This document shows, piece after piece, positions 1-64,000 of a stretch of DNA of 64,000 bases. Made by a program: the position numbers and the translations under genes. The stretch comes from Desulfobacterales bacterium (GTDB lineage: Bacteria > Desulfobacterota > Desulfobacteria > Desulfobacterales > JAHEIW01), in NCBI GenBank assembly GCA_030066985.1, contig JASJAN010000001.1:1-64000 (forward strand), in the 5' to 3' direction. Numbering within the stretch: position 1 is the stretch's first letter; every line of letters starts with the position of its first letter. The notes below the pieces were generated by a model. That model had not been told where the DNA came from, made no database searches, and worked only from the letters and a program-made list of their open reading frames with translations.

Positions 1-21
1 TTCCCACAACCCGGTGGTTAA

Positions 22-36
22 TCCGCCGCAGGCGGA
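22..36. repeat. TCCGCC..GGCGGA palindrome
   Basis: Short perfect palindrome TCCGCCGCAGGCGGA in the spacer downstream of aspS. The same core recurs at 1981-2001, 2114-2128, 8236-8253, 9655-9673, 45055-45073 and 48257-48271, always between genes. Bases 1-139 otherwise show no coding content. Confidence 0.6.
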
Positions 37-139
37 CTCTGCCTACTGAGCTGCTGGGGATCAAAATAAAGTTGGTTAAATAATTGTTATCCTAACAGAA
101 GTCAAGAAAAAATCAATCAGAATGCGCTTTAGTGAGGTT

Positions 140-1927
140 TTATTTCGTTATCGGTTTCAGCTTGAGGTACAGTTCATCCAGTTGTGCTTTGCTGGTCTCC
201 GAAGGTGCCTCGGTCATCAGGCAAGCCGCCTTCTGGGTTTTGGGAAATGCGATCACATCCCGGATGGATGATTGAGCGCACATCAGCATTACCAACCGGT
301 CAAAACCAATGGCAATGCCGCCGTGTGGCGGTGCACCGGAATCCAGCGCATCCAATAAAAAGCCGAACTTGCCTTCATAGGTCTGGCGATCCATATTCAG
401 CGCTTTAAAAACCTTTTCCTGAACGCTGCGCTGATGGATCCGGATGCTGCCGCCGCCGATTTCAAAACCGTTTAGCACCAGATCGTAGGCCCGGCTGTTT
501 ACGGCTAAAGGTTCTTTCGCCAGACGGGCAATATCCTCTTCCAGGGGCGACGTAAATGGATGATGCAGGGCCTGCAGCCGTTTTTCGGTTTCATCATATT
601 CAAACATCGGGAAACGGGTTACCCATAAGAAATGGTACTCGTTTTCGTTGATCAGCCCCTGGGTTTTGCCCAGGTGATTTCTGAGATGACCCAGGGCTTC
701 GTTGACGATCTTGGGCTGGTCGGCAACAAAAAAGACCAGATCTCCAGGCGCCATGTTAATGCGTTCAGCCAAGGCATTCTTTTCGGCATCCGTAAAAAAT
801 TTGGTGATCGGAGATTGCCATTCATCTTCTTTAACCTTAATCCAGGCCATGCCTTTGGCCCGGTAAACACTGACAAAATCCGTCAAATCGTCAATTTCTT
901 TGCGCGAAAAATGTATGCAGCCTTTGGCATTCAAAGCTTTGACGATGCCGCCCTTTTTTACCGCGTCGGCAAACACTTTAAAGTTGGAGCCGGCAACGAT
1001 ATCGGAAATTTCTTTAAGCTCAAGGTCAAAACGGGTATCGGGCTTGTCCAGCCCGTAGCGGCCGACAGCCTCCTCATAAGTTAGTTGTGCAAACGGGCGC
1101 CTAATTTTTATGCCCAGAACCCGTTTGAACAGTTGGACCATCAGGCCTTCTGTGAGTTTCATGATGTCGTTTTCACCCACAAACGACATTTCAATATCAA
1201 TCTGGGTAAATTCAGGCTGTCGATCAGCGCGCAGGTCCTCATCCCGGAAGCAACGCACGATTTGGTAATAACGATCATAACCGGAAATCATGAAAAGCTG
1301 TTTAAAGATCTGCGGCGATTGCGGCAGGGCATAAAACTGACCTGGGTTTACCCGGCTGGGGACCAGATAGTCCCTGGCGCCTTCAGGGGTGCTGCGGGTT
1401 AGAAAGGGCGTTTCCAGATCGAAGAAACCGTTTTTATTAAGATATTCTCTGACCGCAGCCGTGGTTTGGTGCCGCAGAATCAGGTTCTTTTGCATTGCAG
1501 GACGCCGCAGATCGAGGTGACGATGTTTGAGCCGAATGGTTTCAGAAGCATCAATCTCATCTTCAATCAGAAACGGCGGGGTTTTGGCCTTATTCAAAAG
1601 CCTGAATTCCGTGACGGCCACCTCAATCTCGCCGGTCTTCAATTTAGGATTAATCATGTCGTCCGGCCGATTTTCCACTTTGCCCCGCACCGCCAGCACG
1701 TATTCATTGCGGATGGCATGAGCTTTGGCATGGATTTCTTTGTCCACCTTTGGGTTAAACACCACCTGGGTGATACCTTCCCGATCCCGCAAATCCACAA
1801 AGATCACACCCCCGTGATCCCGCCGACGATGGACCCAGCCCATCAAAACCACTTCCTTGTCAACATCGCTGGCGTTTAGCTCCCAGCAATGATGCGTTCT
1901 GCGCATGTTTCCTAGTTGATCAGGCAA
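140..1927 (-). CDS. aspS: Aspartyl-tRNA synthetase (probably non-discriminating)
   Basis: Class II synthetase of 595 residues that charges tRNA with aspartate in the cytoplasm. An N-terminal OB-fold anticodon domain (about 1-110, GWVHRRRDHGG) is followed by the catalytic core, with a GARDYLVPSR segment, motif 2 (FRDEDLRADRQPEFTQID) around 215-235 and motif 3 (GGIAIGFDRL) near 545; a bacterial GAD insertion lies between. The TTG start is chosen because AAGGAG lies 6 bases upstream and the resulting N-terminus (PDQLGNMRRTHHC) fits the LGDW-RTHYCG pattern of the family. ATGs at 1933 and 1906 are alternatives. The His in RRRDHGG matches AspRS enzymes that also charge tRNA-Asn for GatCAB amidation; that specificity is inference. 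It lies 282 bases downstream of hisS on the same strand. Confidence 0.96.
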   Translation of the reverse strand: MPDQLGNMRRTHHCWELNASDVDKEVVLMGWVHRRRDHGGVIFVDLRDREGITQVVFNPKVDKEIHAKAHAIRNEYVLAVRGKVENRPDDMINPKLKTGEIEVAVTEFRLLNKAKTPPFLIEDEIDASETIRLKHRHLDLRRPAMQKNLILRHQTTAAVREYLNKNGFFDLETPFLTRSTPEGARDYLVPSRVNPGQFYALPQSPQIFKQLFMISGYDRYYQIVRCFRDEDLRADRQPEFTQIDIEMSFVGENDIMKLTEGLMVQLFKRVLGIKIRRPFAQLTYEEAVGRYGLDKPDTRFDLELKEISDIVAGSNFKVFADAVKKGGIVKALNAKGCIHFSRKEIDDLTDFVSVYRAKGMAWIKVKEDEWQSPITKFFTDAEKNALAERINMAPGDLVFFVADQPKIVNEALGHLRNHLGKTQGLINENEYHFLWVTRFPMFEYDETEKRLQALHHPFTSPLEEDIARLAKEPLAVNSRAYDLVLNGFEIGGGSIRIHQRSVQEKVFKALNMDRQTYEGKFGFLLDALDSGAPPHGGIAIGFDRLVMLMCAQSSIRDVIAFPKTQKAACLMTEAPSETSKAQLDELYLKLKPITK

Positions 1928-1980
1928 TATCATCTCCTTGTTTTGGAACCTATTTCAAAAATGCATCTAGCGCCCATGGG

Positions 1981-2001
1981 TCCGCCAATATTCGTGGCGG
2001 A
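1981..2001. repeat. TCCGCC..GGCGGA hairpin
   Basis: TCCGCC and GGCGGA arms separated by nine bases, just upstream of aspS in the hisS-aspS spacer. It belongs to the same short palindrome family as the element at 22-36. Confidence 0.5.
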
Positions 2002-2040
2002 TTACAAACCAATTCAAAATGCGTGAATGCTACAAGTTGT

Positions 2041-2151
2041 GCCCGTTACCCGTTGTCCCGTTTGCCGGTTCATGAAATGAATTTAGACGATTTTCCTCTT
2101 TTTACGGGCTCAATCCGCCGGAGGCGGACTCAACTGGCCAACCGGAAAGCG
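2041..2151. repeat. Dispersed spacer repeat, copy 1
   Basis: About 110 bases that recur at 48170-48293. Both copies begin CCCGTTACCCG, contain CCCGTTTGCC, and end with GGCTCAATCCGCCGGAGGCGGACT, then AACTGGCCAACC and AAAGCG. The middle parts differ, and copy 2 carries an additional short GC-rich segment. Both sit entirely between genes. No open frame or terminal target duplication is visible. The function is unknown. Confidence 0.75.
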
Positions 2152-2209
2152 TGATCTACTATTTTTGAAAAAGGTTCACATTTTGTTAGTTTATTTTCAA
2201 CGCTTTAAA

Positions 2210-3469
2210 CTACTTGGCGTCAATTCGCTTTTTAATGGCTTCAACCAAACCTTCAAGGGGAACGGAAACCTGGTCTTTGGTTTTCATATTCCGCAGAATA
2301 GCCTCCCCCTTTTTGAGCTCGTCGTCACCGACAATCAGAACATATCCGGCTGCCAGCCGATCGGCCCGTTTCATCTGACTTTTTAGACTCTTGCCGCTAA
2401 AATCCAGCTCAGCGCTGATGCCTTCAGCCCCTAAAGCACAAACCCACTCAAACGCCTGCAAACGGCTTTGCTCCCCCAATGCCGCCACAAAGATAACCGG
2501 TTGGCGGTAAAATTGTTTTGTCTCAAGACCGGTCAATTCCGTCAGTCTGTCAAATCCAATCGCAAAGCCGGTAGCCGGTATATCCGGTCCCCCCAGTTCA
2601 CTGACCAGCCCATCATAGCGGCCGCCGCCGGCAACCGCATTCTGGGCTCCCAGGGACGCCGTCTGGATCTCGAATGTGGTGCGCGCATAGTAATCCAGAC
2701 CGCGTACCAGGTTTTTATCCACCACAAAGGAAACACCCAATTTTTGCAGCATCTGTTGAACTTCATCAAAGTCGGCTTTGCATTCCGGATCGAGATAATC
2801 GATGATGGAAGGTGCATCCGCCAGCGCCGCCCGGCAGTCCGGAACTTTGCAGTCCAGCACGCGCAACGGGTTACGATCCTTTCGTCGCTGGCAGTTGGCG
2901 CACAGCTGGTCATTGATGGAGGTCAAAAAGTCCGATAAGGCGTCTTTATACTTAGGCCGGCATGTCGGACAGCCCAGTGAGTTAATGTGGGCTTTAACAT
3001 CAGCGACCTTCAATCGCTTAAACAAAGTGATTAAAAGATAAATCAGCTGGACATCCGCCAGCCCGGATGGGACACCGAAAATCTCAGCATTGATCTGGTA
3101 AAACTGGCGGTACCTTCCCTTCTGCGGTCGCTCTCTTCGAAACATGGGACCGATCGTGTAAAGTTTTTGGACCGGATCCTTGGCATGCAGCCGATGTTGG
3201 ATGTAAGCCCGTACAATAGAAGCCGTCGCTTCCGGGCGCAACGTAATCAGGTCGCCTTTGCGATCCGGAAAAGTGTACATTTCTTTTTCGACAATGTCAG
3301 TGTCTTCACCGATGCTTCTGGCAAACAGCTCGGTGCGCTCCATAATGGGAATACGGATCTCTTGGAAGCCAAAGTCTTCCAGAAGCTCACGTGCCACCTT
3401 CTCAATTGCCTGCCACAGCTCAATTTCGCCGGGGAGAATATCTTTAAATCCTCTGATTAACTGGATCAT
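2210..3469 (-). CDS. hisS: Histidyl-tRNA synthetase
   Basis: Class II synthetase of 419 residues that attaches histidine to tRNA-His. The sequence opens with the typical IRGFKDILPGE. It has motif 1 (LRPEATASIVRAYI), motif 2 (FRRERPQKGRYRQFYQINAE), the histidine-specific RGLDYYARTTFEI and motif 3 (ATGFAIGFDRL), followed by a C-terminal anticodon domain. Two CxxC-type pairs (GCPTC, LCANC) with further Cys residues fall in the insertion between motifs 2 and 3, as in many bacterial HisRS. The ATG at 3469 follows GAAGGA at a somewhat long distance. It is probably co-transcribed with aspS downstream, a common bacterial arrangement. Confidence 0.97.
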   Translation of the reverse strand: MIQLIRGFKDILPGEIELWQAIEKVARELLEDFGFQEIRIPIMERTELFARSIGEDTDIVEKEMYTFPDRKGDLITLRPEATASIVRAYIQHRLHAKDPVQKLYTIGPMFRRERPQKGRYRQFYQINAEIFGVPSGLADVQLIYLLITLFKRLKVADVKAHINSLGCPTCRPKYKDALSDFLTSINDQLCANCQRRKDRNPLRVLDCKVPDCRAALADAPSIIDYLDPECKADFDEVQQMLQKLGVSFVVDKNLVRGLDYYARTTFEIQTASLGAQNAVAGGGRYDGLVSELGGPDIPATGFAIGFDRLTELTGLETKQFYRQPVIFVAALGEQSRLQAFEWVCALGAEGISAELDFSGKSLKSQMKRADRLAAGYVLIVGDDELKKGEAILRNMKTKDQVSVPLEGLVEAIKKRIDAK

Positions 3470-3607
3470 TGAATGGGGTGTCCTTCACATCCGATAGGCG
3501 TTCAAAAATAGAAGGCCTGCGACGGTGTTTTTATTCTGTTTTCAAGTAAATCTGATTTTTTATCTTAATATCGCCAATTTAGTCAACCTTAATATTTTTT
3601 TTAAGAC

Positions 3608-3636
3608 TTGACACCCCAACAGTGATTGCCTAATTG
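3608..3636 (+). promoter_or_regulatory. Possible sigma70 promoter for the peptide island
   Basis: TTGACA at 3608-3613 is a perfect -35 box. With a 17-base spacer the -10 would be TAATTG, which is weak. A second AT-rich candidate (TATATT at 3676-3681) lies nearer the gene. This is the divergent hisS / S58-peptidase spacer (3470-3721). Confidence 0.3.
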
Positions 3637-3721
3637 ATTTACTTTTAAACTCAATTGGATATATATTAGTCTGACTATATTCTGGTACAAAACCATTCTT
3701 GGAAAGGAAAGGCGCATATAA

Positions 3722-4726
3722 TTGACAACTGCGGGCAAATATAACACTCTTACCGATGTGGCCGGCATCACCGTCGGCCATTACACCGACCCGGTTGCTG
3801 CCAGCGGGGTGACTGTGGTTGTCTGTACCGAGGGCGCGGTGACCGCTGTTGACGTACGCGGTTCGGCGCCCGGCACCCGGGAAACCGATCTATTGGCGCC
3901 GACCAATCTGGTTGAAAAAGCGCAGGCGGTGGTGCTCTCCGGCGGTTCGGTTTATGGTCTGGCCGCTGCAGACGGCGTTGTGCGTTGGCTGGCGAAAAAC
4001 GGTTTCGGATTCCCGCTGGATAAAGGATATGTCGCACCGATCGTCCCGGCAGCGGTATTGTATGATCTCGATCGTGGATCTGATTTTGTTCCCCCAGTTT
4101 GTGCCGAATGGGGTGAAAAAGCCTGCCAAGCCGCCGGCAGTGGCCCGGTCGCCTGCGGCTGCGTGGGCGCCGGCACCGGCGCCTGGGCAGGCAGCATCAA
4201 AGGGGGGCTGGGAACCGCCAGCGCCGTTTTGGACGCCGGCATCACGGTGGCCGCATTGGCCGCTGTCAATTCAGGCGGATCAGTCATCGATCCCGCCAGC
4301 GGGCAACCATGGGAAATAGGCCTGCAAATCGAGCAGGAATTCGACCCACAGGGAAAACGGGCCGTGAAACTGCCACCACTGCCTGCAGCCGCTGCAGCCC
4401 AGAACACCACCATTGCAGTGGTCGCCACCGATGCCAAGCTGAGCAAGGCCCAGGGTTGCAAAGTCGCCCAGATGGCCCATGACGGTATGGCGCGGGCCAT
4501 TCGACCGGCACACACGATGTTTGATGGCGATACCATTTTTTGCATGGCCACCGGCAAACAAAAGTTACCCCAAAAGCAGGGTTTTTTCAGTGCGACCCAG
4601 GCCCAGGCGGTTACCGACATCGGTCACGCTGCAGCAGACTGTTTATCAAGAGCCATTATAAGGGCCATCCTGACAGCTAAGAGTGCCGCCGGCATGACGG
4701 CATTCTGCGACCTTGATGATCGATAA
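3722..4726 (+). CDS. S58 (DmpA/P1-type) aminopeptidase
   Basis: Member of the self-processing Ntn-hydrolase family that includes DmpA (L-aminopeptidase/D-amidase) and beta-aminopeptidases; 334 residues. The N-terminus (TDVAGITVGHYTD) and the glycine-rich segments near 75-85 (VVLSGGSVYGLAAADGV) and 170-190 are typical. The expected autocleavage/nucleophile region is AQNTTIAVVATDA, with Asn228-Thr229 the likely scissile bond and Thr229 the nucleophile; assignment by family resemblance. TTG start with AAAGG 9 bases upstream. No signal peptide, so probably cytoplasmic. It is the first gene of a run with a dipeptide importer and an M20 peptidase, which suggests hydrolysis of imported short, possibly D- or beta-containing, peptides. 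The exact substrate cannot be read from sequence. Confidence 0.88.
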   Translation: MTTAGKYNTLTDVAGITVGHYTDPVAASGVTVVVCTEGAVTAVDVRGSAPGTRETDLLAPTNLVEKAQAVVLSGGSVYGLAAADGVVRWLAKNGFGFPLDKGYVAPIVPAAVLYDLDRGSDFVPPVCAEWGEKACQAAGSGPVACGCVGAGTGAWAGSIKGGLGTASAVLDAGITVAALAAVNSGGSVIDPASGQPWEIGLQIEQEFDPQGKRAVKLPPLPAAAAAQNTTIAVVATDAKLSKAQGCKVAQMAHDGMARAIRPAHTMFDGDTIFCMATGKQKLPQKQGFFSATQAQAVTDIGHAAADCLSRAIIRAILTAKSAAGMTAFCDLDDR

Positions 4727-4766
4727 ATAATGTTCATCTCATTTCAGAAAAAAGGGAGGAAAAATA

Positions 4767-6263
4767 ATGAGGAGACTGCTTTTACTTTCTCTGGCATTCG
4801 CTATCACGCTTTCAATTGCACCGGTTTGGGCAGAGGCACCCAATAAAGGCGGAAACCTGGTGCTGTGCGTGGGGGATGAGCCACCGGGGCTGGATCCGAC
4901 TGCAAGCGCTTCGGCTGCCATCGATCGGGTCGTCTTCGCCAATATCATGGAAGGACTGGTCAAAGTCGACCGCAACGGCCAATTTGTGCCCGGGCTGGCC
5001 ACCCAATGGGATGTGTCGCCGGACGGCAAAGTGTATACGTTTAAACTGCGCCAGGGGGTCAAGTTTCACAACGGAGAAGCTTTCAATGCCCAGGTCGCCA
5101 AGTGGAACCTTGAACGCGGCGCAGCACAGGACACGAAAAATGCCCATCCTGAATTTTTCCGGGTTATCGCAAATATTGAAACACCCGACAGTCAGACCCT
5201 GAAGGTCACTCTCAAAGATGTTGACGCCCTGTTTATCGTTCACATGGCCGAAGGCGATGCCGTCATGCTGCCGATGAAAGGATACGAAAATACGGCTGCC
5301 GCGCCCATCGGAACCGGGCCGTTTAAATTTGCCAAATGGACCCGGGGCGACAGCGTGGAAATGGTCAGAAACGAGAAATACTGGAACCCGGTCCTGCCCT
5401 ATCTGGACAAAGTCACCTATCGCTTCATCAAGGACCCCAGTGCGCAGGTTGCCGCTTTAAAAGCCGGTGATGTGGATCTTATCGGCTGGCTGTTTGCACC
5501 CGAACTGGCGGCAGACATCGCCAAAGACAAACGCTTTAAAGTGCTTTCGGGAGCGTCCACCTCTGAAGTCATCATGTCCACCAACAACAAAGCCAAACCC
5601 TTTGACAACAAGCTGGTGCGCCAGGCGATTGCGCTTGCCATTGACCGCCAGACGGTCATTGACCTGGTCATGGCCGGATACGGCACCGTTATCGGCTCCC
5701 ACTGGCCGCCTGTTACCCCTTACTACAAGGATATGACCGGTCGGTTTCCCTATGACCCGATAAAAGCCAAGGCCTTGCTGGCCCAGGCCGGATATCCGAA
5801 TGGTTTCTCGGCCACCATCAAGCTGCCGGCCATTTATCCCTATTCACAACGCGCAGGCGAAGTCATCGCCGACATGCTGGGTCAAATCGGGATCAAACTC
5901 AAAATCGAGATTGTTGAATGGGGCTTCTGGCTGGATCGCATTTTCAAGCAAAAAGACTTTGAGCTGTCCATGATCGGACACGCCGAAGCATGGGATATCG
6001 GCATATATGCCAATCCGGATTACTATTTCCAGTTCGATTCCCAGGAATTTCGGGATGCCTATGCCAAAGCACTCAAAGCGCCCAACGAAGCGGAAAAAGC
6101 CAAATGGTTCGGCCGCTGTCAGGAAATCGTCGCCGAGGAGGCCGTCAACGGATTTTTGTTCCTGTCACCGGCACTGTCTGCCATGAAGATCGAGTTGATG
6201 AACTGGTGGGAGAATTACCCCACAATCGCACTCGATTGCACAGAGGTGTGGTGGAAGCGGTAA
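4767..6263 (+). CDS. dppA: Dipeptide/oligopeptide-binding protein (SBP family 5)
   Basis: Periplasmic solute-binding component of a peptide/nickel-type ABC importer; 498 residues. It has a type I signal peptide (MRRLLLLSLAFAITLS, cleavage near VWA-EA at about 22-24). The SBP_bac_5 hallmarks follow: GLDPTASAS, VFANIMEGLVKVDRNG, LATQWDVSPDGKVYTFKLR and GVKFHNGEAF. The C-terminal ligand lobe includes QAIALAIDRQTVIDLVMAGYG. GGGAGGA precedes the ATG at normal spacing. It is separated from the permease genes by a 196-base gap holding a large hairpin (6327-6405), which fits the usual need for more binding protein than membrane component. The ligand is not certain; glutathione, nickel or D-dipeptides are alternatives within the family. 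Confidence 0.92.
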   Translation: MRRLLLLSLAFAITLSIAPVWAEAPNKGGNLVLCVGDEPPGLDPTASASAAIDRVVFANIMEGLVKVDRNGQFVPGLATQWDVSPDGKVYTFKLRQGVKFHNGEAFNAQVAKWNLERGAAQDTKNAHPEFFRVIANIETPDSQTLKVTLKDVDALFIVHMAEGDAVMLPMKGYENTAAAPIGTGPFKFAKWTRGDSVEMVRNEKYWNPVLPYLDKVTYRFIKDPSAQVAALKAGDVDLIGWLFAPELAADIAKDKRFKVLSGASTSEVIMSTNNKAKPFDNKLVRQAIALAIDRQTVIDLVMAGYGTVIGSHWPPVTPYYKDMTGRFPYDPIKAKALLAQAGYPNGFSATIKLPAIYPYSQRAGEVIADMLGQIGIKLKIEIVEWGFWLDRIFKQKDFELSMIGHAEAWDIGIYANPDYYFQFDSQEFRDAYAKALKAPNEAEKAKWFGRCQEIVAEEAVNGFLFLSPALSAMKIELMNWWENYPTIALDCTEVWWKR

Positions 6264-6326
6264 TCGGCACATTGTTGGAAAGCTGGGTATTATGCTAAGT
6301 ATCTCCATTCTATGCGGAAAAAATTT

Positions 6327-6405
6327 TACCACGAAGTTCACGAAGGACACGAAGCAGTAAATCTTTTTTGGTATGTCTTCGTGCATCTTTGTGTTCTTTG
6401 TGGTC
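6327..6405. repeat. Heptad-array hairpin (CACGAAG type) inside the dpp operon
   Basis: Left arm 6327-6354 is a tandem of CACGAAG-like units (ACCACGAAG TTCACGAAG GACACGAAG). Right arm 6376-6405 is its inverted degenerate copy (CTTCGTG CATCTTTGTG TTCTTTGTGG). The loop is about 20 bases. It lies between the binding-protein and permease genes. Confidence 0.75.
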
Positions 6406-6459
6406 AATACCGAAATGAAAATACATCAATAATAAAAACTGCCTCCCTGAATTAAACGC

Positions 6460-7404
6460 ATGCTCCGCTATTTGATCAAAAAGCTGCTCATCCTGCTGAT
6501 TCTGCTGTTCTTTGTCTCCATTGCGGTATTTGCGGTCCTTTTTGTGCTTCCCGGTGACCCGGCGCAGATTATTCTCGGAATCAATGCAACCCCCGAATCG
6601 CTGGCGAATCTGCGTGCTGAGCTGGGCCTGGACAAATCATTTATGGGACAATACGCCCAGTGGATGGGGAATCTTTTACTAGGCCGCAGCCACCAATCCA
6701 TTCATTATAAAATGCCCGTTTTTGAATTAATTGGCGACAGCCTGGCGGTGACCGGACCGCTGGCCCTTCTGGCCATGGTGTTCGCCCTTGTCATTTCGCT
6801 GCCTTTCGGCATCTACGCCGCGCGGCATCAAAACCAATCCGGCGACGTGACGGTCATGTTCTGCACCCAACTGGGGCTGGCTACCCCGGAATTCTGGTTT
6901 GGTATCCTGCTGACCCTGGTGTTTTCGGTCCAACTGGGCTGGTTTTCCGCCGGGGGTTTTCCGGGCTGGGGCACGGATTTCTGGGGTTCACTCAAAGCGC
7001 TATTGCTGCCCGCCTTCGCGCTGGGTGCCATCCGGGCCTCCATTCTGACTCGTCTGACCCGCTCTTCGATGCTGGAAGTTTTGCGTGAGGATTACGTACG
7101 CACGGCGCGCGCCAAAGGGCTCAAAGAACGGACCGTTGTCTACGGGCATGCCTTGCGCAACGCGCTGGTACCGGTCCTGACCATTATGGGGCTTCAGTTG
7201 GGACAGCTTCTGGCAGGGGCGATTATCATCGAAAATGTCTTTTTTCTGCCGGGTCTGGGAAGACTCGTATTCAATGCCATCGGCCAACGGGATTTACCGG
7301 TGGTGCGCGATATCGTTTTGTTTATGGCGGCAGCCGTCGTCATCATCAATTTTCTCGTCGATCTGGCCTACGCCGCGGTCGATCCGAGGATACAGCTGGA
7401 ATGA
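6460..7404 (+). CDS. dppB: Peptide ABC transporter permease (DppB-like)
   Basis: Inner-membrane permease of 314 residues with six predicted transmembrane segments. The N-terminal helix (LLILLILLFFVSIAVFAVLF) runs into the family signature VLPGDPAQIILG. The cytoplasmic EAA loop (about 210-235: EDYVRTARAKGLKERTVVYGHALRNAL) contacts the ATPases. It couples with the 7401-8225 permease, and the two reading frames overlap by four bases (ATGA), indicating translational coupling. Confidence 0.93.
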   Translation: MLRYLIKKLLILLILLFFVSIAVFAVLFVLPGDPAQIILGINATPESLANLRAELGLDKSFMGQYAQWMGNLLLGRSHQSIHYKMPVFELIGDSLAVTGPLALLAMVFALVISLPFGIYAARHQNQSGDVTVMFCTQLGLATPEFWFGILLTLVFSVQLGWFSAGGFPGWGTDFWGSLKALLLPAFALGAIRASILTRLTRSSMLEVLREDYVRTARAKGLKERTVVYGHALRNALVPVLTIMGLQLGQLLAGAIIIENVFFLPGLGRLVFNAIGQRDLPVVRDIVLFMAAAVVIINFLVDLAYAAVDPRIQLE

Positions 7405-8225
7405 AACGCTTCTTTAAAAATAAAAACTTTACCATCGGATTTATCCTGTCGCTGATTGTGGTTATTGCGGCGGTGCTCAGCCTTATCTGGACCCCTTTTG
7501 AAGCCAACCGCATGAACGCCAAACTGCGACTGCAGGGCCCATCCTGGCAACACCCGCTGGGCACAGACCAGTACGGCCGCGATACCCTTTCACGCGTGAT
7601 GGTGGGGGCGGTCAACTCGATCATCGTCGGATTGATGACAGTCGCCATCGGTTTGAGTGTTGGCGTCACATTGGGGCTGGTAGCGGCTTACTACAGCAAG
7701 TGGGTTGATGAGTCCATCATGCGTTTATCGGACTTTTTATTCGGGTTTCCGGCGGTATTGACCGCTATTTTGATCACCTCGATTCTGGGTCCGTCGATGA
7801 TCAATGCCATGCTGGCGATCGGTATTTTTTATATCCCGGTATTTGCCCGTTTGACCCGGGCAGTGGCGATGGTCATCTGGGAGCGGGAGTTTATTGTCGC
7901 CGCCCGGGCGGCCGGTATCAGTGAGTGGTCAATTGCCTGGCGCCACGTGCTGCCCAATATTATTTCGCCCTTGCTCATCCAGGGCACCATTCAGTTTGCA
8001 GTGGCTATTTTGGCCGAGGCCGGGCTCAGCTACCTTGGATTGGGAACCCAGCCCCCGCACGCCTCCTGGGGCCGAATGCTAAACGAAGCGCAAACCTATA
8101 TGTCACTGTCACCCTGGATGGCCATCTTCCCCGGATTGGCCATTGCCTGGGCCGTACTGGGCTTCAATTTGTTGGGGGACGGACTCAGGGATACGCTTGA
8201 TCCAAAAATGGTCCGAATCAGGTAG
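7401..8225 (+). CDS. dppC: Peptide ABC transporter permease (DppC-like)
   Basis: Second permease of 274 residues. The segment HPLGTDQYGRDTLSRVMVGA is the DppC/OppC signature and the EAA loop is EREFIVAARAAGISEWSIAWRHVLP at about 165-190. It ends with the typical LGFNLLGDGLRDTLDPK. Start codon overlaps the dppB stop. Together with dppB it forms the membrane pore of the importer. Confidence 0.93.
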   Translation: MKRFFKNKNFTIGFILSLIVVIAAVLSLIWTPFEANRMNAKLRLQGPSWQHPLGTDQYGRDTLSRVMVGAVNSIIVGLMTVAIGLSVGVTLGLVAAYYSKWVDESIMRLSDFLFGFPAVLTAILITSILGPSMINAMLAIGIFYIPVFARLTRAVAMVIWEREFIVAARAAGISEWSIAWRHVLPNIISPLLIQGTIQFAVAILAEAGLSYLGLGTQPPHASWGRMLNEAQTYMSLSPWMAIFPGLAIAWAVLGFNLLGDGLRDTLDPKMVRIR

Positions 8226-8235
8226 TTTTTATTCG

Positions 8236-8253
8236 GTCCGCCTGGGCGGACCG
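8236..8253. repeat. GGTCCGCC..GGCGGACC palindrome
   Basis: GGTCCGCC and GGCGGACC arms around a two-base centre (TG), 10 bases after the dppC stop. It is a strong short hairpin of the TCCGCC family. There is no U-run, so it is not a standard terminator. Confidence 0.5.
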
Positions 8254-8291
8254 GATGGAAAACCATATATATTCAAAAAAATTACATAGCC

Positions 8292-9572
8292 ATGATACCT
8301 TCAGAAACGATACAAAAAGTTCTTCGTCATATCGACCCCGAGGAGTTAATTGCCTTGACGGCTGAGCTGGTGCGCATCAACTCGGTGTGGGATCCGGCGG
8401 CCGGCACCAGTGAACAGGCTGTGGCGGAAAAAGTAGCTCGTTGGGCGCAATCGCAGGGTTTTGAGGTTCAAGTCGATCAGGTCACTCCCAACAGACCCAA
8501 TATCATCATCAAATGGCGGGGGGCATCAGAAAATCGCAACCTGATGTTTGAAGGCCATACCGATGTGGTGACGCCCGGTGATGTTTCGGCCTGGCGCTAC
8601 GATCCTTTTGGTGCTGAAATCGTCGGTCGACAAATGTATGGTCGCGGCACCAATGATACCAAAGGCAATCTGGCGGCCATGCTAATTGCGATGAAGGCCA
8701 TAAAGACTGCAGCAATTGCACTAAAGGGTTCCATTATCGGCGGCGTCCTATGTGATGAAGAAGACCAAATGCTTGGTGTGGTGGATTTTATAAACAAAGG
8801 TCATGCCGACAGCATAACCGCTGCTGTCATCTGCGAACCGCAGGATGGCTTGATCTGCACTTCTCAGAAAGGCGCTGTTCGGGCCCGTTATCGTATCGTC
8901 GGCCGCATGAGCCACGGTGCCATGCCGTTGACCGGTCTAAACTGTGCGCCGGCCATTGCCCGGTTGATTGACGGCCTGCACCATCTGGAAAAAAAGACGG
9001 CCACTGCCGTCGGATGCGATCCGCATTTAGGTTGGCCCAGCTTCACACCAACCGTTATTCAGGCCCCATCCGCCGGCGTACCGCAGCTTAACGTTGTGCC
9101 AAGGGAGGCCATGGTGCTGGTTGACGTTCGAACAACACCGGCACAGTCTCATCAAGACATCATCGCAGATCTGAAAATCCTGGCTAAAAATGTTGCCCAG
9201 GACGTTCGTAAGAACTATGTACAGTACGATCAAATGCTGGATGTGCAGCGCAGTCCCGATCTGGCAGTCCAGGTTGACATTATAACCGACAGGCCCTGCA
9301 CGCAGACCGACCCAAGCGAGCCCATTGTCAAAGCCGCAGCTTGGGCGACCCAAACCATCAGTCAAAAACCACCGATTTACGCAGGCGTGCCCGGTGCCAC
9401 TGATGGGACTTTTTTGCATTCGATGAAAAATATACCCATTGTCACCATGGGCGCAGGCGATCGTCACGTACCGCATCAAATCGATGAATGGGTTGATCTG
9501 GATCAACTGATTGAAACCGCCAAGGTTTATGCTTTGACGGCCCTTCATTTTTTGTACCAACCGCCTGCTTAA
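8292..9572 (+). CDS. M20-family metallopeptidase (ArgE/DapE/CPG2-like)
   Basis: Two-zinc amidohydrolase of 426 residues. Metal and catalytic motifs are visible: FEGHTDVVTPGD (His and Asp near 90), GRGTNDTKGNLAAM (bridging Asp), CDEEDQMLGV (Glu-Glu pair near 155) and a late His in AGDRHVPHQIDEW. The dimerisation domain lies between about 190 and 310. No signal peptide, so cytoplasmic. It is embedded between the permease and ATPase genes of the peptide importer, which suggests hydrolysis of imported dipeptides or N-acyl amino acids. Homologues include succinyl-diaminopimelate desuccinylase and acetylornithine deacetylase, but the context does not favour a biosynthetic role. Confidence 0.9.
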   Translation: MIPSETIQKVLRHIDPEELIALTAELVRINSVWDPAAGTSEQAVAEKVARWAQSQGFEVQVDQVTPNRPNIIIKWRGASENRNLMFEGHTDVVTPGDVSAWRYDPFGAEIVGRQMYGRGTNDTKGNLAAMLIAMKAIKTAAIALKGSIIGGVLCDEEDQMLGVVDFINKGHADSITAAVICEPQDGLICTSQKGAVRARYRIVGRMSHGAMPLTGLNCAPAIARLIDGLHHLEKKTATAVGCDPHLGWPSFTPTVIQAPSAGVPQLNVVPREAMVLVDVRTTPAQSHQDIIADLKILAKNVAQDVRKNYVQYDQMLDVQRSPDLAVQVDIITDRPCTQTDPSEPIVKAAAWATQTISQKPPIYAGVPGATDGTFLHSMKNIPIVTMGAGDRHVPHQIDEWVDLDQLIETAKVYALTALHFLYQPPA

Positions 9573-9623
9573 TAGAATAATTTCGCTACTATGAAACCGA
9601 TATCAGTTATAGAGAAGAGCCGC

Positions 9624-9683
9624 AGGTGTCAGGTTTCGGGTGTCAGGCTCTAAAGTTCCGCCGCAGACGGAACACCTGAAACC
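9624..9683. repeat. Heptad-array hairpin (GGTGTCA type) with nested palindrome
   Basis: Left arm AGGTGTCAGGTTTCGGGTGTCAGG (9624-9647) and short right arm ACACCTGAAACC (9672-9683) flank the palindrome GTTCCGCC..GACGGAAC (9655-9673). It lies between the M20 peptidase and dppD. Confidence 0.6.
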
Positions 9684-9717
9684 AAAAAGGGGGGGTTAGC
9701 TTAATCAAAGCCTTGAT

Positions 9718-10725
9718 ATGAATGATAAACTACTCGTCATTGAAGAGCTTAGGGTTAGCTTCGAGGTTTCCGAAGGCATCGCCCGCGCCGTGGATGGTCT
9801 CAGCCTTGATCTGGCTGCCGGCGAAACACTGGGTTTGGTGGGCGAATCCGGCTGCGGTAAAAGCGTCACCGCCTTAAGCATTTTAGGTCTGGTCCCGTCA
9901 CCACCAGGCCGGATCGATACCGGCCGTATCCAATTTGAAAATCAGGATTTGCTGCGCCTGGACGCTGAAGAATTGCGCCATATTCGGGGTCGTGATATCG
10001 CCATGATTTTTCAGGAACCCATGACCTCCTTAAATCCAGTACTGCCGATCGGACGGCAGGTCGCCGAACCGCTGATGGTTCATAAGGCACTTTCAAAATC
10101 AGAAGCCCTCGCAGAAGCAGCGGCATGGCTGGATCACGTTAAAATCCCGGCGGCCCGTAAGCGGCTTGAGGATTACCCTCACCAACTTTCCGGCGGTATG
10201 CGTCAACGGGTCATGATCGCCATGGCCATGGTGTGTCGGCCCAAATTGCTGATAGCAGATGAGCCAACCACCGCTTTGGATGTCACCATCCAGGCCCAGA
10301 TCCTGTCCCTGATGCTGAGTCTTAAATCGGAATTGAATATGTCTGTGTTGCTGATTACCCATGATTTAGGGGTGGTGGCCCAGATGGCCTCACGGGTGGT
10401 GGTCATGTACGCCGGACAGGTCGTTGAGCAGGGGCGCATGACGGACATTTTTGATCAACCTTTTCATCCCTACACTCAGGGTCTTTTGCAATCAATGCCG
10501 CGATTGGGTGAGCACAAAGGCGGGCATACACCGCGGCTTAATGAAATTCCCGGGACCGTTCCCGCCTTGACGGAGACGACTGTCGGCTGCCGCTTTGCCG
10601 ACCGTTGTCCACATGCATTCGATGCCTGTCGCCAGCAACAACCCGAATTATTTAAAATTAGTGACAGTCAGCGCGCACGCTGTTGGCTCAAACGCTATCC
10701 GGATCGGAGAAAACAAAGTGTTTGA
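9718..10725 (+). CDS. dppD: Peptide ABC transporter ATPase (DppD-like)
   Basis: ATP-binding subunit of 335 residues. Walker A is GESGCGKS (about 42-49), followed by the Q-loop QEPMTSLNPV, the signature LSGGMRQRV, Walker B LLIADEPTTALDV and the switch His in LITHDLG. The C-terminal oligo_HPY region has the conserved Cys-rich CRFADRCPHAFDAC. It pairs with the DppF-like subunit, whose start overlaps it by eight bases. Confidence 0.94.
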   Translation: MNDKLLVIEELRVSFEVSEGIARAVDGLSLDLAAGETLGLVGESGCGKSVTALSILGLVPSPPGRIDTGRIQFENQDLLRLDAEELRHIRGRDIAMIFQEPMTSLNPVLPIGRQVAEPLMVHKALSKSEALAEAAAWLDHVKIPAARKRLEDYPHQLSGGMRQRVMIAMAMVCRPKLLIADEPTTALDVTIQAQILSLMLSLKSELNMSVLLITHDLGVVAQMASRVVVMYAGQVVEQGRMTDIFDQPFHPYTQGLLQSMPRLGEHKGGHTPRLNEIPGTVPALTETTVGCRFADRCPHAFDACRQQQPELFKISDSQRARCWLKRYPDRRKQSV

Positions 10726-11701
10726 TCGTCCGCTACTAAGGGTCAATCATCTGGTCAAGGAATTTCCGCTTGGCGCTGGATTCTTTACCAGACAACAGGC
10801 TCGAGTCCGAGCTGTTGATGGCGTCTCATTTGAGCTGGCCCGCGGTGAAACCTTTGGCCTGGTGGGGGAATCCGGCTGCGGGAAAACAACTCTGGGGCGC
10901 TTGATTCTAAGGTTGGTCGAGCCCACCAGCGGCAATGTTGAATTTGATGGACAGCAGATCATGGGGCTGGACGCCAAGGAGATGCGAGGGCTGCGGCGCC
11001 GCATGCAGATTATTTTCCAGGATCCTTACGCCAGTCTCGATCCCCGCATGAAAGTGGATGCCATTGTTACCGAACCTTTGCGTGCCATAAAAAGCCTTAC
11101 CAAAAACGAACGCACAAAGGTAGCTGCCAAACTCATTGGGAAAGTCGGCCTGCGGGCATCCGACCTGGACAAATACCCGCACGAATTTTCGGGCGGACAG
11201 CGCCAGCGCATCAGTATTGCCAGAGCGCTGTGCGTGAAACCGGATTTGATCGTTGCCGATGAGCCGGTCAGCGCCCTGGACGTTTCCATTCAAGCCCAGG
11301 TTATCAACTTAATGGCTGACCTCAAAGATGAGTTTCAGCTTTCTTATGTCTTTATTTCCCATGATTTAAGTGTGGTCGAACATATCAGCGACCGCATTGC
11401 CGTGATGTATCTGGGCGGGATCGTCGAGCTGGCACCTGTTGAAAATTTCAGCAATACCCCTCGTCATCCCTATACGGCGGCCCTGCTGCGGTCTGTGCCC
11501 ATGCCCGATCCCCACTGCGGAAAAGAGCCGTTTCCCATGGAGGGTGATGTGCCCAGTCCAATAAATCCGCCGGCGGGTTGCACATTCCATCCGCGATGTC
11601 CGCATGCCTTTGAGCGCTGTCAGACCGAGAAACCTTTGCTGGTGGAGGCGGCACCGCAGCATTTCGTGGCCTGTTGGTTAAATGATAGCAGAGGACTGTA
11701 A
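10718..11701 (+). CDS. dppF: Peptide ABC transporter ATPase (DppF-like)
   Basis: Second ATPase, 327 residues from a GTG start. This start is preferred over an upstream frame extension because GGAG lies 8 bases before it and the protein then begins directly with the family N-terminus (VFDRPLLRVNHLVKEFPL). Walker A GESGCGKT, Q-loop FQDPYASLDPRM, signature FSGGQRQRI, Walker B LIVADEPVSALDV and a C-terminal CTFHPRCPHAFERC motif are all present. It completes a five-gene DppABCDF importer. Confidence 0.94.
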   Translation: MFDRPLLRVNHLVKEFPLGAGFFTRQQARVRAVDGVSFELARGETFGLVGESGCGKTTLGRLILRLVEPTSGNVEFDGQQIMGLDAKEMRGLRRRMQIIFQDPYASLDPRMKVDAIVTEPLRAIKSLTKNERTKVAAKLIGKVGLRASDLDKYPHEFSGGQRQRISIARALCVKPDLIVADEPVSALDVSIQAQVINLMADLKDEFQLSYVFISHDLSVVEHISDRIAVMYLGGIVELAPVENFSNTPRHPYTAALLRSVPMPDPHCGKEPFPMEGDVPSPINPPAGCTFHPRCPHAFERCQTEKPLLVEAAPQHFVACWLNDSRGL

Positions 11702-11734
11702 ATCTTTCATAATGATTTTGTAACATCATATTTT

Positions 11735-11806
11735 AACCACGAAAACACGGAATCTGAGAAGCACGAAATACTCTTTTTACCTTTCGCGTTTTCGTTTTTT
11801 CGTGGT
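11735..11806. repeat. Heptad-array hairpin (CACGAAA type)
   Basis: Left arm 11735-11769 (AACCACGAAAACACGG..AAGCACGAAAT) pairs imperfectly with right arm 11781-11806 (CTTTCGCGTTTTCGTTTTTTCGTGGT). It lies between dppF and panE. Confidence 0.65.
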
Positions 11807-11852
11807 ATTTTTTTTTGTTTGCTATCGGAGTGTCCAGTAACGGAGGAAAAAT

Positions 11853-12776
11853 ATGAAAGTTGCGATTGTGGGCGCCGGCGCAATGGGCAGCCTCTTCGGC
11901 TCACTTCTGGCTGAAGGCGGACATGATGTCTGGCTTTTTGATGTCTGGCAGGAGCACATCGATGCGGTCAACCGAAACGGGATGACCATCGAGTTTGACA
12001 GCAAGGCCCGCAACATCGAGCTGCAAGCCGCTAGCGATCCGGGAAAAATCGGTGAATCGGAGCTGGTGCTCATTTTTGTAAAATCAACCCAAACCAAAGC
12101 CGCCGCCCAGACAGCCGCGCACCTGGCATGCCCAGAGGGCCTGGTGATGACCCTCCAAAACGGTATGGGCAATGCTGAAACGATCGCACAGTTCTTCTCA
12201 CCCGATCGCATCCTGGTCGGGACAACAGCGCATGGCTCTACCATGCTCGAGGCCGGATCCATCCGACACGCCGGTGCCGGCCCCACAACTGTTGGCATGT
12301 GGTCCCAAGGTGAAAGCGAATTCAAAAGGGCACAGCAAATCGCTGATCAATTCGCCCAGAGCGGTATCCAAACTGCTGCAGTTAAAGATGTCCGCCCGGT
12401 GCTCTGGGATAAGCTGCTGGTCAATATCGGCATTAATGCCATCACGGCCCTAAGCGGAATCAAAAACGGTCAGATTCTTGACCTTGAATGCACCAAGGAT
12501 CTCAGTCGCGCAGCGGTTAAAGAAGCTGCAAGTGTGGCACTGGCCCAGGATATCAACATTCGCAATGATGCCGTCGATCATGTTTTCCAGGTGGCCGGCG
12601 CCACAGCCGCCAACCGCTCCTCGATGGGGCAGGATGTGGATCATTGTCGGCCGACTGAAATTGATGCCATTAATGGCTTTGTTGTGCGTGAAGCCGAACG
12701 TTTGGGAATTGAAGCGCCGGTCAATCAGACGCTCACAGCGTTGGTTCAAACGATGGAGGAACACTACCTAAAATAA
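11853..12776 (+). CDS. panE: 2-dehydropantoate 2-reductase (ketopantoate reductase)
   Basis: NADPH-dependent reductase of 307 residues forming pantoate for coenzyme A synthesis. The Rossmann start KVAIVGAGAMGSLFGSLLAE contains the GxGxxG loop. The C-terminal helical domain carries the conserved LWDKLLVNIGINAITALSG (about 190-210) and the RSSMGQDV..PTEIDAINGFVVREA segment that contributes substrate-binding residues. A strong GGAGG site precedes the ATG. It is followed by panB, 141 bases away, separated by a repeat hairpin. Confidence 0.93.
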   Translation: MKVAIVGAGAMGSLFGSLLAEGGHDVWLFDVWQEHIDAVNRNGMTIEFDSKARNIELQAASDPGKIGESELVLIFVKSTQTKAAAQTAAHLACPEGLVMTLQNGMGNAETIAQFFSPDRILVGTTAHGSTMLEAGSIRHAGAGPTTVGMWSQGESEFKRAQQIADQFAQSGIQTAAVKDVRPVLWDKLLVNIGINAITALSGIKNGQILDLECTKDLSRAAVKEAASVALAQDINIRNDAVDHVFQVAGATAANRSSMGQDVDHCRPTEIDAINGFVVREAERLGIEAPVNQTLTALVQTMEEHYLK

Positions 12777-12777
12777 G

Positions 12778-12878
12778 GTTTCAGGTTTCAGTGTTCAGGT
12801 GTCAGGAAAAGACGACAACGAGCGGATTTTGTCAATTTTTACGTCATCGGTTTCACCATTCTGACACCTGACACCTAA
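12778..12878. repeat. Heptad-array hairpin (GGTGTCA type)
   Basis: Left arm 12778-12806 (GTTTCAGGTTTCAGTGTTCAGGTGTCAGG in ~7-base units) and right arm 12861-12878 (CTGACACCTGACACCTAA). It lies between panE and panB. Confidence 0.7.
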
Positions 12879-12917
12879 AATCCGATGAATCTATGAAGAA
12901 GAAGGAGAAAGCAAATA

Positions 12918-13769
12918 ATGAGCAATGAGAAAACTAGCATATTAGAAATCCAGCAGGCCAAAGTTGAAGGCCGTAAACTGGTGATGCTGACCGCCTATGA
13001 TTACCCGTTTGGTTTGTTGGCAGATCAGGCAGAGATTGACATGGTACTGGTGGGAGATTCATTGGGCATGGTGGTTATGGGATTGGACGGCACCGTTGAA
13101 GTCACGATGGAAAACATGATCCATCATATCAAAGCGGTTGTACGGGGATGTAAAAGACCGCTGGTGATCGGCGACATGCCGTTTATGAGCTATAACACCT
13201 CGATCCGGGAAGCCATTCACAACGCCGGCCGTCTGATGAAAGAAGGGGGATGTGATGCCATTAAACTGGAAGGCGGTATGCATTTCGTCCCCACTGTTGA
13301 TGCGATCGTCAAGGCCGGCATTCCGGTCCAGGGTCACATCGGGTTAACACCCCAGACGGCCAGCGCTCTGGGAGGCTTTAAAATGCAGGGCAAGGACGCG
13401 GTAGCAGCCAAGCAAATCATTGATGATGCCAGAGGCCTGGAAGACGCCGGTGTATTTTCGATTGTTCTGGAGGCCGTACCGGCCCCGCTCGGCAAGTTGG
13501 TCTCTAAAGCGGTCAGGGTTCCGATCATCGGCATTGGTGCCGGACCGGAGGTGGATGGCCAGGTACTGGTCACCCACGACATGGTTGGCCTGTTCGACAA
13601 GTTTGTGCCCAAATTCGTCAAACAATATACCCAGATCCGGACTATTATTCTGGACGCCATGCAGGCTTATAAAAAAGATGTGCAGGCCGCAACATTTCCG
13701 GCTGCGGAGCATTCGTTCAAAATGCCGGCGGAGACGCTTGCACAACTAGAAATGATGATTGAAAAATAA
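12918..13769 (+). CDS. panB: 3-methyl-2-oxobutanoate hydroxymethyltransferase
   Basis: Ketopantoate hydroxymethyltransferase of 283 residues. It transfers a hydroxymethyl group from 5,10-methylene-THF to 2-oxoisovalerate, the step before panE. Family motifs: MLTAYDYPFGLLADQAEIDMVLVGDSLGMV with metal-binding Asp near 45, GDMPFMSYNTS, KLEGG (about 114-118), GHIGLTPQT, and VPIIGIGAGPEVDGQVLV near 200-220. Strong AGAAGGAGAAA site upstream. No panC is present nearby. The THF requirement links it loosely to one-carbon metabolism. Confidence 0.96.
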   Translation: MSNEKTSILEIQQAKVEGRKLVMLTAYDYPFGLLADQAEIDMVLVGDSLGMVVMGLDGTVEVTMENMIHHIKAVVRGCKRPLVIGDMPFMSYNTSIREAIHNAGRLMKEGGCDAIKLEGGMHFVPTVDAIVKAGIPVQGHIGLTPQTASALGGFKMQGKDAVAAKQIIDDARGLEDAGVFSIVLEAVPAPLGKLVSKAVRVPIIGIGAGPEVDGQVLVTHDMVGLFDKFVPKFVKQYTQIRTIILDAMQAYKKDVQAATFPAAEHSFKMPAETLAQLEMMIEK

Positions 13770-14191
13770 ATGTGTCGGGGAGAGTTGGTCAGATATTAGA
13801 ATTCAAAATTCAGATGCCCTTGCCTGTAATTGATTTGACAGAATAAGAATGTCGGTTACAAGTTTGTTTGGCAATATGATATCACAACTTGCCGGGAGTC
13901 ACACCTTAAGTTTAGGTATGTTGAAGAAATCACTAGCCGTTTGGACGATACAATATCGGTTAACGGACTTATAGAATTAGATGGGATTTAAATCAATCGA
14001 TATGTTGTTTTGCAGATTGCAGGTATGCTACTTGGCAGCAAAAAATTGCGCATCGATTTACAAGTCAGGGGTTAATTGTATCGATTCGTCAGAGGTTCTT
14101 ATATTGAAAGGTTCTGGATGATTTGAAATGCAAGAATTTATGAATTTTTAGATCATGTAATTAAAAGCGGTGAATGGATCTTGCCCCATAG
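13770..14191. other. AT-rich spacer with possible gene remnant
   Basis: 422 bases with no supported gene. A stop-bounded plus-strand frame at 13839-13991 (QNKNVGYKFVWQYDITTC..) has no start codon, and an adjacent frame (ATG at 13981) runs for 46 codons. The base composition is more AT-rich than the flanking genes. This could be a decayed gene; I cannot name a family. Confidence 0.3.
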
Positions 14192-14980
14192 TTAAAATCT
14201 ATCAACAAAGTAATCTCTTATCGCCTTTGCAAGATCATCTGGATGTCCCACATCTATAAAATGAGAATCGGCAAAAGGGTGCCCGAAAACTGAAAATCCA
14301 TTTTCGATAGCAGCCTGAATAACATGGCCAAGGTAAATTTCGGCTTGGATTGCGCCTTTATGTCTTTTAGCCAGATCATTTTTTAAGTAGTCATGCATGA
14401 ATAACGTAAATTTCGGTTTCCAGATAGCGAAAGTCCAACTAAACTTAAGTTCAGTTGCTTCCGGTTTGACATCAATTTGTGTAATGCGGCCATCTGTTTC
14501 AAAATCTACCATGTCGCTTTTTTGCGCCTGTCTTTTGTCTTGCACGGGGTAAAGCCCAAGCATTAAATCGGCGCTTTTTTGCTCAAGGGCGGTATCAGCC
14601 ACCGCAAAAGCATTCTCAGGCTCAAATAAAATGTCAGGAAATCCAAGAAATATTTTCGATTTTTTTACAAATGGATATGCTTGATCCAATGTGTAGGGCA
14701 CACCAAAAGGATGGGTCATTATCAAATAAGCCAGTTGGACACCGATCTCACTTCCGTCTCCATAGTGGTTAGGAATATCCCATTTCCCTTTCCTGATAAC
14801 CACATAAACCTTGTTAATACCAACCTGACGGAATTTTTCCAAAAGATAGGTAGAAACCGCTTTCAGCTCAGACTGCTTTTTATCCGCCTTAAAGCCGACA
14901 GGTAAAAGCTCCTTACTGAATGCCAAAGACCCCAACCGTTCGGCGATGCCGGCCGCAGGGATAAGACCTATTTTTTCCAT
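14192..14980 (-). CDS. Sugar-1-phosphate nucleotidyltransferase-like protein
   Basis: 262-residue protein of the NTP_transferase (glucose-1-phosphate uridylyl/thymidylyltransferase) fold. The N-terminal nucleotide-binding signature is GLIPAAGIAERLG..SKELLPVG, with a plausible metal-binding Asp in FLGFPDILFEP (about 110-120) and a C-terminal strand WTFAIWKPKF. It likely activates a sugar phosphate for polysaccharide or glycolipid assembly. No partner glycan genes are adjacent. Substrate and nucleotide cannot be told from sequence. It follows AT-rich DNA and stands alone, so lateral gain is possible. Confidence 0.8.
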   Translation of the reverse strand: MEKIGLIPAAGIAERLGSLAFSKELLPVGFKADKKQSELKAVSTYLLEKFRQVGINKVYVVIRKGKWDIPNHYGDGSEIGVQLAYLIMTHPFGVPYTLDQAYPFVKKSKIFLGFPDILFEPENAFAVADTALEQKSADLMLGLYPVQDKRQAQKSDMVDFETDGRITQIDVKPEATELKFSWTFAIWKPKFTLFMHDYLKNDLAKRHKGAIQAEIYLGHVIQAAIENGFSVFGHPFADSHFIDVGHPDDLAKAIRDYFVDRF

Positions 14981-15101
14981 TTGTCGTATCTTCTAAATAG
15001 TGATCAGACTAACACAAAACTTCGGTATTGGGTCGAGTGGTTTTAGCACTTCTAATAGTGAATGACTTTTTTTTAAGCATTTTAGAAAATTTTTTTGACC
15101 A

Positions 15102-18095
15102 TCAAATTTGCAACAGCTTAAGGGGCTGATCCGCCAATTGTTGATTGGCCTCCTTGAGTTTTTCTTCATTTGAAATGACGGCCACCGAACTGTTTGCGCT
15201 TTGGGGGTCAAAATATTTTTCGGAAGCCTGCTGGATATCGCGGCGCGTTAACGATAGCAAACGCGCCTTGAACTGGGTGCGAATATCGTCAGAAAGTGAA
15301 ACAATTTTGCGGTAAAAGGCTTTACGGGCAGCCGGTCCCGGTGGATCCGGTTTGTCTATTTCAGAACACACTTGCAAAATCGCTTCCTTGACGTCTTCTT
15401 CTGAGTAGGCACCGCTGCGGATAAAATCTGCTGCAGCGGTATAGACATTTAGTGTCGTAACAATATGGGGATCGCGGTACGAACCAAAACCAAACAACCC
15501 ATCCTCCGGATTGTAGATGGCAAACCCTCCATAGGCCCCGCCTTTCTCGCGAATTTCACGGTGCAGATACATCGATCGTAAAATCTTACTGATGACCGTC
15601 AGAGCCGGGCCATCAGCGTGAGTCATACGAACGGTTTCAAATGTCAGTGCAACAAACGACACAGCCGTTGACGTACTCCAACCCTCGCGCAGTGAACCAT
15701 TGCCTTTGTGGATGCGGGGCGGACCAAATCCTTCGCTTTTTCCGTCTGCCAATTGCCTAAAAATTTCCGCTGATGCCCGATTGGCGCCAGTTAAGGTGTC
15801 TTTCTCTCCGATGATCGCCATCTGGAAATTGTTGCGCACGAAAATTTGCTTTCCGATGTCGTTCAGATTCTTTGAAAACCAATTGAGTTTTCGGGTATCG
15901 AGATCATCAGTCAGCTGCTGAATGGTTTTAAGCTGATGAATACCACTCCAGGATTCGCTGAGCGCCCGGGCAGGAGAAACATTTCGGGAAGCAACCGAGA
16001 TCGCTAGACGATGTCCGTTGTGGACAATCATGGTTTGAAGTGCGGCGCGATATTCCTTCAAAAGGCTGGTTAAGCGCGAATGGTCGGTAAAATCAAAATC
16101 GGCGATAAACTCTTGGATGATGCCAAACAAATGCTCCTGATTACGGTCCAGACATTTACCGCTAAATGATATAAAAGGCAAGCAGCTCCCGTCCTGATCA
16201 TAACGCGTGCGGGCATGAGTCGCTGACCCGACCCCGCCGGTATAGGCGACAATTCGGCGAGCCATCTGGGTGTAATCGTGCTTTCCGGTACCACAGCGGG
16301 TCAGAGCATAGCAAAAGAAGGGGGCCCACGGGCTCAGTTCCGGGGGTAGACTACCGGCACCGGCCGACGCCGCGAAATAAAAAATTCCGGAAGTCGGCTG
16401 CCGATATATCGTGGTGACAGAAGAAGGTTCATATTGCGACTCTTTAACGATCGGGACTGAAGCGGGTATATCTTCTCGCGCCAGGGTCGGCAAAATGGAC
16501 ACATCATCTTTGGTTTCTTGAAGTTGTTGAAGAGATTTACTGTCTTGTTGGATTTTATCCAGCACAGAGCGCGACAGCTTGGTTTTAATATCTTCTAATT
16601 CGTCTTGCACCCGGAGGGTCTCATTTTGCTCCATTTGTTGATCCGGAACCATGGTGAGTCGGATGCGGTGAGGATTGTTCAGGAGTCTTTTTTCGATCAG
16701 ACTCTCAAAAAACGGTTCGCGCTTCATTAAATCACGCAACTTTTTAAGATCATCATCAAATTTTAAAATCTTGACCGGATCTCCGCCATGCAGAAGCGGG
16801 CTGGTAAATGCCAGTAAGAGTTTAATACCGTATGGATAAGGTGTATTGGTTATTTCCTTGCGATGGAACTCGATCTGATGAATGGCTGATTCAATAAGTT
16901 GCTTATCAATGCCCTTTTTGACCAGATCGGTCAGGGTTTCAAAAATAATGGCTTCTACCTTTTCGACGGCCTGCGCTTCAACATCTTTGAGACCGGCAAT
17001 AAAAGCCGTATCCCGATTATCGGTATCCAGCCCGCAACCGTCACACAAGGCAGAGCCGAGTTCTGAATCAATGAGCGCTTTGCGCAATGGTGCTGCAGAG
17101 TTTCCCAACAGGATTTGCTCCAGGAGGGCCAGGGTTAAAAGGTGAAAGGCATCCTTAATATCGCCCACCAGCCAGGCAACGCAGGTCTGATATTTTTTCG
17201 CCGGATCCTCGCTGGGGTTGAATGGATATGGAAATGAAGCCACCCGCGGCTTGCGCCATCGTGGTTGTGCACGCACATCCGTATCGGGTTTGACCCGCTT
17301 GAATTTCTGCAATACCATATCTTCAATGGCAACAAGGCTTTCAGCCAATGGCACATTGCCGTAAGTATAGAACAATGCATTGCTGGGATGGTAGTGGTGC
17401 CGGTGGAATTCTTTCAATTGCTGGTAAGTCAATTTGGGAATTTCTGCCGGATCTCCGCCGGAATTGTAATGATAGGTTGTTGACGGATACAATTCTTTCT
17501 GGATCGAACGCACCATAACCTGATCCGGTGAAGACATGGCGCCCTTCATTTCATTGTAAACGACACCCTTGTAAGTCAAGCGAAACCGATCGGGATCTTT
17601 AGAATTTAAATCGCCCTCAATTTCAAGTCGATGCCCTTCCTGTTTGAAACTCAATTCTTCCAATTTGGGGAAAAAGGCGGCATCCAGATAGACATCCAAA
17701 AGGTTGAAATAGTCCTTTCTGTTCTGGGTCGAAAAAGGATACATGGTCCAATCGGAGGCGGTAAAGGCATTCATGAAAGTGCTCAGGCTTCTTTTGAGCA
17801 TCGAAAAGAAAGGGTCACGAACTGGATAGCGTTGGGAACCGCAAAGTACTGTATGTTCAAGAATGTGGGCAACACCAGTTGAGTCGACCGGTACGGTTTT
17901 AAAAGCGACGCTGAACGTATTTTCAGCATCCTCGTTACTGATATGAATGTGCCGTGCTCCGGTATTGATATGCTCGAGGTCGTAGAAAAAAGATCGAATC
18001 TGCTCTAAAGGCACGACCCGTTTAACAGCATAGTTACCCACCTGTTCACCTTGACGAAAATCTGAATTTCGGGAATCCACAAATTTGCTCATCAT
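15102..18095 (-). CDS. M16C zinc metallopeptidase (presequence-protease/pitrilysin family)
   Basis: 997 residues, close to the size of PreP/Cym1-type single-chain M16C enzymes. The inverted zinc motif HxxEH is at HILEHTVLCGSQRYPVRDPF (about residues 81-85), with the distal Glu expected some 75 residues later. The conserved ASDWTMYPFSTQN and RKDYFNLLDVYLDAAFFP follow. A central M16C-associated linker precedes the non-catalytic C-terminal half. No signal peptide, so predicted cytosolic, degrading short unstructured peptides. AAGAAAG precedes the start; either of two adjacent ATGs may be used. Confidence 0.92.
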   Translation of the reverse strand: MMSKFVDSRNSDFRQGEQVGNYAVKRVVPLEQIRSFFYDLEHINTGARHIHISNEDAENTFSVAFKTVPVDSTGVAHILEHTVLCGSQRYPVRDPFFSMLKRSLSTFMNAFTASDWTMYPFSTQNRKDYFNLLDVYLDAAFFPKLEELSFKQEGHRLEIEGDLNSKDPDRFRLTYKGVVYNEMKGAMSSPDQVMVRSIQKELYPSTTYHYNSGGDPAEIPKLTYQQLKEFHRHHYHPSNALFYTYGNVPLAESLVAIEDMVLQKFKRVKPDTDVRAQPRWRKPRVASFPYPFNPSEDPAKKYQTCVAWLVGDIKDAFHLLTLALLEQILLGNSAAPLRKALIDSELGSALCDGCGLDTDNRDTAFIAGLKDVEAQAVEKVEAIIFETLTDLVKKGIDKQLIESAIHQIEFHRKEITNTPYPYGIKLLLAFTSPLLHGGDPVKILKFDDDLKKLRDLMKREPFFESLIEKRLLNNPHRIRLTMVPDQQMEQNETLRVQDELEDIKTKLSRSVLDKIQQDSKSLQQLQETKDDVSILPTLAREDIPASVPIVKESQYEPSSVTTIYRQPTSGIFYFAASAGAGSLPPELSPWAPFFCYALTRCGTGKHDYTQMARRIVAYTGGVGSATHARTRYDQDGSCLPFISFSGKCLDRNQEHLFGIIQEFIADFDFTDHSRLTSLLKEYRAALQTMIVHNGHRLAISVASRNVSPARALSESWSGIHQLKTIQQLTDDLDTRKLNWFSKNLNDIGKQIFVRNNFQMAIIGEKDTLTGANRASAEIFRQLADGKSEGFGPPRIHKGNGSLREGWSTSTAVSFVALTFETVRMTHADGPALTVISKILRSMYLHREIREKGGAYGGFAIYNPEDGLFGFGSYRDPHIVTTLNVYTAAADFIRSGAYSEEDVKEAILQVCSEIDKPDPPGPAARKAFYRKIVSLSDDIRTQFKARLLSLTRRDIQQASEKYFDPQSANSSVAVISNEEKLKEANQQLADQPLKLLQI

Positions 18096-18154
18096 GATAA
18101 CTTTCTTAATAAGGTGTTGGTCATTTTGGATAATCTTGTCGTTTTATAAAGATT

Positions 18155-18233
18155 TCCCACGAAATCACGATAGATAAAAAGCACGAAATTTTTTATTCTA
18201 TTTTGTATTTTCGTCCTTTCATGCTTTCGCGGT
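18155..18233. repeat. Heptad-array hairpin (CACGAAA type)
   Basis: Left arm 18155-18189 (CCCACGAAATCACGA..AAGCACGAAA) and right arm 18209-18233 (TTTCGTCCTTTCATGCTTTCGCGGT). It lies upstream of the M16C gene. Confidence 0.6.
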
Positions 18234-18321
18234 AGAATTCAACTATTCAGTCGATCTCTGCACCGATTCAAGATTTAAACACCGGTAACAATAAGTTGCA
18301 GATCAGGTAAGAAATATGGCG

Positions 18322-18693
18322 TCAGGCAGCTACGTAGATGCCGCGGCTCTTGCGTTTTATTTTGCCAATTTTATTCAAGCGGAAAATAATATTGCGGATT
18401 TTTTTCTCGCCAAATCCCGTTTTGGCTTGGATATCAGCAAATCCGAGCCCTTTACGTGAGCGCTTGATGGTTTCAAAAACCATATCCACTGCCGTAACCG
18501 CCGCTTTGCGCCGCCCCCTCTGTCCATTTAGCGGATATCCACCGCTGGCCATACCTGCCAGGATCAAATTTTCCAATCGATCCATTTTTGCCATTAAACG
18601 ATCAACGTCTTTTTTGGTCGGGATATTGTAATTCTGCATGAAAAATTTTACCATGGCATCGAAACTGATACCTTTGCCCTTTTTTCTCGTCAT
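18322..18693 (-). CDS. Small protein with C-terminal winged-helix-like region
   Basis: 123 residues from the ATG that has GAGGAGG five bases upstream. An N-terminal helical stretch (ISFDAMVKFFMQNYNIP, then a DVDRLMAKMDRLENLI coiled segment, about 10-50) is followed by a GRRKAA basic linker. The C-terminal half (about 75-123: GLGFADIQAKTGFGEKKIRN..IGKIKRKSRGIYVA) looks like a winged helix with a terminal beta-wing. Probably DNA-binding. I do not recognise a named family. Monocistronic. Confidence 0.7.
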   Translation of the reverse strand: MTRKKGKGISFDAMVKFFMQNYNIPTKKDVDRLMAKMDRLENLILAGMASGGYPLNGQRGRRKAAVTAVDMVFETIKRSRKGLGFADIQAKTGFGEKKIRNIIFRLNKIGKIKRKSRGIYVAA

Positions 18694-18823
18694 GAGAGCC
18701 TCCTCGCGCAAAAAGATGTGCGCTTTCTGACACGCTAAAAATGGGTGAACCTATGGAATTTGCGGTAAAAATTAATGATAAAACCCCAAAAAGTCAAGAT
18801 AATGCCAAACGGTAGATAAATAA

Positions 18824-18907
18824 AACCACAATGGTACAAAGCACACAAGGAACAACTTAAGAAAAAAATGCGATTTCATTTCTTTGTGATCTTTGTGCTT
18901 TTGTGGT
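18824..18907. repeat. Heptad-array hairpin (CACAAAG type)
   Basis: Left arm 18824-18850 (AACCACAATGGTACAAAGCACACAAGG) and right arm 18878-18907 (TTTCTTTGTGATCTTTGTGCTTTTGTGGT), immediately upstream of rsmA. Confidence 0.65.
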
Positions 18908-18912
18908 GAACA

Positions 18913-19812
18913 GTGTTAAATCATGAACCAACACAACCTTTAACTACTGAAAAAAAGATGACTTCTCCGAAAGCATTGCTCAAGGCCTGGAACCTTAGAC
19001 CCAAGAAAAAACTGGGGCAACATTTTTTGGTCGATCCCTCAACGGCGGGCATGATTGTGCGAAACTCCCAGATTTCACCAGCGGATACGGTTGTTGAGAT
19101 TGGTGCCGGATTGGGGGCACTCACCATCCCGGTGGCAAAAACGGCACAGCATGTTTTTGCTATCGAAAAAGATCCCCAGTTGACTCAGTTACTCAAAACG
19201 GAGTTACTGGTTCATAAAAGATCCAATGTGACGATTATCGAAAAAAACATATTGGAAGTTGATTTACCGTTGTTGGCGGGAAAGATAGATCGTCCCTTGA
19301 TAGTCGTCGGAAACCTGCCCTATAACATTTCTTCGCAGGTCCTCATCAAGCTCATAAAGGCCCGCAAAAATGTTAGCCGCGCGATTTTGATGTTTCAAAA
19401 AGAACTGGCCCGTCGCATTACGGCCGGCCCCGGTAAAAAGGAATACGGGAGACTTACGGTCATGCTGGCGTATTGTGCCGAAATTAAATCCATCGCCACG
19501 GTGACGGCATCACTTTTTTATCCGGTTCCTAAAATCGATTCAGAGGTCGTCGAGGTTGATTTTAACGTCAGGCGTGAATATCCCGCGCATGATGAAGTCA
19601 TGCTCTTTGAGGTGATCAAGGCGGCGTTTGGAAACCGGCGCAAAACACTAAGAAATGCCCTCTCGAGCAGTGGTCTTAAAATTAAACCGCAAACGGCGCA
19701 ACAAGCACTGGAGGCCGCCGGCATTGATCCAGCGAGGCGAGCAGAGACCCTCGATGTGGCTGAATTTGTAGCGCTTCAAATCAGTTTAGCGCAGGTTGGC
19801 AAATCAAGCTAA
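18913..19812 (+). CDS. rsmA: 16S rRNA dimethyladenosine transferase
   Basis: KsgA-type methyltransferase that dimethylates two adjacent adenosines in helix 45 of 16S rRNA. The GTG at 18913 gives 299 residues; the ATG at 18958 gives 284, nearer the usual family length (about 265-285). Neither has a clear ribosome-binding site. Signature RPKKKLGQHFLVDPS is followed by SAM motif I (VVEIGAGLGALT) and the catalytic motif IV NLPYNISSQVLIKL. The C-terminal RNA-binding domain includes AAFGNRRKTLRNAL. Monocistronic between two repeat hairpins. Confidence 0.95.
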   Translation: MLNHEPTQPLTTEKKMTSPKALLKAWNLRPKKKLGQHFLVDPSTAGMIVRNSQISPADTVVEIGAGLGALTIPVAKTAQHVFAIEKDPQLTQLLKTELLVHKRSNVTIIEKNILEVDLPLLAGKIDRPLIVVGNLPYNISSQVLIKLIKARKNVSRAILMFQKELARRITAGPGKKEYGRLTVMLAYCAEIKSIATVTASLFYPVPKIDSEVVEVDFNVRREYPAHDEVMLFEVIKAAFGNRRKTLRNALSSSGLKIKPQTAQQALEAAGIDPARRAETLDVAEFVALQISLAQVGKSS

Positions 19813-19941
19813 CCGTCGTTTGGGGTGAATATTTATCTGAATGTGTCTTGACCCGGTTCGACAAGCATATTATGTTTTACCAGAGCTCTTTTGGATACCG
19901 CACACAAAATTATCCATTTAAAAGGGATCTAGAAAGAGGAA

Positions 19942-20006
19942 AACCACGAAGACCACCAAGAATGGCATTAAGAGATCTTAACAAACTTCGTGACCTTCGT
20001 GGTAAA
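19942..20006. repeat. Heptad-array hairpin (CACGAAG type)
   Basis: Left arm 19942-19960 (AACCACGAAGACCACCAAG) and right arm 19985-20006 (ACTTCGTGACCTTCGTGGTAAA), between rsmA and the ABM-domain gene. Confidence 0.7.
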
Positions 20007-20065
20007 CTTTAATTGGCGCAATCAAAGTCGAAATTTAAAAACCTACTATAAATGAGGAGGCTCTT

Positions 20066-20362
20066 ATGGCGGTTAAAATATTAATTCGACGTAAAGTACC
20101 GGAGGATAGGGCTAGAAAAATGATACCGCTTTTTCGCGAGATGCGATCGATGGCCAATCAACAAACCGGCTACATCACCGGCGAGACGATGCGAAACCTT
20201 GAGAAGCCGGATGAATTTTTGGTAATCAGTACATGGGAAACATCAGAAGACTGGAAGCGATGGGTGCAAAGCAATGAGCGCCAACAGATTCAGGATCAGA
20301 TCGATGCTCTGCTGGGCGGCACAACCGAATACGAAATCTTCCACTACGGCTTTGCGGAGTAA
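20066..20362 (+). CDS. ABM-domain (antibiotic biosynthesis monooxygenase-like) protein
   Basis: 98-residue single-domain dimeric alpha/beta ferredoxin-like protein. It begins VKILIRRKVPEDRARKM and contains the family pattern GYITGETMRN..DEFLVISTWETSEDWKRWVQS. GAGGAGG lies upstream of the ATG. Family members are heme-degrading, quinol-forming or non-enzymatic; no catalytic residues can be assigned here. Convergent with the GAPDH gene. Confidence 0.8.
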   Translation: MAVKILIRRKVPEDRARKMIPLFREMRSMANQQTGYITGETMRNLEKPDEFLVISTWETSEDWKRWVQSNERQQIQDQIDALLGGTTEYEIFHYGFAE

Positions 20363-20430
20363 CGACTCACCTTAACGCTCGTGTGCCAGATTCAATTTTA
20401 ATACATTTAGCGTATACCCGGCATACAGAG

Positions 20431-20511
20431 AGTTGCGCGTTCCGGGTTGCGCGTTGCGCGTTGATTGATGATGATAGCGATACGCGTAACACGCAACTCG
20501 AAACTCGCAAC
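20431..20511. repeat. Heptad-array hairpin (GTTGCGC type)
   Basis: Left arm 20431-20461 (AGTTGCGCGTTCCGGGTTGCGC.. units) and right arm 20481-20511 (TACGCGTAACACGCAACTCGAAACTCGCAAC). It lies between convergent ABM and GAPDH genes. Confidence 0.75.
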
Positions 20512-20523
20512 ATAAGTTTCTAG

Positions 20524-21786
20524 TTAGATACTCTCCGCAATAGATACCGTTCGATCCCCTAAAATATTCACATAGCTTCCCATTTCATTATCATACCAAC
20601 CATAAATAACCGCCTGGGTGACCGGTACCCGGATAATCGATTCTTTCAGATTGCCAAAATTTCCTTTTCCCAAACCGGGTACTTTATTTAAATCAATCGT
20701 TGCCTCGGCTGTACGGGTGTGGGTTTCGTGGCCTTCGATGGTGGCCGCAACCCGCGGCATACCGATAATATCACCGGAAACATTCTGTTTGTTGGTAAAG
20801 TATAGGTAGCCCTGGGCGTTTTCGCGGGCCGCCTGTTCAAATATGTCATTGATGGTATCCCGGGTGATAAAAGGGCCGCTCGGCTCTTCTTGTAAATTGA
20901 CTACCAGTATGATCAAAGATCCGGTCTGAACGGGTATGCGGACGGATTCAGCAATAAAGGCGATTTCAGCCATTTCCGGTATGACCAGTCTCAATGCATT
21001 GGCAGCACCGGTGGTGGTTAGAATGATATTGTTCAGGATGCTGCGATTTTTGCGAAGATCGGTCTTGCCGGTTTTCGGAAGGCGGTCCAACACCTCCTGA
21101 GATCCGGTGGCTGCATGGACGGTGGCCATCGATGCAGACATGATCTTTTTAGGACCGAAAGCATTGATCAAGGGCTTGACCATATGTGCCAAGCAGGTGG
21201 TTGTGCAGGAAGCATTTGAAATGATCCGATGACGTCTGGGGTCATAATCGTTTTCATTGATGCCCATCACAGTGGTGACGGCATCTTCGGGCGTTGAAAC
21301 ACCTTTGTTTTTTAGTTTAAACGGCGCAGAAGCAATCACCTTCTCGGCACCGGCCTCGAGATGGCCCCGAAGAGCCCCACCTTCGTGATCGGCATCCAGA
21401 GTCGGATCCAAAAATTGACCGGTGGTATCCACCACCAGCCGTACGTCATGATCGCGCCAGCCAATCTCAACCGGGTTGCGATGTGTTCTTAAAAATCGCA
21501 CTTTAACACCATCAACCATCATCGAGCCATCGTCCTCATTTAAATCTTCTATAACCGGTTGACCGCGATGCCCGTGAAGATAGCCGTGTAGCCATCCGTA
21601 GGTTGAATCTCGCTCAAAATAATGGGCGATGTCTTCGAGGCTTGAACCCGGCTGTCTTCCGATATTGACAATAATCTCATCGAAAAATCTTCGGCCAATG
21701 TGGTGCCAGAGGGTCAATTTACCAATGCGCCCAAATCCGTTGACACCCAACTTACTGCCACTTGAAGATAAATCCGCCTTGGCCAT
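20524..21786 (-). CDS. gap: Glyceraldehyde-3-phosphate dehydrogenase, long atypical form
   Basis: 420 residues against about 335 for standard GAPDH, with extensions in the nucleotide-binding half. Catalytic Cys194 lies in NASCTTTCLAHM (standard ASCTTNCLAP), and the catalytic His is in MATVHAATGSQ. The C-terminus WYDNEMGSYVNILGDR is canonical. After GVNGFGRIGK the second strand reads EIIVNIGRQPG, so the Asp that normally binds the adenosine ribose of NAD (VND) is replaced. That suggests altered NAD/NADP preference (inference). Its ATG follows the stop of the giant dikinase-like gene after two bases, so the two are surely co-transcribed. Confidence 0.93.
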   Translation of the reverse strand: MAKADLSSSGSKLGVNGFGRIGKLTLWHHIGRRFFDEIIVNIGRQPGSSLEDIAHYFERDSTYGWLHGYLHGHRGQPVIEDLNEDDGSMMVDGVKVRFLRTHRNPVEIGWRDHDVRLVVDTTGQFLDPTLDADHEGGALRGHLEAGAEKVIASAPFKLKNKGVSTPEDAVTTVMGINENDYDPRRHRIISNASCTTTCLAHMVKPLINAFGPKKIMSASMATVHAATGSQEVLDRLPKTGKTDLRKNRSILNNIILTTTGAANALRLVIPEMAEIAFIAESVRIPVQTGSLIILVVNLQEEPSGPFITRDTINDIFEQAARENAQGYLYFTNKQNVSGDIIGMPRVAATIEGHETHTRTAEATIDLNKVPGLGKGNFGNLKESIIRVPVTQAVIYGWYDNEMGSYVNILGDRTVSIAESI

Positions 21787-21788
21787 GT

Positions 21789-24700
21789 CTAATTGGCTCC
21801 TTTCCTGGTTTCCTTGACCTTGATTAAACCCTGATATACCGGTCCTTCGTGCCCGTCAATGCTGATGTGCTCGCCGGATTTTATTTTAAGTTGATTAAAC
21901 TCACAGTATTTTTCCTTTTCATTACATTCCAGATTGGTACAACTGACCACACAGGTTTTACCCAGCCGGTGCGCGATGACAGCTGCGTGAGAGGTCAGCC
22001 CCCCGCGAGCGGTCAACAGCCCATCAGCCGCATGGATTTCCCGGATATCGTCGGGGACAGTATCGTTGCGGGCAAGAATCAAATTCGCACCGGGATCCAT
22101 CACCCGCCATTCTTCGATATCTTTTAGGGTAAACACCAGACGCCCGCTCATGGCTCCCCCGCTGACGCCGACACCATGTCCCAGATACAATCTCTGGGGA
22201 TCTTGCTCAAAATCAAAGGTCAGCACTTGCTTTCTTTCACGAATGGCCATATCGCGGGTTTGCAGCAGATACAAATCATCGGGTGACGACCCTTCGAAGG
22301 TAAACTCGATTTCCTGCGGGCTCCAGCCTCTTTCATCGATCAGGTCATGGGCCCAGTCATTCAATGCCTGATAAATTTCCGGAAAATGGGTCTCCATGGT
22401 AACATCGGTTTCCCGCATTTCGATTTCCTGTTGGAAGATCGATATGGGCATGGTTTTAACCAGTCCAGAGACGACATCTTCACCTTGATTACCGATGGTA
22501 AAATCGCCCCATAGTTTCAGGGTATCGCCGGACCAGCGGGGATTATGGGTGAAAACAACACCGGTGCCGGACTGCTGGGATATATTGCCATAGACCATAG
22601 CCTGAACGGTAACTGCTGTGCCCCAATCCTCTGATATTCCGATTATCCGTCGATAGGCCATGGCCCGTGATGATTCCCATGACGCCAGAACCCCTTTGAT
22701 GGCCAGATGGAGCTGCTCGTAGGGATCTTCCACCACTTCAATACCGGCCTCCTGGATCAACTGCTTGTATGTCAGGGCAACTTCACGCATTTGCTTTCCG
22801 GTGAAGTCTCTCTTGAGGGGAATTCCCAGCCGTTGTTTGGATTCGTTGATGATGGCATCAAAGTCATCGCGCTTCAAGCCATACGCCATTCCGTAGCATT
22901 GCAAATATCGGCGGTAATTGTCCCAGGCAAACCAGGCATTACCGGATGTTGCGGCGATGCCTTCTGTAATCTCCTCATTGTTGCCGACATCCAGCAGGGT
23001 GTCCATCATGCCCGGTTGGGATATGGAGGAACCGCTGCGCACGGATAGCAGCAGCGGGTTTTGTCGATCACCGAAAATCTTACCGGTCACTTTTTCCAGG
23101 GCTGAGATATTGTCGATAATTTTTTCTTTAAAATTTTGCTCTGCCGGCGGGTAGCTCTCAATAATCTCACGGCAACGAAATACTTCGGTGGTGATGATAA
23201 AACCCGGTGGTATCGGATAGCCAAAACTTTTCAGCCGGACCATGTTTAGTCCTTTGTTGCCCAGATAGATGATGCCGGTTAAACGCGCCAGGGAAGAGTC
23301 AATCGGCGTGATGGCATTTTGGGGATCATACAGAAGCAAGCGCTGAAGCTTATCTTTAGGCAATTTGTAGGATTGTTGAAAAAGGGTGCTTAAAATCCGG
23401 CTTAAAAACAGATCGAGTTGCTGCAGCCCCAGACTCAGGGCGATACGGTCCCGGAAGAAAATCTCGGAAACACGCAATTGCAGGTTTTCGCTATCAATGG
23501 TTTCACCTGAAGGTAGAAATTTCGGCAACAGTGTGCCCAGCGGTGTCTGGGCAAAAATCCGGGTTAGGTTCTGGCCATGAATATTATTAAAATAATCATT
23601 GACCATGTTCTTGACGGCCTGGGCAAATCCTTTAAAAATATCCAGATATTGCGTTAAGGTAAAGCCTTTGACCTCCAGGGAATGGGCTAAAAATTCAAGC
23701 TGGCGTTCGAATTCCTTGGATGAAATGCCGTCCAGCTTCAAGGCTCTGTCAAACAATCGCAACAAACTGTATATTTGATGAAAAGTGGCCTTGGTAATCA
23801 GACTCAGGTCAATATTTTCAATCAGCTGCTCAAAAAGAACATTGACCAGTGACTCGATCCGAAAGGTAAGCCCCAGGCAGTCAAATTTCATTTCATGATA
23901 ACTGCCGTACATTGACGGTATATCGATGGTGATATGTCTTTTTTTATAAATGTCCTGGCGGATTTCATATGTTTCTTCAGATAAAATGACGGCCTGTAAT
24001 TTTTCCATATACTCAAGCAGCATAAACAACCGCTTGTGCAAATCCGGTTCGACAAAGGCCAGCTCGAGCCGATTTAAATCCGGTAACGCCTCTGTTCGCA
24101 ATTGGGCAAGGTAGGCATCCAGCTCAATTAAATCGAAATTATATTTCTGGTTCAGTATCTTATAGAATGCTGCCGCAAGTTCCACACGCTCCCGGTCGAG
24201 CGCGGGAACGCCTTTGATGGTTTCCAACCAGTGGGCGATGTTTTTCTCACTTATCGCCAGCAGATCATTTGGATTGCGAATACCCTTTTCCTTTAGATGG
24301 CCCATTATTTGAAAAACACCATCAATGAACAGTCCTTGAGTTTCGATCTGATCATAAATAGCAGGGGGGATATAAGGTTCCAGACGGGTTTTATCGCGTG
24401 ATTGCCAAAAATAGAGAACCGCCTCCATCAGATCGATGATGCGATTGCTGCTTTCCACATGACTTTGCTTTCTGAGATAGTGGATGAGAATGTCCCGGCG
24501 CTGAGAAATTTCATCAATGCGTGTCGAAATATCCCTTAGCCGGCCCTCAGCTCCAATATCATTGAAATATACCGGAAACAGGCGCGTGAGCTGTTTGGCA
24601 AGGTTATAAACAGGACCGATGCCACTGTTTAACAATTGGGTAATATCGCGAGGAAAAAGATCAATATCCTTGATAAATACACCGCAAAGGGACAGATGAA

Positions 24701-25985
24701 TAATCAGGGCGGAAAGCAGGCGAATGGATCGTTTGGGGTCTAATTTGATCAGCTCCAGCCAGGTGCGAATGTTTAAAATATGGGTCTTGTTAACCTGTAT
24801 CTGCCAATTGTTGTCAACGCCCTGAATATTCGGTGCGGCAAAGCCTAAATCAATGACCGAATCGATGAAAAAATTGATGAGGTCGATATCGTCGGTTTTG
24901 TAGACGCCTTGTCCCATGTTGAGCACACAGTTCAGCGTCGTGGCCGGATACATACTGGCACGCTCTTTCAGGATGGAAAAGGTTTTCTCGATCAGATTTT
25001 GAATGTCACGGTAATTTTCATTTTCGATAATCCAGCCCAGGGTCTGGTTAATATCGCGTAAGGTTTGTCGATGAATAAGCGATAGACCGGTGATGCTCAT
25101 TATATGAAATAAAAATATGAGCTTAAGATGCCGACCGCGCCCGTTTCCGCCGGCCTTGTTTAACAGATGCCGCGGAATGTGGCGATACTGCTCGACAATC
25201 TGATTAAACCCGGGAAGTTTCAACAGCGCCTTCAGTGTTTTGTCAGAATCAAGACGTTGATGATGCATCATCTGCTTAAGTTGCTGGTTCCAGTCTACCA
25301 GCTGTGTGTGCGATATGCTTTTAAAAAATGGCAAATACGTGCTGCGCTGGTCCCTTTCAGACATTTCCCCTGCAAACCAGGCTTGCGGGTCTCTTTCGCT
25401 CAACCAGTAGGCATAGGTAACGCGATAAAATTTAATCAACAGGCGGTTGATGGTGTTAAAAACACCATCTGATTTCGGCACGCAGTTCAGGAAGGTCTCA
25501 GCCAAGCGATCGATTTGATAGTAGCTACGCGCAAAGAGGGCAAAAATATCATCGGGTAAATCGCTGATACGCGAAAAAGCGCTGTCGATCGGCGGCAAAA
25601 ATATCTCTATTTCCGAGCCTGAATCCTTGAGGACCTTTTGCAAAAACAGCTGCAGATTATCAATGGCATCGATTTTGACGTTCATTTCAACCTCGGAATC
25701 TATGGCATCAAAGAAAATATCGATTAGCAGCTGCGCTGCTGCCGGTCCTTTGGGATGTTTTTTTATCAGATGAAAATATTCGAGGGAATACTTGCGAGTT
25801 TCGATGACAATGAAGCGCCAGTTCTTATACGGATGAGACAGCTCCTTTAACAGCGTGTTTAGCCCCTCCATCAACCCGTAATATTGGGACAAGACTTCCT
25901 GAAGGGTTGCATATTTTTCATCAATGGCGACATCGACATGATAGTCGGCCAAATTCACTTCAAGTGCTTTGGATTTAACTTTCAC
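21789..25985 (-). CDS. Giant PPDK-like ATP-grasp/phosphohistidine protein lacking the PEP barrel
   Basis: About 1398 residues from a GTG at 25985; a TTG at 26021 would add 12, and the start is uncertain. Residues ~1-900 are an apparently all-helical region I do not recognise. From ~908 it matches the PPDK/PEP-synthase nucleotide-binding domain: LGNKGLNMVRLKSFGYPIPPGF, then LLSVRSGSSISQPGMMDTLLDVG and GTGVVFTHNP. The swivelling domain follows, with phosphohistidine His1333 in GGLTSHAAVIAHRLGK. The protein ends 65 residues later, so the C-terminal PEP/pyruvate TIM barrel is absent. It should autophosphorylate with ATP, but the acceptor is unknown. It is transcribed directly before an atypical GAPDH. 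Acceptor binding by the N-terminal region is inference. Confidence 0.85.
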   Translation of the reverse strand: MKVKSKALEVNLADYHVDVAIDEKYATLQEVLSQYYGLMEGLNTLLKELSHPYKNWRFIVIETRKYSLEYFHLIKKHPKGPAAAQLLIDIFFDAIDSEVEMNVKIDAIDNLQLFLQKVLKDSGSEIEIFLPPIDSAFSRISDLPDDIFALFARSYYQIDRLAETFLNCVPKSDGVFNTINRLLIKFYRVTYAYWLSERDPQAWFAGEMSERDQRSTYLPFFKSISHTQLVDWNQQLKQMMHHQRLDSDKTLKALLKLPGFNQIVEQYRHIPRHLLNKAGGNGRGRHLKLIFLFHIMSITGLSLIHRQTLRDINQTLGWIIENENYRDIQNLIEKTFSILKERASMYPATTLNCVLNMGQGVYKTDDIDLINFFIDSVIDLGFAAPNIQGVDNNWQIQVNKTHILNIRTWLELIKLDPKRSIRLLSALIIHLSLCGVFIKDIDLFPRDITQLLNSGIGPVYNLAKQLTRLFPVYFNDIGAEGRLRDISTRIDEISQRRDILIHYLRKQSHVESSNRIIDLMEAVLYFWQSRDKTRLEPYIPPAIYDQIETQGLFIDGVFQIMGHLKEKGIRNPNDLLAISEKNIAHWLETIKGVPALDRERVELAAAFYKILNQKYNFDLIELDAYLAQLRTEALPDLNRLELAFVEPDLHKRLFMLLEYMEKLQAVILSEETYEIRQDIYKKRHITIDIPSMYGSYHEMKFDCLGLTFRIESLVNVLFEQLIENIDLSLITKATFHQIYSLLRLFDRALKLDGISSKEFERQLEFLAHSLEVKGFTLTQYLDIFKGFAQAVKNMVNDYFNNIHGQNLTRIFAQTPLGTLLPKFLPSGETIDSENLQLRVSEIFFRDRIALSLGLQQLDLFLSRILSTLFQQSYKLPKDKLQRLLLYDPQNAITPIDSSLARLTGIIYLGNKGLNMVRLKSFGYPIPPGFIITTEVFRCREIIESYPPAEQNFKEKIIDNISALEKVTGKIFGDRQNPLLLSVRSGSSISQPGMMDTLLDVGNNEEITEGIAATSGNAWFAWDNYRRYLQCYGMAYGLKRDDFDAIINESKQRLGIPLKRDFTGKQMREVALTYKQLIQEAGIEVVEDPYEQLHLAIKGVLASWESSRAMAYRRIIGISEDWGTAVTVQAMVYGNISQQSGTGVVFTHNPRWSGDTLKLWGDFTIGNQGEDVVSGLVKTMPISIFQQEIEMRETDVTMETHFPEIYQALNDWAHDLIDERGWSPQEIEFTFEGSSPDDLYLLQTRDMAIRERKQVLTFDFEQDPQRLYLGHGVGVSGGAMSGRLVFTLKDIEEWRVMDPGANLILARNDTVPDDIREIHAADGLLTARGGLTSHAAVIAHRLGKTCVVSCTNLECNEKEKYCEFNQLKIKSGEHISIDGHEGPVYQGLIKVKETRKGAN

Positions 25986-26063
25986 TGCTGCTCGTCTTTC
26001 CTTAAAAAAGCAGAAAATCAAACATAAATGGTTTCACTTACAGGCTATCAAGTATCAGCCGCT

Positions 26064-26196
26064 GGTTCAAAGGTTCAACGTTCAAGGGTTCAGAGGTTAG
26101 ACAAACAGAAAAATCTGAAAGATATAAAGTCGATGGCCAGAGGAAAAGATCCAAGGGCCTGAACCTTTGAACCTCTGAACCCAGAACCTCTGAACC
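26064..26196. repeat. Heptad-array hairpin (GGTTCAG type)
   Basis: Left arm 26064-26098 has five degenerate GGTTCAA/GGTTCAGA units. Right arm 26158-26196 is their inverted copy (CCTGAACCTTTGAACCTC..). The loop is about 60 bases. It is the most regular member of this repeat class, upstream of the dikinase-like gene. Confidence 0.8.
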
Positions 26197-26314
26197 TATG
26201 AGCTAAGCGTACCAAAGTTCATGGCCAATTTCAAGGAAACGCAGGGGGTTCGCGCGACAATGTGAATTTCGTCTGCCACCCATAAAAGATAAAAATCAGT
26301 TGCCCAAATAAAAC

Positions 26315-26352
26315 CAAAAAAGCCTCCCCCCATAGCGGGAGAGGCTTTTTTC
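26315..26352 (-). terminator. Rho-independent terminator of the acs operon
   Basis: GCCTCCCCC..GGGAGAGGC stem flanked by six A and six T bases, so it can act on both strands. On the minus strand it lies about 145 bases after acsE, ending the CODH/ACS transcript before the dikinase gene. Confidence 0.9.
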
Positions 26353-26436
26353 GATTTGATATTATGCGATTTACGCGCGCACAGCCCCTATTCAAAAAGC
26401 GCATTTTGACGTTCAACAGGCCTTTCGACAGGCCAA

Positions 26437-26486
26437 CAGTCCTGAGCGCAGTCGTAGGGCCCACAGCCCTGAGCGCGGTCGAAGGG
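26437..26486. repeat. Tandem CCTGAGCGCAGTCG..AGGG repeat
   Basis: Two 23-base copies (CAGTCCTGAGCGCAGTCGTAGGG and CAGCCCTGAGCGCGGTCGAAGGG) at 27-base spacing between acsE and its terminator. This resembles the widespread CTTCGAC..CTCAGG intergenic motif. The rest of 26022-26496 holds only repeats and the terminator. Confidence 0.5.
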
Positions 26487-26496
26487 CAACTTGATC

Positions 26497-27387
26497 TTAC
26501 AACTCAAGCCAGGAATCAGAATACAACGAATTTCCAAGGATGACGTTGACGGTTTTAGCGTAATTTTGCATTTCTTCAGAAAGTGACGCCATGTCCGGCT
26601 CGTTGCCGTCCAGCATGCCGTTTATCAAGTCAACGATGTCCTGGCGTTTGCCCTTAGCGATATCGATCAGCGTGTCATCCAGAGGGTCTGCGATCACAGA
26701 ATACATGCCATATTTTTCTAGCATGACCATGTAGGTCTGATTCAAAATCGGGCGCAGGTGGTCCGGCGGTCCGTTGGAAATATTTGAAAGACCGCAGGTG
26801 CTTTTGGCTTCCGGCGCAATTTCAGGCAGCATTTGTTGGAAAGTCATCAGGCTGATCAACTGGGGCTGCTGAATATTGACGGGGGTTACAATGCCGTCAA
26901 CCCAGATTTTATCGTTGGGAATTCCGGCCTCATTGGCAAAATAGAGTAACTCAACCGCCAGCGCCGCCCGTTCATTTTCATCCCGCGGCAACCCCTCGGG
27001 TCCCCACATCAGGGCAATAAAGTCCGCGTTGTGTTCAGCAGCCAGCGGCACCATGCGCTCGTACCGCTCGGGGCGAACCATGATCGAATTCACCAGCGGT
27101 GGCAGGGATGTTGGTTTGTAAACCTTGAGCGCCGCCTCGATGGCATCGATATTGGACGTATCCAGCGCCAACGGTACATCCGGGACAACCTCCTGCACAG
27201 TCTCCACTACCCAGGGCATCAATTCGTGGCCGTCTTTTTTGGCCGGACCGAGATTGATGTCAATGTAATCCATTCCCTTTTCCTTCTGGAAAAGGGCTTC
27301 CTCCTGAATCGGCTTGGGATCCCGTTCTTTGAAGGCCGTGCCGATCTTTGTTGATATGACGTTTAAGCTTTCTCCGATTAAATACAT
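26497..27387 (-). CDS. acsE: Methyltetrahydrofolate:corrinoid/iron-sulfur protein methyltransferase
   Basis: 296 residues with the pterin-binding TIM barrel. It moves the methyl group from CH3-THF to the cobalt of the AcsCD corrinoid protein (or back). The N-terminus LIGESLNVISTKIGTAF, the DYIDINLGPA strand and PLALDTSNIDAIEAAL (conserved Asp and Asn of the folate site) are diagnostic. STCGLSNISNGPPDHLRP supplies the Asn that assists methyl activation. It is the last gene of the acs operon, separated from acsC by 91 bases containing a long hairpin. Confidence 0.95.
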   Translation of the reverse strand: MYLIGESLNVISTKIGTAFKERDPKPIQEEALFQKEKGMDYIDINLGPAKKDGHELMPWVVETVQEVVPDVPLALDTSNIDAIEAALKVYKPTSLPPLVNSIMVRPERYERMVPLAAEHNADFIALMWGPEGLPRDENERAALAVELLYFANEAGIPNDKIWVDGIVTPVNIQQPQLISLMTFQQMLPEIAPEAKSTCGLSNISNGPPDHLRPILNQTYMVMLEKYGMYSVIADPLDDTLIDIAKGKRQDIVDLINGMLDGNEPDMASLSEEMQNYAKTVNVILGNSLYSDSWLEL

Positions 27388-27423
27388 AGACCCTCCCTTT
27401 TCTCATCGACCAGTTTACAGTTC

Positions 27424-27472
27424 CGATTGGCGATTGAACCGCATGTGTCAGGCAGCGGTCAATCGCCAATCG
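27424..27472. repeat. Long hairpin between acsC and acsE
   Basis: Left arm 27424-27442 (CGATTGGCGATTGAACCGC) and right arm 27455-27472 (GCGGTCAATCGCCAATCG) pair over 18 bp with one bulge around a 12-base loop. The arm again contains a repeated 7-mer (GATTGGC/GATTGAA). No U-run follows. Candidate transcript stabiliser or attenuator. Confidence 0.7.
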
Positions 27473-27478
27473 AAAGGG

Positions 27479-28819
27479 TTATTTTGCCTTGAGGAATCCA
27501 GGGATATGGGCCGCTTCTCTGGGCCCTACCGTAATCTTCCAGCCCGACAGTTCTTCCTCAACATCCCCGGCAATGGCGGCTGCATACCCCGGAATGACCA
27601 GTTCCTGGTGCTTGACTTTGTCCGCAATGCCGGACTTTTTGACAAACATGCCCACATCATCACCGGCAAATTTGCCAGCCGCCCAGGCGGTCATAACCGA
27701 TAGCCCCTCAGAATCCTTGATCAACAAATAGGAGGGAACCCGACTGCCTTCAATTTCACCGGATACGATAAAGTAGGTCAGCGCAAAATTGGTCGTCACC
27801 ATGACCGGTGAGTTTTCATCCGGATTGTTAATTTCATAAATACCTTCGGTCACCGTCATGGGTCGCTGGGGATCGGTATAAATGTTTAAGCGTTCCAGCA
27901 GGAGGGGAAACAAGCTTTCGCCGGTAAAATCCGATAGCACAACAATGCCGCCGTATTTGGCAACAAAGGTGCCGGCAATCAATGTTTCCATGTCCAGATT
28001 GGAGGCCATTTCGTTTGGAAAAAGGATGGTGGGATAGCCCACTGAGCGGTTCAGGTCCTTGAGCGCCGCCCGGCGGATGGCCACCTGGTCCTGATGGGCC
28101 TGTTTAATTTCACGGGATCCGGGGTCCAGAACGATATCCTTAATTCCTATCTCCGTGAGTTTTTCGCTCAACGGCACCAGGCCTTCCACCGAATCAGCCT
28201 TTATGGCTACGGGCAAGCTTTGTTCCTTGGCCACAGCCCCTATCTCTGCCACATTGTCGTCAGTGGCGGCGTACAGTAACGGACGTTTGAACCCACAAAC
28301 ATCAACGGCGGCCTTCATAACGCCGGGATCTTCAGTCATCAGCACCAGGTTGAATTCAGAAGTTTCGGCAATTTTTTTGGCCGTATTGGCAAACGCATCC
28401 TTGTCGCCATTGGCATCTTTGAGGGCCACCAGTTCGGGCCGCAAATTCAAGCCTACCCGTTCATATTGAAAAGCATTCCAAGCCTTTAGTTTGGTGTCGA
28501 GATCAGACTCCGCAATGTCGGATTGAACCGTGGCGGCCAGCAGGGTGGGATTAAAAAACGTTTTTTCGTGACGGTACTGGACCGTTTCCCCTCCCGTTGT
28601 GGCAGCGCGAACACCTTTGCCGATGGGCACCGGGCGAATCGGTGGTGCGGAGGCTTCAGCCAGTTGCTCCCGGGCCTCATCTGAAACATAAGGGCAGCTG
28701 TCCAATTCCGCTTTGCCGGAGGCCAGATTCATGGCAAATGCCAGACAGGTCGGCACACCGCATTCCTTGCAGTTGGTTTTCGGCAATAGTTTAAAAATCT
28801 GAATACCGGTTAATGCCAT
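27479..28819 (-). CDS. acsC: Corrinoid/iron-sulfur protein, large (gamma) subunit
   Basis: 446 residues. The N-terminal [4Fe-4S] domain has Cys17, Cys20, Cys25 and Cys42 (NCKECGVPTC..SC), the pattern of CoFeSP large subunits, which poise cobalt reduction. A TIM-barrel domain follows, and the C-terminal ~120 residues form the B12-binding domain (from about TYFIVSGEIEGSRVPSYLLI). With AcsD it carries the methyl group between AcsE and AcsB. Good start: ATG after GGAGATAAAG. Confidence 0.95.
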   Translation of the reverse strand: MALTGIQIFKLLPKTNCKECGVPTCLAFAMNLASGKAELDSCPYVSDEAREQLAEASAPPIRPVPIGKGVRAATTGGETVQYRHEKTFFNPTLLAATVQSDIAESDLDTKLKAWNAFQYERVGLNLRPELVALKDANGDKDAFANTAKKIAETSEFNLVLMTEDPGVMKAAVDVCGFKRPLLYAATDDNVAEIGAVAKEQSLPVAIKADSVEGLVPLSEKLTEIGIKDIVLDPGSREIKQAHQDQVAIRRAALKDLNRSVGYPTILFPNEMASNLDMETLIAGTFVAKYGGIVVLSDFTGESLFPLLLERLNIYTDPQRPMTVTEGIYEINNPDENSPVMVTTNFALTYFIVSGEIEGSRVPSYLLIKDSEGLSVMTAWAAGKFAGDDVGMFVKKSGIADKVKHQELVIPGYAAAIAGDVEEELSGWKITVGPREAAHIPGFLKAK

Positions 28820-28837
28820 TCTTTATCTCCTTATCTA

Positions 28838-28935
28838 CGAGTCGCGTGTTACGCGTTTCGGGTTCCGGGTTGGGATCACGAGTTGCGCGTGTATTTTTGC
28901 TAAACACACAACCCGTAACCCGTATACCCGCAACT
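28838..28935. repeat. Heptad-array hairpin (GTTGCGC/GTTTCGG type) inside the acs operon
   Basis: Left arm 28838-28890 contains GTGTTACGCGTTTCGGGTTCCGGGTTGGG units. Right arm 28904-28935 (ACACACAACCCGTAACCCGTATACCCGCAACT) is the inverted degenerate copy. It fills the acsB-acsC gap. Confidence 0.75.
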
Positions 28936-28941
28936 GATGTT

Positions 28942-31158
28942 TTATCCTCCGATGATTGGATCCATCTCCAGCGCCGGATGTTTTTTCTCCTGCAGGAAGG
29001 GCAGAATCTCTTCCTCGGTGACACCGACGGTCTCGTCCGCAATGCGGTCAACCAGATCCGGAATGCCGACTTCCTCACCCCGTCTGACCAGCCGTTCGCG
29101 GATTTCCTCTTTCAGTTCCTTCGGCATCCACACCAGGCGCTTGATGCCCCCATCGCCAAGGATGAACTTGCGCTGGGTGATGTTGAATTTGGAATGACCG
29201 ACAAAGCCCGGCGAAGATGCGCCGCCGCCCATAACACCGGCCAAGGTGGTAAACTTCATACCGCAGGGTGTCTCACCGGAATAATCCCGACCTACTGTCA
29301 TCACACCGTTGCAGGACGGCAGCATGGCGGCGATACATTCGCAGCAGCCGCAGGTGGTCATGGGATCAATAACCATCGAGTAAAAGTTGTAATGATCCAC
29401 GGCTCCGCGGGAAGCCTTCTGCACAAATTCATTGACACCCTGCCACTGGCCCAGAACCGGATCCAGGCATTCGCCCTTTTCAATCGGCTGGTTGGGGCCG
29501 GTGGGATTGATTTCAAAAGACGCCTTGCAGTCCATCCAGTTATAGGCGCCGCACAGTCCGGTGCGCTCGGGGCTGACCGTACAGACATGATTGGGCGCAA
29601 AGGACTGGCACAGGGTGCAGGAGTAATAGGTTTCCACATCTTCATCGGTCATCTTTTCGACACGCTCGTCGCGAGCTTTGTATTCGGACCGGGCGCGCTT
29701 GGTCAGATCATCCACATCCTTTTGATCGGTGTAAAGGGTGACCTGGACCTTGTCGACGATCTTCTGGAAATCCTGATGGAATTTGGCGTGTAGCACCGTG
29801 CCGATATCTTTGAGGGTAAAGCCCTTTTCGATAGCGGCTTTGCTGACCCGGATCCAGGCAATATCGCGTTGGCCGATGTGCATGATGCCCTGAATATAGT
29901 TGATCAAGTGATGGATCTGGCGCTCGATGATCGGCTCAAAATCCGTCTGAAACTCACGGCCTGCGATCTGGACATAAATACCCAGCGGCATGGTCTCGCC
30001 CTCTTTGAGTTCGGTAATGTCCGGTCCGATTACTTCGACTTTGCCGTCGTCGATTTCATTCATTTCAGCCATTTTGACCAGCTCGGTGGCCTGGGTCTTA
30101 CCGCCGCCCATCTGGGCGAACAGATCGGCACCGCGCACACGCTCGCCTTCATAGGCCGGTCCGAAAGAGCAAGGAATTTCGATCTCAGATACGCTGACTT
30201 TCAGGCCGCGGACTTCAACCGATTTTTGGACCATCTCTTCATGGGTTACGTTGGCCACCACATGCTCATAGGTACAGATACCGGTGGGCAGCACTTCGGG
30301 GATATCGGTGTCGGCCAGGGTCGGAAAACCCCAGTTGACACATCCCGCAGCCGCACCGGCCCAATCGGTGCCGACCTCGCCCAGCGCATTTACGAAGGCA
30401 AAGATGCGGTTTTTGTTGTAGAGCAGCATGGTTTTATAATCGCCCGGTTGGACGTTGCCGAAAGCCATCGCCGCGCGGTTGGCAAAGCCCAGCGCAAAAA
30501 TAGCCGATGAAATATACGGACCAAAAGGCACGATGCGGGTATTCCAGCCAATCTGAACCCCGGCTTCCAGCAGCTGCTGGGCCACCGAGGTATTGTTGTG
30601 GCCGGCTGCCAGGAAAATGTACAGACTGCGCCTCTGGTAATCCTCGACAATCTCTTTGGCGATTTCAGGACTCGGGGCGGCGCCCACGATGGCGGCAAAC
30701 CCCGGAGCAGAGCCGTCCACAAACTCGACACCGCGTTTACGGAAAACAGTGTCATCGGCGGCACCCAGCCATATTTTACCGGCATCCTCATCGATGTCCT
30801 CGGAATGGTGATAAAAATCCGGCTCGTTCAAGTAGCGCAGGACCTCTCTGATCTCAAAAGCAAAAAGAGTGGCCATGCCGGCATCCAGAAGGGGCCCCAG
30901 ATAGGGCAGATGGTTCATGCCTTTAATGTGCGGCGGCAGAAGCTCGCGCGCCACATCCAGCGGCTTTTTGATGTCTTCCAGGGTTTCAACTTTGATTCCC
31001 AACAGCGAATAAATGACCGGCAGATAGTAGGCGGTGTTGGGAAATCCCACCTTGGTATCTGCGTTAAAGGTATCCAGCGCTTTTTGGTATTCGCCTTCAA
31101 CCTGCGACACAACATTGTAGCCGCCTTGAATTGCGGCAAATGCAACTAACCTAGACAT
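28942..31158 (-). CDS. acsB: Acetyl-CoA synthase (CO-methylating), beta subunit
   Basis: 738-residue bacterial ACS that joins CO, the corrinoid methyl group and CoA at the nickel-iron-sulfur A-cluster. The ligands are visible: Cys514, Cys517, Cys526 and Cys536 (SCTLCQSF..VC..LC) for the cubane, and the CGC of MTTCGCCEC (603-605) for the distal nickel. These are offset by a constant +8 from the Moorella numbering. The full-length N-terminal domain, which contacts CODH in bacterial enzymes, is present. Perfect GGAGGA site before the ATG. Confidence 0.97.
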   Translation of the reverse strand: MSRLVAFAAIQGGYNVVSQVEGEYQKALDTFNADTKVGFPNTAYYLPVIYSLLGIKVETLEDIKKPLDVARELLPPHIKGMNHLPYLGPLLDAGMATLFAFEIREVLRYLNEPDFYHHSEDIDEDAGKIWLGAADDTVFRKRGVEFVDGSAPGFAAIVGAAPSPEIAKEIVEDYQRRSLYIFLAAGHNNTSVAQQLLEAGVQIGWNTRIVPFGPYISSAIFALGFANRAAMAFGNVQPGDYKTMLLYNKNRIFAFVNALGEVGTDWAGAAAGCVNWGFPTLADTDIPEVLPTGICTYEHVVANVTHEEMVQKSVEVRGLKVSVSEIEIPCSFGPAYEGERVRGADLFAQMGGGKTQATELVKMAEMNEIDDGKVEVIGPDITELKEGETMPLGIYVQIAGREFQTDFEPIIERQIHHLINYIQGIMHIGQRDIAWIRVSKAAIEKGFTLKDIGTVLHAKFHQDFQKIVDKVQVTLYTDQKDVDDLTKRARSEYKARDERVEKMTDEDVETYYSCTLCQSFAPNHVCTVSPERTGLCGAYNWMDCKASFEINPTGPNQPIEKGECLDPVLGQWQGVNEFVQKASRGAVDHYNFYSMVIDPMTTCGCCECIAAMLPSCNGVMTVGRDYSGETPCGMKFTTLAGVMGGGASSPGFVGHSKFNITQRKFILGDGGIKRLVWMPKELKEEIRERLVRRGEEVGIPDLVDRIADETVGVTEEEILPFLQEKKHPALEMDPIIGG

Positions 31159-31229
31159 ACAGTTTCCTCCTTTTTTGAGGATTTTAAATTGTTAATTGAG
31201 GGATGCAATCCCTGCATACCTGTTTTTGT

Positions 31230-33266
31230 TTATGCTTCAAGGCGCTGGCGATCCGCCATGTCCATCAGGACCCGCTCGCGGGCTTTGTCGATGCCGAGCT
31301 CTTTGCGCTTTTTATCGATATGGGCGATCATTTTGCGCGCCATTTCGAGCGGATCGGCTGCCAGATCCCACTTGCCACCGTAGATTTTCTCCAGCTCTTC
31401 AAACAGATACTGTTGAAATACCGGCGCGCCGGTGACCGGCAGATTGACGCCGAACAGGGTATAGACACCTGAGGCCACAAAATACTGACCGATGCTGATG
31501 GCTTTTTCGCTCATCCACTCCGGAGCGGCGCCGGCCGCCGGCAGGTCCTGAAGGTCATTGCCCAGCCCGCCGGCCTTAACCACTTCGGTGGCCGCCAGTA
31601 AAATACGGCTGTTGTCCACACAGGAGCCCAGGTGCAGCACCGGCGGAATACCCACGGTCTCACACACCTCAGCCAAACCAGGCCCACAGTAAACATGCGC
31701 AGCGCCCGGTGTCAGCAAACCTTCCATGGCGCAGGCGATGCCGTTGCAACCGGTGGTCAGAACGATGACGTCATTTTTGACCAGCTCTTTGACCAGCGTC
31801 AGATGGGCTTCGTTATGGCGGTTGCGCGCATTGTTGCAACCCACCACACCGGCAACCCCTCGGATGCGACCGTTGATAATATTGTCATTTAGGGTGTAGT
31901 AAGACCCGCGGAAGGAGCCTCCCAGATGATATTGAATCGACTCCACGCCGAAACCCGCAATCTGTGCGGCCTTCTGGGCGGGGATCATGACGTCGGCACC
32001 GCGGTTTTCGAAATTATCGATGGCCATTTTAACGATTTTCTTGGCATCTTCCATGGCATGGTGCTCATCGAATTCGATGTGGGTCACATTGTCCTGTTCC
32101 ATGCGGGCAATCGGGTGGGTGGTGATCAATTTGGTGTGGAAACATTTGGCCACATTGGCCAGGTTTTGAAACACACACTGAACATCCACCACCATGGCAT
32201 CGCAGGCACCGGTGACAATGGCCAGCTCTTGCTGCAGGAAGGTGCCGGCTGGCGGCACGCCGTGACGCTGCAGGATCTCGTTGCCGGTACAGCAGATACC
32301 GCCCAGCTGAATGCCTTTGGCGCCCTTTGTTTTGGCGTAATCGATCATTTCTTTTGATTGGGCGGCAGCTACGATCATCTCGGACAGAACCGGTTCATGC
32401 CCGTGAATAATAATGTTGACCTGATCTTCTTTCATGATGCCCAGATTGGCTTCGGTCTGCAGCGGAAAGGGCGTGCCGAACATGACATCCTGCAGATCGG
32501 TGGCCATCATCGAACCGCCCCAACCGTCGGCCAGCGCAGCCCGGGTGCATTGTTTAACGATGTTTTTGTAGTCCTGATCAACGCCCATATGAGTGCGATG
32601 CATGATCTCCACAACTTCACGGTCGATGTTGCGCGGCAGCACGCCCAGCTTCTGCCAGCGTTCATACAGCGGCTTGGGAGCGCGCTTGAGATAATCCAGC
32701 TCGCCTTCAGGTTTGCCCCATTCAGCTATGGCTTTTTCAGCCACTTCGAGGGCAATTTCGTCCAGGTTGCGGTCGACCTCTTCGCCATCCACTTCGACTT
32801 TGACGTCCACCCCAAAATGGGGGGCGATTGCGATCAGTTTGTTGGGGTCTTTAATTTTGTAGTCACCGGTTTCTTTGTTGGCAACTGCCAGAAAGACTTC
32901 GGCAACATTGCGCCCATGATCTGAATGGGCTGCACATCCGGCCGCCACCATACGGGCAAAATTGCGTGCGGCGATGGTGTTGGCGGTCGCGCCGCACAGT
33001 CCCTTGCGTTCGTCTTCACCTTCGATGCCGGATTTTGGAAGCGGCAGACGGCAGGGGCCCATGGCACAATTTTTACAACAGGTGCCCTGGATACCAATAT
33101 TACAGGGTTTCATGGTGACGGCGCGATCAAAGACGGTCTCGATGCCCAGTTCCTGGGCGCGCCGGATCATTTGCTGACTGGCCTGGTCAATTGAAGCCGC
33201 CACCGGGTCAGCAACTTTTTTGGCCTTTTCGGGTTTTGCTAGTTTCTTGTCCGTTGTTTCTGGCAT
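31230..33266 (-). CDS. cooS: Carbon monoxide dehydrogenase, catalytic subunit
   Basis: Ni-Fe CODH of 678 residues from the ATG with GGAGGA seven bases upstream; an in-frame extension to 33320 lacks such a site. It interconverts CO and CO2 and channels CO to AcsB. The N-terminal Cys cluster CNIGIQGTCCKNCAMGPCRL holds the D- and B-cluster ligands. C-cluster regions include HGHEPVLSEM, GICCTGNE and VVGCNN. Also called acsA. No cooC nickel-insertion gene is visible in the window. Confidence 0.96.
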   Translation of the reverse strand: MPETTDKKLAKPEKAKKVADPVAASIDQASQQMIRRAQELGIETVFDRAVTMKPCNIGIQGTCCKNCAMGPCRLPLPKSGIEGEDERKGLCGATANTIAARNFARMVAAGCAAHSDHGRNVAEVFLAVANKETGDYKIKDPNKLIAIAPHFGVDVKVEVDGEEVDRNLDEIALEVAEKAIAEWGKPEGELDYLKRAPKPLYERWQKLGVLPRNIDREVVEIMHRTHMGVDQDYKNIVKQCTRAALADGWGGSMMATDLQDVMFGTPFPLQTEANLGIMKEDQVNIIIHGHEPVLSEMIVAAAQSKEMIDYAKTKGAKGIQLGGICCTGNEILQRHGVPPAGTFLQQELAIVTGACDAMVVDVQCVFQNLANVAKCFHTKLITTHPIARMEQDNVTHIEFDEHHAMEDAKKIVKMAIDNFENRGADVMIPAQKAAQIAGFGVESIQYHLGGSFRGSYYTLNDNIINGRIRGVAGVVGCNNARNRHNEAHLTLVKELVKNDVIVLTTGCNGIACAMEGLLTPGAAHVYCGPGLAEVCETVGIPPVLHLGSCVDNSRILLAATEVVKAGGLGNDLQDLPAAGAAPEWMSEKAISIGQYFVASGVYTLFGVNLPVTGAPVFQQYLFEELEKIYGGKWDLAADPLEMARKMIAHIDKKRKELGIDKARERVLMDMADRQRLEA

Positions 33267-33344
33267 ATGTGGTTCCTCCCCACTAATTGGATTTATGGTT
33301 GACCGTCGGTGTCTGAACACTTCGGCGACGTCGACAGCCGGTTA

Positions 33345-34922
33345 TCACTTTCGTTTATGGATCCAGTTCAGATTATCGATGAGTTTTTCAGCCATCGATT
33401 TTTGAACCTCGGCCGCTGTCTTTTTGGCGTCCTTCTTAGCAGCTGCAGCGCGTTTGGCCGCCAGGTCAGCGCGCTCTTTGACCCGCTTCTGCCGGACCTC
33501 ATCGAGCTCGGCTTCAATTTTGGCTCTTTCTTCAGCAGCCTTTTTAGCCGCCGCTTCAGCCTGCGCTTTGGCCTCGGCTTCGGCTTTGGCTTTGGCTTCG
33601 GCTTCGGCCTTTACTTTGGCTTCTTCAGCGGCTTTGGCCTGCGCTTCGGCATCGGCTTTGGCTTTGGCTTCGGCTTCGGCTTTGGCCTTGGCAGCCGCTT
33701 CGGCGTTTGCAGCCGCATCCACTTCAGGTGCCGCTTCGGCCTTGGGCGCTGCAGCGGCAGCCGGTGCTGCTACTTCTTTGGCCGGTTCAGGTGCCGCTTC
33801 CTTTTTGGCAGCCGGTGCGGCCTTCTTCTCGGGCTTGGGAGCCGCTTTCTTTTTGGCAGCCGGTGCGGCTTTCTTTTCCTCTTCGATGGTCAGATCCGGA
33901 TCCGGAGACAGCGCCAGCAGATCGATATCGACATCACCCAACTGTTTGGTAATACCGGGAACATCGGTGGCCACACCGCCGTCATACACCAGATCGATAT
34001 AGGCTTTGACCAGCCGAATCGATTCAGGATGGCGCATGATCAGCACATCAGAACCGCCCATCAGATAAGCAACAGCGCCAACAGCTTCCATCAAGATACC
34101 CCGTTTTTCCGGATCGCCCAAAGTGGGCGCTTCATCCACAGGCTGCTTGGCCTCTTTACATTTCCAAACCTCGTTGCCCAGGTTGTTGATCAGGGGCAGC
34201 TGCAATTTGTCATCCCCCTGCGCCAAAGCCGCCATGCGGATGCGCTCCATGACCGAGTAGGAATACTCCAAACCGTAGCCCAGACCACCGGTGGTGGGAT
34301 CGATGATTAGTTTGTCCATCGAGACCCCCAGGTTTTCCAGCAGGATGTTGCATTGTTTGGCCAAGTTCACATCAATGGGAGATGAAGCGATAATGGTATG
34401 CCCGAAACCCATGGCAGCCGCGCCAATGCCCTTGTGGTTTTTGTCCTCCACCGGGCCCAAAATCAGATTTGCGCCCTGGCACTCCTCGGCAATTTTCTTG
34501 AGCACTTCCTCATCTTTTTCAACATTGGCTGTGCCCCAGACGGCCAGCGGCACGTCGATGGCGTCGAGGACTTTTTTGACCGTGGCTGCCGCGGCATCCG
34601 CACCGGCATCCTGGCCGTTGGGATCGGTGCTTTTAAGTTGCAGCACGATCATATCGGCTCCGTATTCATCGACACATTTCTTTGCCCAGGCCGCCGGGTC
34701 TGAGATGACATCTTTAAACGGGCTTAAAGCGGCTTCGGGCCATTCCTCCGGTTCCATATCCCATACTTCCATGGCAACCCTGGGTTTATGGGGCATTTCG
34801 CCTTCGAAACTGTAAAATGGATAACAGGCGGCACCGCCAACCGTGACGGCCTTATCTCCCTCTCCTAACGTAATTTCCTTTATTGCACCGGAATATTTTT
34901 CTTTCGTAAATTCAAAACCCAA
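33345..34922 (-). CDS. acsD: Corrinoid/iron-sulfur protein small subunit with TolA-like tail
   Basis: 525 residues from a TTG start (GFEFTKEKYSG) with AAGGAGGT four bases upstream. Residues ~1-340 are a normal CoFeSP small (delta) subunit TIM barrel (AVTVGGAACYPFYSFEGEMP, WGTANVEKDEEVL, IIDPTTGGLGYGLEYSYSVMERIR). Family members usually stop near 310-325. Here ~180 extra residues follow: first Ala/Pro/Lys-rich KKAAPAAKK units, then a long AKAEAEAKAKAEAEA coiled-coil-like array, then a basic helix ending in LIDNLNWIHKRK. The tail is low-complexity, like TolA domain II. Its function is unknown; tethering of the complex is inference. Confidence 0.92.
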   Translation of the reverse strand: MGFEFTKEKYSGAIKEITLGEGDKAVTVGGAACYPFYSFEGEMPHKPRVAMEVWDMEPEEWPEAALSPFKDVISDPAAWAKKCVDEYGADMIVLQLKSTDPNGQDAGADAAAATVKKVLDAIDVPLAVWGTANVEKDEEVLKKIAEECQGANLILGPVEDKNHKGIGAAAMGFGHTIIASSPIDVNLAKQCNILLENLGVSMDKLIIDPTTGGLGYGLEYSYSVMERIRMAALAQGDDKLQLPLINNLGNEVWKCKEAKQPVDEAPTLGDPEKRGILMEAVGAVAYLMGGSDVLIMRHPESIRLVKAYIDLVYDGGVATDVPGITKQLGDVDIDLLALSPDPDLTIEEEKKAAPAAKKKAAPKPEKKAAPAAKKEAAPEPAKEVAAPAAAAAPKAEAAPEVDAAANAEAAAKAKAEAEAKAKADAEAQAKAAEEAKVKAEAEAKAKAEAEAKAQAEAAAKKAAEERAKIEAELDEVRQKRVKERADLAAKRAAAAKKDAKKTAAEVQKSMAEKLIDNLNWIHKRK

Positions 34923-35004
34923 TGTTACCTCCTTGTCTCTATCCAACAGCTATTGAGGTGATTAATGTTATTTGTTTCTTGAAACGATCCCCTTAACTAC
35001 GGCA

Positions 35005-35026
35005 GAGCAAGCCCCCACGGGTGCTC
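35005..35026 (-). promoter_or_regulatory. Leader hairpin upstream of acsD
   Basis: GAGCA-AG-CCC / GGG-TGCTC stem with a CCAC loop in the 371-base RACo-acsD gap, about 85 bases before the acsD start. No U-run follows. No known riboswitch class matches by eye. Confidence 0.3.
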
Positions 35027-35193
35027 CAGGTTTTATCAGCCCCCTTTCGTATATTATTTTTTTGTATGATTGAATCTACAGACGGTAGATATCATGTCTT
35101 TATTATCGCGGTGGGAAGTAATTTCGAACCCCAAAATCACGTTTCTGCAACCTGTCACTCGTCGATGGTTATCACGTGTCTAGGGGTCCCCCC

Positions 35194-35203
35194 AGCATAT
35201 GCT
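35194..35203. promoter_or_regulatory. AGCATATGCT palindrome near the putative acs promoter
   Basis: Perfect 10-bp palindrome just downstream of the -10 box proposed at 35220-35225 (minus). Possible operator; no regulator is assigned. Confidence 0.25.
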
Positions 35204-35219
35204 AAATGCAGAATATTGC

Positions 35220-35248
35220 TATTTATCTAGGGTGGATAGCTTTGTCAA
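35220..35248 (-). promoter_or_regulatory. Possible internal sigma70 promoter for acsD-cooS-acsBCE
   Basis: On the minus strand TTGACA (35248-35243), 17-base spacer, TAAATA (35225-35220). The -35 is perfect and the -10 moderate. It would give a roughly 290-base untranslated leader before acsD. The rest of the gap shows no gene. Confidence 0.35.
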
Positions 35249-35293
35249 GAGCAGAGCCTCACTAAATAGCAATTTCTTAATAAATCCGATTCA

Positions 35294-37240
35294 TTATCGG
35301 TTTTTCTGTCGGGCTTCCAGGCGGGCTTTTAAATTGGGAAATTGATTGATGTCGGTATGGGGCAAAAACAAGGCGGCAATATAATTATCCATGTAAGATG
35401 GCGTGTCGGACAATTCAAAATTGGTCATTTTATCAGTCACCTCGACCACATCTTTGCGGATGCGATTGGTCAGGCTGCTCATGCGGGCACCCATCAACGA
35501 GCCGTTACCGATAAAGGTGACTTTAGTGGGATCCATTTCGGGCAGCAGCCCAATCACCATGGCTTTTTCCAAATCCACATAGCTGCCGAAACCACCGGCC
35601 AGGATAATGTGTTCGATATCCTGTATGTTCATACCGACTTCGGTCAGCAGGGTCATGCAGCCGCTGTAAATGGCGCCCTTGGCCCGAATGAGGTTTTCAA
35701 TATCGATTTCGGTCAATACAACATCGCGGTCAATCTGGGTATCATCCTTCCAGGCCAGCACGAACTCATAAACCCCTTCATGTTCCCGAATACGATCAGT
35801 GGCCAAATCGCGATTAAATTTTCCCAGGTTGTTAAGGACACCCATCTCAAACAGGGTGGCCACCATGGTAATCAAACCGGATCCGCAGATGCCTTTGGGT
35901 CGAACATTGCCGATGGTGATGATCATGGGCTCATAGGTCACCGGGTCGATCGAAAAATCTTCGATGGCACCTTTTTCGGCACGCATGCCGTACTTGAGAC
36001 CGCCGCCTTCAAAAGCCGGCCCGGCTGAACAGGCCGCGCAGGCCAGCCAGTCTTTGTTGCCGATCACAATTTCGGCATTGGTGCCCACATCCATATAAAG
36101 GGTTAGCTTTTCCGTACGATAAATGCCAGAGCCCATGACACCTGCCACAATATCGCCGCCAACATAGCTAGAAACCGCCGGGTAAACCAGAGCCGACACG
36201 TGATCACTGACCGCCATCCCCAGATCTTTGGCCCGGGTGGGCGGATACAGCGTTGCCGCCGGCACATAAGGTGAACGCCGAATATAGCGTGGGTTAATTT
36301 TGAGCAGCAGCTGGGTCATGGTGGTATTTCCAGCCAGGGTGATGGTCGATAAATCCTCATGATCAATACCGGATTTTTCGATAATCTTGTCCAATATTTT
36401 ATTGATGGTTTTCATCACAACTTCATGCAGGCGCTGCAGACCGTCCGGCTTTTCAGCGTACACGATTCTGGAAATGACATCCTCCCCATAACTGATCTGG
36501 CCGTTGAATTCCCCGTGCTCGGCCATAACAGCACCGCTGATAAGATCGATCACTTGCCCATAAATGGTGGTGGTCCCGATATCCATGGCAATTGCATAGC
36601 TGCGATCGGTGGTATCTCCTGTTTGAACGTTGATCAAGCGGGTTTTGCCGATATCGCGAACCGGGCGCACGAGGGTGGCGGTGACTTCAAAATCCTTTTG
36701 CCGGATGATATCCGGAATTTTACGAATTACTGAAAGGGCCACGTCCAAACGATGCTCATCGTGTTGTGCCTTTAAATAGCTGATCAGCCGCGTCATATCC
36801 GACAGATTGTCCTGCAGCGTCGGTTCTGGCAGCTGCAAAAACTTTTTTTCCACCGGCGCCACAAACAGGCCTTTTTCCTTCAACTCATCAAAATCCATTT
36901 CCTGAATGTGCGCGGTTTTACGCGGCGCCATCTGGCTGCGCAAAGCACTGGCATCCATGGCGGACTCAACCGGGATGCGAACGAGCAGATCACTTTTCAC
37001 CTGGGCCTGGCAGGCCAGTCGAAAGCCTTTTTCCTGGTCTTGTTGACTGATCTTTTCGCTGATGCCGCCGTCAACCGTCCCTTCCTCGATCCGAACGCGG
37101 CATTTACCGCAGACGCCTTCTCCGCCGCAGGAGGCATTCACATGCACACCAGCTTCCATGGCAGCATGGATTATTGTTTCGCCCTTGGGCACCTCAATAT
37201 CGGCCTCATGCGGTAAAAAAGTGATCTTGTGGATTGTCAT
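35294..37240 (-). CDS. Reductive activator of the corrinoid protein (RACo)
   Basis: 648 residues. It re-reduces Co(II) corrinoid to Co(I) in an ATP-dependent reaction so that AcsCD can re-enter the methyl transfer cycle. An N-terminal plant-type [2Fe-2S] ferredoxin domain has Cys38, Cys44, Cys47 and Cys77 (ASCGGEGVCGKC..LAC). A linker of ~100 residues precedes a C-terminal ASKHA-type ATPase (DUF4445) with AIAMDIGTTTIYGQVIDL near 215, TLAGNTTMTQLLL and HIILAGGFGSYVDLEKA. First gene of the acs gene set, with the 371-base gap before acsD perhaps holding a second promoter. Confidence 0.92.
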   Translation of the reverse strand: MTIHKITFLPHEADIEVPKGETIIHAAMEAGVHVNASCGGEGVCGKCRVRIEEGTVDGGISEKISQQDQEKGFRLACQAQVKSDLLVRIPVESAMDASALRSQMAPRKTAHIQEMDFDELKEKGLFVAPVEKKFLQLPEPTLQDNLSDMTRLISYLKAQHDEHRLDVALSVIRKIPDIIRQKDFEVTATLVRPVRDIGKTRLINVQTGDTTDRSYAIAMDIGTTTIYGQVIDLISGAVMAEHGEFNGQISYGEDVISRIVYAEKPDGLQRLHEVVMKTINKILDKIIEKSGIDHEDLSTITLAGNTTMTQLLLKINPRYIRRSPYVPAATLYPPTRAKDLGMAVSDHVSALVYPAVSSYVGGDIVAGVMGSGIYRTEKLTLYMDVGTNAEIVIGNKDWLACAACSAGPAFEGGGLKYGMRAEKGAIEDFSIDPVTYEPMIITIGNVRPKGICGSGLITMVATLFEMGVLNNLGKFNRDLATDRIREHEGVYEFVLAWKDDTQIDRDVVLTEIDIENLIRAKGAIYSGCMTLLTEVGMNIQDIEHIILAGGFGSYVDLEKAMVIGLLPEMDPTKVTFIGNGSLMGARMSSLTNRIRKDVVEVTDKMTNFELSDTPSYMDNYIAALFLPHTDINQFPNLKARLEARQKNR

Positions 37241-37290
37241 CTCAGATTTCCTTCACTGGGTCACTTGTTTTTGGTATTGGGTTAGTCATA

Positions 37291-37430
37291 TGCTTCTGGC
37301 TATTGGCTACTGGAAGCCGGTAAATCAGTGGCTTCTTGCTTCTGGCAGCTGGTCAGAGAAAATGCCAGCAGCAAGAAGCAAGTTACCAGCGGCCAAACCA
37401 TTGAACCTCTGAACCTTTGAACCCTGAACT
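37291..37430. repeat. Heptad-array hairpin (GCTTCTG type) plus GAACCTCT array
   Basis: Left arm 37291-37352 (GCTTCTGGCTATTGGCTACTGG..GCTTCTTGCTTCTGGCAGCTGG) and right arm 37363-37394 (GCCAGCAGCAAGAAGCAAGTTACCAGCGGCCA). An unpaired GAACCTCTGAACCTTTGAACC array at 37402-37430 follows. It lies upstream of RACo. Confidence 0.7.
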
Positions 37431-37443
37431 TTCAAAACCTTGG

Positions 37444-39318
37444 CTACGCAGGTTTATTGAACTTACAGCTCAGCTTGAGCATATCGCCGTCAAAAAAACT
37501 GTCGACTTTATAAGGCAATGATTTAAACAGCTTGATCATGCCTCTATTCTGGGTTGAGGTATAGGCCACCAACCCGACAATACCATTGTCGCGCGCCGCG
37601 GATGCCAGCTTTTCCATCAAAATTTTGCCCAGACCCCTATTTTGATACGCCTTGCTGATCGAAAAGGCAACCTCAGCCTCATTGCTCGCAGGATCAAACA
37701 GGCATTCACCGATCCCGACCACCTGGCCAAAACCAAACTCGCCGACGACCGCCAGGATGGTCAGATCATTGATATAATCAATCAAGGACACCCCTTTGAC
37801 GTCATCGTGAACAAAACTGGTTTTTTCGTGAAAAAAACGGCTGACAACATCATCTTTGTCCAGGTTGTAAAAATGCTCTTGAATGCGGCGTTCATCCACC
37901 GGCTTGGCAGGTCTGATAGTGACGGCCTCGTTGCCGATTTCGACCGTTTCCTCCAGATGAATGGGGTAGACGCCGTGAATGGATTCATTCAGGGTTCGTT
38001 CGGCACTCAAGAGCCCCATATTTTTGGCTTCATGAAACAACTCATCCCGAAACTCCGGATGCGCTATGCTGATCATGGCCATTGCCCTTTCCTGCAAGCT
38101 TTTGCCAAATAAATTCACTACGCCGTATTCGGTGACCACATAATGCACATCGCCTCTGGGGACCACCACAGCCTCATCATCCAGCTGGGGCACAATACGG
38201 CTCTTTTGTCCTTTTAGCGCGGTAGCCGGCAGCATCATAATGGACTTGCCCCCCGGGGATTGAACCGCACCGCGCAAAAAATCAAGCATCCCGGTGATGC
38301 CGGAAAAATGATTGTAGGGCAGCGCATCTGCTGCCACCTGGCCGGTCAAATCAATGCTCATAGCAACGTTCATAGAGACCATTTTGTTGTGACGCGCAAT
38401 CAGCATCGGGTCGTTGACATAATCGGAAGGATAAAATTCGATGGCCGGATTGTCATTTAAGAATTCATACAGCTCTTCAGTACCGAGGGCACCCGATGCC
38501 ACGATTTTGTCTTCGTTATAGCCTTTTTTGCGGTTGGTAATCACGCCCCGCGAAAAAAGATGCATGATATCATTGGTTATATACTGGGTGTGGATGCCCA
38601 GATCATTTTTATCCGCCAATGCCAGCAGGGTGGCCTGATGGGTGGATCCCAACCCGATTTCCATCGTGGAGCCATCCTCGATCAAGCGTGCAATCAAGCG
38701 TCCAATATCATTGGCCGCTTTGAGTTCCGGCGCTTCCCCGATGGTCAGCAGGGGCTCGTCATGTTCGACAAACACATCCACGTCGTTGACATGCATAAAG
38801 CTGCGCCCCAGCACCCGGGGCATGTGCCTATTGACCTGGGCAATGACCAGGTCGGCGGACAGCGCAGCCGCCAGGGTGATGTCCACTGATACCCCCAAAC
38901 TCATCCAGCCAAAATCATCCGGCGGGGACACCTGAATCAACGCAACGTGAATCGGCAGCAGCCGGCTTTTAAATAATCGCGGCACCGCGGAAAGATTGAT
39001 CGGTGTGATAAATCGCTTGTTGCGGGCAATGGCCTTGGGTTTTGCCGAGCCCAGGTAGAACGACCGAATATTGAGACTCTGATCGCGGGTTTTATCGGCA
39101 ATCAGCGTCAACGGAGTGGTTTCCATGGTCATCAGTCGATTGATCTCAATGTCTTTGAAAGTGTTGGATGCTTCGGAAAGGGCCCGCACCAGATGCTGGG
39201 GTTCTCCGCAGGATGAACCGATAAATACGCGTTGGGCCGGTTTGATCAAGGCAATGGCTTCAGTGGCGGTACGTTTGTTTTCAACATATTTATCGGCCCA
39301 ATAGACGGGTGGCGACAT
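37444..39318 (-). CDS. Acetyl-CoA hydrolase/CoA-transferase fused to a GNAT domain
   Basis: 624 residues. About 1-440 is the acetyl-CoA hydrolase/4-hydroxybutyrate CoA-transferase fold (MEIGLGSTHQATLLAL, HNKMVSMNVAMSIDLTGQVAAD, VVTEYGVVNLFGKSLQERA). About 465-620 is a GNAT acetyltransferase (VTIRPAKPVDERRIQEHF, acetyl-CoA loop AYQNRGLGKILMEKL). At the position of the catalytic Glu in the usual H-[ST]-E-M motif this protein has Gln245 (GIHTQYITND); the codon is CAG. If the alignment is right, classical glutamyl-CoA chemistry is impaired. Acetate/acetyl-CoA exchange beside the acs operon would fit, as would a regulatory protein acylase. Its TSS-side spacer carries a repeat hairpin. Confidence 0.85.
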   Translation of the reverse strand: MSPPVYWADKYVENKRTATEAIALIKPAQRVFIGSSCGEPQHLVRALSEASNTFKDIEINRLMTMETTPLTLIADKTRDQSLNIRSFYLGSAKPKAIARNKRFITPINLSAVPRLFKSRLLPIHVALIQVSPPDDFGWMSLGVSVDITLAAALSADLVIAQVNRHMPRVLGRSFMHVNDVDVFVEHDEPLLTIGEAPELKAANDIGRLIARLIEDGSTMEIGLGSTHQATLLALADKNDLGIHTQYITNDIMHLFSRGVITNRKKGYNEDKIVASGALGTEELYEFLNDNPAIEFYPSDYVNDPMLIARHNKMVSMNVAMSIDLTGQVAADALPYNHFSGITGMLDFLRGAVQSPGGKSIMMLPATALKGQKSRIVPQLDDEAVVVPRGDVHYVVTEYGVVNLFGKSLQERAMAMISIAHPEFRDELFHEAKNMGLLSAERTLNESIHGVYPIHLEETVEIGNEAVTIRPAKPVDERRIQEHFYNLDKDDVVSRFFHEKTSFVHDDVKGVSLIDYINDLTILAVVGEFGFGQVVGIGECLFDPASNEAEVAFSISKAYQNRGLGKILMEKLASAARDNGIVGLVAYTSTQNRGMIKLFKSLPYKVDSFFDGDMLKLSCKFNKPA

Positions 39319-39350
39319 GGTCTACTCCAGAAAGTGTCTTTACATTTCGT

Positions 39351-39411
39351 GAAACCACAAAGTGTTTTACTTGTTTTGATCTTTTTTGTGCGCTTTGTGC
39401 CTTTGTGGTCA
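39351..39411. repeat. Heptad-array hairpin (CACAAAG type)
   Basis: Left arm 39351-39366 (TGAAACCACAAAGTGT) and right arm 39385-39411 (TTTTTGTGCGCTTTGTGCCTTTGTGGT), between the CoA-transferase and MFS genes. Confidence 0.6.
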
Positions 39412-39445
39412 TATTAGATATAGATACAGGCCCGTTGGACTTGGC

Positions 39446-40714
39446 TTAGGCTTTGGTGGTCGGCAACTGGGCATCTGCGGGAATGCTCCCCTCGCACACA
39501 TCGCGCCTGCTGCATGTTGCGATTAGCCATCCGATAAATCCCAGCGCCATGGCGGCAACAGTTGCCAGACAGATAAATACCGTTTCAATCGTAAAGCTTG
39601 TTTCAATGGCAGCCACGCCCTTTACAGCCAGAGACCCGACACCAAAGGTCAACACGAATTTGGCACCAAAAGCGGAATGATGAAATCGTTTAGGGGCAAA
39701 TCTGGCCACCAGCGTGTTTTCAATCGGCTGCATCCCGAGCAAAAAGAAGAAAAATATCACCGCCAGACCGACGAGCAGCAAATCCCGCGTTAGGGCCATC
39801 CAGAAAGCCGCCAGACCGGCAATCCCAAAAAAAATTAAATAGGATATGCCCGGATCATAGCGATCGGCACATTGCCCACCGCTGAATTGCCCCGAAACAC
39901 CAATCAGGAAAATAATCGAAGTAATGGTGGTTGCCACCAGGTTTTGTGAAATTCCGTCCTGGCTTGCCGCAGTCAGCCATTGATACAGCATGGGGGTCTT
40001 TAATTCAAAGTAAGCCGGCAAAATCACCGTGGCACCCCGATAGACAATGCCACCCAGCATCATAGCGGCCAGCAGAATGATAAAGGCGCCCAGAATGCCC
40101 TTTCCATCGCTTTTTTCTTTGGCGGTGTCGGCGCCTGATACGCTAATTGGGTAGGCTACCATCAGCATTGCGCCGACCAGGTTCAGCGCGCCCAGACACA
40201 CATAGGCGGCCTGGGGGCCCCAGAGCCAATTCATGATGCCGGTCAACAGCGGCGCCATAGCCAGACCTAAATTACCAAACATTCCATTATATCCCATACC
40301 GATGCTGATACGCGACATCTCCTTGGATATCAGCCCCAGACCTGCCGGATGGTAAATTCCGGAAAAGAAGCCCAGAGCCGCCAGCGCGGTACTCAATAAA
40401 GGCGGGGTATCCAGCCACAAAGCGGCCGCAAAACTGGCAAAACCCGCTCCCAAAAAATAAATAAGCAGCAGGGGTCGGGCGCCGAAGCGATCCGCCAGAA
40501 GCCCCCAGAGCAAAGCGGTCAGTCCGAACAGAAGATACATCCAGAAGCTAAGTGACAGGACCTGTGCCATGGGCATGTCCAGGCGTGCCATCAGCGGCAA
40601 CACCAGGGCGGGGAAAACCAGCATGTTAAAATGGCTCATAAAATGACCATAGCAGGTATTCAACAGAATTCGCCGGTCATGGGAGTCGAGCTTGCTAGAT
40701 GGGTTCACATTCAT
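39446..40714 (-). CDS. MFS transporter
   Basis: 422 residues from the ATG with AAGAAGG six bases upstream. About 12 hydrophobic segments and the MFS A-motif between TM2 and TM3 (GLLADRFGARPLLLIYFL, about 80-97), with a weaker counterpart after TM8 (GGQCADRYDPG). Inner membrane. The substrate is not recognisable. It is downstream of rmuC and upstream of the CoA-transferase/GNAT gene on the same strand, so an organic acid is conceivable but unproven. Confidence 0.85.
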   Translation of the reverse strand: MNVNPSSKLDSHDRRILLNTCYGHFMSHFNMLVFPALVLPLMARLDMPMAQVLSLSFWMYLLFGLTALLWGLLADRFGARPLLLIYFLGAGFASFAAALWLDTPPLLSTALAALGFFSGIYHPAGLGLISKEMSRISIGMGYNGMFGNLGLAMAPLLTGIMNWLWGPQAAYVCLGALNLVGAMLMVAYPISVSGADTAKEKSDGKGILGAFIILLAAMMLGGIVYRGATVILPAYFELKTPMLYQWLTAASQDGISQNLVATTITSIIFLIGVSGQFSGGQCADRYDPGISYLIFFGIAGLAAFWMALTRDLLLVGLAVIFFFFLLGMQPIENTLVARFAPKRFHHSAFGAKFVLTFGVGSLAVKGVAAIETSFTIETVFICLATVAAMALGFIGWLIATCSRRDVCEGSIPADAQLPTTKA

Positions 40715-40770
40715 GCAGAGCCTTCTTAAATTCAATATTGGAATGTTCGGAGCATTTCAATTTCTACAGC

Positions 40771-40909
40771 ATTCAGGTTCTGGGTTCAGAGGTTCAGGGT
40801 TATGTCAACTGTCTTTTTTGACATCGGCTCGTATGAAGCAGTTATCAAACCTCTGAACCTTTGAACGCTGAACCTTTGAACCTTAGAACTGACACCTGAC
40901 ACCTGAAAC
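40771..40909. repeat. Heptad-array hairpin (GGTTCAG type) plus GACACCT array
   Basis: Left arm 40771-40801 (ATTCAGGTTCTGGGTTCAGAGGTTCAGGGTT) and right arm 40847-40882 (AAACCTCTGAACCTTTGAACGCTGAACCTTTGAACC). A separate ACTGACACCTGACACCTGAAAC array (40888-40909) abuts it, so two unit families are juxtaposed. Confidence 0.75.
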
Positions 40910-40911
40910 AT

Positions 40912-42285
40912 CTAGGAATCCGTCTCAACTTCTTCATCGTCATCAATGGCCACCGATTCTATCAGTTTGGCCGAATCCATTTTGGGCAATTCCTGTACCT
41001 TGTTCAGCTTGCGCGTAATCACCCGGGTGCGCACCTCGGCCTGATTAATGGTGTTGCTGGCCTCCTGCAGCTTCTTTTTGGTTTTGGCCAATACGTTTCC
41101 AAATTTGTCAAATTGGGTTTTGACAATCCCGAGTAATTCCCAGACTTCACTGGATCGTTTCTCAATGGCCAGGGTGCGAAATCCCATCTGCAGGCTGTTT
41201 AACAGCGCCGCCAAGGTAGTCGGCCCGGTCACCACGATGCGATACTCTCTTTGCAGGCTGTCGCATAAACCCGGGCGCCTTAGCACTTCGGCATACAGGC
41301 CCTCCACCGGTAAAAACATGATCCCAAAATCAGTTGTCTGGGGAGGATCGATATATTTTTCCCGGATGGCCTTGGCTTCGGCTTTTACACGCATCTCCAA
41401 GCTTTTAATGGATTTTTCCGCCAGGTTTTTATCGGCGGCCTCCTGGGCATCCAGCAGTCGCTGGTAATCCTCCTGGGGAAATTTCGAATCGATGGGCAGC
41501 CACACCACTTTTTCCGGATGCGAATCCGGGCCGGGCAGCCTGATGGCAAACTCCACCCGCTCGCTGCTGTCTTTTTTGGTAGCCACATTGACGGCATATT
41601 GGTCCGGCGTCAAGATTTGCTCCAGTATATGGCTGAGACGGATTTCTCCCCAGGTGCCCCGGGTTTTGACATTGGTCAGTACTTTCTTCAGATCCCCCAC
41701 ACCGGTAGCCAGGCTGCGCATCTCTCCCAGCCCCTTATACACCTGCTCCAGGCGCTCACTGACCTGTTTAAAGGAATCTGTCAGCCGTCTTTCCAGCGTC
41801 GACTGCAATTTTTCATCCACCACCGCGCGCATCTGCTCAAGTTTGCGACTATTGTCTTCCTGCAATGTTCGCAACTGGGTTTCAACGGCTTTGCGCATGG
41901 CGTCAAATTTTTGTTCATTCAGTTGCGTCATCTCCAGCAGCTGCTTGGAAAAACTATCCAGCTGATCTTTTTGCATACCGGCGACTTCACGCATTTGTTT
42001 AAGCTGGGAATCACTGGCAAATTTCAAGGCACTGCCGATTTCCTCGCGGGCCAATCTGGCGTTGCCGGCAGCTTCTTGACGATTGGCGGTAAATTCATCC
42101 CGGACCAACCGTTCGCCATGCTCCTGCTGTTTTTCGAGACTGTCGAAAAATTCCCGCGCGCTGATTTCGCGGCGCCGAATCAAAACGATTAGCAAAATCA
42201 GGGCGGCGATCAACATCACCCCCACACCAATCAAAAGCATGTTGGTTAAGCCAATTTCAACAATGATGGTATTTAAATCAGACAT
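40912..42285 (-). CDS. rmuC: RmuC-family DNA recombination protein
   Basis: 457 residues. A membrane anchor (NMLLIGVGVMLIAALILLIVLI, about 14-35) is followed by a long coiled coil (about 45-190) and the RmuC nuclease-like core. The core has KTRGTWGEIRLSHILEQILTPDQY, VWLPIDSKFPQEDYQRLLDAQEA and FGIMFLPVEGLYAEVLRRP. RmuC limits sequence inversions at inverted repeats in E. coli, which is notable given the many inverted repeats here. The C-terminus is acidic. Confidence 0.93.
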   Translation of the reverse strand: MSDLNTIIVEIGLTNMLLIGVGVMLIAALILLIVLIRRREISAREFFDSLEKQQEHGERLVRDEFTANRQEAAGNARLAREEIGSALKFASDSQLKQMREVAGMQKDQLDSFSKQLLEMTQLNEQKFDAMRKAVETQLRTLQEDNSRKLEQMRAVVDEKLQSTLERRLTDSFKQVSERLEQVYKGLGEMRSLATGVGDLKKVLTNVKTRGTWGEIRLSHILEQILTPDQYAVNVATKKDSSERVEFAIRLPGPDSHPEKVVWLPIDSKFPQEDYQRLLDAQEAADKNLAEKSIKSLEMRVKAEAKAIREKYIDPPQTTDFGIMFLPVEGLYAEVLRRPGLCDSLQREYRIVVTGPTTLAALLNSLQMGFRTLAIEKRSSEVWELLGIVKTQFDKFGNVLAKTKKKLQEASNTINQAEVRTRVITRKLNKVQELPKMDSAKLIESVAIDDDEEVETDS

Positions 42286-42619
42286 CGGTCTAAAAGTGTT
42301 TTAGCCATTTATCGTCGTTTGCATCCATCTGATCTGAATCCTTAAAATAGCGTCAACCCGTTGTCTACACCTTGAATGTGCGGCTTTGGCTGACACGGGT
42401 ATCTGCTTGCACAACCTAAAACAACATGCTATCGCTTGCGATCACAACAGCCACCTTCAGCCGCATGGGGTTAAGTGGTCGTGTGGCCGACCGTAGATTT
42501 CCTTAATATTTACAAATTCAGATATTTATAAATAGTGAAAGCTTTATTCAGGTTCAGGCGATTATAGAGAAAACAGAGTTGAGCGTCAAGCGCTGCAACC
42601 GTAATTTAGTCATATTCAA
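42286..42619. other. Divergent spacer rmuC / acylase
   Basis: 334 bases without a supportable gene. AT-rich at 42500-42545 (TTAATATTTACA..TATTTATAAATAG), a plausible promoter zone for the acylase gene, but no pair of boxes has good spacing. Confidence 0.4.
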
Positions 42620-45031
42620 ATGAAACTGTTGACCAAAATGATATGGATCACCCTACTGCTGGCGGTGCTTCTGATGGTCGGGGGGGTGATTTATCTGCAA
42701 CAACTGAAACCGCAATATTCAGGCGATCTGGTGCTTAAAGGCCTTCACGGGGTAGTGGACGTCTATTTTGACGACTGGGCCGTACCGCATATATATGCCA
42801 GAAATGAGGCCGATGCCTATTTTGCACTGGGTTATGTCCATGCGCAGGAGCGCCTTTTCCAAATGGAGATCATGCGGCGGATTGCCGCTGGGCGCATGGC
42901 GGAAATCCTCGGTCAAAAACTGGTGAAAACAGATCGATTCTTCCGTACTATCGGAATCGGCGAGAGTGCCAGGCGATCGGCAGAAAAGCTGAGCCGTGAT
43001 AGTGGCAGCCCTTACCAAAAAGCTGCGCAGGCCTATTTAGACGGCATTAACCAGTTTATAGAAAAAGGCAAAACGCCGATTGAATTTACGATCTTAAGAA
43101 TTCCCAAAGAAAAATTTACCCCTCAGGATATATTCCTGGTCGCTGGATTCATGGCCTTTGGCTTTTCCCAGGCCTTTCGTACCGACCCGCTGGTCGCCAA
43201 GGTGCACCAAGCGTATGGTTGGTCGTACCTGAAAGACTGGGAGCTGGGCTGGCCGGCCGGCGCCCGCAAAATTCCGGTTCATCGATCAAATTTCAACTCA
43301 TCGGCAGCCGCCATCAGCGCGGCCATTTCGCCGATTCTCGAGCGGTTGCCGGCTGCCGCATGGATCGGCAGCAATGGCTGGGTGATTTCGGGGCAAAAAA
43401 CCGCCTCGGGAAAGGTACTGCTGGCCAACGATACCCATATTGTGTTTACCCAACCATCCGTGTGGTATGAAGCCCATCTTGAATATCCGAGCAACAGCTT
43501 TTACGGCTTTTATGCCGCCGGGATCCCCTTTGGTCTGGTGGGACGCAGCCGCTCTATTGCATGGGGATTGACCATGTTCCACAATGATGATGTCGATTTT
43601 TATAAAGAGCGCGCCAATCCCGAAAATACCGATCAGGTCTGGGTCGATGATCACTGGGAGGATCTGACGATTCGGAGTGAAACGATTCAGGTGCGGTTTG
43701 CCGAAGATGTGACGTTTAAGGTGCGGGAATCACGCCATGGCCCACTGCTGAATGACGTAAATGACACGCTGGCGGCTATGACATCTGATCCCATTTCACT
43801 GTGGTGGACGTTAAACCAATTCCCGAGCACAGCGCTGCAGGCGGCCTATCATTTTTCCCACGCTAAGAATATCGATGAGATGCGCCGCGCTGCCGCTTTG
43901 GTTGATGCACCGGGGCTTAACATCATGTATGGCGATACATCCGGAAACATTGCCTGGTGGGCCGCCGCCCGTCTCGTGAAGCGACCCGCGCATGTGAATT
44001 CCAAACTGTTTCTCGACGGAGCCAGCGGCAAAGATGAACCGCTGGGGTATTATGATTTTAAGGACAATCCCCACTCGGAAAATCCGCCGAATGGTTATGT
44101 GTATTCAGCCAACAATCAACCGCAGACTTTTACGGACAAACTTTATCCCGGCTATTACGCACCGGATCATCGCGCCCGTCGCATCGAGGCCCTTTTGGAA
44201 GCACGCAACCGGTGGTCAGTTGAGGCGGTTAAAAATATGGGTACCGATAGCCAATCGCCGGCACTGCCCGAAATGACCGCAGAAATCTTAGGAACCATCG
44301 GTGGTCCGGCGCAGCTCACCCATACACCGCTGGCCGCAGAGGCCTATCGGATCCTTGAGCAATGGGATGGTGACCACACCATAAACGCTGTCGGCCCTAC
44401 CCTATTTTATAAGCTTCTGGCGCTGATTGCTGAAACCACGTTTATCGATGAATTAGGACCAGCGGATTATCAGATCTTTTTGACGACGCATCTGATGAAA
44501 CGGTCGTTGCCGGTAATTCTGCAAAACGATTCATCATTGTGGTGGGATAACATCCACACCAAAGACATAAAAGAAACCCGCCAGATGATTTTTGTGCAAT
44601 CCTTTGAACGGGCCCTGCGGGAGCTGGAAAAGCAGCTGGGGTCCGTCATTTCTGAATGGCAGTGGGGCAAAGTCCATACCCTTGAACATCAACACCTGCT
44701 GGGCAGAAAAAAACCGCTGGATAAAGTGTTTAATGTCGGGCCGTTTTCAGTGCCAGGCGGCAATGAAGTCATCGCCAATCTGGCCTTTCGGCTCAACACC
44801 AAAGGCCGCTACCCTGTGCTTTACGGCCCGGCCATGCGCTTTGTGGTTGATTTTTCAAATCCCGCAGGTGTGCTGAGCGTAAACCCCACAGGGCAGTCCG
44901 GTTTTTTTCTCAGCCGTCATTATGATGACCAGGCGACTTTATTTAACAGCGGAAAATGGCGCCCTGAGTTGATGAACGCTGCCAACATCCGTCAAAAGCC
45001 AATGGGCAAATTGATGTTAAGACCCCATTAG
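42620..45031 (+). CDS. Penicillin-acylase-family Ntn hydrolase (S45)
   Basis: 803 residues. An N-terminal hydrophobic signal/anchor (TKMIWITLLLAVLLMVGGVIYL) targets it to the envelope. The alpha-chain region has DVYFDDWAVPHIYARNEADAYFALGYVHAQERLFQMEIMRR. The self-cleavage point is at GSNGWVISG, with Ser251 the N-terminal nucleophile of the beta chain (family rule: SN.W), followed by LLANDTHI. The beta chain ends with a WGKVHTLEHQH motif and PGGNEV. Members hydrolyse N-acyl amides, including acyl-homoserine lactones and beta-lactams; the substrate here is unknown. Weak ribosome-binding site. Confidence 0.9.
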   Translation: MKLLTKMIWITLLLAVLLMVGGVIYLQQLKPQYSGDLVLKGLHGVVDVYFDDWAVPHIYARNEADAYFALGYVHAQERLFQMEIMRRIAAGRMAEILGQKLVKTDRFFRTIGIGESARRSAEKLSRDSGSPYQKAAQAYLDGINQFIEKGKTPIEFTILRIPKEKFTPQDIFLVAGFMAFGFSQAFRTDPLVAKVHQAYGWSYLKDWELGWPAGARKIPVHRSNFNSSAAAISAAISPILERLPAAAWIGSNGWVISGQKTASGKVLLANDTHIVFTQPSVWYEAHLEYPSNSFYGFYAAGIPFGLVGRSRSIAWGLTMFHNDDVDFYKERANPENTDQVWVDDHWEDLTIRSETIQVRFAEDVTFKVRESRHGPLLNDVNDTLAAMTSDPISLWWTLNQFPSTALQAAYHFSHAKNIDEMRRAAALVDAPGLNIMYGDTSGNIAWWAAARLVKRPAHVNSKLFLDGASGKDEPLGYYDFKDNPHSENPPNGYVYSANNQPQTFTDKLYPGYYAPDHRARRIEALLEARNRWSVEAVKNMGTDSQSPALPEMTAEILGTIGGPAQLTHTPLAAEAYRILEQWDGDHTINAVGPTLFYKLLALIAETTFIDELGPADYQIFLTTHLMKRSLPVILQNDSSLWWDNIHTKDIKETRQMIFVQSFERALRELEKQLGSVISEWQWGKVHTLEHQHLLGRKKPLDKVFNVGPFSVPGGNEVIANLAFRLNTKGRYPVLYGPAMRFVVDFSNPAGVLSVNPTGQSGFFLSRHYDDQATLFNSGKWRPELMNAANIRQKPMGKLMLRPH

Positions 45032-45054
45032 CTGGCAGGTGGCAGCGTCCAGAA

Positions 45055-45073
45055 GTTCCGCCAGAGGCGGTTC
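45055..45073. repeat. TCCGCC..GGCGG palindrome
   Basis: GTTCCGCCAGAGGCGGTTC, seven-base arms, just after the acylase stop and adjoining the GGTGTCA array that starts at 45071. Confidence 0.45.
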
Positions 45074-45400
45074 AGGTGTCAGGTTTCGGGTGTCAATTCT
45101 CTTGGGTTTCAGGTGTCAGGTGTCAGGTTTCAGTAAAATGCAAAAAGATTACGGTTAATAGATGATAATCGGAAAGGAGGGCTGCACCCATATCGGACTT
45201 GTCGTTTTTCGGCCTGTATTGTCTTCCAGGGGTACTGAGATGTCTATTTTCGGCTTAACCCGGAATAACTAATAAATCAAAACGAGGTAATGGTTGCTGA
45301 GGACGGAGGACTAACTAAAAACTTCTGGTTGAAGTCTGGAAACATTGAACTGACACCTGACACCTGAAACCTGAAACCTGCTTTTAGCTGACACCTGAAC
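45071..45400. repeat. Widely spaced inverted GGTGTCA arrays
   Basis: Left array 45071-45133 (TTCAGGTGTCAGGTTTCGGG..GGTTTCAG) and inverted right array 45350-45380 plus 45388-45400 (CTGACACCTGACACCTGAAACCTGAAACC..). About 215 unrelated bases lie between them, without a gene. The convergent acylase/pspF spacer (45032-45440) holds only this. Confidence 0.7.
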
Positions 45401-45440
45401 ACTTTATGATGAACATTGATAGTTGGGAAACAAATTTAAT

Positions 45441-46502
45441 TTAAACAGAAGCTGTCTCCGACTGTGTGGCCTGAAACTGGCGGTAAAGACCGCGAAATTG
45501 ATGATAGGTCAGGCCTAGGATCTGAGCGGCTTTTTTCTGATTGAATTTTGCTTTCTGCAGGGCCGCTTGCATCATGCTCACCTTCAGCTGCCAGACCGCA
45601 TCTTTGAGGGAACCCTGCAGCATTGCCGACAAATCCGTCCGGTCGGACCGGCCGTTTGCCGACGGCTCTTCAGCCGGGGATAGGTCGATCGGGCCGTAAG
45701 GAGAATGAAACGGATGAAAATCAATGTCGTCAATGGTGGCCGCATCGGAACGGTAGACCGCTCGTTCGACAACATTTTTCAGTTCCCGGATATTGCCCGG
45801 CCAGCTGTGATTTTCCAATGCTGCGACGGCGTCATCGCTAAATACAGGGATTTCGTCCCAACCGAGTTCCAAGGCCATCCGACCGGCGAAATGACTGGCA
45901 ATTAAAAGAATATCTTCTTTTCGCTCCCGGAGTGGCGGCAGGAACAACACTTCAAAAGAAAGCCGATCCAACAAATCCTGTTTGAAACGGTTTTTGCGGG
46001 CCAACTCCTTTAGATCTGCATTGGTGGCGGCAATAATGCGGACATCCACTTCAATGCTCTGTGAGCTGCCAACCCGCTCAAAAGCATTATATTCCACCAC
46101 CCTGAGGATTTTTTCCTGCACTTCCATTGGGATACTACCGATCTCATCCAAAAACAGAGTTCCGCGATCAGCGGCCTCAAAGCGGCCAACCCGTCTTTGC
46201 AACGCGCCGGTGAATGCCCCCTTTTCATAACCGAACAGCTCGGACTCAATCAGCGACGGCGACAGGGCGGCACAGTTCAGCGCCACCATCGGGGCCTGCC
46301 ATCGATCGGACAGATAATGCAGCCTCAGGGCAGCCAATTCCTTGCCGGTTCCACGCTCTCCGATCAGCAGAACCGGTCGATTTACCGGTGCCACCCGGGA
46401 AAGCCGTTCCTGAAACGCTAAAAATGGCTCTGACTGTCCAAGAGCTTCGGTAACTGCGGTCGCCGGCCGAGAGTCTAAATTTTTCTGATGAGTGTTGACC
46501 AT
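45441..46502 (-). CDS. pspF: Sigma54-dependent activator of the psp operon
   Basis: 353 residues, AAA+ enhancer-binding protein without an N-terminal receiver domain, as in PspF. Walker A is GERGTGKE (the Arg variant is also in E. coli PspF). Sigma54-contacting GAFTGA lies in SELFGYEKGAFTGA, Walker B in GTLFLDEIGS, arginine finger region near RLSFEVLFLPPLRERKEDI. The C-terminal HTH is AAQILGLTYHQFRGLYRQF. PspA normally inhibits it until membrane stress. It is divergent from pspA with a shared 189-base regulatory region. Confidence 0.95.
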   Translation of the reverse strand: MVNTHQKNLDSRPATAVTEALGQSEPFLAFQERLSRVAPVNRPVLLIGERGTGKELAALRLHYLSDRWQAPMVALNCAALSPSLIESELFGYEKGAFTGALQRRVGRFEAADRGTLFLDEIGSIPMEVQEKILRVVEYNAFERVGSSQSIEVDVRIIAATNADLKELARKNRFKQDLLDRLSFEVLFLPPLRERKEDILLIASHFAGRMALELGWDEIPVFSDDAVAALENHSWPGNIRELKNVVERAVYRSDAATIDDIDFHPFHSPYGPIDLSPAEEPSANGRSDRTDLSAMLQGSLKDAVWQLKVSMMQAALQKAKFNQKKAAQILGLTYHQFRGLYRQFQATQSETASV

Positions 46503-46558
46503 GTGGATCCAGGTTAATTATACCAATTTTTATCTTTTTTGACTAAATATAGGTATTT

Positions 46559-46574
46559 TTGACATATTTGTCAA
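46559..46574. promoter_or_regulatory. Candidate PspF enhancer site TTGACA-N4-TGTCAA
   Basis: Perfect 6-bp inverted repeat about 85-100 bases upstream of the predicted pspA start of transcription. The distance suits a sigma54 enhancer. It also overlaps the probable pspF promoter zone. Confidence 0.5.
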
Positions 46575-46592
46575 TAAAAGAGTTTCAGAAAT

Positions 46593-46624
46593 ATTATACA
46601 TAATTTCAATACTATATGTATAAT
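46593..46624. promoter_or_regulatory. ATTATACATA inverted repeat upstream of pspA
   Basis: Perfect 10-bp arms ATTATACATA (46593-46602) and TATGTATAAT (46615-46624), between the putative enhancer and the -24 element. AT-rich; possible bending-protein or second activator site. Confidence 0.4.
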
Positions 46625-46632
46625 TTTGCCGC

Positions 46633-46648
46633 TGGCATGATATATGCT
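46633..46648 (+). promoter_or_regulatory. Sigma54 promoter of pspABC
   Basis: TGGCATGATATATGCT: -24 GG and -12 GC separated by exactly 10 bases, close to the consensus TGGCACG-N4-TTGCT. Predicted transcription start near 46659, 33 bases before the pspA ATG. Confidence 0.88.
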
Positions 46649-46691
46649 CCTTAGTTGGCCAGATTGTTAAATCGCAAACAGGAGGGTCACC

Positions 46692-47381
46692 ATGGGTATT
46701 TTTACACGCTTTCGAGATATCATCAGCTCCAATATCAATGCGATCCTGGATAAAGCCGAAGATCCGGAAAAATTGATCAAGCTGATGATCAGAGAAATGG
46801 AAGACACGCTGGTTGAAATCAAAGCGGCCTGCGCCGGCGCGATGGCCAGCAGCAAAAAGGTCCAACGACAGCTTGTGAGTGTGCAGGATCGGATCCAATA
46901 TTGGGAAGAAAAGGCCCAGCTGGCAGTTAGCAAAGGCAGAGATAATCTGGCGCGTGAAGCTTTGGTGGAAAAGCGTCGTTATGCCCGCCGTATCGATGGA
47001 CTGGAAAGCGAGCTTACTGAGCACAATCTTTTAGTGGAACAATATCAGGTGGACATTCGCCAGCTGGAGGAGAAGTTAAAATCAGCCCGCGATAAGCAAC
47101 GCCTGCTTGTCCAGCGCCATATTCACGCCAGTCAAAAGATTCAGGCTCAGGAAGAAATCAGACGGGTGGACAGTGCCGCGGCCATGATGAAATTTGACGA
47201 GCTTGAAAATCGCATCGAACGGATGGAATCCGAAGCCGATCTGGTCAATTTCGGAAAACAGTCAACCTTGGATGCTGAATTTGAAGCCCTGGGTGTAGAT
47301 GAAGAAATCGAAAAAGAGCTGCAGGCGTTAAAAACACCGCCTTCGATTGCAAAATTGGATGAAGAAAAAGCGTCCAAGTGA
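46692..47381 (+). CDS. pspA: Phage shock protein A
   Basis: 229-residue PspA/IM30 (ESCRT-III-like) coiled-coil protein. It binds stressed inner membrane and holds PspF inactive in resting cells. It begins MGIFTRFRDIISSNINAILDKAEDPEKLIKLM, the amphipathic-helix start of the family, with continuous heptad character to about 200. A GGAGGG site precedes the ATG. First gene downstream of the sigma54 promoter. Confidence 0.96.
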   Translation: MGIFTRFRDIISSNINAILDKAEDPEKLIKLMIREMEDTLVEIKAACAGAMASSKKVQRQLVSVQDRIQYWEEKAQLAVSKGRDNLAREALVEKRRYARRIDGLESELTEHNLLVEQYQVDIRQLEEKLKSARDKQRLLVQRHIHASQKIQAQEEIRRVDSAAAMMKFDELENRIERMESEADLVNFGKQSTLDAEFEALGVDEEIEKELQALKTPPSIAKLDEEKASK

Positions 47382-47530
47382 TGTATGGCGGGCTAGTCGG
47401 TATAGCGAAATTTTTATTGATCGATTTGCACTGAACCATTTATAACAGTCGACAGGATTTGTTGAGCGCATTCAGAGTTTATCGAATAACTGAATAAAAC
47501 CACCATCACCTAAACAAGGTAAAGGCAAAG

Positions 47531-47782
47531 ATGAAAGAAGTACTGATCGTAGCCATTGTATTCGGAAGTATCCTGCTGGCGTTAGCCATCATTCCGGGCA
47601 CGATTCTTCTGGCGATAAAATTCTTTCGCGGGGGTCTGTCTGCCGAAGATCAGGCCGAAGAGGCCAAGATGATCCAAGAGATTTATAAGGGATTGGCCCG
47701 CATGGAAAATCGTGTTGAAGCGTTGGAAGCCATATTGCTGGATCAAGAAGGGTCAAAGCGGGCCGCAGAGAAAGGGAGCTAA
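47531..47782 (+). CDS. pspB: Phage shock protein B
   Basis: 83 residues with one N-terminal transmembrane helix (VLIVAIVFGSILLALAIIPGTILLAIKFF) and a cytoplasmic coiled coil (LARMENRVEALEAIL). Size and topology match PspB, which with PspC relays membrane stress to PspA-PspF. It is 149 bases after pspA and three bases before pspC. Confidence 0.88.
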   Translation: MKEVLIVAIVFGSILLALAIIPGTILLAIKFFRGGLSAEDQAEEAKMIQEIYKGLARMENRVEALEAILLDQEGSKRAAEKGS

Positions 47783-47785
47783 ATT

Positions 47786-48169
47786 ATGACATATCACATC
47801 CGAAAAGACCGCTATGGTATATATCGTTCGCGCGGCGGAATGATTCTAGGCGTGTGTAAAGGGCTGGCGGACCATTTTAAGTTTTCCGTTTTCTGGACCC
47901 GCATGATCGCTCTGATTTTATTGTTTGTCGCCGGTTTCCTGCCGGCCATCGGATTGTATCTGCTGGCGGCCTTGTTGATGAAACCCGAGCCGGTAGTGCC
48001 GATTAAAGATTCAGGCGAAAAGGAGTTTTATGACAGCTATGCCCACTCCCGGCACGGTGCGGTTCAGCGGCTGAAAAGGCGATACGAAAATCTACAGCGC
48101 CGCATTCAGCGCATGGAGCACATTGTGACCTCTACCGAATACGACTGGGAAAATCGCTTCAATGGTTAG
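47786..48169 (+). CDS. pspC: Phage shock protein C
   Basis: 127 residues. It has the PspC domain YRSRGGMILGVCKGLADHF..WTRMIALILLF (about 14-55), a transmembrane hairpin, then a C-terminal amphipathic/coiled segment (QRLKRRYENLQRRIQRMEHI). It acts with PspB as the membrane sensor. Last gene of the operon; its stop abuts repeat copy 2. Confidence 0.94.
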   Translation: MTYHIRKDRYGIYRSRGGMILGVCKGLADHFKFSVFWTRMIALILLFVAGFLPAIGLYLLAALLMKPEPVVPIKDSGEKEFYDSYAHSRHGAVQRLKRRYENLQRRIQRMEHIVTSTEYDWENRFNG

Positions 48170-48293
48170 CCCGTTACCCGCTTGTCAGCCTCTGGCGGGT
48201 CATCCCGTTTGCCCGTTAATCAAGTCGCCCAAGAGTTTCTTTTAAAACCGGCTCAATCCGCCGGAGGCGGACTTAACTGGCCAACCCAAAGCG
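48170..48293. repeat. Dispersed spacer repeat, copy 2
   Basis: Second copy of the element at 2041-2151, filling the whole gap between the convergent pspC and isochorismatase-like genes. It contains the 15-base palindrome TCCGCCGGAGGCGGA (48257-48271) and an additional CAGCCTCTGGCGGG segment absent from copy 1. Confidence 0.75.
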
Positions 48294-48881
48294 CTAGCTT
48301 TTATCCAAAAGCGCCGCTATCAAATCAGCGGATGTGGCAACTCTAAGCAATGGGTATAGCGGGTTGCGGCGATAATGATCCAATGTCTGCTGGTGAACCT
48401 GCTCGGGGAATGCAGCCGAGCAATCTTCGAGCAAAACCGCCTTGAAATCATGACAGATGGCGTCCAACACAGAGGTTAGCACACAAAAATGCGTCGCAAT
48501 GCCACCCACCGCGCACAGGCTCACACCCCTATCCCGCAACCAAATCGCCAAATCGGTATTAAAAAAAGCTGAAAATCGTGGTTTCGGCAGCCATAAATCA
48601 TCGCCGTTCATATCCAGCTCTTCAAAAACGTCGGCGCCCTCTGTACCCGCCAGCGAATGCGGCTGCATCCGGCCCCTGAAAATGAAATCATCTTTGTGAA
48701 AGGCATCGGTGGAAAATACAATCGGCCATTGCTGGTTGCGAAACACACCGATCAAGTTGTTGAGGGGACCAATGGTGGCTTGCGCATAAGGGGTTATCGG
48801 CAGGGCCCGCTCTTCGTCGAAATTATCCTTGACCATATCGATGATCAAAAGGGCGGGGAACTCTTGAGATGTTTCTTTCAT
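48294..48881 (-). CDS. Isochorismatase-family cysteine hydrolase
   Basis: 195 residues with the catalytic triad of the family: Asp15 (ALLIIDMVKDN), Lys100 (LWLPKPRFSAFFNT) and Cys133 (GGIATHFCVLTSVLDA). The cis-peptide region GGIAT is present. Relatives include nicotinamidase, N-carbamoylsarcosine amidase and ureidoacrylate hydrolase. The nicotinamidase metal-binding triad is not evident, so substrate is undetermined. Cytoplasmic, monocistronic, convergent with pspC. Confidence 0.88.
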   Translation of the reverse strand: MKETSQEFPALLIIDMVKDNFDEERALPITPYAQATIGPLNNLIGVFRNQQWPIVFSTDAFHKDDFIFRGRMQPHSLAGTEGADVFEELDMNGDDLWLPKPRFSAFFNTDLAIWLRDRGVSLCAVGGIATHFCVLTSVLDAICHDFKAVLLEDCSAAFPEQVHQQTLDHYRRNPLYPLLRVATSADLIAALLDKS

Positions 48882-48963
48882 AATATCCTTCCAGTATTAT
48901 GTTGAATTATGTCTCATACAATATATGATAACCGATATCAAACAGTGAACGGAGAGGAACACA

Positions 48964-49680
48964 ATGCAAATGGTAAAAAAAACGACAAGGACGGTGTTGC
49001 TCGGACTGGTACTCATCGGATGCGCCGCCGCTCCGCAACCTGCTGATCGCCCTCAAATCGATGAAGATCAGCCATACCTGGAATTCAAGCTGACCTACAA
49101 TTATGATGTTTATAAAAAACCTTCCATTTTTTTGCCGAAATCTCAACCCACCTTTGCTATCTGGTTAGAAGAAAAAGACAGCAAAAAGGTTCAAACCATC
49201 TATGTCACCGGCAAAGCAGCAGAAAACAAATGGATCCTCGCTGAAAATCGACCGGAATCCATTCCGGTCTGGTACGGCGTCCGTCAAAAAGAGCAAAATG
49301 AAAACAGCTTACAGATCGATGCCATGACCGCTGCGACCCCATCGGGCGATACGGCTGTCATTCAGTGGCAGGTGCCCGATCGCTTGCTTGCCAAACAGGT
49401 CAACTTATTTATCGAGGCCAACAGCTCCTATGATTACAATGACTATTATTCAGATCAAAAAGGTGCTAGCGGTTATAGCGGCGCAAACGGCCAGCCGTCG
49501 CTGATATGGAAGGCAGAATTGGATTTTACCGCAAGCGGTAGTCAGGATATCAACCCCGAGATTATCGGCCACGGCAACCTCTGGGGAAAGGATCATAAAA
49601 TCTATACGGACCTATCGCATGTCACCACCGCACGGGATACGTTTTTGTATGTAGGGATCAGATACGTTGAGGGGAATTAG
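48964..49680 (+). CDS. Predicted lipoprotein, unknown function
   Basis: 238 residues. Lipobox LVLIGC with Cys20 after a basic/hydrophobic N-terminus predicts lipid attachment. The body has a beta-rich pattern: YLEFKLTYNYDVYKKP, PTFAIWLEEKDSKKVQTIYVTGKAAENKW, and a C-terminal LWGKDHKIYTDLSHVTTARDTFLYVGIRY. The middle segment resembles DUF2271-type periplasmic proteins, a tentative match. AGAGGA lies five bases before the ATG. Confidence 0.75.
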   Translation: MQMVKKTTRTVLLGLVLIGCAAAPQPADRPQIDEDQPYLEFKLTYNYDVYKKPSIFLPKSQPTFAIWLEEKDSKKVQTIYVTGKAAENKWILAENRPESIPVWYGVRQKEQNENSLQIDAMTAATPSGDTAVIQWQVPDRLLAKQVNLFIEANSSYDYNDYYSDQKGASGYSGANGQPSLIWKAELDFTASGSQDINPEIIGHGNLWGKDHKIYTDLSHVTTARDTFLYVGIRYVEGN

Positions 49681-49845
49681 GCTGCTACGGCTTGCGGATG
49701 ACATACAGCAAACCAAAAACGATGTGTGGCGCCAAGAAATTGTTGAATCGAAAATGCAACCGCCCATAGCACGCAAACAAGGGCGAGAAAGACATCGCCG
49801 AAGCCAAACTTGGTGGGAAAGGATGGTATTTTAAATTTTTTGGGC

Positions 49846-49877
49846 AACCGGCCCCAGCCAACCGGCTGAGGCCGGTT
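49846..49877. repeat. Strong hairpin downstream of the Cys-motif gene
   Basis: AACCGGCCCCAGCC and GGCTGAGGCCGGTT form a 14-bp stem with one mismatch and an AACC loop, 6 bases after the stop of the minus-strand gene ending at 49883. No U-run on either strand. Confidence 0.5.
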
Positions 49878-49882
49878 ACAGA

Positions 49883-50110
49883 TCAGATTTGATCCAGCAC
49901 CGTTGAAGGAACGTCAAATGTCTCCATGACAGAATAGTTGTTGGCGCTGGAAATGGAATCAGACAGTACTGACTGAATTTGATCCAAAAGCTCGCAGTCT
50001 TCCATGCAGCCGGGGAAATTTTCACGGGTTGGGCATGCTTTGCAAGGGCTTTTGACAAGATGACCAATGTTGAAATCAAAATTGTGATTGTCTGCTGCTT
50101 TGTCTAACAT
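49883..50110 (-). CDS. Small four-cysteine protein
   Basis: 75 residues from the ATG that has AAGGTG six bases upstream; a longer in-frame extension to 50239 lacks support. The centre reads SPCKACPTRENFPGCMEDC, a C-x2-C-x8-C-x3-C pattern that could bind zinc or an iron-sulfur cluster, followed by a helical ELLDQIQSVLSDSIS segment. I do not recognise the family. The long upstream spacer may hold its control region. Confidence 0.6.
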   Translation of the reverse strand: MLDKAADNHNFDFNIGHLVKSPCKACPTRENFPGCMEDCELLDQIQSVLSDSISSANNYSVMETFDVPSTVLDQI

Positions 50111-50640
50111 TTTTAACACCTTATCATTTGAGGTTGTTGTTACTGGCCAATTTCGTGCATACCTGATAATCCTAATATCGGTCACTGGGCGTTGAAACAT
50201 TAGGATTATCTCTAACAAATGAACTACATACCTATACAACTATCATGCCAAGATGCCGCAATTTTTTTATATAAATATTTTCAGATAGTTATGAATTTTA
50301 CCGCTTTTTTGATCGGCAAAATGTGACAAATGTTGTCAGAAAAAGGGTCAAAAAATTGTCAGTTGGGCAATAAGTTTCCGATGATTTTGGGTGGGTGAGT
50401 CTAAAAGGTTTAATATTCAGGTAAGCAGGTCGCGGGCAAGAATCGGTTTAAGTGTTCAGGTGACCCGGCTTCGCTCCATTGAGCTTGGGGCTTCGCCGAA
50501 AGGCTTCGACCCCACAAGATATTGCGGCAAGCAGGTATCAGCAAACAGAGGACAGATAACACACTTCAGTTGCCATTATTTCTATCTGTCTTTTGTCGTC
50601 TGACATCTGACTTCTGTCATCTGACCTCTGATGCCTGAGG
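50111..50640. other. Long spacer with TGACA/TGTCA palindrome and CATCTGAC array
   Basis: 530 bases without a supported gene. TGACAAATGTTGTCA (50324-50338) is an inverted repeat similar in sequence to the putative PspF site at 46559. GTCTGACATCTGACTTCTGTCATCTGACCTCTGATG (50598-50633) is a degenerate 7-8-mer tandem array without a clear partner arm. Confidence 0.45.
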
Positions 50641-50811
50641 CTAACTGGGCTGATAATAACAGCGTTTGGGAGAGGATACTTTTCCCTGTTTTTTCAGTTC
50701 ACCGATGGCTTTCGAGACAGCTTTGCTGTCTTCACCGATCATTTTGGCCACGTCACCAGGACGAACGGGCTTGCCGGCCTTTTTCATGGCCGATAGCACT
50801 TTTTTTTCCAT
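50641..50811 (-). CDS. Small winged-helix-like DNA-binding protein
   Basis: 56 residues from the ATG with AAAGGGA upstream. EKKVLSAMKKAGKPVRPGDVAKMIGED, then SKAVSKAIGELKKQGKV and a short YYQ wing form a minimal winged helix. The recognition helix would be SKAVSKAIGELKKQ. Likely a small transcription factor. Its target is unknown. Confidence 0.75.
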   Translation of the reverse strand: MEKKVLSAMKKAGKPVRPGDVAKMIGEDSKAVSKAIGELKKQGKVSSPKRCYYQPS

Positions 50812-51030
50812 TTTACATCCCTTTCGCATATCGAAATCGAGAAAATGCCGGGTATGAAGAAGATTTTTCTACCAACGGCCACAAACTGTGATGCTATTGA
50901 TTGGCAACAAGATCAAAGAAAACGGAATCGTATATCGATTTGCCATTGCATTTTCCAGCGATCATGTTACAAAATTAAACATATTTATTTTAGAAGTGAT
51001 GTCAATGTATAGAATAAACATGGGGGGGTA

Positions 51031-51321
51031 ATGGCGACTGGCTCAGAAAACCGCTTTTCAGAACGGTATCTGCTGACCGCTGCCATTAGGGTCGCCAGCT
51101 CTAAAAGCGAGGGGGTCGGCAAAGCGACCATTATCAATTGCAGCGAAGGCGGCGCCTATTTTGAGGCTGAAGCGGATCTGCAGCCCGGCACACCTGTATT
51201 TATTGCCAATGCCCAGGACAGCAAATTTTTTCGGGCAAAAGTCATCTGGTGCCGAAAACTAAGTCGTCTGGATGCCAACGCCTTCGGCATCGGGATCCAA
51301 TATCTGGATCCCGCTTCCTAA
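51031..51321 (+). CDS. PilZ-domain protein
   Basis: 96 residues, single PilZ domain. An Arg-rich N-terminal switch (RFSERY; family RxxxR), the NCSEGGAYF motif (family [DN]xSxxG) and the closing GIGIQYL strand predict cyclic-di-GMP binding. The G-rich stretch GGGGGGG is only two bases from the ATG, so translation initiation looks weak or the start is slightly off. Convergent with the FG-GAP gene (two bases apart). Confidence 0.85.
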   Translation: MATGSENRFSERYLLTAAIRVASSKSEGVGKATIINCSEGGAYFEAEADLQPGTPVFIANAQDSKFFRAKVIWCRKLSRLDANAFGIGIQYLDPAS

Positions 51322-51323
51322 TC

Positions 51324-54300
51324 CTAACGCTGCCGCCGCACACCAATCTTTCTACATCCCACATATCTTAACAAAGTCAACACCAATGCAAAGATCGCTG
51401 CCGCCAGCAGGTATACCGGTGTACTGATTTCCAGATCCGATCTTAATGTGTCAATAAAGCATGTCCCAGATCCGCTGCTGCTGCTGCGTCTGCCATTTGA
51501 GTCACCCGCGTCCTCAAAGGTTTGAAAAACAAAAACGGCGCCGGCATTCATCGTCAATAGACCCAGATCAACATCCGGCGCCCCGATGATAATGGTATCG
51601 CAGGCAACGATGACCACCGTACCAAAGGCTTCGTCAGCCATCGCATCGGAGGCGGTCAGTTCGGAAAGCAGATTGAACTCCCCCGTATCCGGATCCCGCC
51701 TGAAATCGTAAGCAGCACCGGCATCGACACGCACCATCATATTCAGCGGCAAATCCACACCCGGCGCACCGATCACAGCTATATCGCCCACCAGAGATAC
51801 CGCCGTGCCGAACGCATCACCGATCGCTGGATCCAGGCCTTCCAGTTTTTGGCGCTCTGTCCACGGATCGCTTACATCCGATGGATCACGGGTAAATATA
51901 TACACCGCCCCGGCAGCGATTCCACCGGTGACATCCGCCTGGGGCGCACCGATGATGGCCGTGTTGCCGAACACAGTAACCGAATACCCGAACTGATCTC
52001 CTGCGTCTGAGTCTGCGGCAGTCAGCTTTTGCTGTCGTGTCCAGCTGTTGTCATCGGGATTGCGCACAAAAACAAAAACCGCCCCGCCGTTATCTTCAAA
52101 CGGCGCTCCGATCAGGGCCGTATCGCTGTTTAATGCCACTGCTGTTCCGAAGCGGTCATCCATATCCTCATCAATGCCGGCAGTCAGTTTGTCCGTTTCG
52201 GTCCATTGATTGGCAGCGGCCTCGGCGGGATTGCGGCTGAAAAGAAAGGCCGCACCGCCATCGGGCACGGCGCCCGGGTTGTGAAAGGGCACACCAATCA
52301 GGATCACATCGCCGTCAATCGCTACAGCACTGCCGAATTTGTCGAGAGGATCCACATCGGCCCCAGCGTCCAGTTGATCGGTCTGATCCCAGTCGCCGTT
52401 GGCCGAATTGCGGGTAAAAATATAGGCGCTGCCGGCATCGGCATCAGCGCCAACATTGTCATCGGGCGCACCGACAACCGCGATGTCGGCATCAACCGAC
52501 ACGGCTGCACCAAAGGTATCAAATGCCGCTTTATCACCGGCTTTTAAGGTGGCCTCGTCATCAAACACCTGGTTGTTTGGATTGCGCTCGAAAGCGGAAA
52601 CCGCCCCGGTATTCAGATCCCCTCCCGAATCGGCTTTAGGGAGCCCGATCAGGGTGTTATCTCCGCTGAGCCCCACCGCACTGCCAAAAGCGTCATTGGC
52701 GGCTGCATCGTCAGCGGTTAGAATGTCAGTCTCCTGAGAGATTTCATCAGACAACAGCTCCGATACAAACACAAACGCAGCGCCGGCAGAAGTGGATGTT
52801 CCCTGATTTCTTTTTGCGGATCCTAAAATAGCGGTGCCGGCACTAATTCCAACTGCACCGCCGAATTCAGCCTGTGCCTCCGGACTGCTGCCCGTCAACC
52901 GCTGCTGTTGGCTCCAGTCGCCGGACTGCGGGTCTCGCACAAAATGATAAGCTGCACCGGCGTCGGTGGAGGTCAAAATCCGTTCCAGCGGGGCGCCGAT
53001 CATCGCAGTGGCACCCTCCACAAAAACAGAGGTGCCAAATTGAAAATCGGAGCCGGTAAAGGTCGCCCTTAAAATTTCCTTCTCGCTAAAACCGGCCGAT
53101 GCCGAGCTGCGGGTGAAAATATAAGCGGCACCTGAGTCGACAAAGCCGGCGGTATCTTCCCGGGGGGCACCGGCCAAAATGGTGTTGGCATCAATTGAAA
53201 CTGATGTTCCCAGACGGTCGTCGGCACCGGCATTGCTGGCCGTCAGTTTTTGTTGTTGCGTCCAGGGGTCAGAACTGAGCGCTTGATCTCTGGTAAACAC
53301 ATACAGCGAGCCGGCATCAAATGAGGTGCCCAGATTGTCCAGCGGGGCGCCGACCACAATGGTATTCCCGTTTAGCGAAACAGACGTGCCAAACTGATCT
53401 TCGGCTGACGCATCGCCGGCTGTCAGTTTTTGCTGTTCGGTCCAGGGGTCGGTGGCATCGTCCGGATCGCGGCTAAACACATAGGCTGCACCGGCAGCAG
53501 TAGTGGTGCCATCATCTTTGCGCGGCGCACCCCCCACCACGGTATTGCCTTCCAGGTAAACCGAAGTACCGAGACGGTCACCCGAAGCTTCGTCGCTGGC
53601 GCTCAATTTTTGCTGCTCGGTCCAGGGATCTGTGGGGTCCGTGGGATCGCGCGTAAATACATATATCGCGCCGGTATCCGGCGAAGTGCCTGAATTTACC
53701 AGGGGCGCACCGACAACAATGGTATGACCGTCCACATCGACCGCACTGCCGAAGTTGTCTTCAGCCGCCGCATCGGATGCCGTTAACTTTTGCTGCTCGG
53801 AGAATACGCCGGTTGATGGATCGCGCACTAAAACGTAAGCCGCACCGCTATCGGTGGATGTGCCCGAATTGTCCAAGGGTGCACCGATCACGATGGTATC
53901 CCCATCAACGGCCACCGCGTCGCCGAACTGGTCTAAAGCAGCTGCATCGGATGCCGTTAAGGATTGCTCGGAGCTAAACAAGGGATCAATCGTCAGCGGA
54001 AAAACAGCACCGCTGGTATCCACCGTGATGGTTAGGTGGTTTCCGGCCAACGCAAACCGTGCCGGCAAGATTTGCTGCTGGGCATCAAAGGCCAGCAAGT
54101 GGTTATAATGCATTTTGACCCTGCCGGTGCGATCTTTAAAATCAAGCCCTTGCGCTGTTAATTCGGGGACCAGATCACCGCCTAGTTCAAAATGCAGCTC
54201 AAACAGATGCGACCCTGATGCATCGGTCTCTTTTTGGGACTCTGCAAAAACTGGCATCAGGGTAAAACCCTGCTCGATGCCGAGCGGGGTGTTAATAAAC

Positions 54301-54713
54301 CATTCGTATAGACCGGTGGCGTGCATCACATCCACCCGCACACCGTCAATATCGGCGCGGCCCGCTTGGGGTATTTTTAAGCGGCCATTAAAACCAAAAC
54401 GCAAAAGCCGCATGTTTAATCTGTATCTGTCTTGCACCTTTAGATGTATCCCGTGGCGGTCAATTTGGGCATTTAGCCGCTGCAGCGGATTGTGCAGATG
54501 GACGTCACCATTGTGCATTTGCCGGGGGTGCCAATCAGCGGGCATCTGAGCTGACACCTGCTGCAGGATTTGCGGCATCTCCGGATTCAAGATCTGCGTT
54601 GCGTAAGTGGTGCAAACCGCTATGGTCAGCAACGACAAAAGGGCCAACAACGCCGCAGCCGCAAAGGCGGCCCATCGCGGGATCAACTTGTAGACTTGTA
54701 ATTTGGCAAACAT
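51324..54713 (-). CDS. FG-GAP-repeat surface protein with C-terminal Cys/TM tail
   Basis: 1129 residues. N-terminal signal anchor (AAFAAAALLALLSLLTIAVC, about 14-35), then a ~200-residue beta-rich domain. Fourteen consecutive ~48-60-residue repeats follow (about 235-1060), each with a pattern like KLTASDAAAEDQFGTSVSL, then G.TIVVGAP and GAAYVFTRDP. Fourteen would suit two seven-bladed propellers (inference). The C-terminus is SSSSGSGTCFIDTL, a transmembrane helix (PVYLLAAAIFALVLTLL) and a basic end (CRKIGVRRQR), an arrangement typical of C-terminal sorting signals. Integrin-like adhesion or surface display is likely. GAGGT lies five bases before the ATG. Confidence 0.85.
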   Translation of the reverse strand: MFAKLQVYKLIPRWAAFAAAALLALLSLLTIAVCTTYATQILNPEMPQILQQVSAQMPADWHPRQMHNGDVHLHNPLQRLNAQIDRHGIHLKVQDRYRLNMRLLRFGFNGRLKIPQAGRADIDGVRVDVMHATGLYEWFINTPLGIEQGFTLMPVFAESQKETDASGSHLFELHFELGGDLVPELTAQGLDFKDRTGRVKMHYNHLLAFDAQQQILPARFALAGNHLTITVDTSGAVFPLTIDPLFSSEQSLTASDAAALDQFGDAVAVDGDTIVIGAPLDNSGTSTDSGAAYVLVRDPSTGVFSEQQKLTASDAAAEDNFGSAVDVDGHTIVVGAPLVNSGTSPDTGAIYVFTRDPTDPTDPWTEQQKLSASDEASGDRLGTSVYLEGNTVVGGAPRKDDGTTTAAGAAYVFSRDPDDATDPWTEQQKLTAGDASAEDQFGTSVSLNGNTIVVGAPLDNLGTSFDAGSLYVFTRDQALSSDPWTQQQKLTASNAGADDRLGTSVSIDANTILAGAPREDTAGFVDSGAAYIFTRSSASAGFSEKEILRATFTGSDFQFGTSVFVEGATAMIGAPLERILTSTDAGAAYHFVRDPQSGDWSQQQRLTGSSPEAQAEFGGAVGISAGTAILGSAKRNQGTSTSAGAAFVFVSELLSDEISQETDILTADDAAANDAFGSAVGLSGDNTLIGLPKADSGGDLNTGAVSAFERNPNNQVFDDEATLKAGDKAAFDTFGAAVSVDADIAVVGAPDDNVGADADAGSAYIFTRNSANGDWDQTDQLDAGADVDPLDKFGSAVAIDGDVILIGVPFHNPGAVPDGGAAFLFSRNPAEAAANQWTETDKLTAGIDEDMDDRFGTAVALNSDTALIGAPFEDNGGAVFVFVRNPDDNSWTRQQKLTAADSDAGDQFGYSVTVFGNTAIIGAPQADVTGGIAAGAVYIFTRDPSDVSDPWTERQKLEGLDPAIGDAFGTAVSLVGDIAVIGAPGVDLPLNMMVRVDAGAAYDFRRDPDTGEFNLLSELTASDAMADEAFGTVVIVACDTIIIGAPDVDLGLLTMNAGAVFVFQTFEDAGDSNGRRSSSSGSGTCFIDTLRSDLEISTPVYLLAAAIFALVLTLLRYVGCRKIGVRRQR

Positions 54714-54866
54714 AACGTACCTCGTGCTGGGACAAATTTGAGATTGCCGTATCCGAGTACACGTAAGGCATATCTACAATTTTATTTGAAAAATTGATAA
54801 AAGCGGGCACGCGCTCGATTGGGACAAGCTTAATTGGCGGAAATGACTCCTCAGGGAATACTGGAG

Positions 54867-54906
54867 CAATCGTCAATGTCTTGGATGATGATCGGCTTGA
54901 CGATTG
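54867..54906. repeat. CAATCGTCAA inverted repeat upstream of FG-GAP gene
   Basis: Perfect 10-bp arms (54867-54876, 54897-54906) with a 20-base spacer in the promoter-side gap 54714-55105. Possible operator. The gap otherwise contains a terminator and no gene. Confidence 0.4.
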
Positions 54907-55047
54907 GCAGATATAATATCAAGCCACAGTCACGCACAATTGTCAACTGCTATGTTGGCGCTGCCTATATACCTATCACTTCTATATATCTATATGGTGA
55001 CGGTTTAGCCGTTGAATGGATTTCGAGACTGGGGCGGTAAGAGGCAC

Positions 55048-55081
55048 AAAAAACCCCGATGCCGCTTTGGATGCTCGGGGC
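55048..55081 (-). terminator. Rho-independent terminator of the ECF sigma module
   Basis: On the minus strand CCCCGA..TCGGGG stem followed by TTTTTT, about 25 bases after the stop of the 18-residue-repeat protein. Confidence 0.8.
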
Positions 55082-55105
55082 TTTCACAGGAGGTTCATAT
55101 GGGGG

Positions 55106-55801
55106 TCAATTTTGCCGATTGCCGCGACGCGGGCGATAATTTCGATTGAATTGTCTTGGGTTGTCGGCATTCTGCCGGCGTCGTTGGCGGTACTTCTCTC
55201 GCAACTGACGTTTCTTCTCAGGCGATAAATTTTGCCATTTTTTTCTTTTTTCAAGCAAACGCTTGCGCTGTTCCGGGGTCATGTTTTCAAAGCGGCGGCG
55301 GCGTTCCCGAATGCGCTGTTTGTCGGATTCACTCAAATTTTTCCAGCGTCGGTATCTTTCACGCACTTTCTCGCGCTGGGAGGGTTCCAGTTGCTGATAG
55401 CGGCGCCAGTTCTTGCGAATTCGGTTCTGCTTTTCCGGCGGCAGGTTTTTAAAGCGCTCGTATCTGGCCTTAATTTTTGCTTTTTGTTCCGGCGATAATT
55501 GCTTCCAGCGCTTTAATCGTTGACGGTATTGACGCTTTTGTTCCGGCGAAAGGTTTTGCCATTTTTGACGTGCGCTTGACTGACTGTCATCATTCTGTGC
55601 TAGATCATAACGGATATCATCTTGTTGATCACGCTTGGCCTGCTGGGCGATGGACGAATCCATATAGGCTTTAAGCGGTTGCGTTTCCATACCCGCGCGA
55701 TGTGTCGGGGACGCCATGGCCGCCGGGCTTATCAACGCGCAAATCAGCAGGATGATAAAACCAAAAAATATGTTGATGGCCTGCGGTTGTCTAGCTGTCA
55801 T
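55106..55801 (-). CDS. Exported basic 18-residue-repeat protein (DUF3106-like)
   Basis: 231 residues from the ATG with GGAGA upstream, overlapping the previous gene by 11 bases. An N-terminal hydrophobic signal (FFGFIILLICALISPAAMA) precedes a ~45-residue linker. Then seven exact-length 18-residue repeats (about 83-208) follow the pattern [NQ]L[SP]PEQ+..., each closing with a basic-aromatic stretch such as RLKRWK or RYERFK. The C-terminus is RNYRPRRGNR. Strongly basic and helical. The pattern is that of DUF3106, periplasmic proteins of unknown function often near ECF sigma factors. It may bind the acidic partners encoded upstream (inference). Confidence 0.82.
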   Translation of the reverse strand: MTARQPQAINIFFGFIILLICALISPAAMASPTHRAGMETQPLKAYMDSSIAQQAKRDQQDDIRYDLAQNDDSQSSARQKWQNLSPEQKRQYRQRLKRWKQLSPEQKAKIKARYERFKNLPPEKQNRIRKNWRRYQQLEPSQREKVRERYRRWKNLSESDKQRIRERRRRFENMTPEQRKRLLEKRKKWQNLSPEKKRQLREKYRQRRRQNADNPRQFNRNYRPRRGNRQN

Positions 55802-55994
55802 CGTCTTCTCCAATATCGGTCATTGTATCCAAAAGGTCCAAATCTTCTTCCAATAAATCCAGGTTTTCCAAAATTTCTAAAATCTGAATAACCTCTAAGT
55901 CATCCTCAGATAGGGCTTCGTCCTGGGTAAAGCCAACAGATGCGTGTGATAAAATCACAAGCGCAATTCCAAAGATGATTCTTTTGATATTCAT
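55791..55994 (-). CDS. Small exported acidic protein
   Basis: 67 residues. A signal peptide (IIFGIALVILSHASVGFTQ) is followed by a mature ~43-residue peptide that is almost entirely Asp/Glu/Leu/Ile (LEVIQILEILENLDLLEEDLD). It resembles the acidic C-terminal tail of the anti-sigma protein encoded just upstream (EIIQDMDFFSDFEIIEKL). Same transcript as the sigma factor, anti-sigma and repeat protein. I know no named family. Confidence 0.7.
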   Translation of the reverse strand: MNIKRIIFGIALVILSHASVGFTQDEALSEDDLEVIQILEILENLDLLEEDLDLLDTMTDIGEDDDS

Positions 55995-56028
55995 TTAAGC
56001 TAAGCGCTCTCTGCGTTCGCCCGGCCGC

Positions 56029-56535
56029 TTAAGAAGCCCCAAGGCCATTCAGCTTTTCGATGATTTCAAAATCCGAAAAAAAATCCATATCCTGAATAAT
56101 CTCATAATCTTCTACCATCTCTAGTTTGGCAACCATCTCCAGTTCAGCATCATTAAGCCCGGCCAATACGGATGGTATTTGCGGTTTTTGAAGTAATTGA
56201 CTGACGGTTATCACGCCGAGCAACACAACGATTGCCGCTCCAGCAGCGGCGGGAACCCGGCGCGGTTGCGCAAATAGCGACTGAACAACTTGCAGCAACC
56301 TGGCATGCCAGGGGTGGCCGGCATCAACAGACCGCCAAAATCGAACCCTGTAATTGGGGTCAGGATCTATGGCTTTGAGGGTGCCGATCAAGTCCCAGGT
56401 TTTTTCCAATGCCCGTGCTTCAGCTTGGCAATCGGCACAGGCAGCCAGATGGTCTGCGACTTGCTGCCGCTGGTCCGAGTCCAGCGCATCGTCCATAAAA
56501 ACAGGCAATAACTTTTTTGTTTGCTGACAGTTCAT
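56029..56535 (-). CDS. Zinc-finger anti-sigma factor with acidic tail
   Basis: 168 residues from the ATG that begins MNCQQTKKLLPVF. The ZAS-type zinc motif His29-x3-Cys33-x2-Cys36 (DHLAACADC) would hold the partner sigma factor. One transmembrane helix at about 95-115 is followed by a ~50-residue periplasmic tail rich in Asp/Glu (121-168). It likely keeps the adjacent ECF sigma inactive until an envelope signal acts. A longer frame to 56616 has no ribosome-binding site. Confidence 0.88.
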   Translation of the reverse strand: MNCQQTKKLLPVFMDDALDSDQRQQVADHLAACADCQAEARALEKTWDLIGTLKAIDPDPNYRVRFWRSVDAGHPWHARLLQVVQSLFAQPRRVPAAAGAAIVVLLGVITVSQLLQKPQIPSVLAGLNDAELEMVAKLEMVEDYEIIQDMDFFSDFEIIEKLNGLGAS

Positions 56536-56589
56536 AATGCCACTTCTCCAATCTGTATAACACGCCAAATGTAAAAAAGTTTCGCTAAT

Positions 56590-56671
56590 CAAACCACAAA
56601 GACACAATGAATCCAAAGATATGAGTCACATAAGCGGAAGATTCTGTGTGATCTTTGGGTTTTAGTGGTTT
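56590..56671. repeat. Heptad-array hairpin (CACAAAG type) between sigma and anti-sigma genes
   Basis: Left arm 56590-56620 (CAAACCACAAAGACACAATGAATCCAAAGAT) and right arm 56645-56671 (TGTGTGATCTTTGGGTTTTAGTGGTTT), within the sigma/anti-sigma gap. Confidence 0.65.
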
Positions 56672-56713
56672 AAAAACGCATTTTATAAATCGCACCGGAT
56701 CAATTCTGAGCGC

Positions 56714-57322
56714 CTAATCCGAATCGATAATACCAGCCAGTTTGTTTTTAAGGTTTACCTTGGCCCGACTCAGCAGCGATTTGACCGCTTTATCTGTCAC
56801 TTCCAGGGTGGCCGCAATTTCAGCATAAGAAAAATTCTCATAACGTTTTAAAATTACAGCTATTTTTTGATTTTCAGGCAAATCATTTATCGCCGCTCTC
56901 ACCTGCTTTTGCTGTTCCTTTTGAAAATATGCGGCAGCCGGATCAGCATCGGGATCGGGCATCTCCTTTTTGAGATCCCCTGCTTCGGCATCCAAGGGCT
57001 CATCCAGTGACACCATCTGTCGGCGATGGCGCCGCATCTCGTTTAAACAGGTATTTTTGGCAATGGTATACAACCAGGTCTGAAATTTGGACCGCGGTCG
57101 ATATCGCGCCGCGCTTTTATAGACCTTCATGAACACATCTTGGGTAATGTCTTCTGCCAGCTGACGGTTGCCAATCAAACGATAGGCAAAGTTTAAAATG
57201 CGCGCATAGTATTTACGCATCAGGTCATCAAACGCATGGCGATCACCTTTTTTGACCGCCAGCATCAGCTGAACGTCGGAATCGGCTAAATAGGCATTCT
57301 GCTCTTTTTTGCGAAATCGCAT
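56714..57322 (-). CDS. ECF RNA polymerase sigma factor (RpoE-like)
   Basis: 202 residues. Region 2 (HAFDDLMRKYYARILNFAYRL, DITQDVFMKVYKS, FQTWLYTIAKNTCLNEMRR) and region 4 (LPENQKIAVILKRYENFSYAEIAATL, then VKSLLSRAKVNLKNKL) are both complete. First gene of the four-gene module; the anti-sigma gene follows after ~180 bases containing a repeat hairpin. Autoregulation is usual, but I could not identify a convincing ECF promoter. Confidence 0.94.
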   Translation of the reverse strand: MRFRKKEQNAYLADSDVQLMLAVKKGDRHAFDDLMRKYYARILNFAYRLIGNRQLAEDITQDVFMKVYKSAARYRPRSKFQTWLYTIAKNTCLNEMRRHRRQMVSLDEPLDAEAGDLKKEMPDPDADPAAAYFQKEQQKQVRAAINDLPENQKIAVILKRYENFSYAEIAATLEVTDKAVKSLLSRAKVNLKNKLAGIIDSD

Positions 57323-57752
57323 TGTCTTGATGAATCCTGATCGATATCAGCGGTCAAAGCCAGGGGATAGAACTGACTCACTACGGGTATGAATGTATTT
57401 CCTGAATTTTGCACGAGCCCTATTGAATCCTCTGCGGGGTCCGCGAAGCGGCATTCAATAGGGCTCGCCCATTGGGTGGAAATTAATGAGATAAAATGAT
57501 TTTCATCGACTTAACCGTATCGGTACTTTGGTCTAACTTGCTGATTTGCAAAATATGCTGTCCTTAATTAGTTTGACAACTTCTCATTAATTTTCATGCA
57601 AGACTCAGGTATTTATTATACGGTGATCGTCGGCTGGGCGCCATAAAAAAAATGCTCCGCTGCACCATCTCACAAATGATCAGGTCAGGAGGCACCGCCC
57701 CATCGAATCAATTAATGGGGTGCCTTTAGCCCATTTAAGGGGGTCTCAATAA
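57323..57752. other. Spacer with strong inverted repeats
   Basis: 430 bases with no gene. Beside the 15-bp inverted repeat at 57414-57467 there is a second hairpin (AGGCACC..CCCCAT / ATGGGGTGCCT, 57690-57726) downstream of the small membrane protein gene. Confidence 0.5.
57414..57467. repeat. Perfect 15-bp inverted repeat
   Basis: CGAGCCCTATTGAAT (57414-57428) and ATTCAATAGGGCTCG (57453-57467) around a GC-rich 24-base centre that can itself pair (CTCTGCGG / CCGCGAAGCGG). Could form a cruciform. No U-run. Confidence 0.7.
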
Positions 57753-57953
57753 CTATGTATCGGAAGAATCGGTTTTGGGAAGTGTATCTAAGGTCAATGC
57801 AGGCTGGCGTTTTTGATCATATCGGGAAACAAAGACGCCAATAGCAAGCGTCAACAGGTGAACGGCAAAGAAAAAAAACAATACCCCGTCCTTGGTTTTC
57901 CATCCCAACATTAAAAAAACAATACCGCAAAAAAATAATAGTTTGGTTTTCAT
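57753..57953 (-). CDS. Small membrane protein
   Basis: 66 residues from the ATG eight bases after AAGGA; longer starts exist at 57959 and 58055. Two hydrophobic segments (LLFFCGIVFLMLGW and GVLFFFFAVHLLTLAIGVFV) are joined by a KTKD turn, giving a hairpin topology with a hydrophilic C-terminal tail. Unrecognised. Confidence 0.55.
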   Translation of the reverse strand: MKTKLLFFCGIVFLMLGWKTKDGVLFFFFAVHLLTLAIGVFVSRYDQKRQPALTLDTLPKTDSSDT

Positions 57954-58143
57954 CAGCATTTTCCTTTTTCGGGAGATCGCATGCAAGATTGCATACGTTT
58001 GTCTGTAAGGAGAATATCGGCCAATTCGATTAAAAACTTTAGTGATTAAAAACATTTAAGTTTAATTTCGATCGACCGATATAGGATAATGCGACCTTTG
58101 CAAAAATGCCGACAAATTGCATTATGTTACACTTGGGGACATT

Positions 58144-59265
58144 ATGAAAAAGCAGATTGATTCGTTTATCAACAGTTTAAAAGACAATAACAAGCTTGCA
58201 AAATTCGATGAGGCGTCCACCAAGCAGGCGGTGGTACTGCGTTTGCTCTCATTTCTGGGCTGGGATATCTTTAATGTCGATGAAGTTTACCCGGATTATG
58301 CCGTCAATTCCACAAGCTGCTCTTACGCACTGCGCAGCAAAAATTCCAATAAAATTTTCATCGAGGTTAAACGCGTCCACGAGAAGTTGGACAATTATCA
58401 AAAACCGCTGCTCAGCTTTGCGGCCCAGGAAAAGGTCGATATTTCAGTTTTGACCAACGGAATTGTCTGGTGGTTTTACCTGACCAAATCCGCAGGTAAT
58501 TCGCAGGATAAATGGTTTTACTCCGCTGACCTGCTGAAGCAAAACCAAGATGCCATTGTGCCGAATTTGATTGATCTGCTCAATAAAAGTAAGGTTGCCA
58601 ACGGCCAGGCTTTAAAGGCCGCCCAAAAGCTCAACCAAAACAAAAATCAAAAAATGGCCGCCGATGTGATTCCCGAGGCCTGGAATAAACTGGTCACCCA
58701 GCCCAACATGATTCTGGTAGAATTGTTGCGTGAATCCACCGAAAAAATTTGCGGTTGCAGTGTCGATGTAAAAATGGTGGAGCGCTTTTTGGAAAAAAAT
58801 TTAGACAGATGGTTAATCACCAACCGCCCTGCCGCCACCATCGGGCCGCCGCCAAAAGTAATCGAAATCCCCATGCCAGACAAAAAGGGGCTTCCAAAAT
58901 TCCCAACCAAATCACCCAGGAAATCGAAACCCAAGCCCGAAAGCTACATGGATAAAGAAATCAAATCCTTCACCTTTAACGGCAAAACAAATCCGGTCCG
59001 CTACTGGGAGGATTTATTGACCAACCTGTGTGACTATTTTGCCGCCATTCATTCAAAGGACTTTGAAAAGGTACTGTGGATATCAGGTGAGGATAAAACT
59101 TACTTTTCGCGCTATTCGGATCAACTGCGCATCCCTGAAAAAATCAAGGGTATGGACATCTATGTCGAAACCAAACTGAATCCCGATGAAATTGTTAAAA
59201 CCTCCAGGAGCCTGCTGACCGAATTTGGTTATGAAGTAAGTGATTTAACCATAACGGTTCGCTAA
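58144..59265 (+). CDS. HsdR-N-like (PD-(D/E)xK) nuclease-domain protein
   Basis: 373 residues from the ATG at 58144, which has GGGGA six bases upstream; an in-frame start at 58117 would add nine. The N-terminal ~150 residues resemble the type I restriction HsdR_N / PD-(D/E)xK fold: AVVLRLLSFLGWDIFNVDEVYPDYAV, then KIFIEVKRV supplying the E-x-K. A Lys/Pro-rich linker (~245-265) leads to a C-terminal domain with YWEDLLTNLCDYFA and YVETKLNPDEIVKTSRSLL. No helicase, methylase or specificity gene is adjacent. Possible orphan restriction or defence protein. Confidence 0.7.
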   Translation: MKKQIDSFINSLKDNNKLAKFDEASTKQAVVLRLLSFLGWDIFNVDEVYPDYAVNSTSCSYALRSKNSNKIFIEVKRVHEKLDNYQKPLLSFAAQEKVDISVLTNGIVWWFYLTKSAGNSQDKWFYSADLLKQNQDAIVPNLIDLLNKSKVANGQALKAAQKLNQNKNQKMAADVIPEAWNKLVTQPNMILVELLRESTEKICGCSVDVKMVERFLEKNLDRWLITNRPAATIGPPPKVIEIPMPDKKGLPKFPTKSPRKSKPKPESYMDKEIKSFTFNGKTNPVRYWEDLLTNLCDYFAAIHSKDFEKVLWISGEDKTYFSRYSDQLRIPEKIKGMDIYVETKLNPDEIVKTSRSLLTEFGYEVSDLTITVR

Positions 59266-59429
59266 TCCCCAAAAATACCATTAGCAATAACAAAGCCGGA
59301 ATAAGATCGCCCTCCTTTGCCTTCATCGTCGTTTTCTGATTTCATCTCTGAGATCTGATTATCAGCGACAGTTTGCATTCGTCTGTGGTCATCCCAGATG
59401 CATTGCCGTAAATAATCGAAATCCTTCAT
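59262..59429 (-). CDS. Possible short gene or remnant antisense to the HsdR-N spacer
   Basis: A minus-strand frame stays open for over 110 codons across the 59266-59554 gap. Its only standard start is the ATG at 59429, giving 55 residues (MKDFDYLRQCIWDDHRRMQ..). Composition looks protein-like, but there is no ribosome-binding site, so it may be the remnant of a larger gene. It overlaps the convergent gene by four bases. Confidence 0.25.
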   Translation of the reverse strand: MKDFDYLRQCIWDDHRRMQTVADNQISEMKSENDDEGKGGRSYSGFVIANGIFGD

Positions 59430-59554
59430 TCTAAAAAGAGCCCATTCGCAGTCATCTTTAAACTTGACAAATGGCCGTAAGAAGATGAGTTTTAGATCCG
59501 ACGGATAAAAACAACAAACAGCGCTGATAGCTTCACGGCCACTCAGATGATCAG

Positions 59555-61024
59555 ATGATGACCCAAACGTTCCTTTTTTATGATATCGAAACCACCGGAC
59601 TCAACAAGGCCTTTGACCAGATCCTGCAGTTTGCAGCGATCCGTACCGACAGGCAGCTTAATGAGCTTGAACGCTTTAGTATCCAGATACAATTGCGCCC
59701 GGACGTCATCCCTTCTCCCGGGGCAGTGATCACAAACCGCATATCGTTAAAACATCAGGTAAACGGACTGAGTGAATATGAGGCTGTTCGCCAGGTTCAT
59801 CAACAGATGAATCAGCGCAAAACCATCAGTCTGGGATATAACTCTCTGGGATTTGATGATGAATTTTTACGCTTTTCATTTCATCGCAACCTGCTGTCGC
59901 CGTATACGCATCAATTTAAAAACGGTTGTCGACGGATGGATCTTTTGCCCATAACGGTTTTATACTGGCTTTATAAACGTGAGGTTATTCGCTGGCCAAA
60001 AGTGAACACCAAACCGTCATTGAAACTGGAACTAATTAGCGACATCAATCAGCTGACCAGCGGTCCTGCCCACGATGCAACAGTTGATGTGGAGGCCACC
60101 CTTGAATTGGCGCGCAGATTTTTTAAAAGCCAAAAAATGTGGCACTATCTAATGGGGTATTTTGAAAAAGAGACGGATGCGCATCGAATTGGCGAGATAC
60201 CGGCGATCTTTCAAAGTGCACTGGGTGAGCATCGCTGGGGCTTGATGGTGGGCAGCGAATATGGCCCCCAGCTGATGTATCAGGTGCCGGTATTGTCGAT
60301 TGGAAACTCGATACCCTATTCAAATCAGACCCTGTGGCTGCGCATTGATTCACCGACTCTTACAGAGACAAAGCCCGACACCATCGAAGCCTCCACCTGG
60401 ATCGTACGCAAGCGATACGGTGAGCCCGGTTTTCTGCTGCCGCCCAACCAACGCTATTTGAAATTATTAAGTGCGGAGCGCAAGGCTGTTGTGACTGAAA
60501 ACTTGAAATGGCTTCAGGCCAACCCGTCCATCTTCCAGGAAATCGTCGATTATCACCGCAAATACACCTATCCGTTTATTCCCCATCTGGATCCGGATGC
60601 AGCCCTGTATCAGATTGGTTTCTTTAACCGCAACGATGAAGCTGTGTTCAAAGAATTCCAGGAAGCGCCGCCAGAAGAAAAAGAAAACATTGCACGGCGG
60701 CTCACAAGCCCGGATGCCCGCGTTTTAGCCAATCGCGTGTTGGGTCGCAATTTCCCCCAGCAGCTGTCAGATGAGTCCGCTGCGGAATTTGAAGCCTACA
60801 TTCGCCGGGTCAACCCGAGCAGCGAGGATCAAGCCTTGGTGGATTATCGGGGAAATCCCCGGATGACCCCGACTGCCGCTCTGTCAGAAATCCAGCGTTT
60901 GAAAAAATCCAGCGATCTGGATAAAGAACAACTGTCCCTGCTTCACGAACTGCAACACTACATTGATGATCACTTTCCCAAAAGGGGGGCGGGTAGGCAG
61001 CTCACCATCGGCAAAAACTTCTAG
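59555..61024 (+). CDS. sbcB: Exodeoxyribonuclease I
   Basis: 489-residue single-strand-specific 3'-5' exonuclease of the DEDDh class. Catalytic Asp10 and Glu12 are in FLFYDIETTGLN, the second motif in GYNSLGFDDEFLRF, the third in AHDATVDVEATLELARRF. SH3-like and C-terminal helical domains follow (QRYLKLLSAERKAVV..., LLHELQHYIDDHFP). Used in recombination and mismatch repair. No clear Shine-Dalgarno; two adjacent ATGs are possible starts. Confidence 0.94.
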   Translation: MMTQTFLFYDIETTGLNKAFDQILQFAAIRTDRQLNELERFSIQIQLRPDVIPSPGAVITNRISLKHQVNGLSEYEAVRQVHQQMNQRKTISLGYNSLGFDDEFLRFSFHRNLLSPYTHQFKNGCRRMDLLPITVLYWLYKREVIRWPKVNTKPSLKLELISDINQLTSGPAHDATVDVEATLELARRFFKSQKMWHYLMGYFEKETDAHRIGEIPAIFQSALGEHRWGLMVGSEYGPQLMYQVPVLSIGNSIPYSNQTLWLRIDSPTLTETKPDTIEASTWIVRKRYGEPGFLLPPNQRYLKLLSAERKAVVTENLKWLQANPSIFQEIVDYHRKYTYPFIPHLDPDAALYQIGFFNRNDEAVFKEFQEAPPEEKENIARRLTSPDARVLANRVLGRNFPQQLSDESAAEFEAYIRRVNPSSEDQALVDYRGNPRMTPTAALSEIQRLKKSSDLDKEQLSLLHELQHYIDDHFPKRGAGRQLTIGKNF

Positions 61025-61166
61025 AACTGCCTTCAGATGCCCATCTTTTGTCCGATAGCTGTGTTCAAATTCAATTTAAAATACTCGCGTACTAACGTGT
61101 ACGCTCCGCTTTTAAATTGAATTTCGCCTTGCTCTCAAACAAAATCTAAGTATCTGAAGGCAGTTC
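61024..61166. repeat. 143-bp imperfect palindrome, MITE-like
   Basis: Terminal inverted repeats GAACTGCCTTCAGAT (61024-61038) and ATCTGAAGGCAGTTC (61152-61166). Inner inverted segments TCAAATTCAATTTAAAA / TTTTAAATTGAATTT and GCGTAC / GTACGC make nearly the whole element self-complementary. It starts at the last base of the sbcB stop. No open frame and no obvious target-site duplication. The remainder of 61025-61406 is featureless. Confidence 0.7.
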
Positions 61167-61406
61167 ACAATTTTTTATGCTTTTTTCTTCTAATTTTACC
61201 ATCTAGGCCACAGTGGTTCTGTCTATTGCCTGGATCAAAAGCGCATAGCGGGCATGTTTTTTCTGAACGGCGCTATTCTGTTAGATTGCCAACGATAAAA
61301 GACGCCTTATGTTTTCTAAGGGTTTTTAAAATTCTGAGTGCAGCCGTCAACGACGATTCTGTCGGCAATGGCGATCCGCGATATCACCTGATCTTAAAAA
61401 TCAAAA

Positions 61407-62627
61407 ATGCTCAAAGCAGACATCATACAGCAGCCTTGTAACGAGGGCGACGGAACCGCACGGTGTCGTCTGCAAGCTGCCTGGTGGACAGCATGTGTTA
61501 CGGGCCTGCTGGTTAGCATGGCAGGTTTCTGCTGGCTTTATCTCGTCTGGCAGCCGATCTCCGCTTTGCAATGGATGCTGCAAACAATGGCCATCATCAC
61601 AGTTGTGTTATGGCTGTTATGGCTCGGCCTGGGCAAAAGCAGCTCTGTGCAGAACCCGGCTTTGCATAATGCCTTGGGCGTTGCCAACTGGCTAACCATC
61701 GGACGCGGCTTTTTAATCGCCGCATTGGGCGGATTCATGTTTCAGGAGCCACCAGGTTCTGTGGCTGGGGCCAACTGGCTGATCTGGGTACCCGGTGCCA
61801 TTTATATCATTGCGGCTTTCTTGGACTACGTCGACGGCCTTTTGGCCAGAGTCATGCGATCTGAAACCCGTTTAGGTGAATGGCTCGACACCCAAATCGA
61901 TGCGCTGGGCCTGCTGGTTGCGCCTGTTTTGGCCATCGGGCATGGTCGACTGCCATTTTACTATATTGTCGTCAGTCTGGCGTATTACGTTTTTCAAGCC
62001 CATATCGGGCATCGAGAGAAGAACAATAAAGGGGTCATCAAAATCAAGCCCCATCCGGCCAAACGAATGATTGCCGGATTCCAGATGGGTTTGGTGGCTG
62101 TGGCCCTGTTACCGATTTTTCCTCGACCGGCATTGACAGTGGCAGCGACGATCTTCATGATACCGCTATTGGCTGGATTTATCAGAGATGCACTGGTAAT
62201 CGCCGGTCATGTGAAAGTCAATCATCTTCAGCAAACCCGCTGGGATCGTCATGTCGACTTTGTGTCAACCCAATTGCTACCGGTTTTTTTGCGATTGGTT
62301 ATTTGCGCAACGGTCATTTTTGTCATTTACGATGCCGCTGTCGCTGTTACCGCACTGGATGCTTCAATGCCATTAGGCCTACCGGCACTGCCAATACTGG
62401 CAGGGGCCGGCGTAATGATTGCTTTGGGCTTTTTGGCCCGCAGCATGGCATTACTGATGGGTGTCATACTGGCCGGTACCCTGATGACATGGGATTCACC
62501 GATTTGCAATTTCTTGCTTCTGGCCTGTGCGCTGACGTTGATGCTGACCGGTTCGGGTTTGGGCTCACTATGGCAACCGGAAAATAAACTGTTGTGGGAG
62601 CGACAGGGAAAAAGGGCCCGTCTATAA
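61407..62627 (+). CDS. CDP-alcohol phosphatidyltransferase-family membrane protein
   Basis: 406 residues, about 9-10 transmembrane segments. The catalytic signature DxxDGxxAR-x8-GxxxDxxxD is complete: Asp140, Asp143, Asp161 and Asp165 in DYVDGLLARVM..LGEWLDTQID. Such enzymes join a CDP-activated alcohol to another alcohol, making phospholipid-like or inositol-phosphate products. It is about twice the length of phosphatidylglycerophosphate synthases, with an extra C-terminal membrane half. No ribosome-binding site is evident. The RibD-type gene starts 29 bases downstream, so they are probably one operon. Confidence 0.85.
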   Translation: MLKADIIQQPCNEGDGTARCRLQAAWWTACVTGLLVSMAGFCWLYLVWQPISALQWMLQTMAIITVVLWLLWLGLGKSSSVQNPALHNALGVANWLTIGRGFLIAALGGFMFQEPPGSVAGANWLIWVPGAIYIIAAFLDYVDGLLARVMRSETRLGEWLDTQIDALGLLVAPVLAIGHGRLPFYYIVVSLAYYVFQAHIGHREKNNKGVIKIKPHPAKRMIAGFQMGLVAVALLPIFPRPALTVAATIFMIPLLAGFIRDALVIAGHVKVNHLQQTRWDRHVDFVSTQLLPVFLRLVICATVIFVIYDAAVAVTALDASMPLGLPALPILAGAGVMIALGFLARSMALLMGVILAGTLMTWDSPICNFLLLACALTLMLTGSGLGSLWQPENKLLWERQGKRARL

Positions 62628-62656
62628 ATCAGGTAGATATGATTGGGAGGGACATC

Positions 62657-63472
62657 GTGCGATCGTACAAATCATTGAAAACTGAACGCAATCGCGATCC
62701 TGGCACCTACATTGAAGTCGACAATATCGTTGATAATGATGCCAACACCCGCATCCAGTCCATAGAGGATTTAAAAGCACAGCTGGATTACGCCGCGCAA
62801 TACCGCGTCAAAAACAAGCGCCCGTTCATAACGCTCAGTTATGCCCAAAGCATCGATGGCAGCATTGCTTCCCGTAACAATGAGCCCTTAGCATTGAGCG
62901 GACCACAATCGTGGAAGCTGACCCATCAAATCCGTGCTGCCTGTGACGCCATCTTGGTCGGAATTGGAACGGTATTGGCCGATGACCCGCAGCTGTCCGT
63001 CAGACGGGTTGATGGCAAAAATCCGCAGCCCATTATCCTGGATACCCACTTACGCACCCCCCTGCATGCAAAATGTGTCCAAAGAGAAGATTCAAGCTCA
63101 TGGTTGATCAATGGCAAAACCGATTCGGTTGCAAAAATCCGGGTGCTTGAAAAAGCCGGTGCAAAAGCGGTCAACTGTGCCACCGGTCCCGATGGTAAAA
63201 TCGATCTAAGCGCCCTGATGGATCTGCTGGCCCTAAAGAAAATAAACTCCCTTATGGTCGAAGGCGGCGCCCGTGTAATCACCAGCTTTGTAAACGCCAA
63301 GCTGGTAGACCAGTTCATAATTACGATTGCACCCAAACTGGTCGGCGGTTTGCAGGTTCTCAACTCCAGAGGGCTTGAAATTGCTCAATTCCTGGATTGT
63401 GAGCATGTCCACTATCAACAACTGGGCAATGATATCATCGTTTGGGCGCGCCCGGGGTGGAAGTCCACATGA
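62657..63472 (+). CDS. RibD C-terminal (pyrimidine/pteridine reductase) domain protein
   Basis: 271 residues from a GTG with GGGAGG six bases upstream; this avoids overlap with the previous gene. A ~55-residue N-terminal region is followed by a complete DHFR-like RibD_C domain: PFITLSYAQSIDGSIASRNNEP, CDAILVGIGTVLADDPQLSVR, PIILDTHLRTP and SLMVEGGARVITSFVNAKLVDQ. The deaminase half of bifunctional RibD is absent. An NAD(P)H-dependent reductase of a pyrimidine or pteridine intermediate is expected; riboflavin is one option but no other rib gene is visible. It overlaps the next gene by four bases. Confidence 0.88.
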   Translation: MRSYKSLKTERNRDPGTYIEVDNIVDNDANTRIQSIEDLKAQLDYAAQYRVKNKRPFITLSYAQSIDGSIASRNNEPLALSGPQSWKLTHQIRAACDAILVGIGTVLADDPQLSVRRVDGKNPQPIILDTHLRTPLHAKCVQREDSSSWLINGKTDSVAKIRVLEKAGAKAVNCATGPDGKIDLSALMDLLALKKINSLMVEGGARVITSFVNAKLVDQFIITIAPKLVGGLQVLNSRGLEIAQFLDCEHVHYQQLGNDIIVWARPGWKST

Positions 63473-64000
63473 AGCGCACAGCAGTCATATTTGAAACACC
63501 TTATGCGGTGGCACTAAAAAAAGAGGTCATACCGGCACCCCGGACCGGAGAAGTCCTCATCAAAACACTTTTTTCGGCCATCAGCGCAGGATCCGAATGT
63601 CTGATATATCGGGGCCAAATCCCGTCAGGACTGCCGATGGACACGACCATAAAAGCGCTATCAAAGCCGTTTCAATACCCTTTGAAGTACGGGTATGGCT
63701 CAGTTGGAGAAGTGCTCGAGTTGGGCCCGGGCATCGATCATAGTTGGCAGGGCCGCCCCATTTTTTGCTTTCATCCCCACGAAAGCCACTATACGGCCAA
63801 AATAGACGAGATTTTGCCGATCCCCGCGCGGATCGATCTGAAAGAAGCGCTTTTTTTGCCCAACATGGAAACGGCTGTCAATTTTCTGATGGATGGCCGA
63901 CCGGTTATTGGCGAGCGCGTGGTAGTGATCGGGCAGGGTATTGTGGGCCTTCTCACAACGGCCCTGCTGAAGCTATTCCCCTTGCAGCAGTTGGTCACAT
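63469..64000 (+). CDS. MDR-superfamily (zinc-type alcohol dehydrogenase-like) protein, partial
   Basis: The first 177 residues are present and the gene runs off the window. The N-terminal GroES-like domain reads MKRTAVIFETPYAVALKKEV, SAISAGSECLIYRGQ and KYGYGSVGEVLELGPGI. The Rossmann loop begins VVVIGQGIVGLLTTALLK. The usual catalytic zinc Cys/His pair is not obvious (SAGSE in place of C-x-TD). ATGA overlap with the RibD-type gene shows translational coupling, so it belongs to the same pathway. Substrate unknown. Confidence 0.85.
   Translation, partial: MKRTAVIFETPYAVALKKEVIPAPRTGEVLIKTLFSAISAGSECLIYRGQIPSGLPMDTTIKALSKPFQYPLKYGYGSVGEVLELGPGIDHSWQGRPIFCFHPHESHYTAKIDEILPIPARIDLKEALFLPNMETAVNFLMDGRPVIGERVVVIGQGIVGLLTTALLKLFPLQQLVT

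Follow-up and report, generated by a model that had tools for sequence, protein, structure and literature searches.

Among the closest described systems is VadK (Rv1127c) of mycobacteria, a barrel-less descendant of PPDK. As reported (PMC13400623), it is a protein of ~50 kDa that autophosphorylates on His, co-precipitates with metabolic enzymes encoded nearby, namely methylcitrate-cycle enzymes, and tunes their flux. Rifampin phosphotransferase (PMC4844700) and the two-component dikinase HpeHI (PMC12167813), as reported, also combine an ATP-grasp domain and a swivelling phosphohistidine domain with a non-barrel replacement, which in both is a small-molecule acceptor domain.

Here, a gene pair was analyzed in a 64,000-nucleotide stretch of a Desulfobacterales contig (the window). 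It consists of a giant dikinase-like gene, BIG, and a long-form GAPDH gene, GAPDH-L; both genes, and all features given below, lie on the minus strand. BIG shares the ATP-grasp domain, the swivelling domain and the non-barrel replacement with rifampin phosphotransferase and HpeHI as described, but it carries an N-terminal solenoid and a PPDK-type dikinase half. With VadK, it has in common the PPDK ATP-binding and phosphohistidine domains, the lack of a pyruvate/PEP domain and a genomic link to metabolic enzymes. In this comparison, drawn from descriptions, the large N-terminal solenoid is found only in BIG, the candidate partner, from gene pairing, is GAPDH-L instead of methylcitrate-cycle enzymes, and autophosphorylation, which was measured for VadK, is predicted for BIG.

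Domain architecture of BIG

The BIG ORF encodes 1398 aa from a GTG start at 25985 (positions 21789-25985) or 1410 aa from an in-frame TTG start at 26021 (21789-26021). Residues are numbered here from the TTG unless GTG is stated; H1345 (TTG) is therefore H1333 (GTG). The first-pass annotation had described a ~1400-residue protein ending 65 residues past a phosphohistidine at 1333 (GTG), and a script check of the coordinates confirmed this. It had also proposed that the PEP/pyruvate domain is missing; consistent with this, a Pfam search of BIG at E ≤ 1 returned no match to the PEP/pyruvate barrel (PF02896, PEP-utilizers_C).

The C-terminal half has the same order of domains as PPDK (TIGR01828; 1kbl). 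A PPDK-type ATP-grasp domain (residues 919-1265; 22227..23267) was identified by Pfam (PPDK_N, E 9.1e-31), by the equivalog profile and by structure matches. It is followed by a phosphohistidine swivelling domain (residues 1283-1405; 21807..22175; Pfam mobile domain of PEP-utilizers, E 2.2e-17), in which the alignment showed a GGLTSHAA motif containing TSH. The predicted phosphohistidine codon, H1345, was placed at 21987..21989 by alignment and script check. PPDK structures matched BIG across residues 919-1405 and were the best structural matches of its C-terminal model. K923, R995, E1239, Q1254, R1256, T1343, S1344 and H1345 were kept in 60/60 aligned BIG proteins and E1237 in 59/60; we take these nine to be the PPDK catalytic positions. 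Unlike PPDK, BIG has no barrel, carries ~900 extra leading residues and scored 410.2 bits against TIGR01828, below the cut-off of 843.45.

The leading region had been noted as ~900 unrecognised helical residues, and this description held: ~890 residues (13-905; 23307..25985) match no known family and are modelled as all-helical. The AlphaFold model of this region had a mean pLDDT of 85.4 and a pTM of 0.80 and was almost entirely helix. No Pfam family scored above cut-off in residues 13-905 of the window's BIG, a 41-row profile of them (A1) retrieved no PDB sequence at E ≤ 10, and a tblastn search of plasmids with the solenoid matched nothing at E ≤ 0.01. Weak Pfam matches of profile members (3/41 members; best Viral_Hsp90, 6.9e-5) were taken as chance. 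Among the matches listed, the fold matches of the model were weak and generic (query-normalised TM ≤ 0.18), and the best VIA-listed one reached Z 9.2 across 186/893 residues. As for HEAT repeats, the model is all-helical and HEAT-like, and the repeat-protein matches were weak and generic. Structure prediction and fold search, which the first-pass annotation had suggested, gave an all-helical, solenoid-like model in which no PEP/pyruvate barrel was recognised. As modelled, the region resembles a helical solenoid more than any recognisable enzyme domain, an appearance that tilts the reading towards protein binding, and the fold search showed a general resemblance to protein-binding helical-repeat proteins.

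Two patches of the solenoid stood out in the alignment of 60 BIG proteins, residues 414-524 (24450..24782) and, with the model also considered, residues 691-731 (23829..23951). Both are conserved about as strongly as the catalytic domains and are rich in near-invariant R/K/H; in the former, many charged residues are near-invariant. Residues 692-704 of the latter were modelled with pLDDT <50 despite their conservation. These charged patches could equally be a small-molecule site.

GAPDH-L and its pairing with BIG

GAPDH-L is a 420-aa long-form GAPDH (20524..21786), assigned by ORF, Pfam, TIGR01534 score and alignment. The BIG stop had been placed two bases from it, which is correct when the gap is counted to the GAPDH ATG. 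It had also been called atypical, and it scored 325 bits against TIGR01534, under the cut-off of 367.2. Like type I GAPDH, GAPDH-L retains the catalytic Cys (Cys194; 21205..21207; invariant in 31 rows), the catalytic His and most of the substrate-phosphate residues compared, one phosphate-site position being Gly or Asn among long rows. Unlike type I GAPDH, it forms a separate deep clade with several insertions and an altered cofactor loop. In the C-terminal insertion specific to GAPDH-L in the alignment (residues 350-388; 20623..20739), H356 and T359 are invariant and R358 is near-invariant across 31 rows.

The NAD-selecting Asp column contains no Asp in the 31 long rows, and Arg44 (21655..21657) is invariant there. 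Taking the missing Asp and the basic Arg44 to lie at the cofactor-selecting positions of canonical GAPDH, the loop suggests NADP. A RuBisCO-PRK-gapL-pgk cluster in one genome (G101) points to the reductive direction. Judged by sequence, GAPDH-L is probably NADP-type and probably works in the triose-phosphate branch in its reductive form, for gluconeogenesis or CO2 fixation. It was the sole PF00044 match in G028, G065 and G227. In G065, GAPDH-L is thus the only GAPDH found, yet BIG is broken into two ORFs.

Conservation of the pair was tested by profile searches in 395 Desulfobacterota genomes. BIG was found in 115/395, GAPDH-L in 116/395 and both in 114, leaving three one-sided genomes, all incomplete assemblies. 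Two of these, from the same genus, have GAPDH-L without BIG (G005, 79% complete; G078, 62% complete); BIG was sought in them again with a profile of residues 560-1395 (A2) and was not found, and they may be true exceptions. Two genomes with distant partial matches at profile positions 391-535 (G312 and G386) were excluded from the BIG genomes ahead of the co-occurrence count, which with them would become 114/117. Within the mixed-status families f12, f20, f21, f44, f59 and f63, 21/21 BIG-negative members also lacked GAPDH-L. The pairing is far beyond chance, and the proposed link to GAPDH proved much stronger than adjacency alone had indicated.

The two genes were adjacent in 87/115 BIG genomes (71 co-directional and 16 convergent); in 27 further genomes, both were present but apart or on different contigs. 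In one genome scored as "same contig far" (G309), BIG runs off the end of its contig and GAPDH-L lies at that contig's beginning, and the genes may be neighbours across the origin of a circle. A scan of genome contigs with six peptide patterns, which says little on other phyla, gave 58 BIG loci, all 58 with Desulfobacterota-type or unspecific delta/proteobacterial record titles. No long GAPDH adjoined BIG in 14/58, and six of these reach a contig edge; loci of this kind away from an edge are L041, L050, L053, L057 and L062-L064. In four genomes of deep lineages, the order is gap-BIG-gapL-pgk-tpiA, with variants in others. Neighbour-gene names were checked by Pfam scan.

Possible roles of the pair

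Control is the most likely use of BIG. At a probability of roughly 0.45, we read BIG as a PPDK-derived phosphohistidine enzyme in which the barrel has been replaced by a solenoid and which acts on GAPDH-L, controlling it, rather than on a metabolite. ATP, probably together with Pi as in PPDK, would phosphorylate H1345 and yield AMP, and the swivelling domain would carry the phosphate to an acceptor bound by the alpha-solenoid, which would stand where the PEP/pyruvate barrel would be. BIG would dock on GAPDH-L as its usual partner, with PGK or TPI as possible further targets, and would switch or gate GAPDH-L activity according to the ATP/AMP/PPi state, through phosphotransfer or phosphorylation-dependent binding. 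The kept catalytic positions, the co-occurrence, the mixed families, the adjacency including the 16 convergent pairs, the 27 genomes that keep both genes apart, the gap-BIG-gapL-pgk-tpiA order and its variants, the RuBisCO-linked cluster of G101, the three genomes with GAPDH-L as sole PF00044 match, the solenoid likeness, the GAPDH-L insertions with H356/T359 and the VadK precedent were counted in favor of control. The GAPDH-L-only genomes, the split BIG in G065, the weak solenoid matches, the charged patches and the BIG loci without an adjoining long GAPDH were counted against it.

A less probable alternative is a metabolite dikinase, in which a triose-level acid or a related compound, such as 3-phosphoglycerate, would sit in a pocket made by the patches; BIG would make, e.g., 1,3-bisphosphoglycerate (ATP to AMP), and GAPDH-L would reduce the product and so pull the uphill step. 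The patches with their near-invariant R/K/H, the pairing with one oxidoreductase, the ordered gapL, pgk and tpiA genes of some lineages and the small-molecule acceptors described for rifampin phosphotransferase and HpeHI all favor this possibility. However, PGK, the maker of 1,3-bisphosphoglycerate, was present in 69/70 genomes tested, beside BIG in several, so the simple form in which BIG replaces PGK is unneeded and unsupported; searches that cannot exclude a known substrate-binding fold also recognised none in residues 13-905. There is an even chance that BIG and GAPDH-L are a two-protein system, widespread in Desulfobacterota, in which ATP cleavage via a phosphohistidine on BIG is coupled to reduction by the GAPDH; BIG would then be a new AMP-forming enzyme that activates 3-phosphoglycerate and channels the product to GAPDH-L, or else a dedicated switch that phosphorylates protein to control gluconeogenesis. 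AMP and PPi are by-products of sulfate activation and reduction. In an energy-salvage scheme, GAPDH-L running in reverse would make 1,3-bisphosphoglycerate, and BIG would use AMP and PPi to regenerate ATP. The domain is PPDK-type and not PEP-synthase-type, aprA matches are enriched (84/115 BIG genomes vs 79/280 others), and in G290 and G365, of one family, the cluster continues directly into sat, aprB and aprA. Nevertheless, 31/115 BIG genomes had no aprA match at E ≤ 1e-100, by which a strict tie to sulfate reduction was rejected, and both the cofactor loop and the copy of GAPDH-L in the RuBisCO cluster suggest the reductive direction; we regard this scheme as improbable.

The genes upstream of BIG in several deep lineages (sigma-54, S30AE, PTS EIIA-2, RapZ and EIIA-man) would fit an ATP-driven substitute for PTS Enzyme I feeding the EIIA-type proteins. 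This is very unlikely: BIG persists in G028 and G065, where its neighbourhoods (L099 and L111) lack such an EIIA gene and the only PF02896 ORFs (827 and 815 aa) are PEP-synthase-like in length, and PF02896 ORFs as long as Enzyme I (590-617 aa; identity by length only) occur in 7/12 BIG genomes. It is just as hard to credit that BIG works as a PPDK with a barrel provided by a separate protein. PF02896 ORFs do occur in 11/12 BIG genomes, but G014, assembled as one contig and 99% complete, has BIG and GAPDH-L with no PF02896 match (E ≤ 0.001). Those of the other 11 genomes are at least 590 aa long, except two in draft G290 (327 and 315 aa, possibly fragments of one gene). The earlier proposal of a dikinase with a novel acceptor, linked to GAPDH, therefore stood as to the barrel-less dikinase half, with no sign in G014 of a barrel needed in trans, and as to the GAPDH link; its acceptor is still a candidate.

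No published description of the pair was recognised in the open-access literature searched, and the near-exclusive link between BIG and GAPDH-L is new here. GAPDH is among the best-known enzymes of central metabolism; here, 29% of the Desulfobacterota genomes sampled carry a deep-branching form of it, which almost never occurs without a giant dikinase-like partner. If the two proteins act as one system, sulfate reducers and their relatives would have a new way to drive or control gluconeogenesis or the fixation of CO2, and BIG would join VadK as a further case of PPDK turned from a metabolic enzyme into something else. The pairing is a hint that central metabolism may include an ATP-driven step, regulatory or catalytic, that has so far gone unrecognised.

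The barrel-less protein and its predicted solenoid

BIG, the PPDK-like protein encoded on the minus strand of the window (21789-25985), comprises 1398 residues when translated from the GTG at 25985 and 1410 residues from an in-frame TTG; residue numbers here follow the TTG form. BIG residues 919-1405 align with residues 17-514 of PPDK chains, and the protein scores 410 bits against PPDK versus 80 bits against PEP synthase. PPDK_N and the mobile phosphohistidine domain were matched in Pfam, the PEP/pyruvate barrel was absent from the Pfam search of BIG, and the chain ends 65 residues beyond the predicted phosphohistidine, H1345. This bears out the first-pass annotation, which had described a PPDK-type phosphohistidine without a C-terminal barrel. 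The coordinates also confirm that the gene of GAPDH-L (gapL; 20524-21786, minus strand; 420 residues) begins two bases past the BIG stop. Eight ORFs of the window's genome had PPDK_N matches, with open frames of 391 to 1414 aa; one, on contig 58, has PPDK length.

The N-terminal part had been called unrecognized and helical, and it kept that description. For residues 13-905 of the window protein, no Pfam family scored above the cut-off and no match was found among PDB sequences. The AlphaFold model, obtained with an alignment of 41 sequences including the window's, consisted of helices nearly throughout (mean pLDDT, 85.4; pTM, 0.80). Since its Foldseek and VIA-align matches were all weak (importins, CAND1, other HEAT-type proteins, and designed helical repeats), the modeled part is given no label more specific than HEAT-like. 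Residues 560-1410 gave a poorer model (pLDDT, 71.3), whose top Foldseek matches were PPDK. Across 60 BIG proteins of 1350-1600 aa, two solenoid patches rich in near-invariant charged residues (414-524 and 691-731) had a level of conservation similar to that of the catalytic domains. Residues 692-704 of the second patch had a pLDDT of <50 although conserved, and might form a loop that becomes ordered when a ligand or partner binds.

Two distant relatives also carry a long N-terminal part (L097:1873-6330, 1485 aa; L098:1234-5865, 1543 aa). Their motif is GGRGAHAA, whereas that of BIG is GGLTSHAA. PPDK_N was the only Pfam match of the L097 protein, and GAPDH scores in both genomes were at the canonical level only. 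They may represent another family of giant proteins that lack the barrel and have a different partner.

Co-occurrence and gene neighborhood

Among 395 genomes of one phylum, Desulfobacterota, BIG was found in 115 (solenoid profile A1, with two partial distant matches left out) and GAPDH-L in 116 (profile A3, E<1e-100; fragments apart, the next matches, ~3e-57 and weaker, were of canonical length). Both were present in 114 genomes. In six families mixed for BIG, all BIG-less members (21/21) were also without GAPDH-L. For the comparison trait aprA, the counts were 84/115 BIG genomes versus 79/280 others. G113 (76% complete) had BIG only, recovered also by profile A2 (residues 560-1395). G005 (79% complete, 262-aa frame) and G078 (62% complete) had GAPDH-L only; they form genus g19 with G042 (67% complete), which had neither gene. 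Profile A2 gave no BIG match in G005 and none in G078 or G042, where dikinase-half matches only were obtained (ORFs of 729-939 aa). Because neither A1 nor A2 found BIG in G005 or G078, g19 is a possible lineage keeping GAPDH-L alone. An apparent frame break divides BIG into two ORFs at L111:4933-9100 (G065) and L112:4188-8457; the apparent breaks in G065 and G301 may be errors or real. The break in G065, where GAPDH-L is the sole PF00044 match, argues against BIG being strictly required.

gapL lay directly downstream of BIG on the same strand in 71 genomes, directly downstream but convergent in 16, and away from it in 27 (23 on another contig and 4 far along the same contig). In G309, one of these 4, the genes may be adjacent across contig ends. 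In the contig scan, GAPDH-L adjoined BIG at 44 of 58 loci. Among the other 14, six stop at or near a contig edge (L017, L037, L045, L046, L061, and L065), one is half a gene (L066), four have canonical GAPDH only (L057 and L062-L064), and three have no GAPDH although the sequence continues (L041, L050, and L053). Record CP070746.1 (L048 and L066) carries BIG residues 622-1410 beside GAPDH-L and residues 9-832 elsewhere; the two pieces overlap in residue range and lie ~5.5 Mb apart.

Genes around the pair, named by Pfam at some loci and by similarity at others, differ by lineage in Desulfobacterales; in the window, CODH/ACS-type genes flank it on one side. At many Desulfobacterales loci (L043:3783-4412 and 13 more), a DUF3786 protein is encoded just 5' of BIG; the matching gap in the window held no same-strand ORF of at least 100 aa. 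Some deeper lineages have all or part of the row sigma-54, S30AE protein, PTS EIIA-2, RapZ, EIIA-man, acetyltransferase, canonical gap, BIG, gapL, pgk, tpiA, secG. The complete gap-BIG-gapL-pgk-tpiA order was found in 4 genomes (L058 = L117; L100; L110; L116). L114 has BIG-gapL-gap-pgk-tpiA, L103 and L113 have BIG-gapL-gap-pgk to the end of the available stretch, and L057 and L062-L064 have gap-BIG-pgk-tpiA with no gapL at the locus. At L122, gapL is apart from BIG yet near pgk. Among 74 loci examined, PGK was present in 11 and TPI in 10. The row continues into ATP sulfurylase, aprB, and aprA in G290 and G365; at L116 and L117 these directly follow gap-BIG-gapL-pgk-tpi-secG, from ~12.8 kb on.

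The long-form GAPDH

Alignment with E. coli GapA shows that both catalytic residues, Cys and His, are retained in GAPDH-L, as are the phosphate-binding positions considered, except that one is Gly or Asn in some rows. GAPDH-L also has several conserved insertions. In canonical GAPDH, an Asp of the cofactor loop selects NAD. GAPDH-L has no Asp at the aligned column and an invariant Arg in the same loop. In the tree, all 31 long rows fell on one side of a branch from the 15 canonical ones (support, 100/100; bootstrap not fully settled). GAPDH-L presumably acts as the GAPDH in G028, G065, and G227, because it is the only PF00044 match there.

A second gapL copy in G101 lies in a RuBisCO-phosphoribulokinase-gapL-pgk cluster, which points to the reductive direction for GAPDH-L. 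At this locus (L123; G101:C1:500000-512000), the genes for the RuBisCO large subunit, phosphoribulokinase, GAPDH-L, and PGK occupy 3043-7985 in series; the gap-BIG-gapL-pgk-tpi cluster of this genome lies ~1.27 Mb away on the same contig. The large subunit is form III-like, scoring slightly below the TIGR03326 cut-off; relative to the main-cluster copies, GAPDH-L is 100% and PGK 99.5% identical.

The phosphate acceptor of BIG

BIG as a simple replacement of PGK is not supported, since PGK was found in 69/70 genomes tested. Nor does a borrowed PEP barrel seem necessary, because G014, which has both BIG and GAPDH-L, gave no PF02896 match at E≤0.001. This genome, a single contig (99% complete), apparently encodes no barrel of the PPDK, PEP synthase, or Enzyme I type.

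The first-pass annotation had proposed a novel acceptor linked to GAPDH, either a protein or a triose-level metabolite. The link is upheld by the 114/395 genomes with both genes, and the choice of acceptor now leans toward a protein. The charged patches of the solenoid keep alive a metabolite dikinase, in which BIG would phosphorylate a small molecule. A protein acceptor is favored because the acceptor side is solenoid-like, the partner is so exclusive, and VadK, a mycobacterial PPDK descendant, offers a precedent. VadK, like BIG, lacks the barrel; its autophosphorylation on His has been measured, and metabolic enzymes whose genes lie near its own are reported to co-precipitate with it (PMC13400623). 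A first-guess target site in GAPDH-L would be H356/T359, two invariant residues in an insertion specific to this enzyme.
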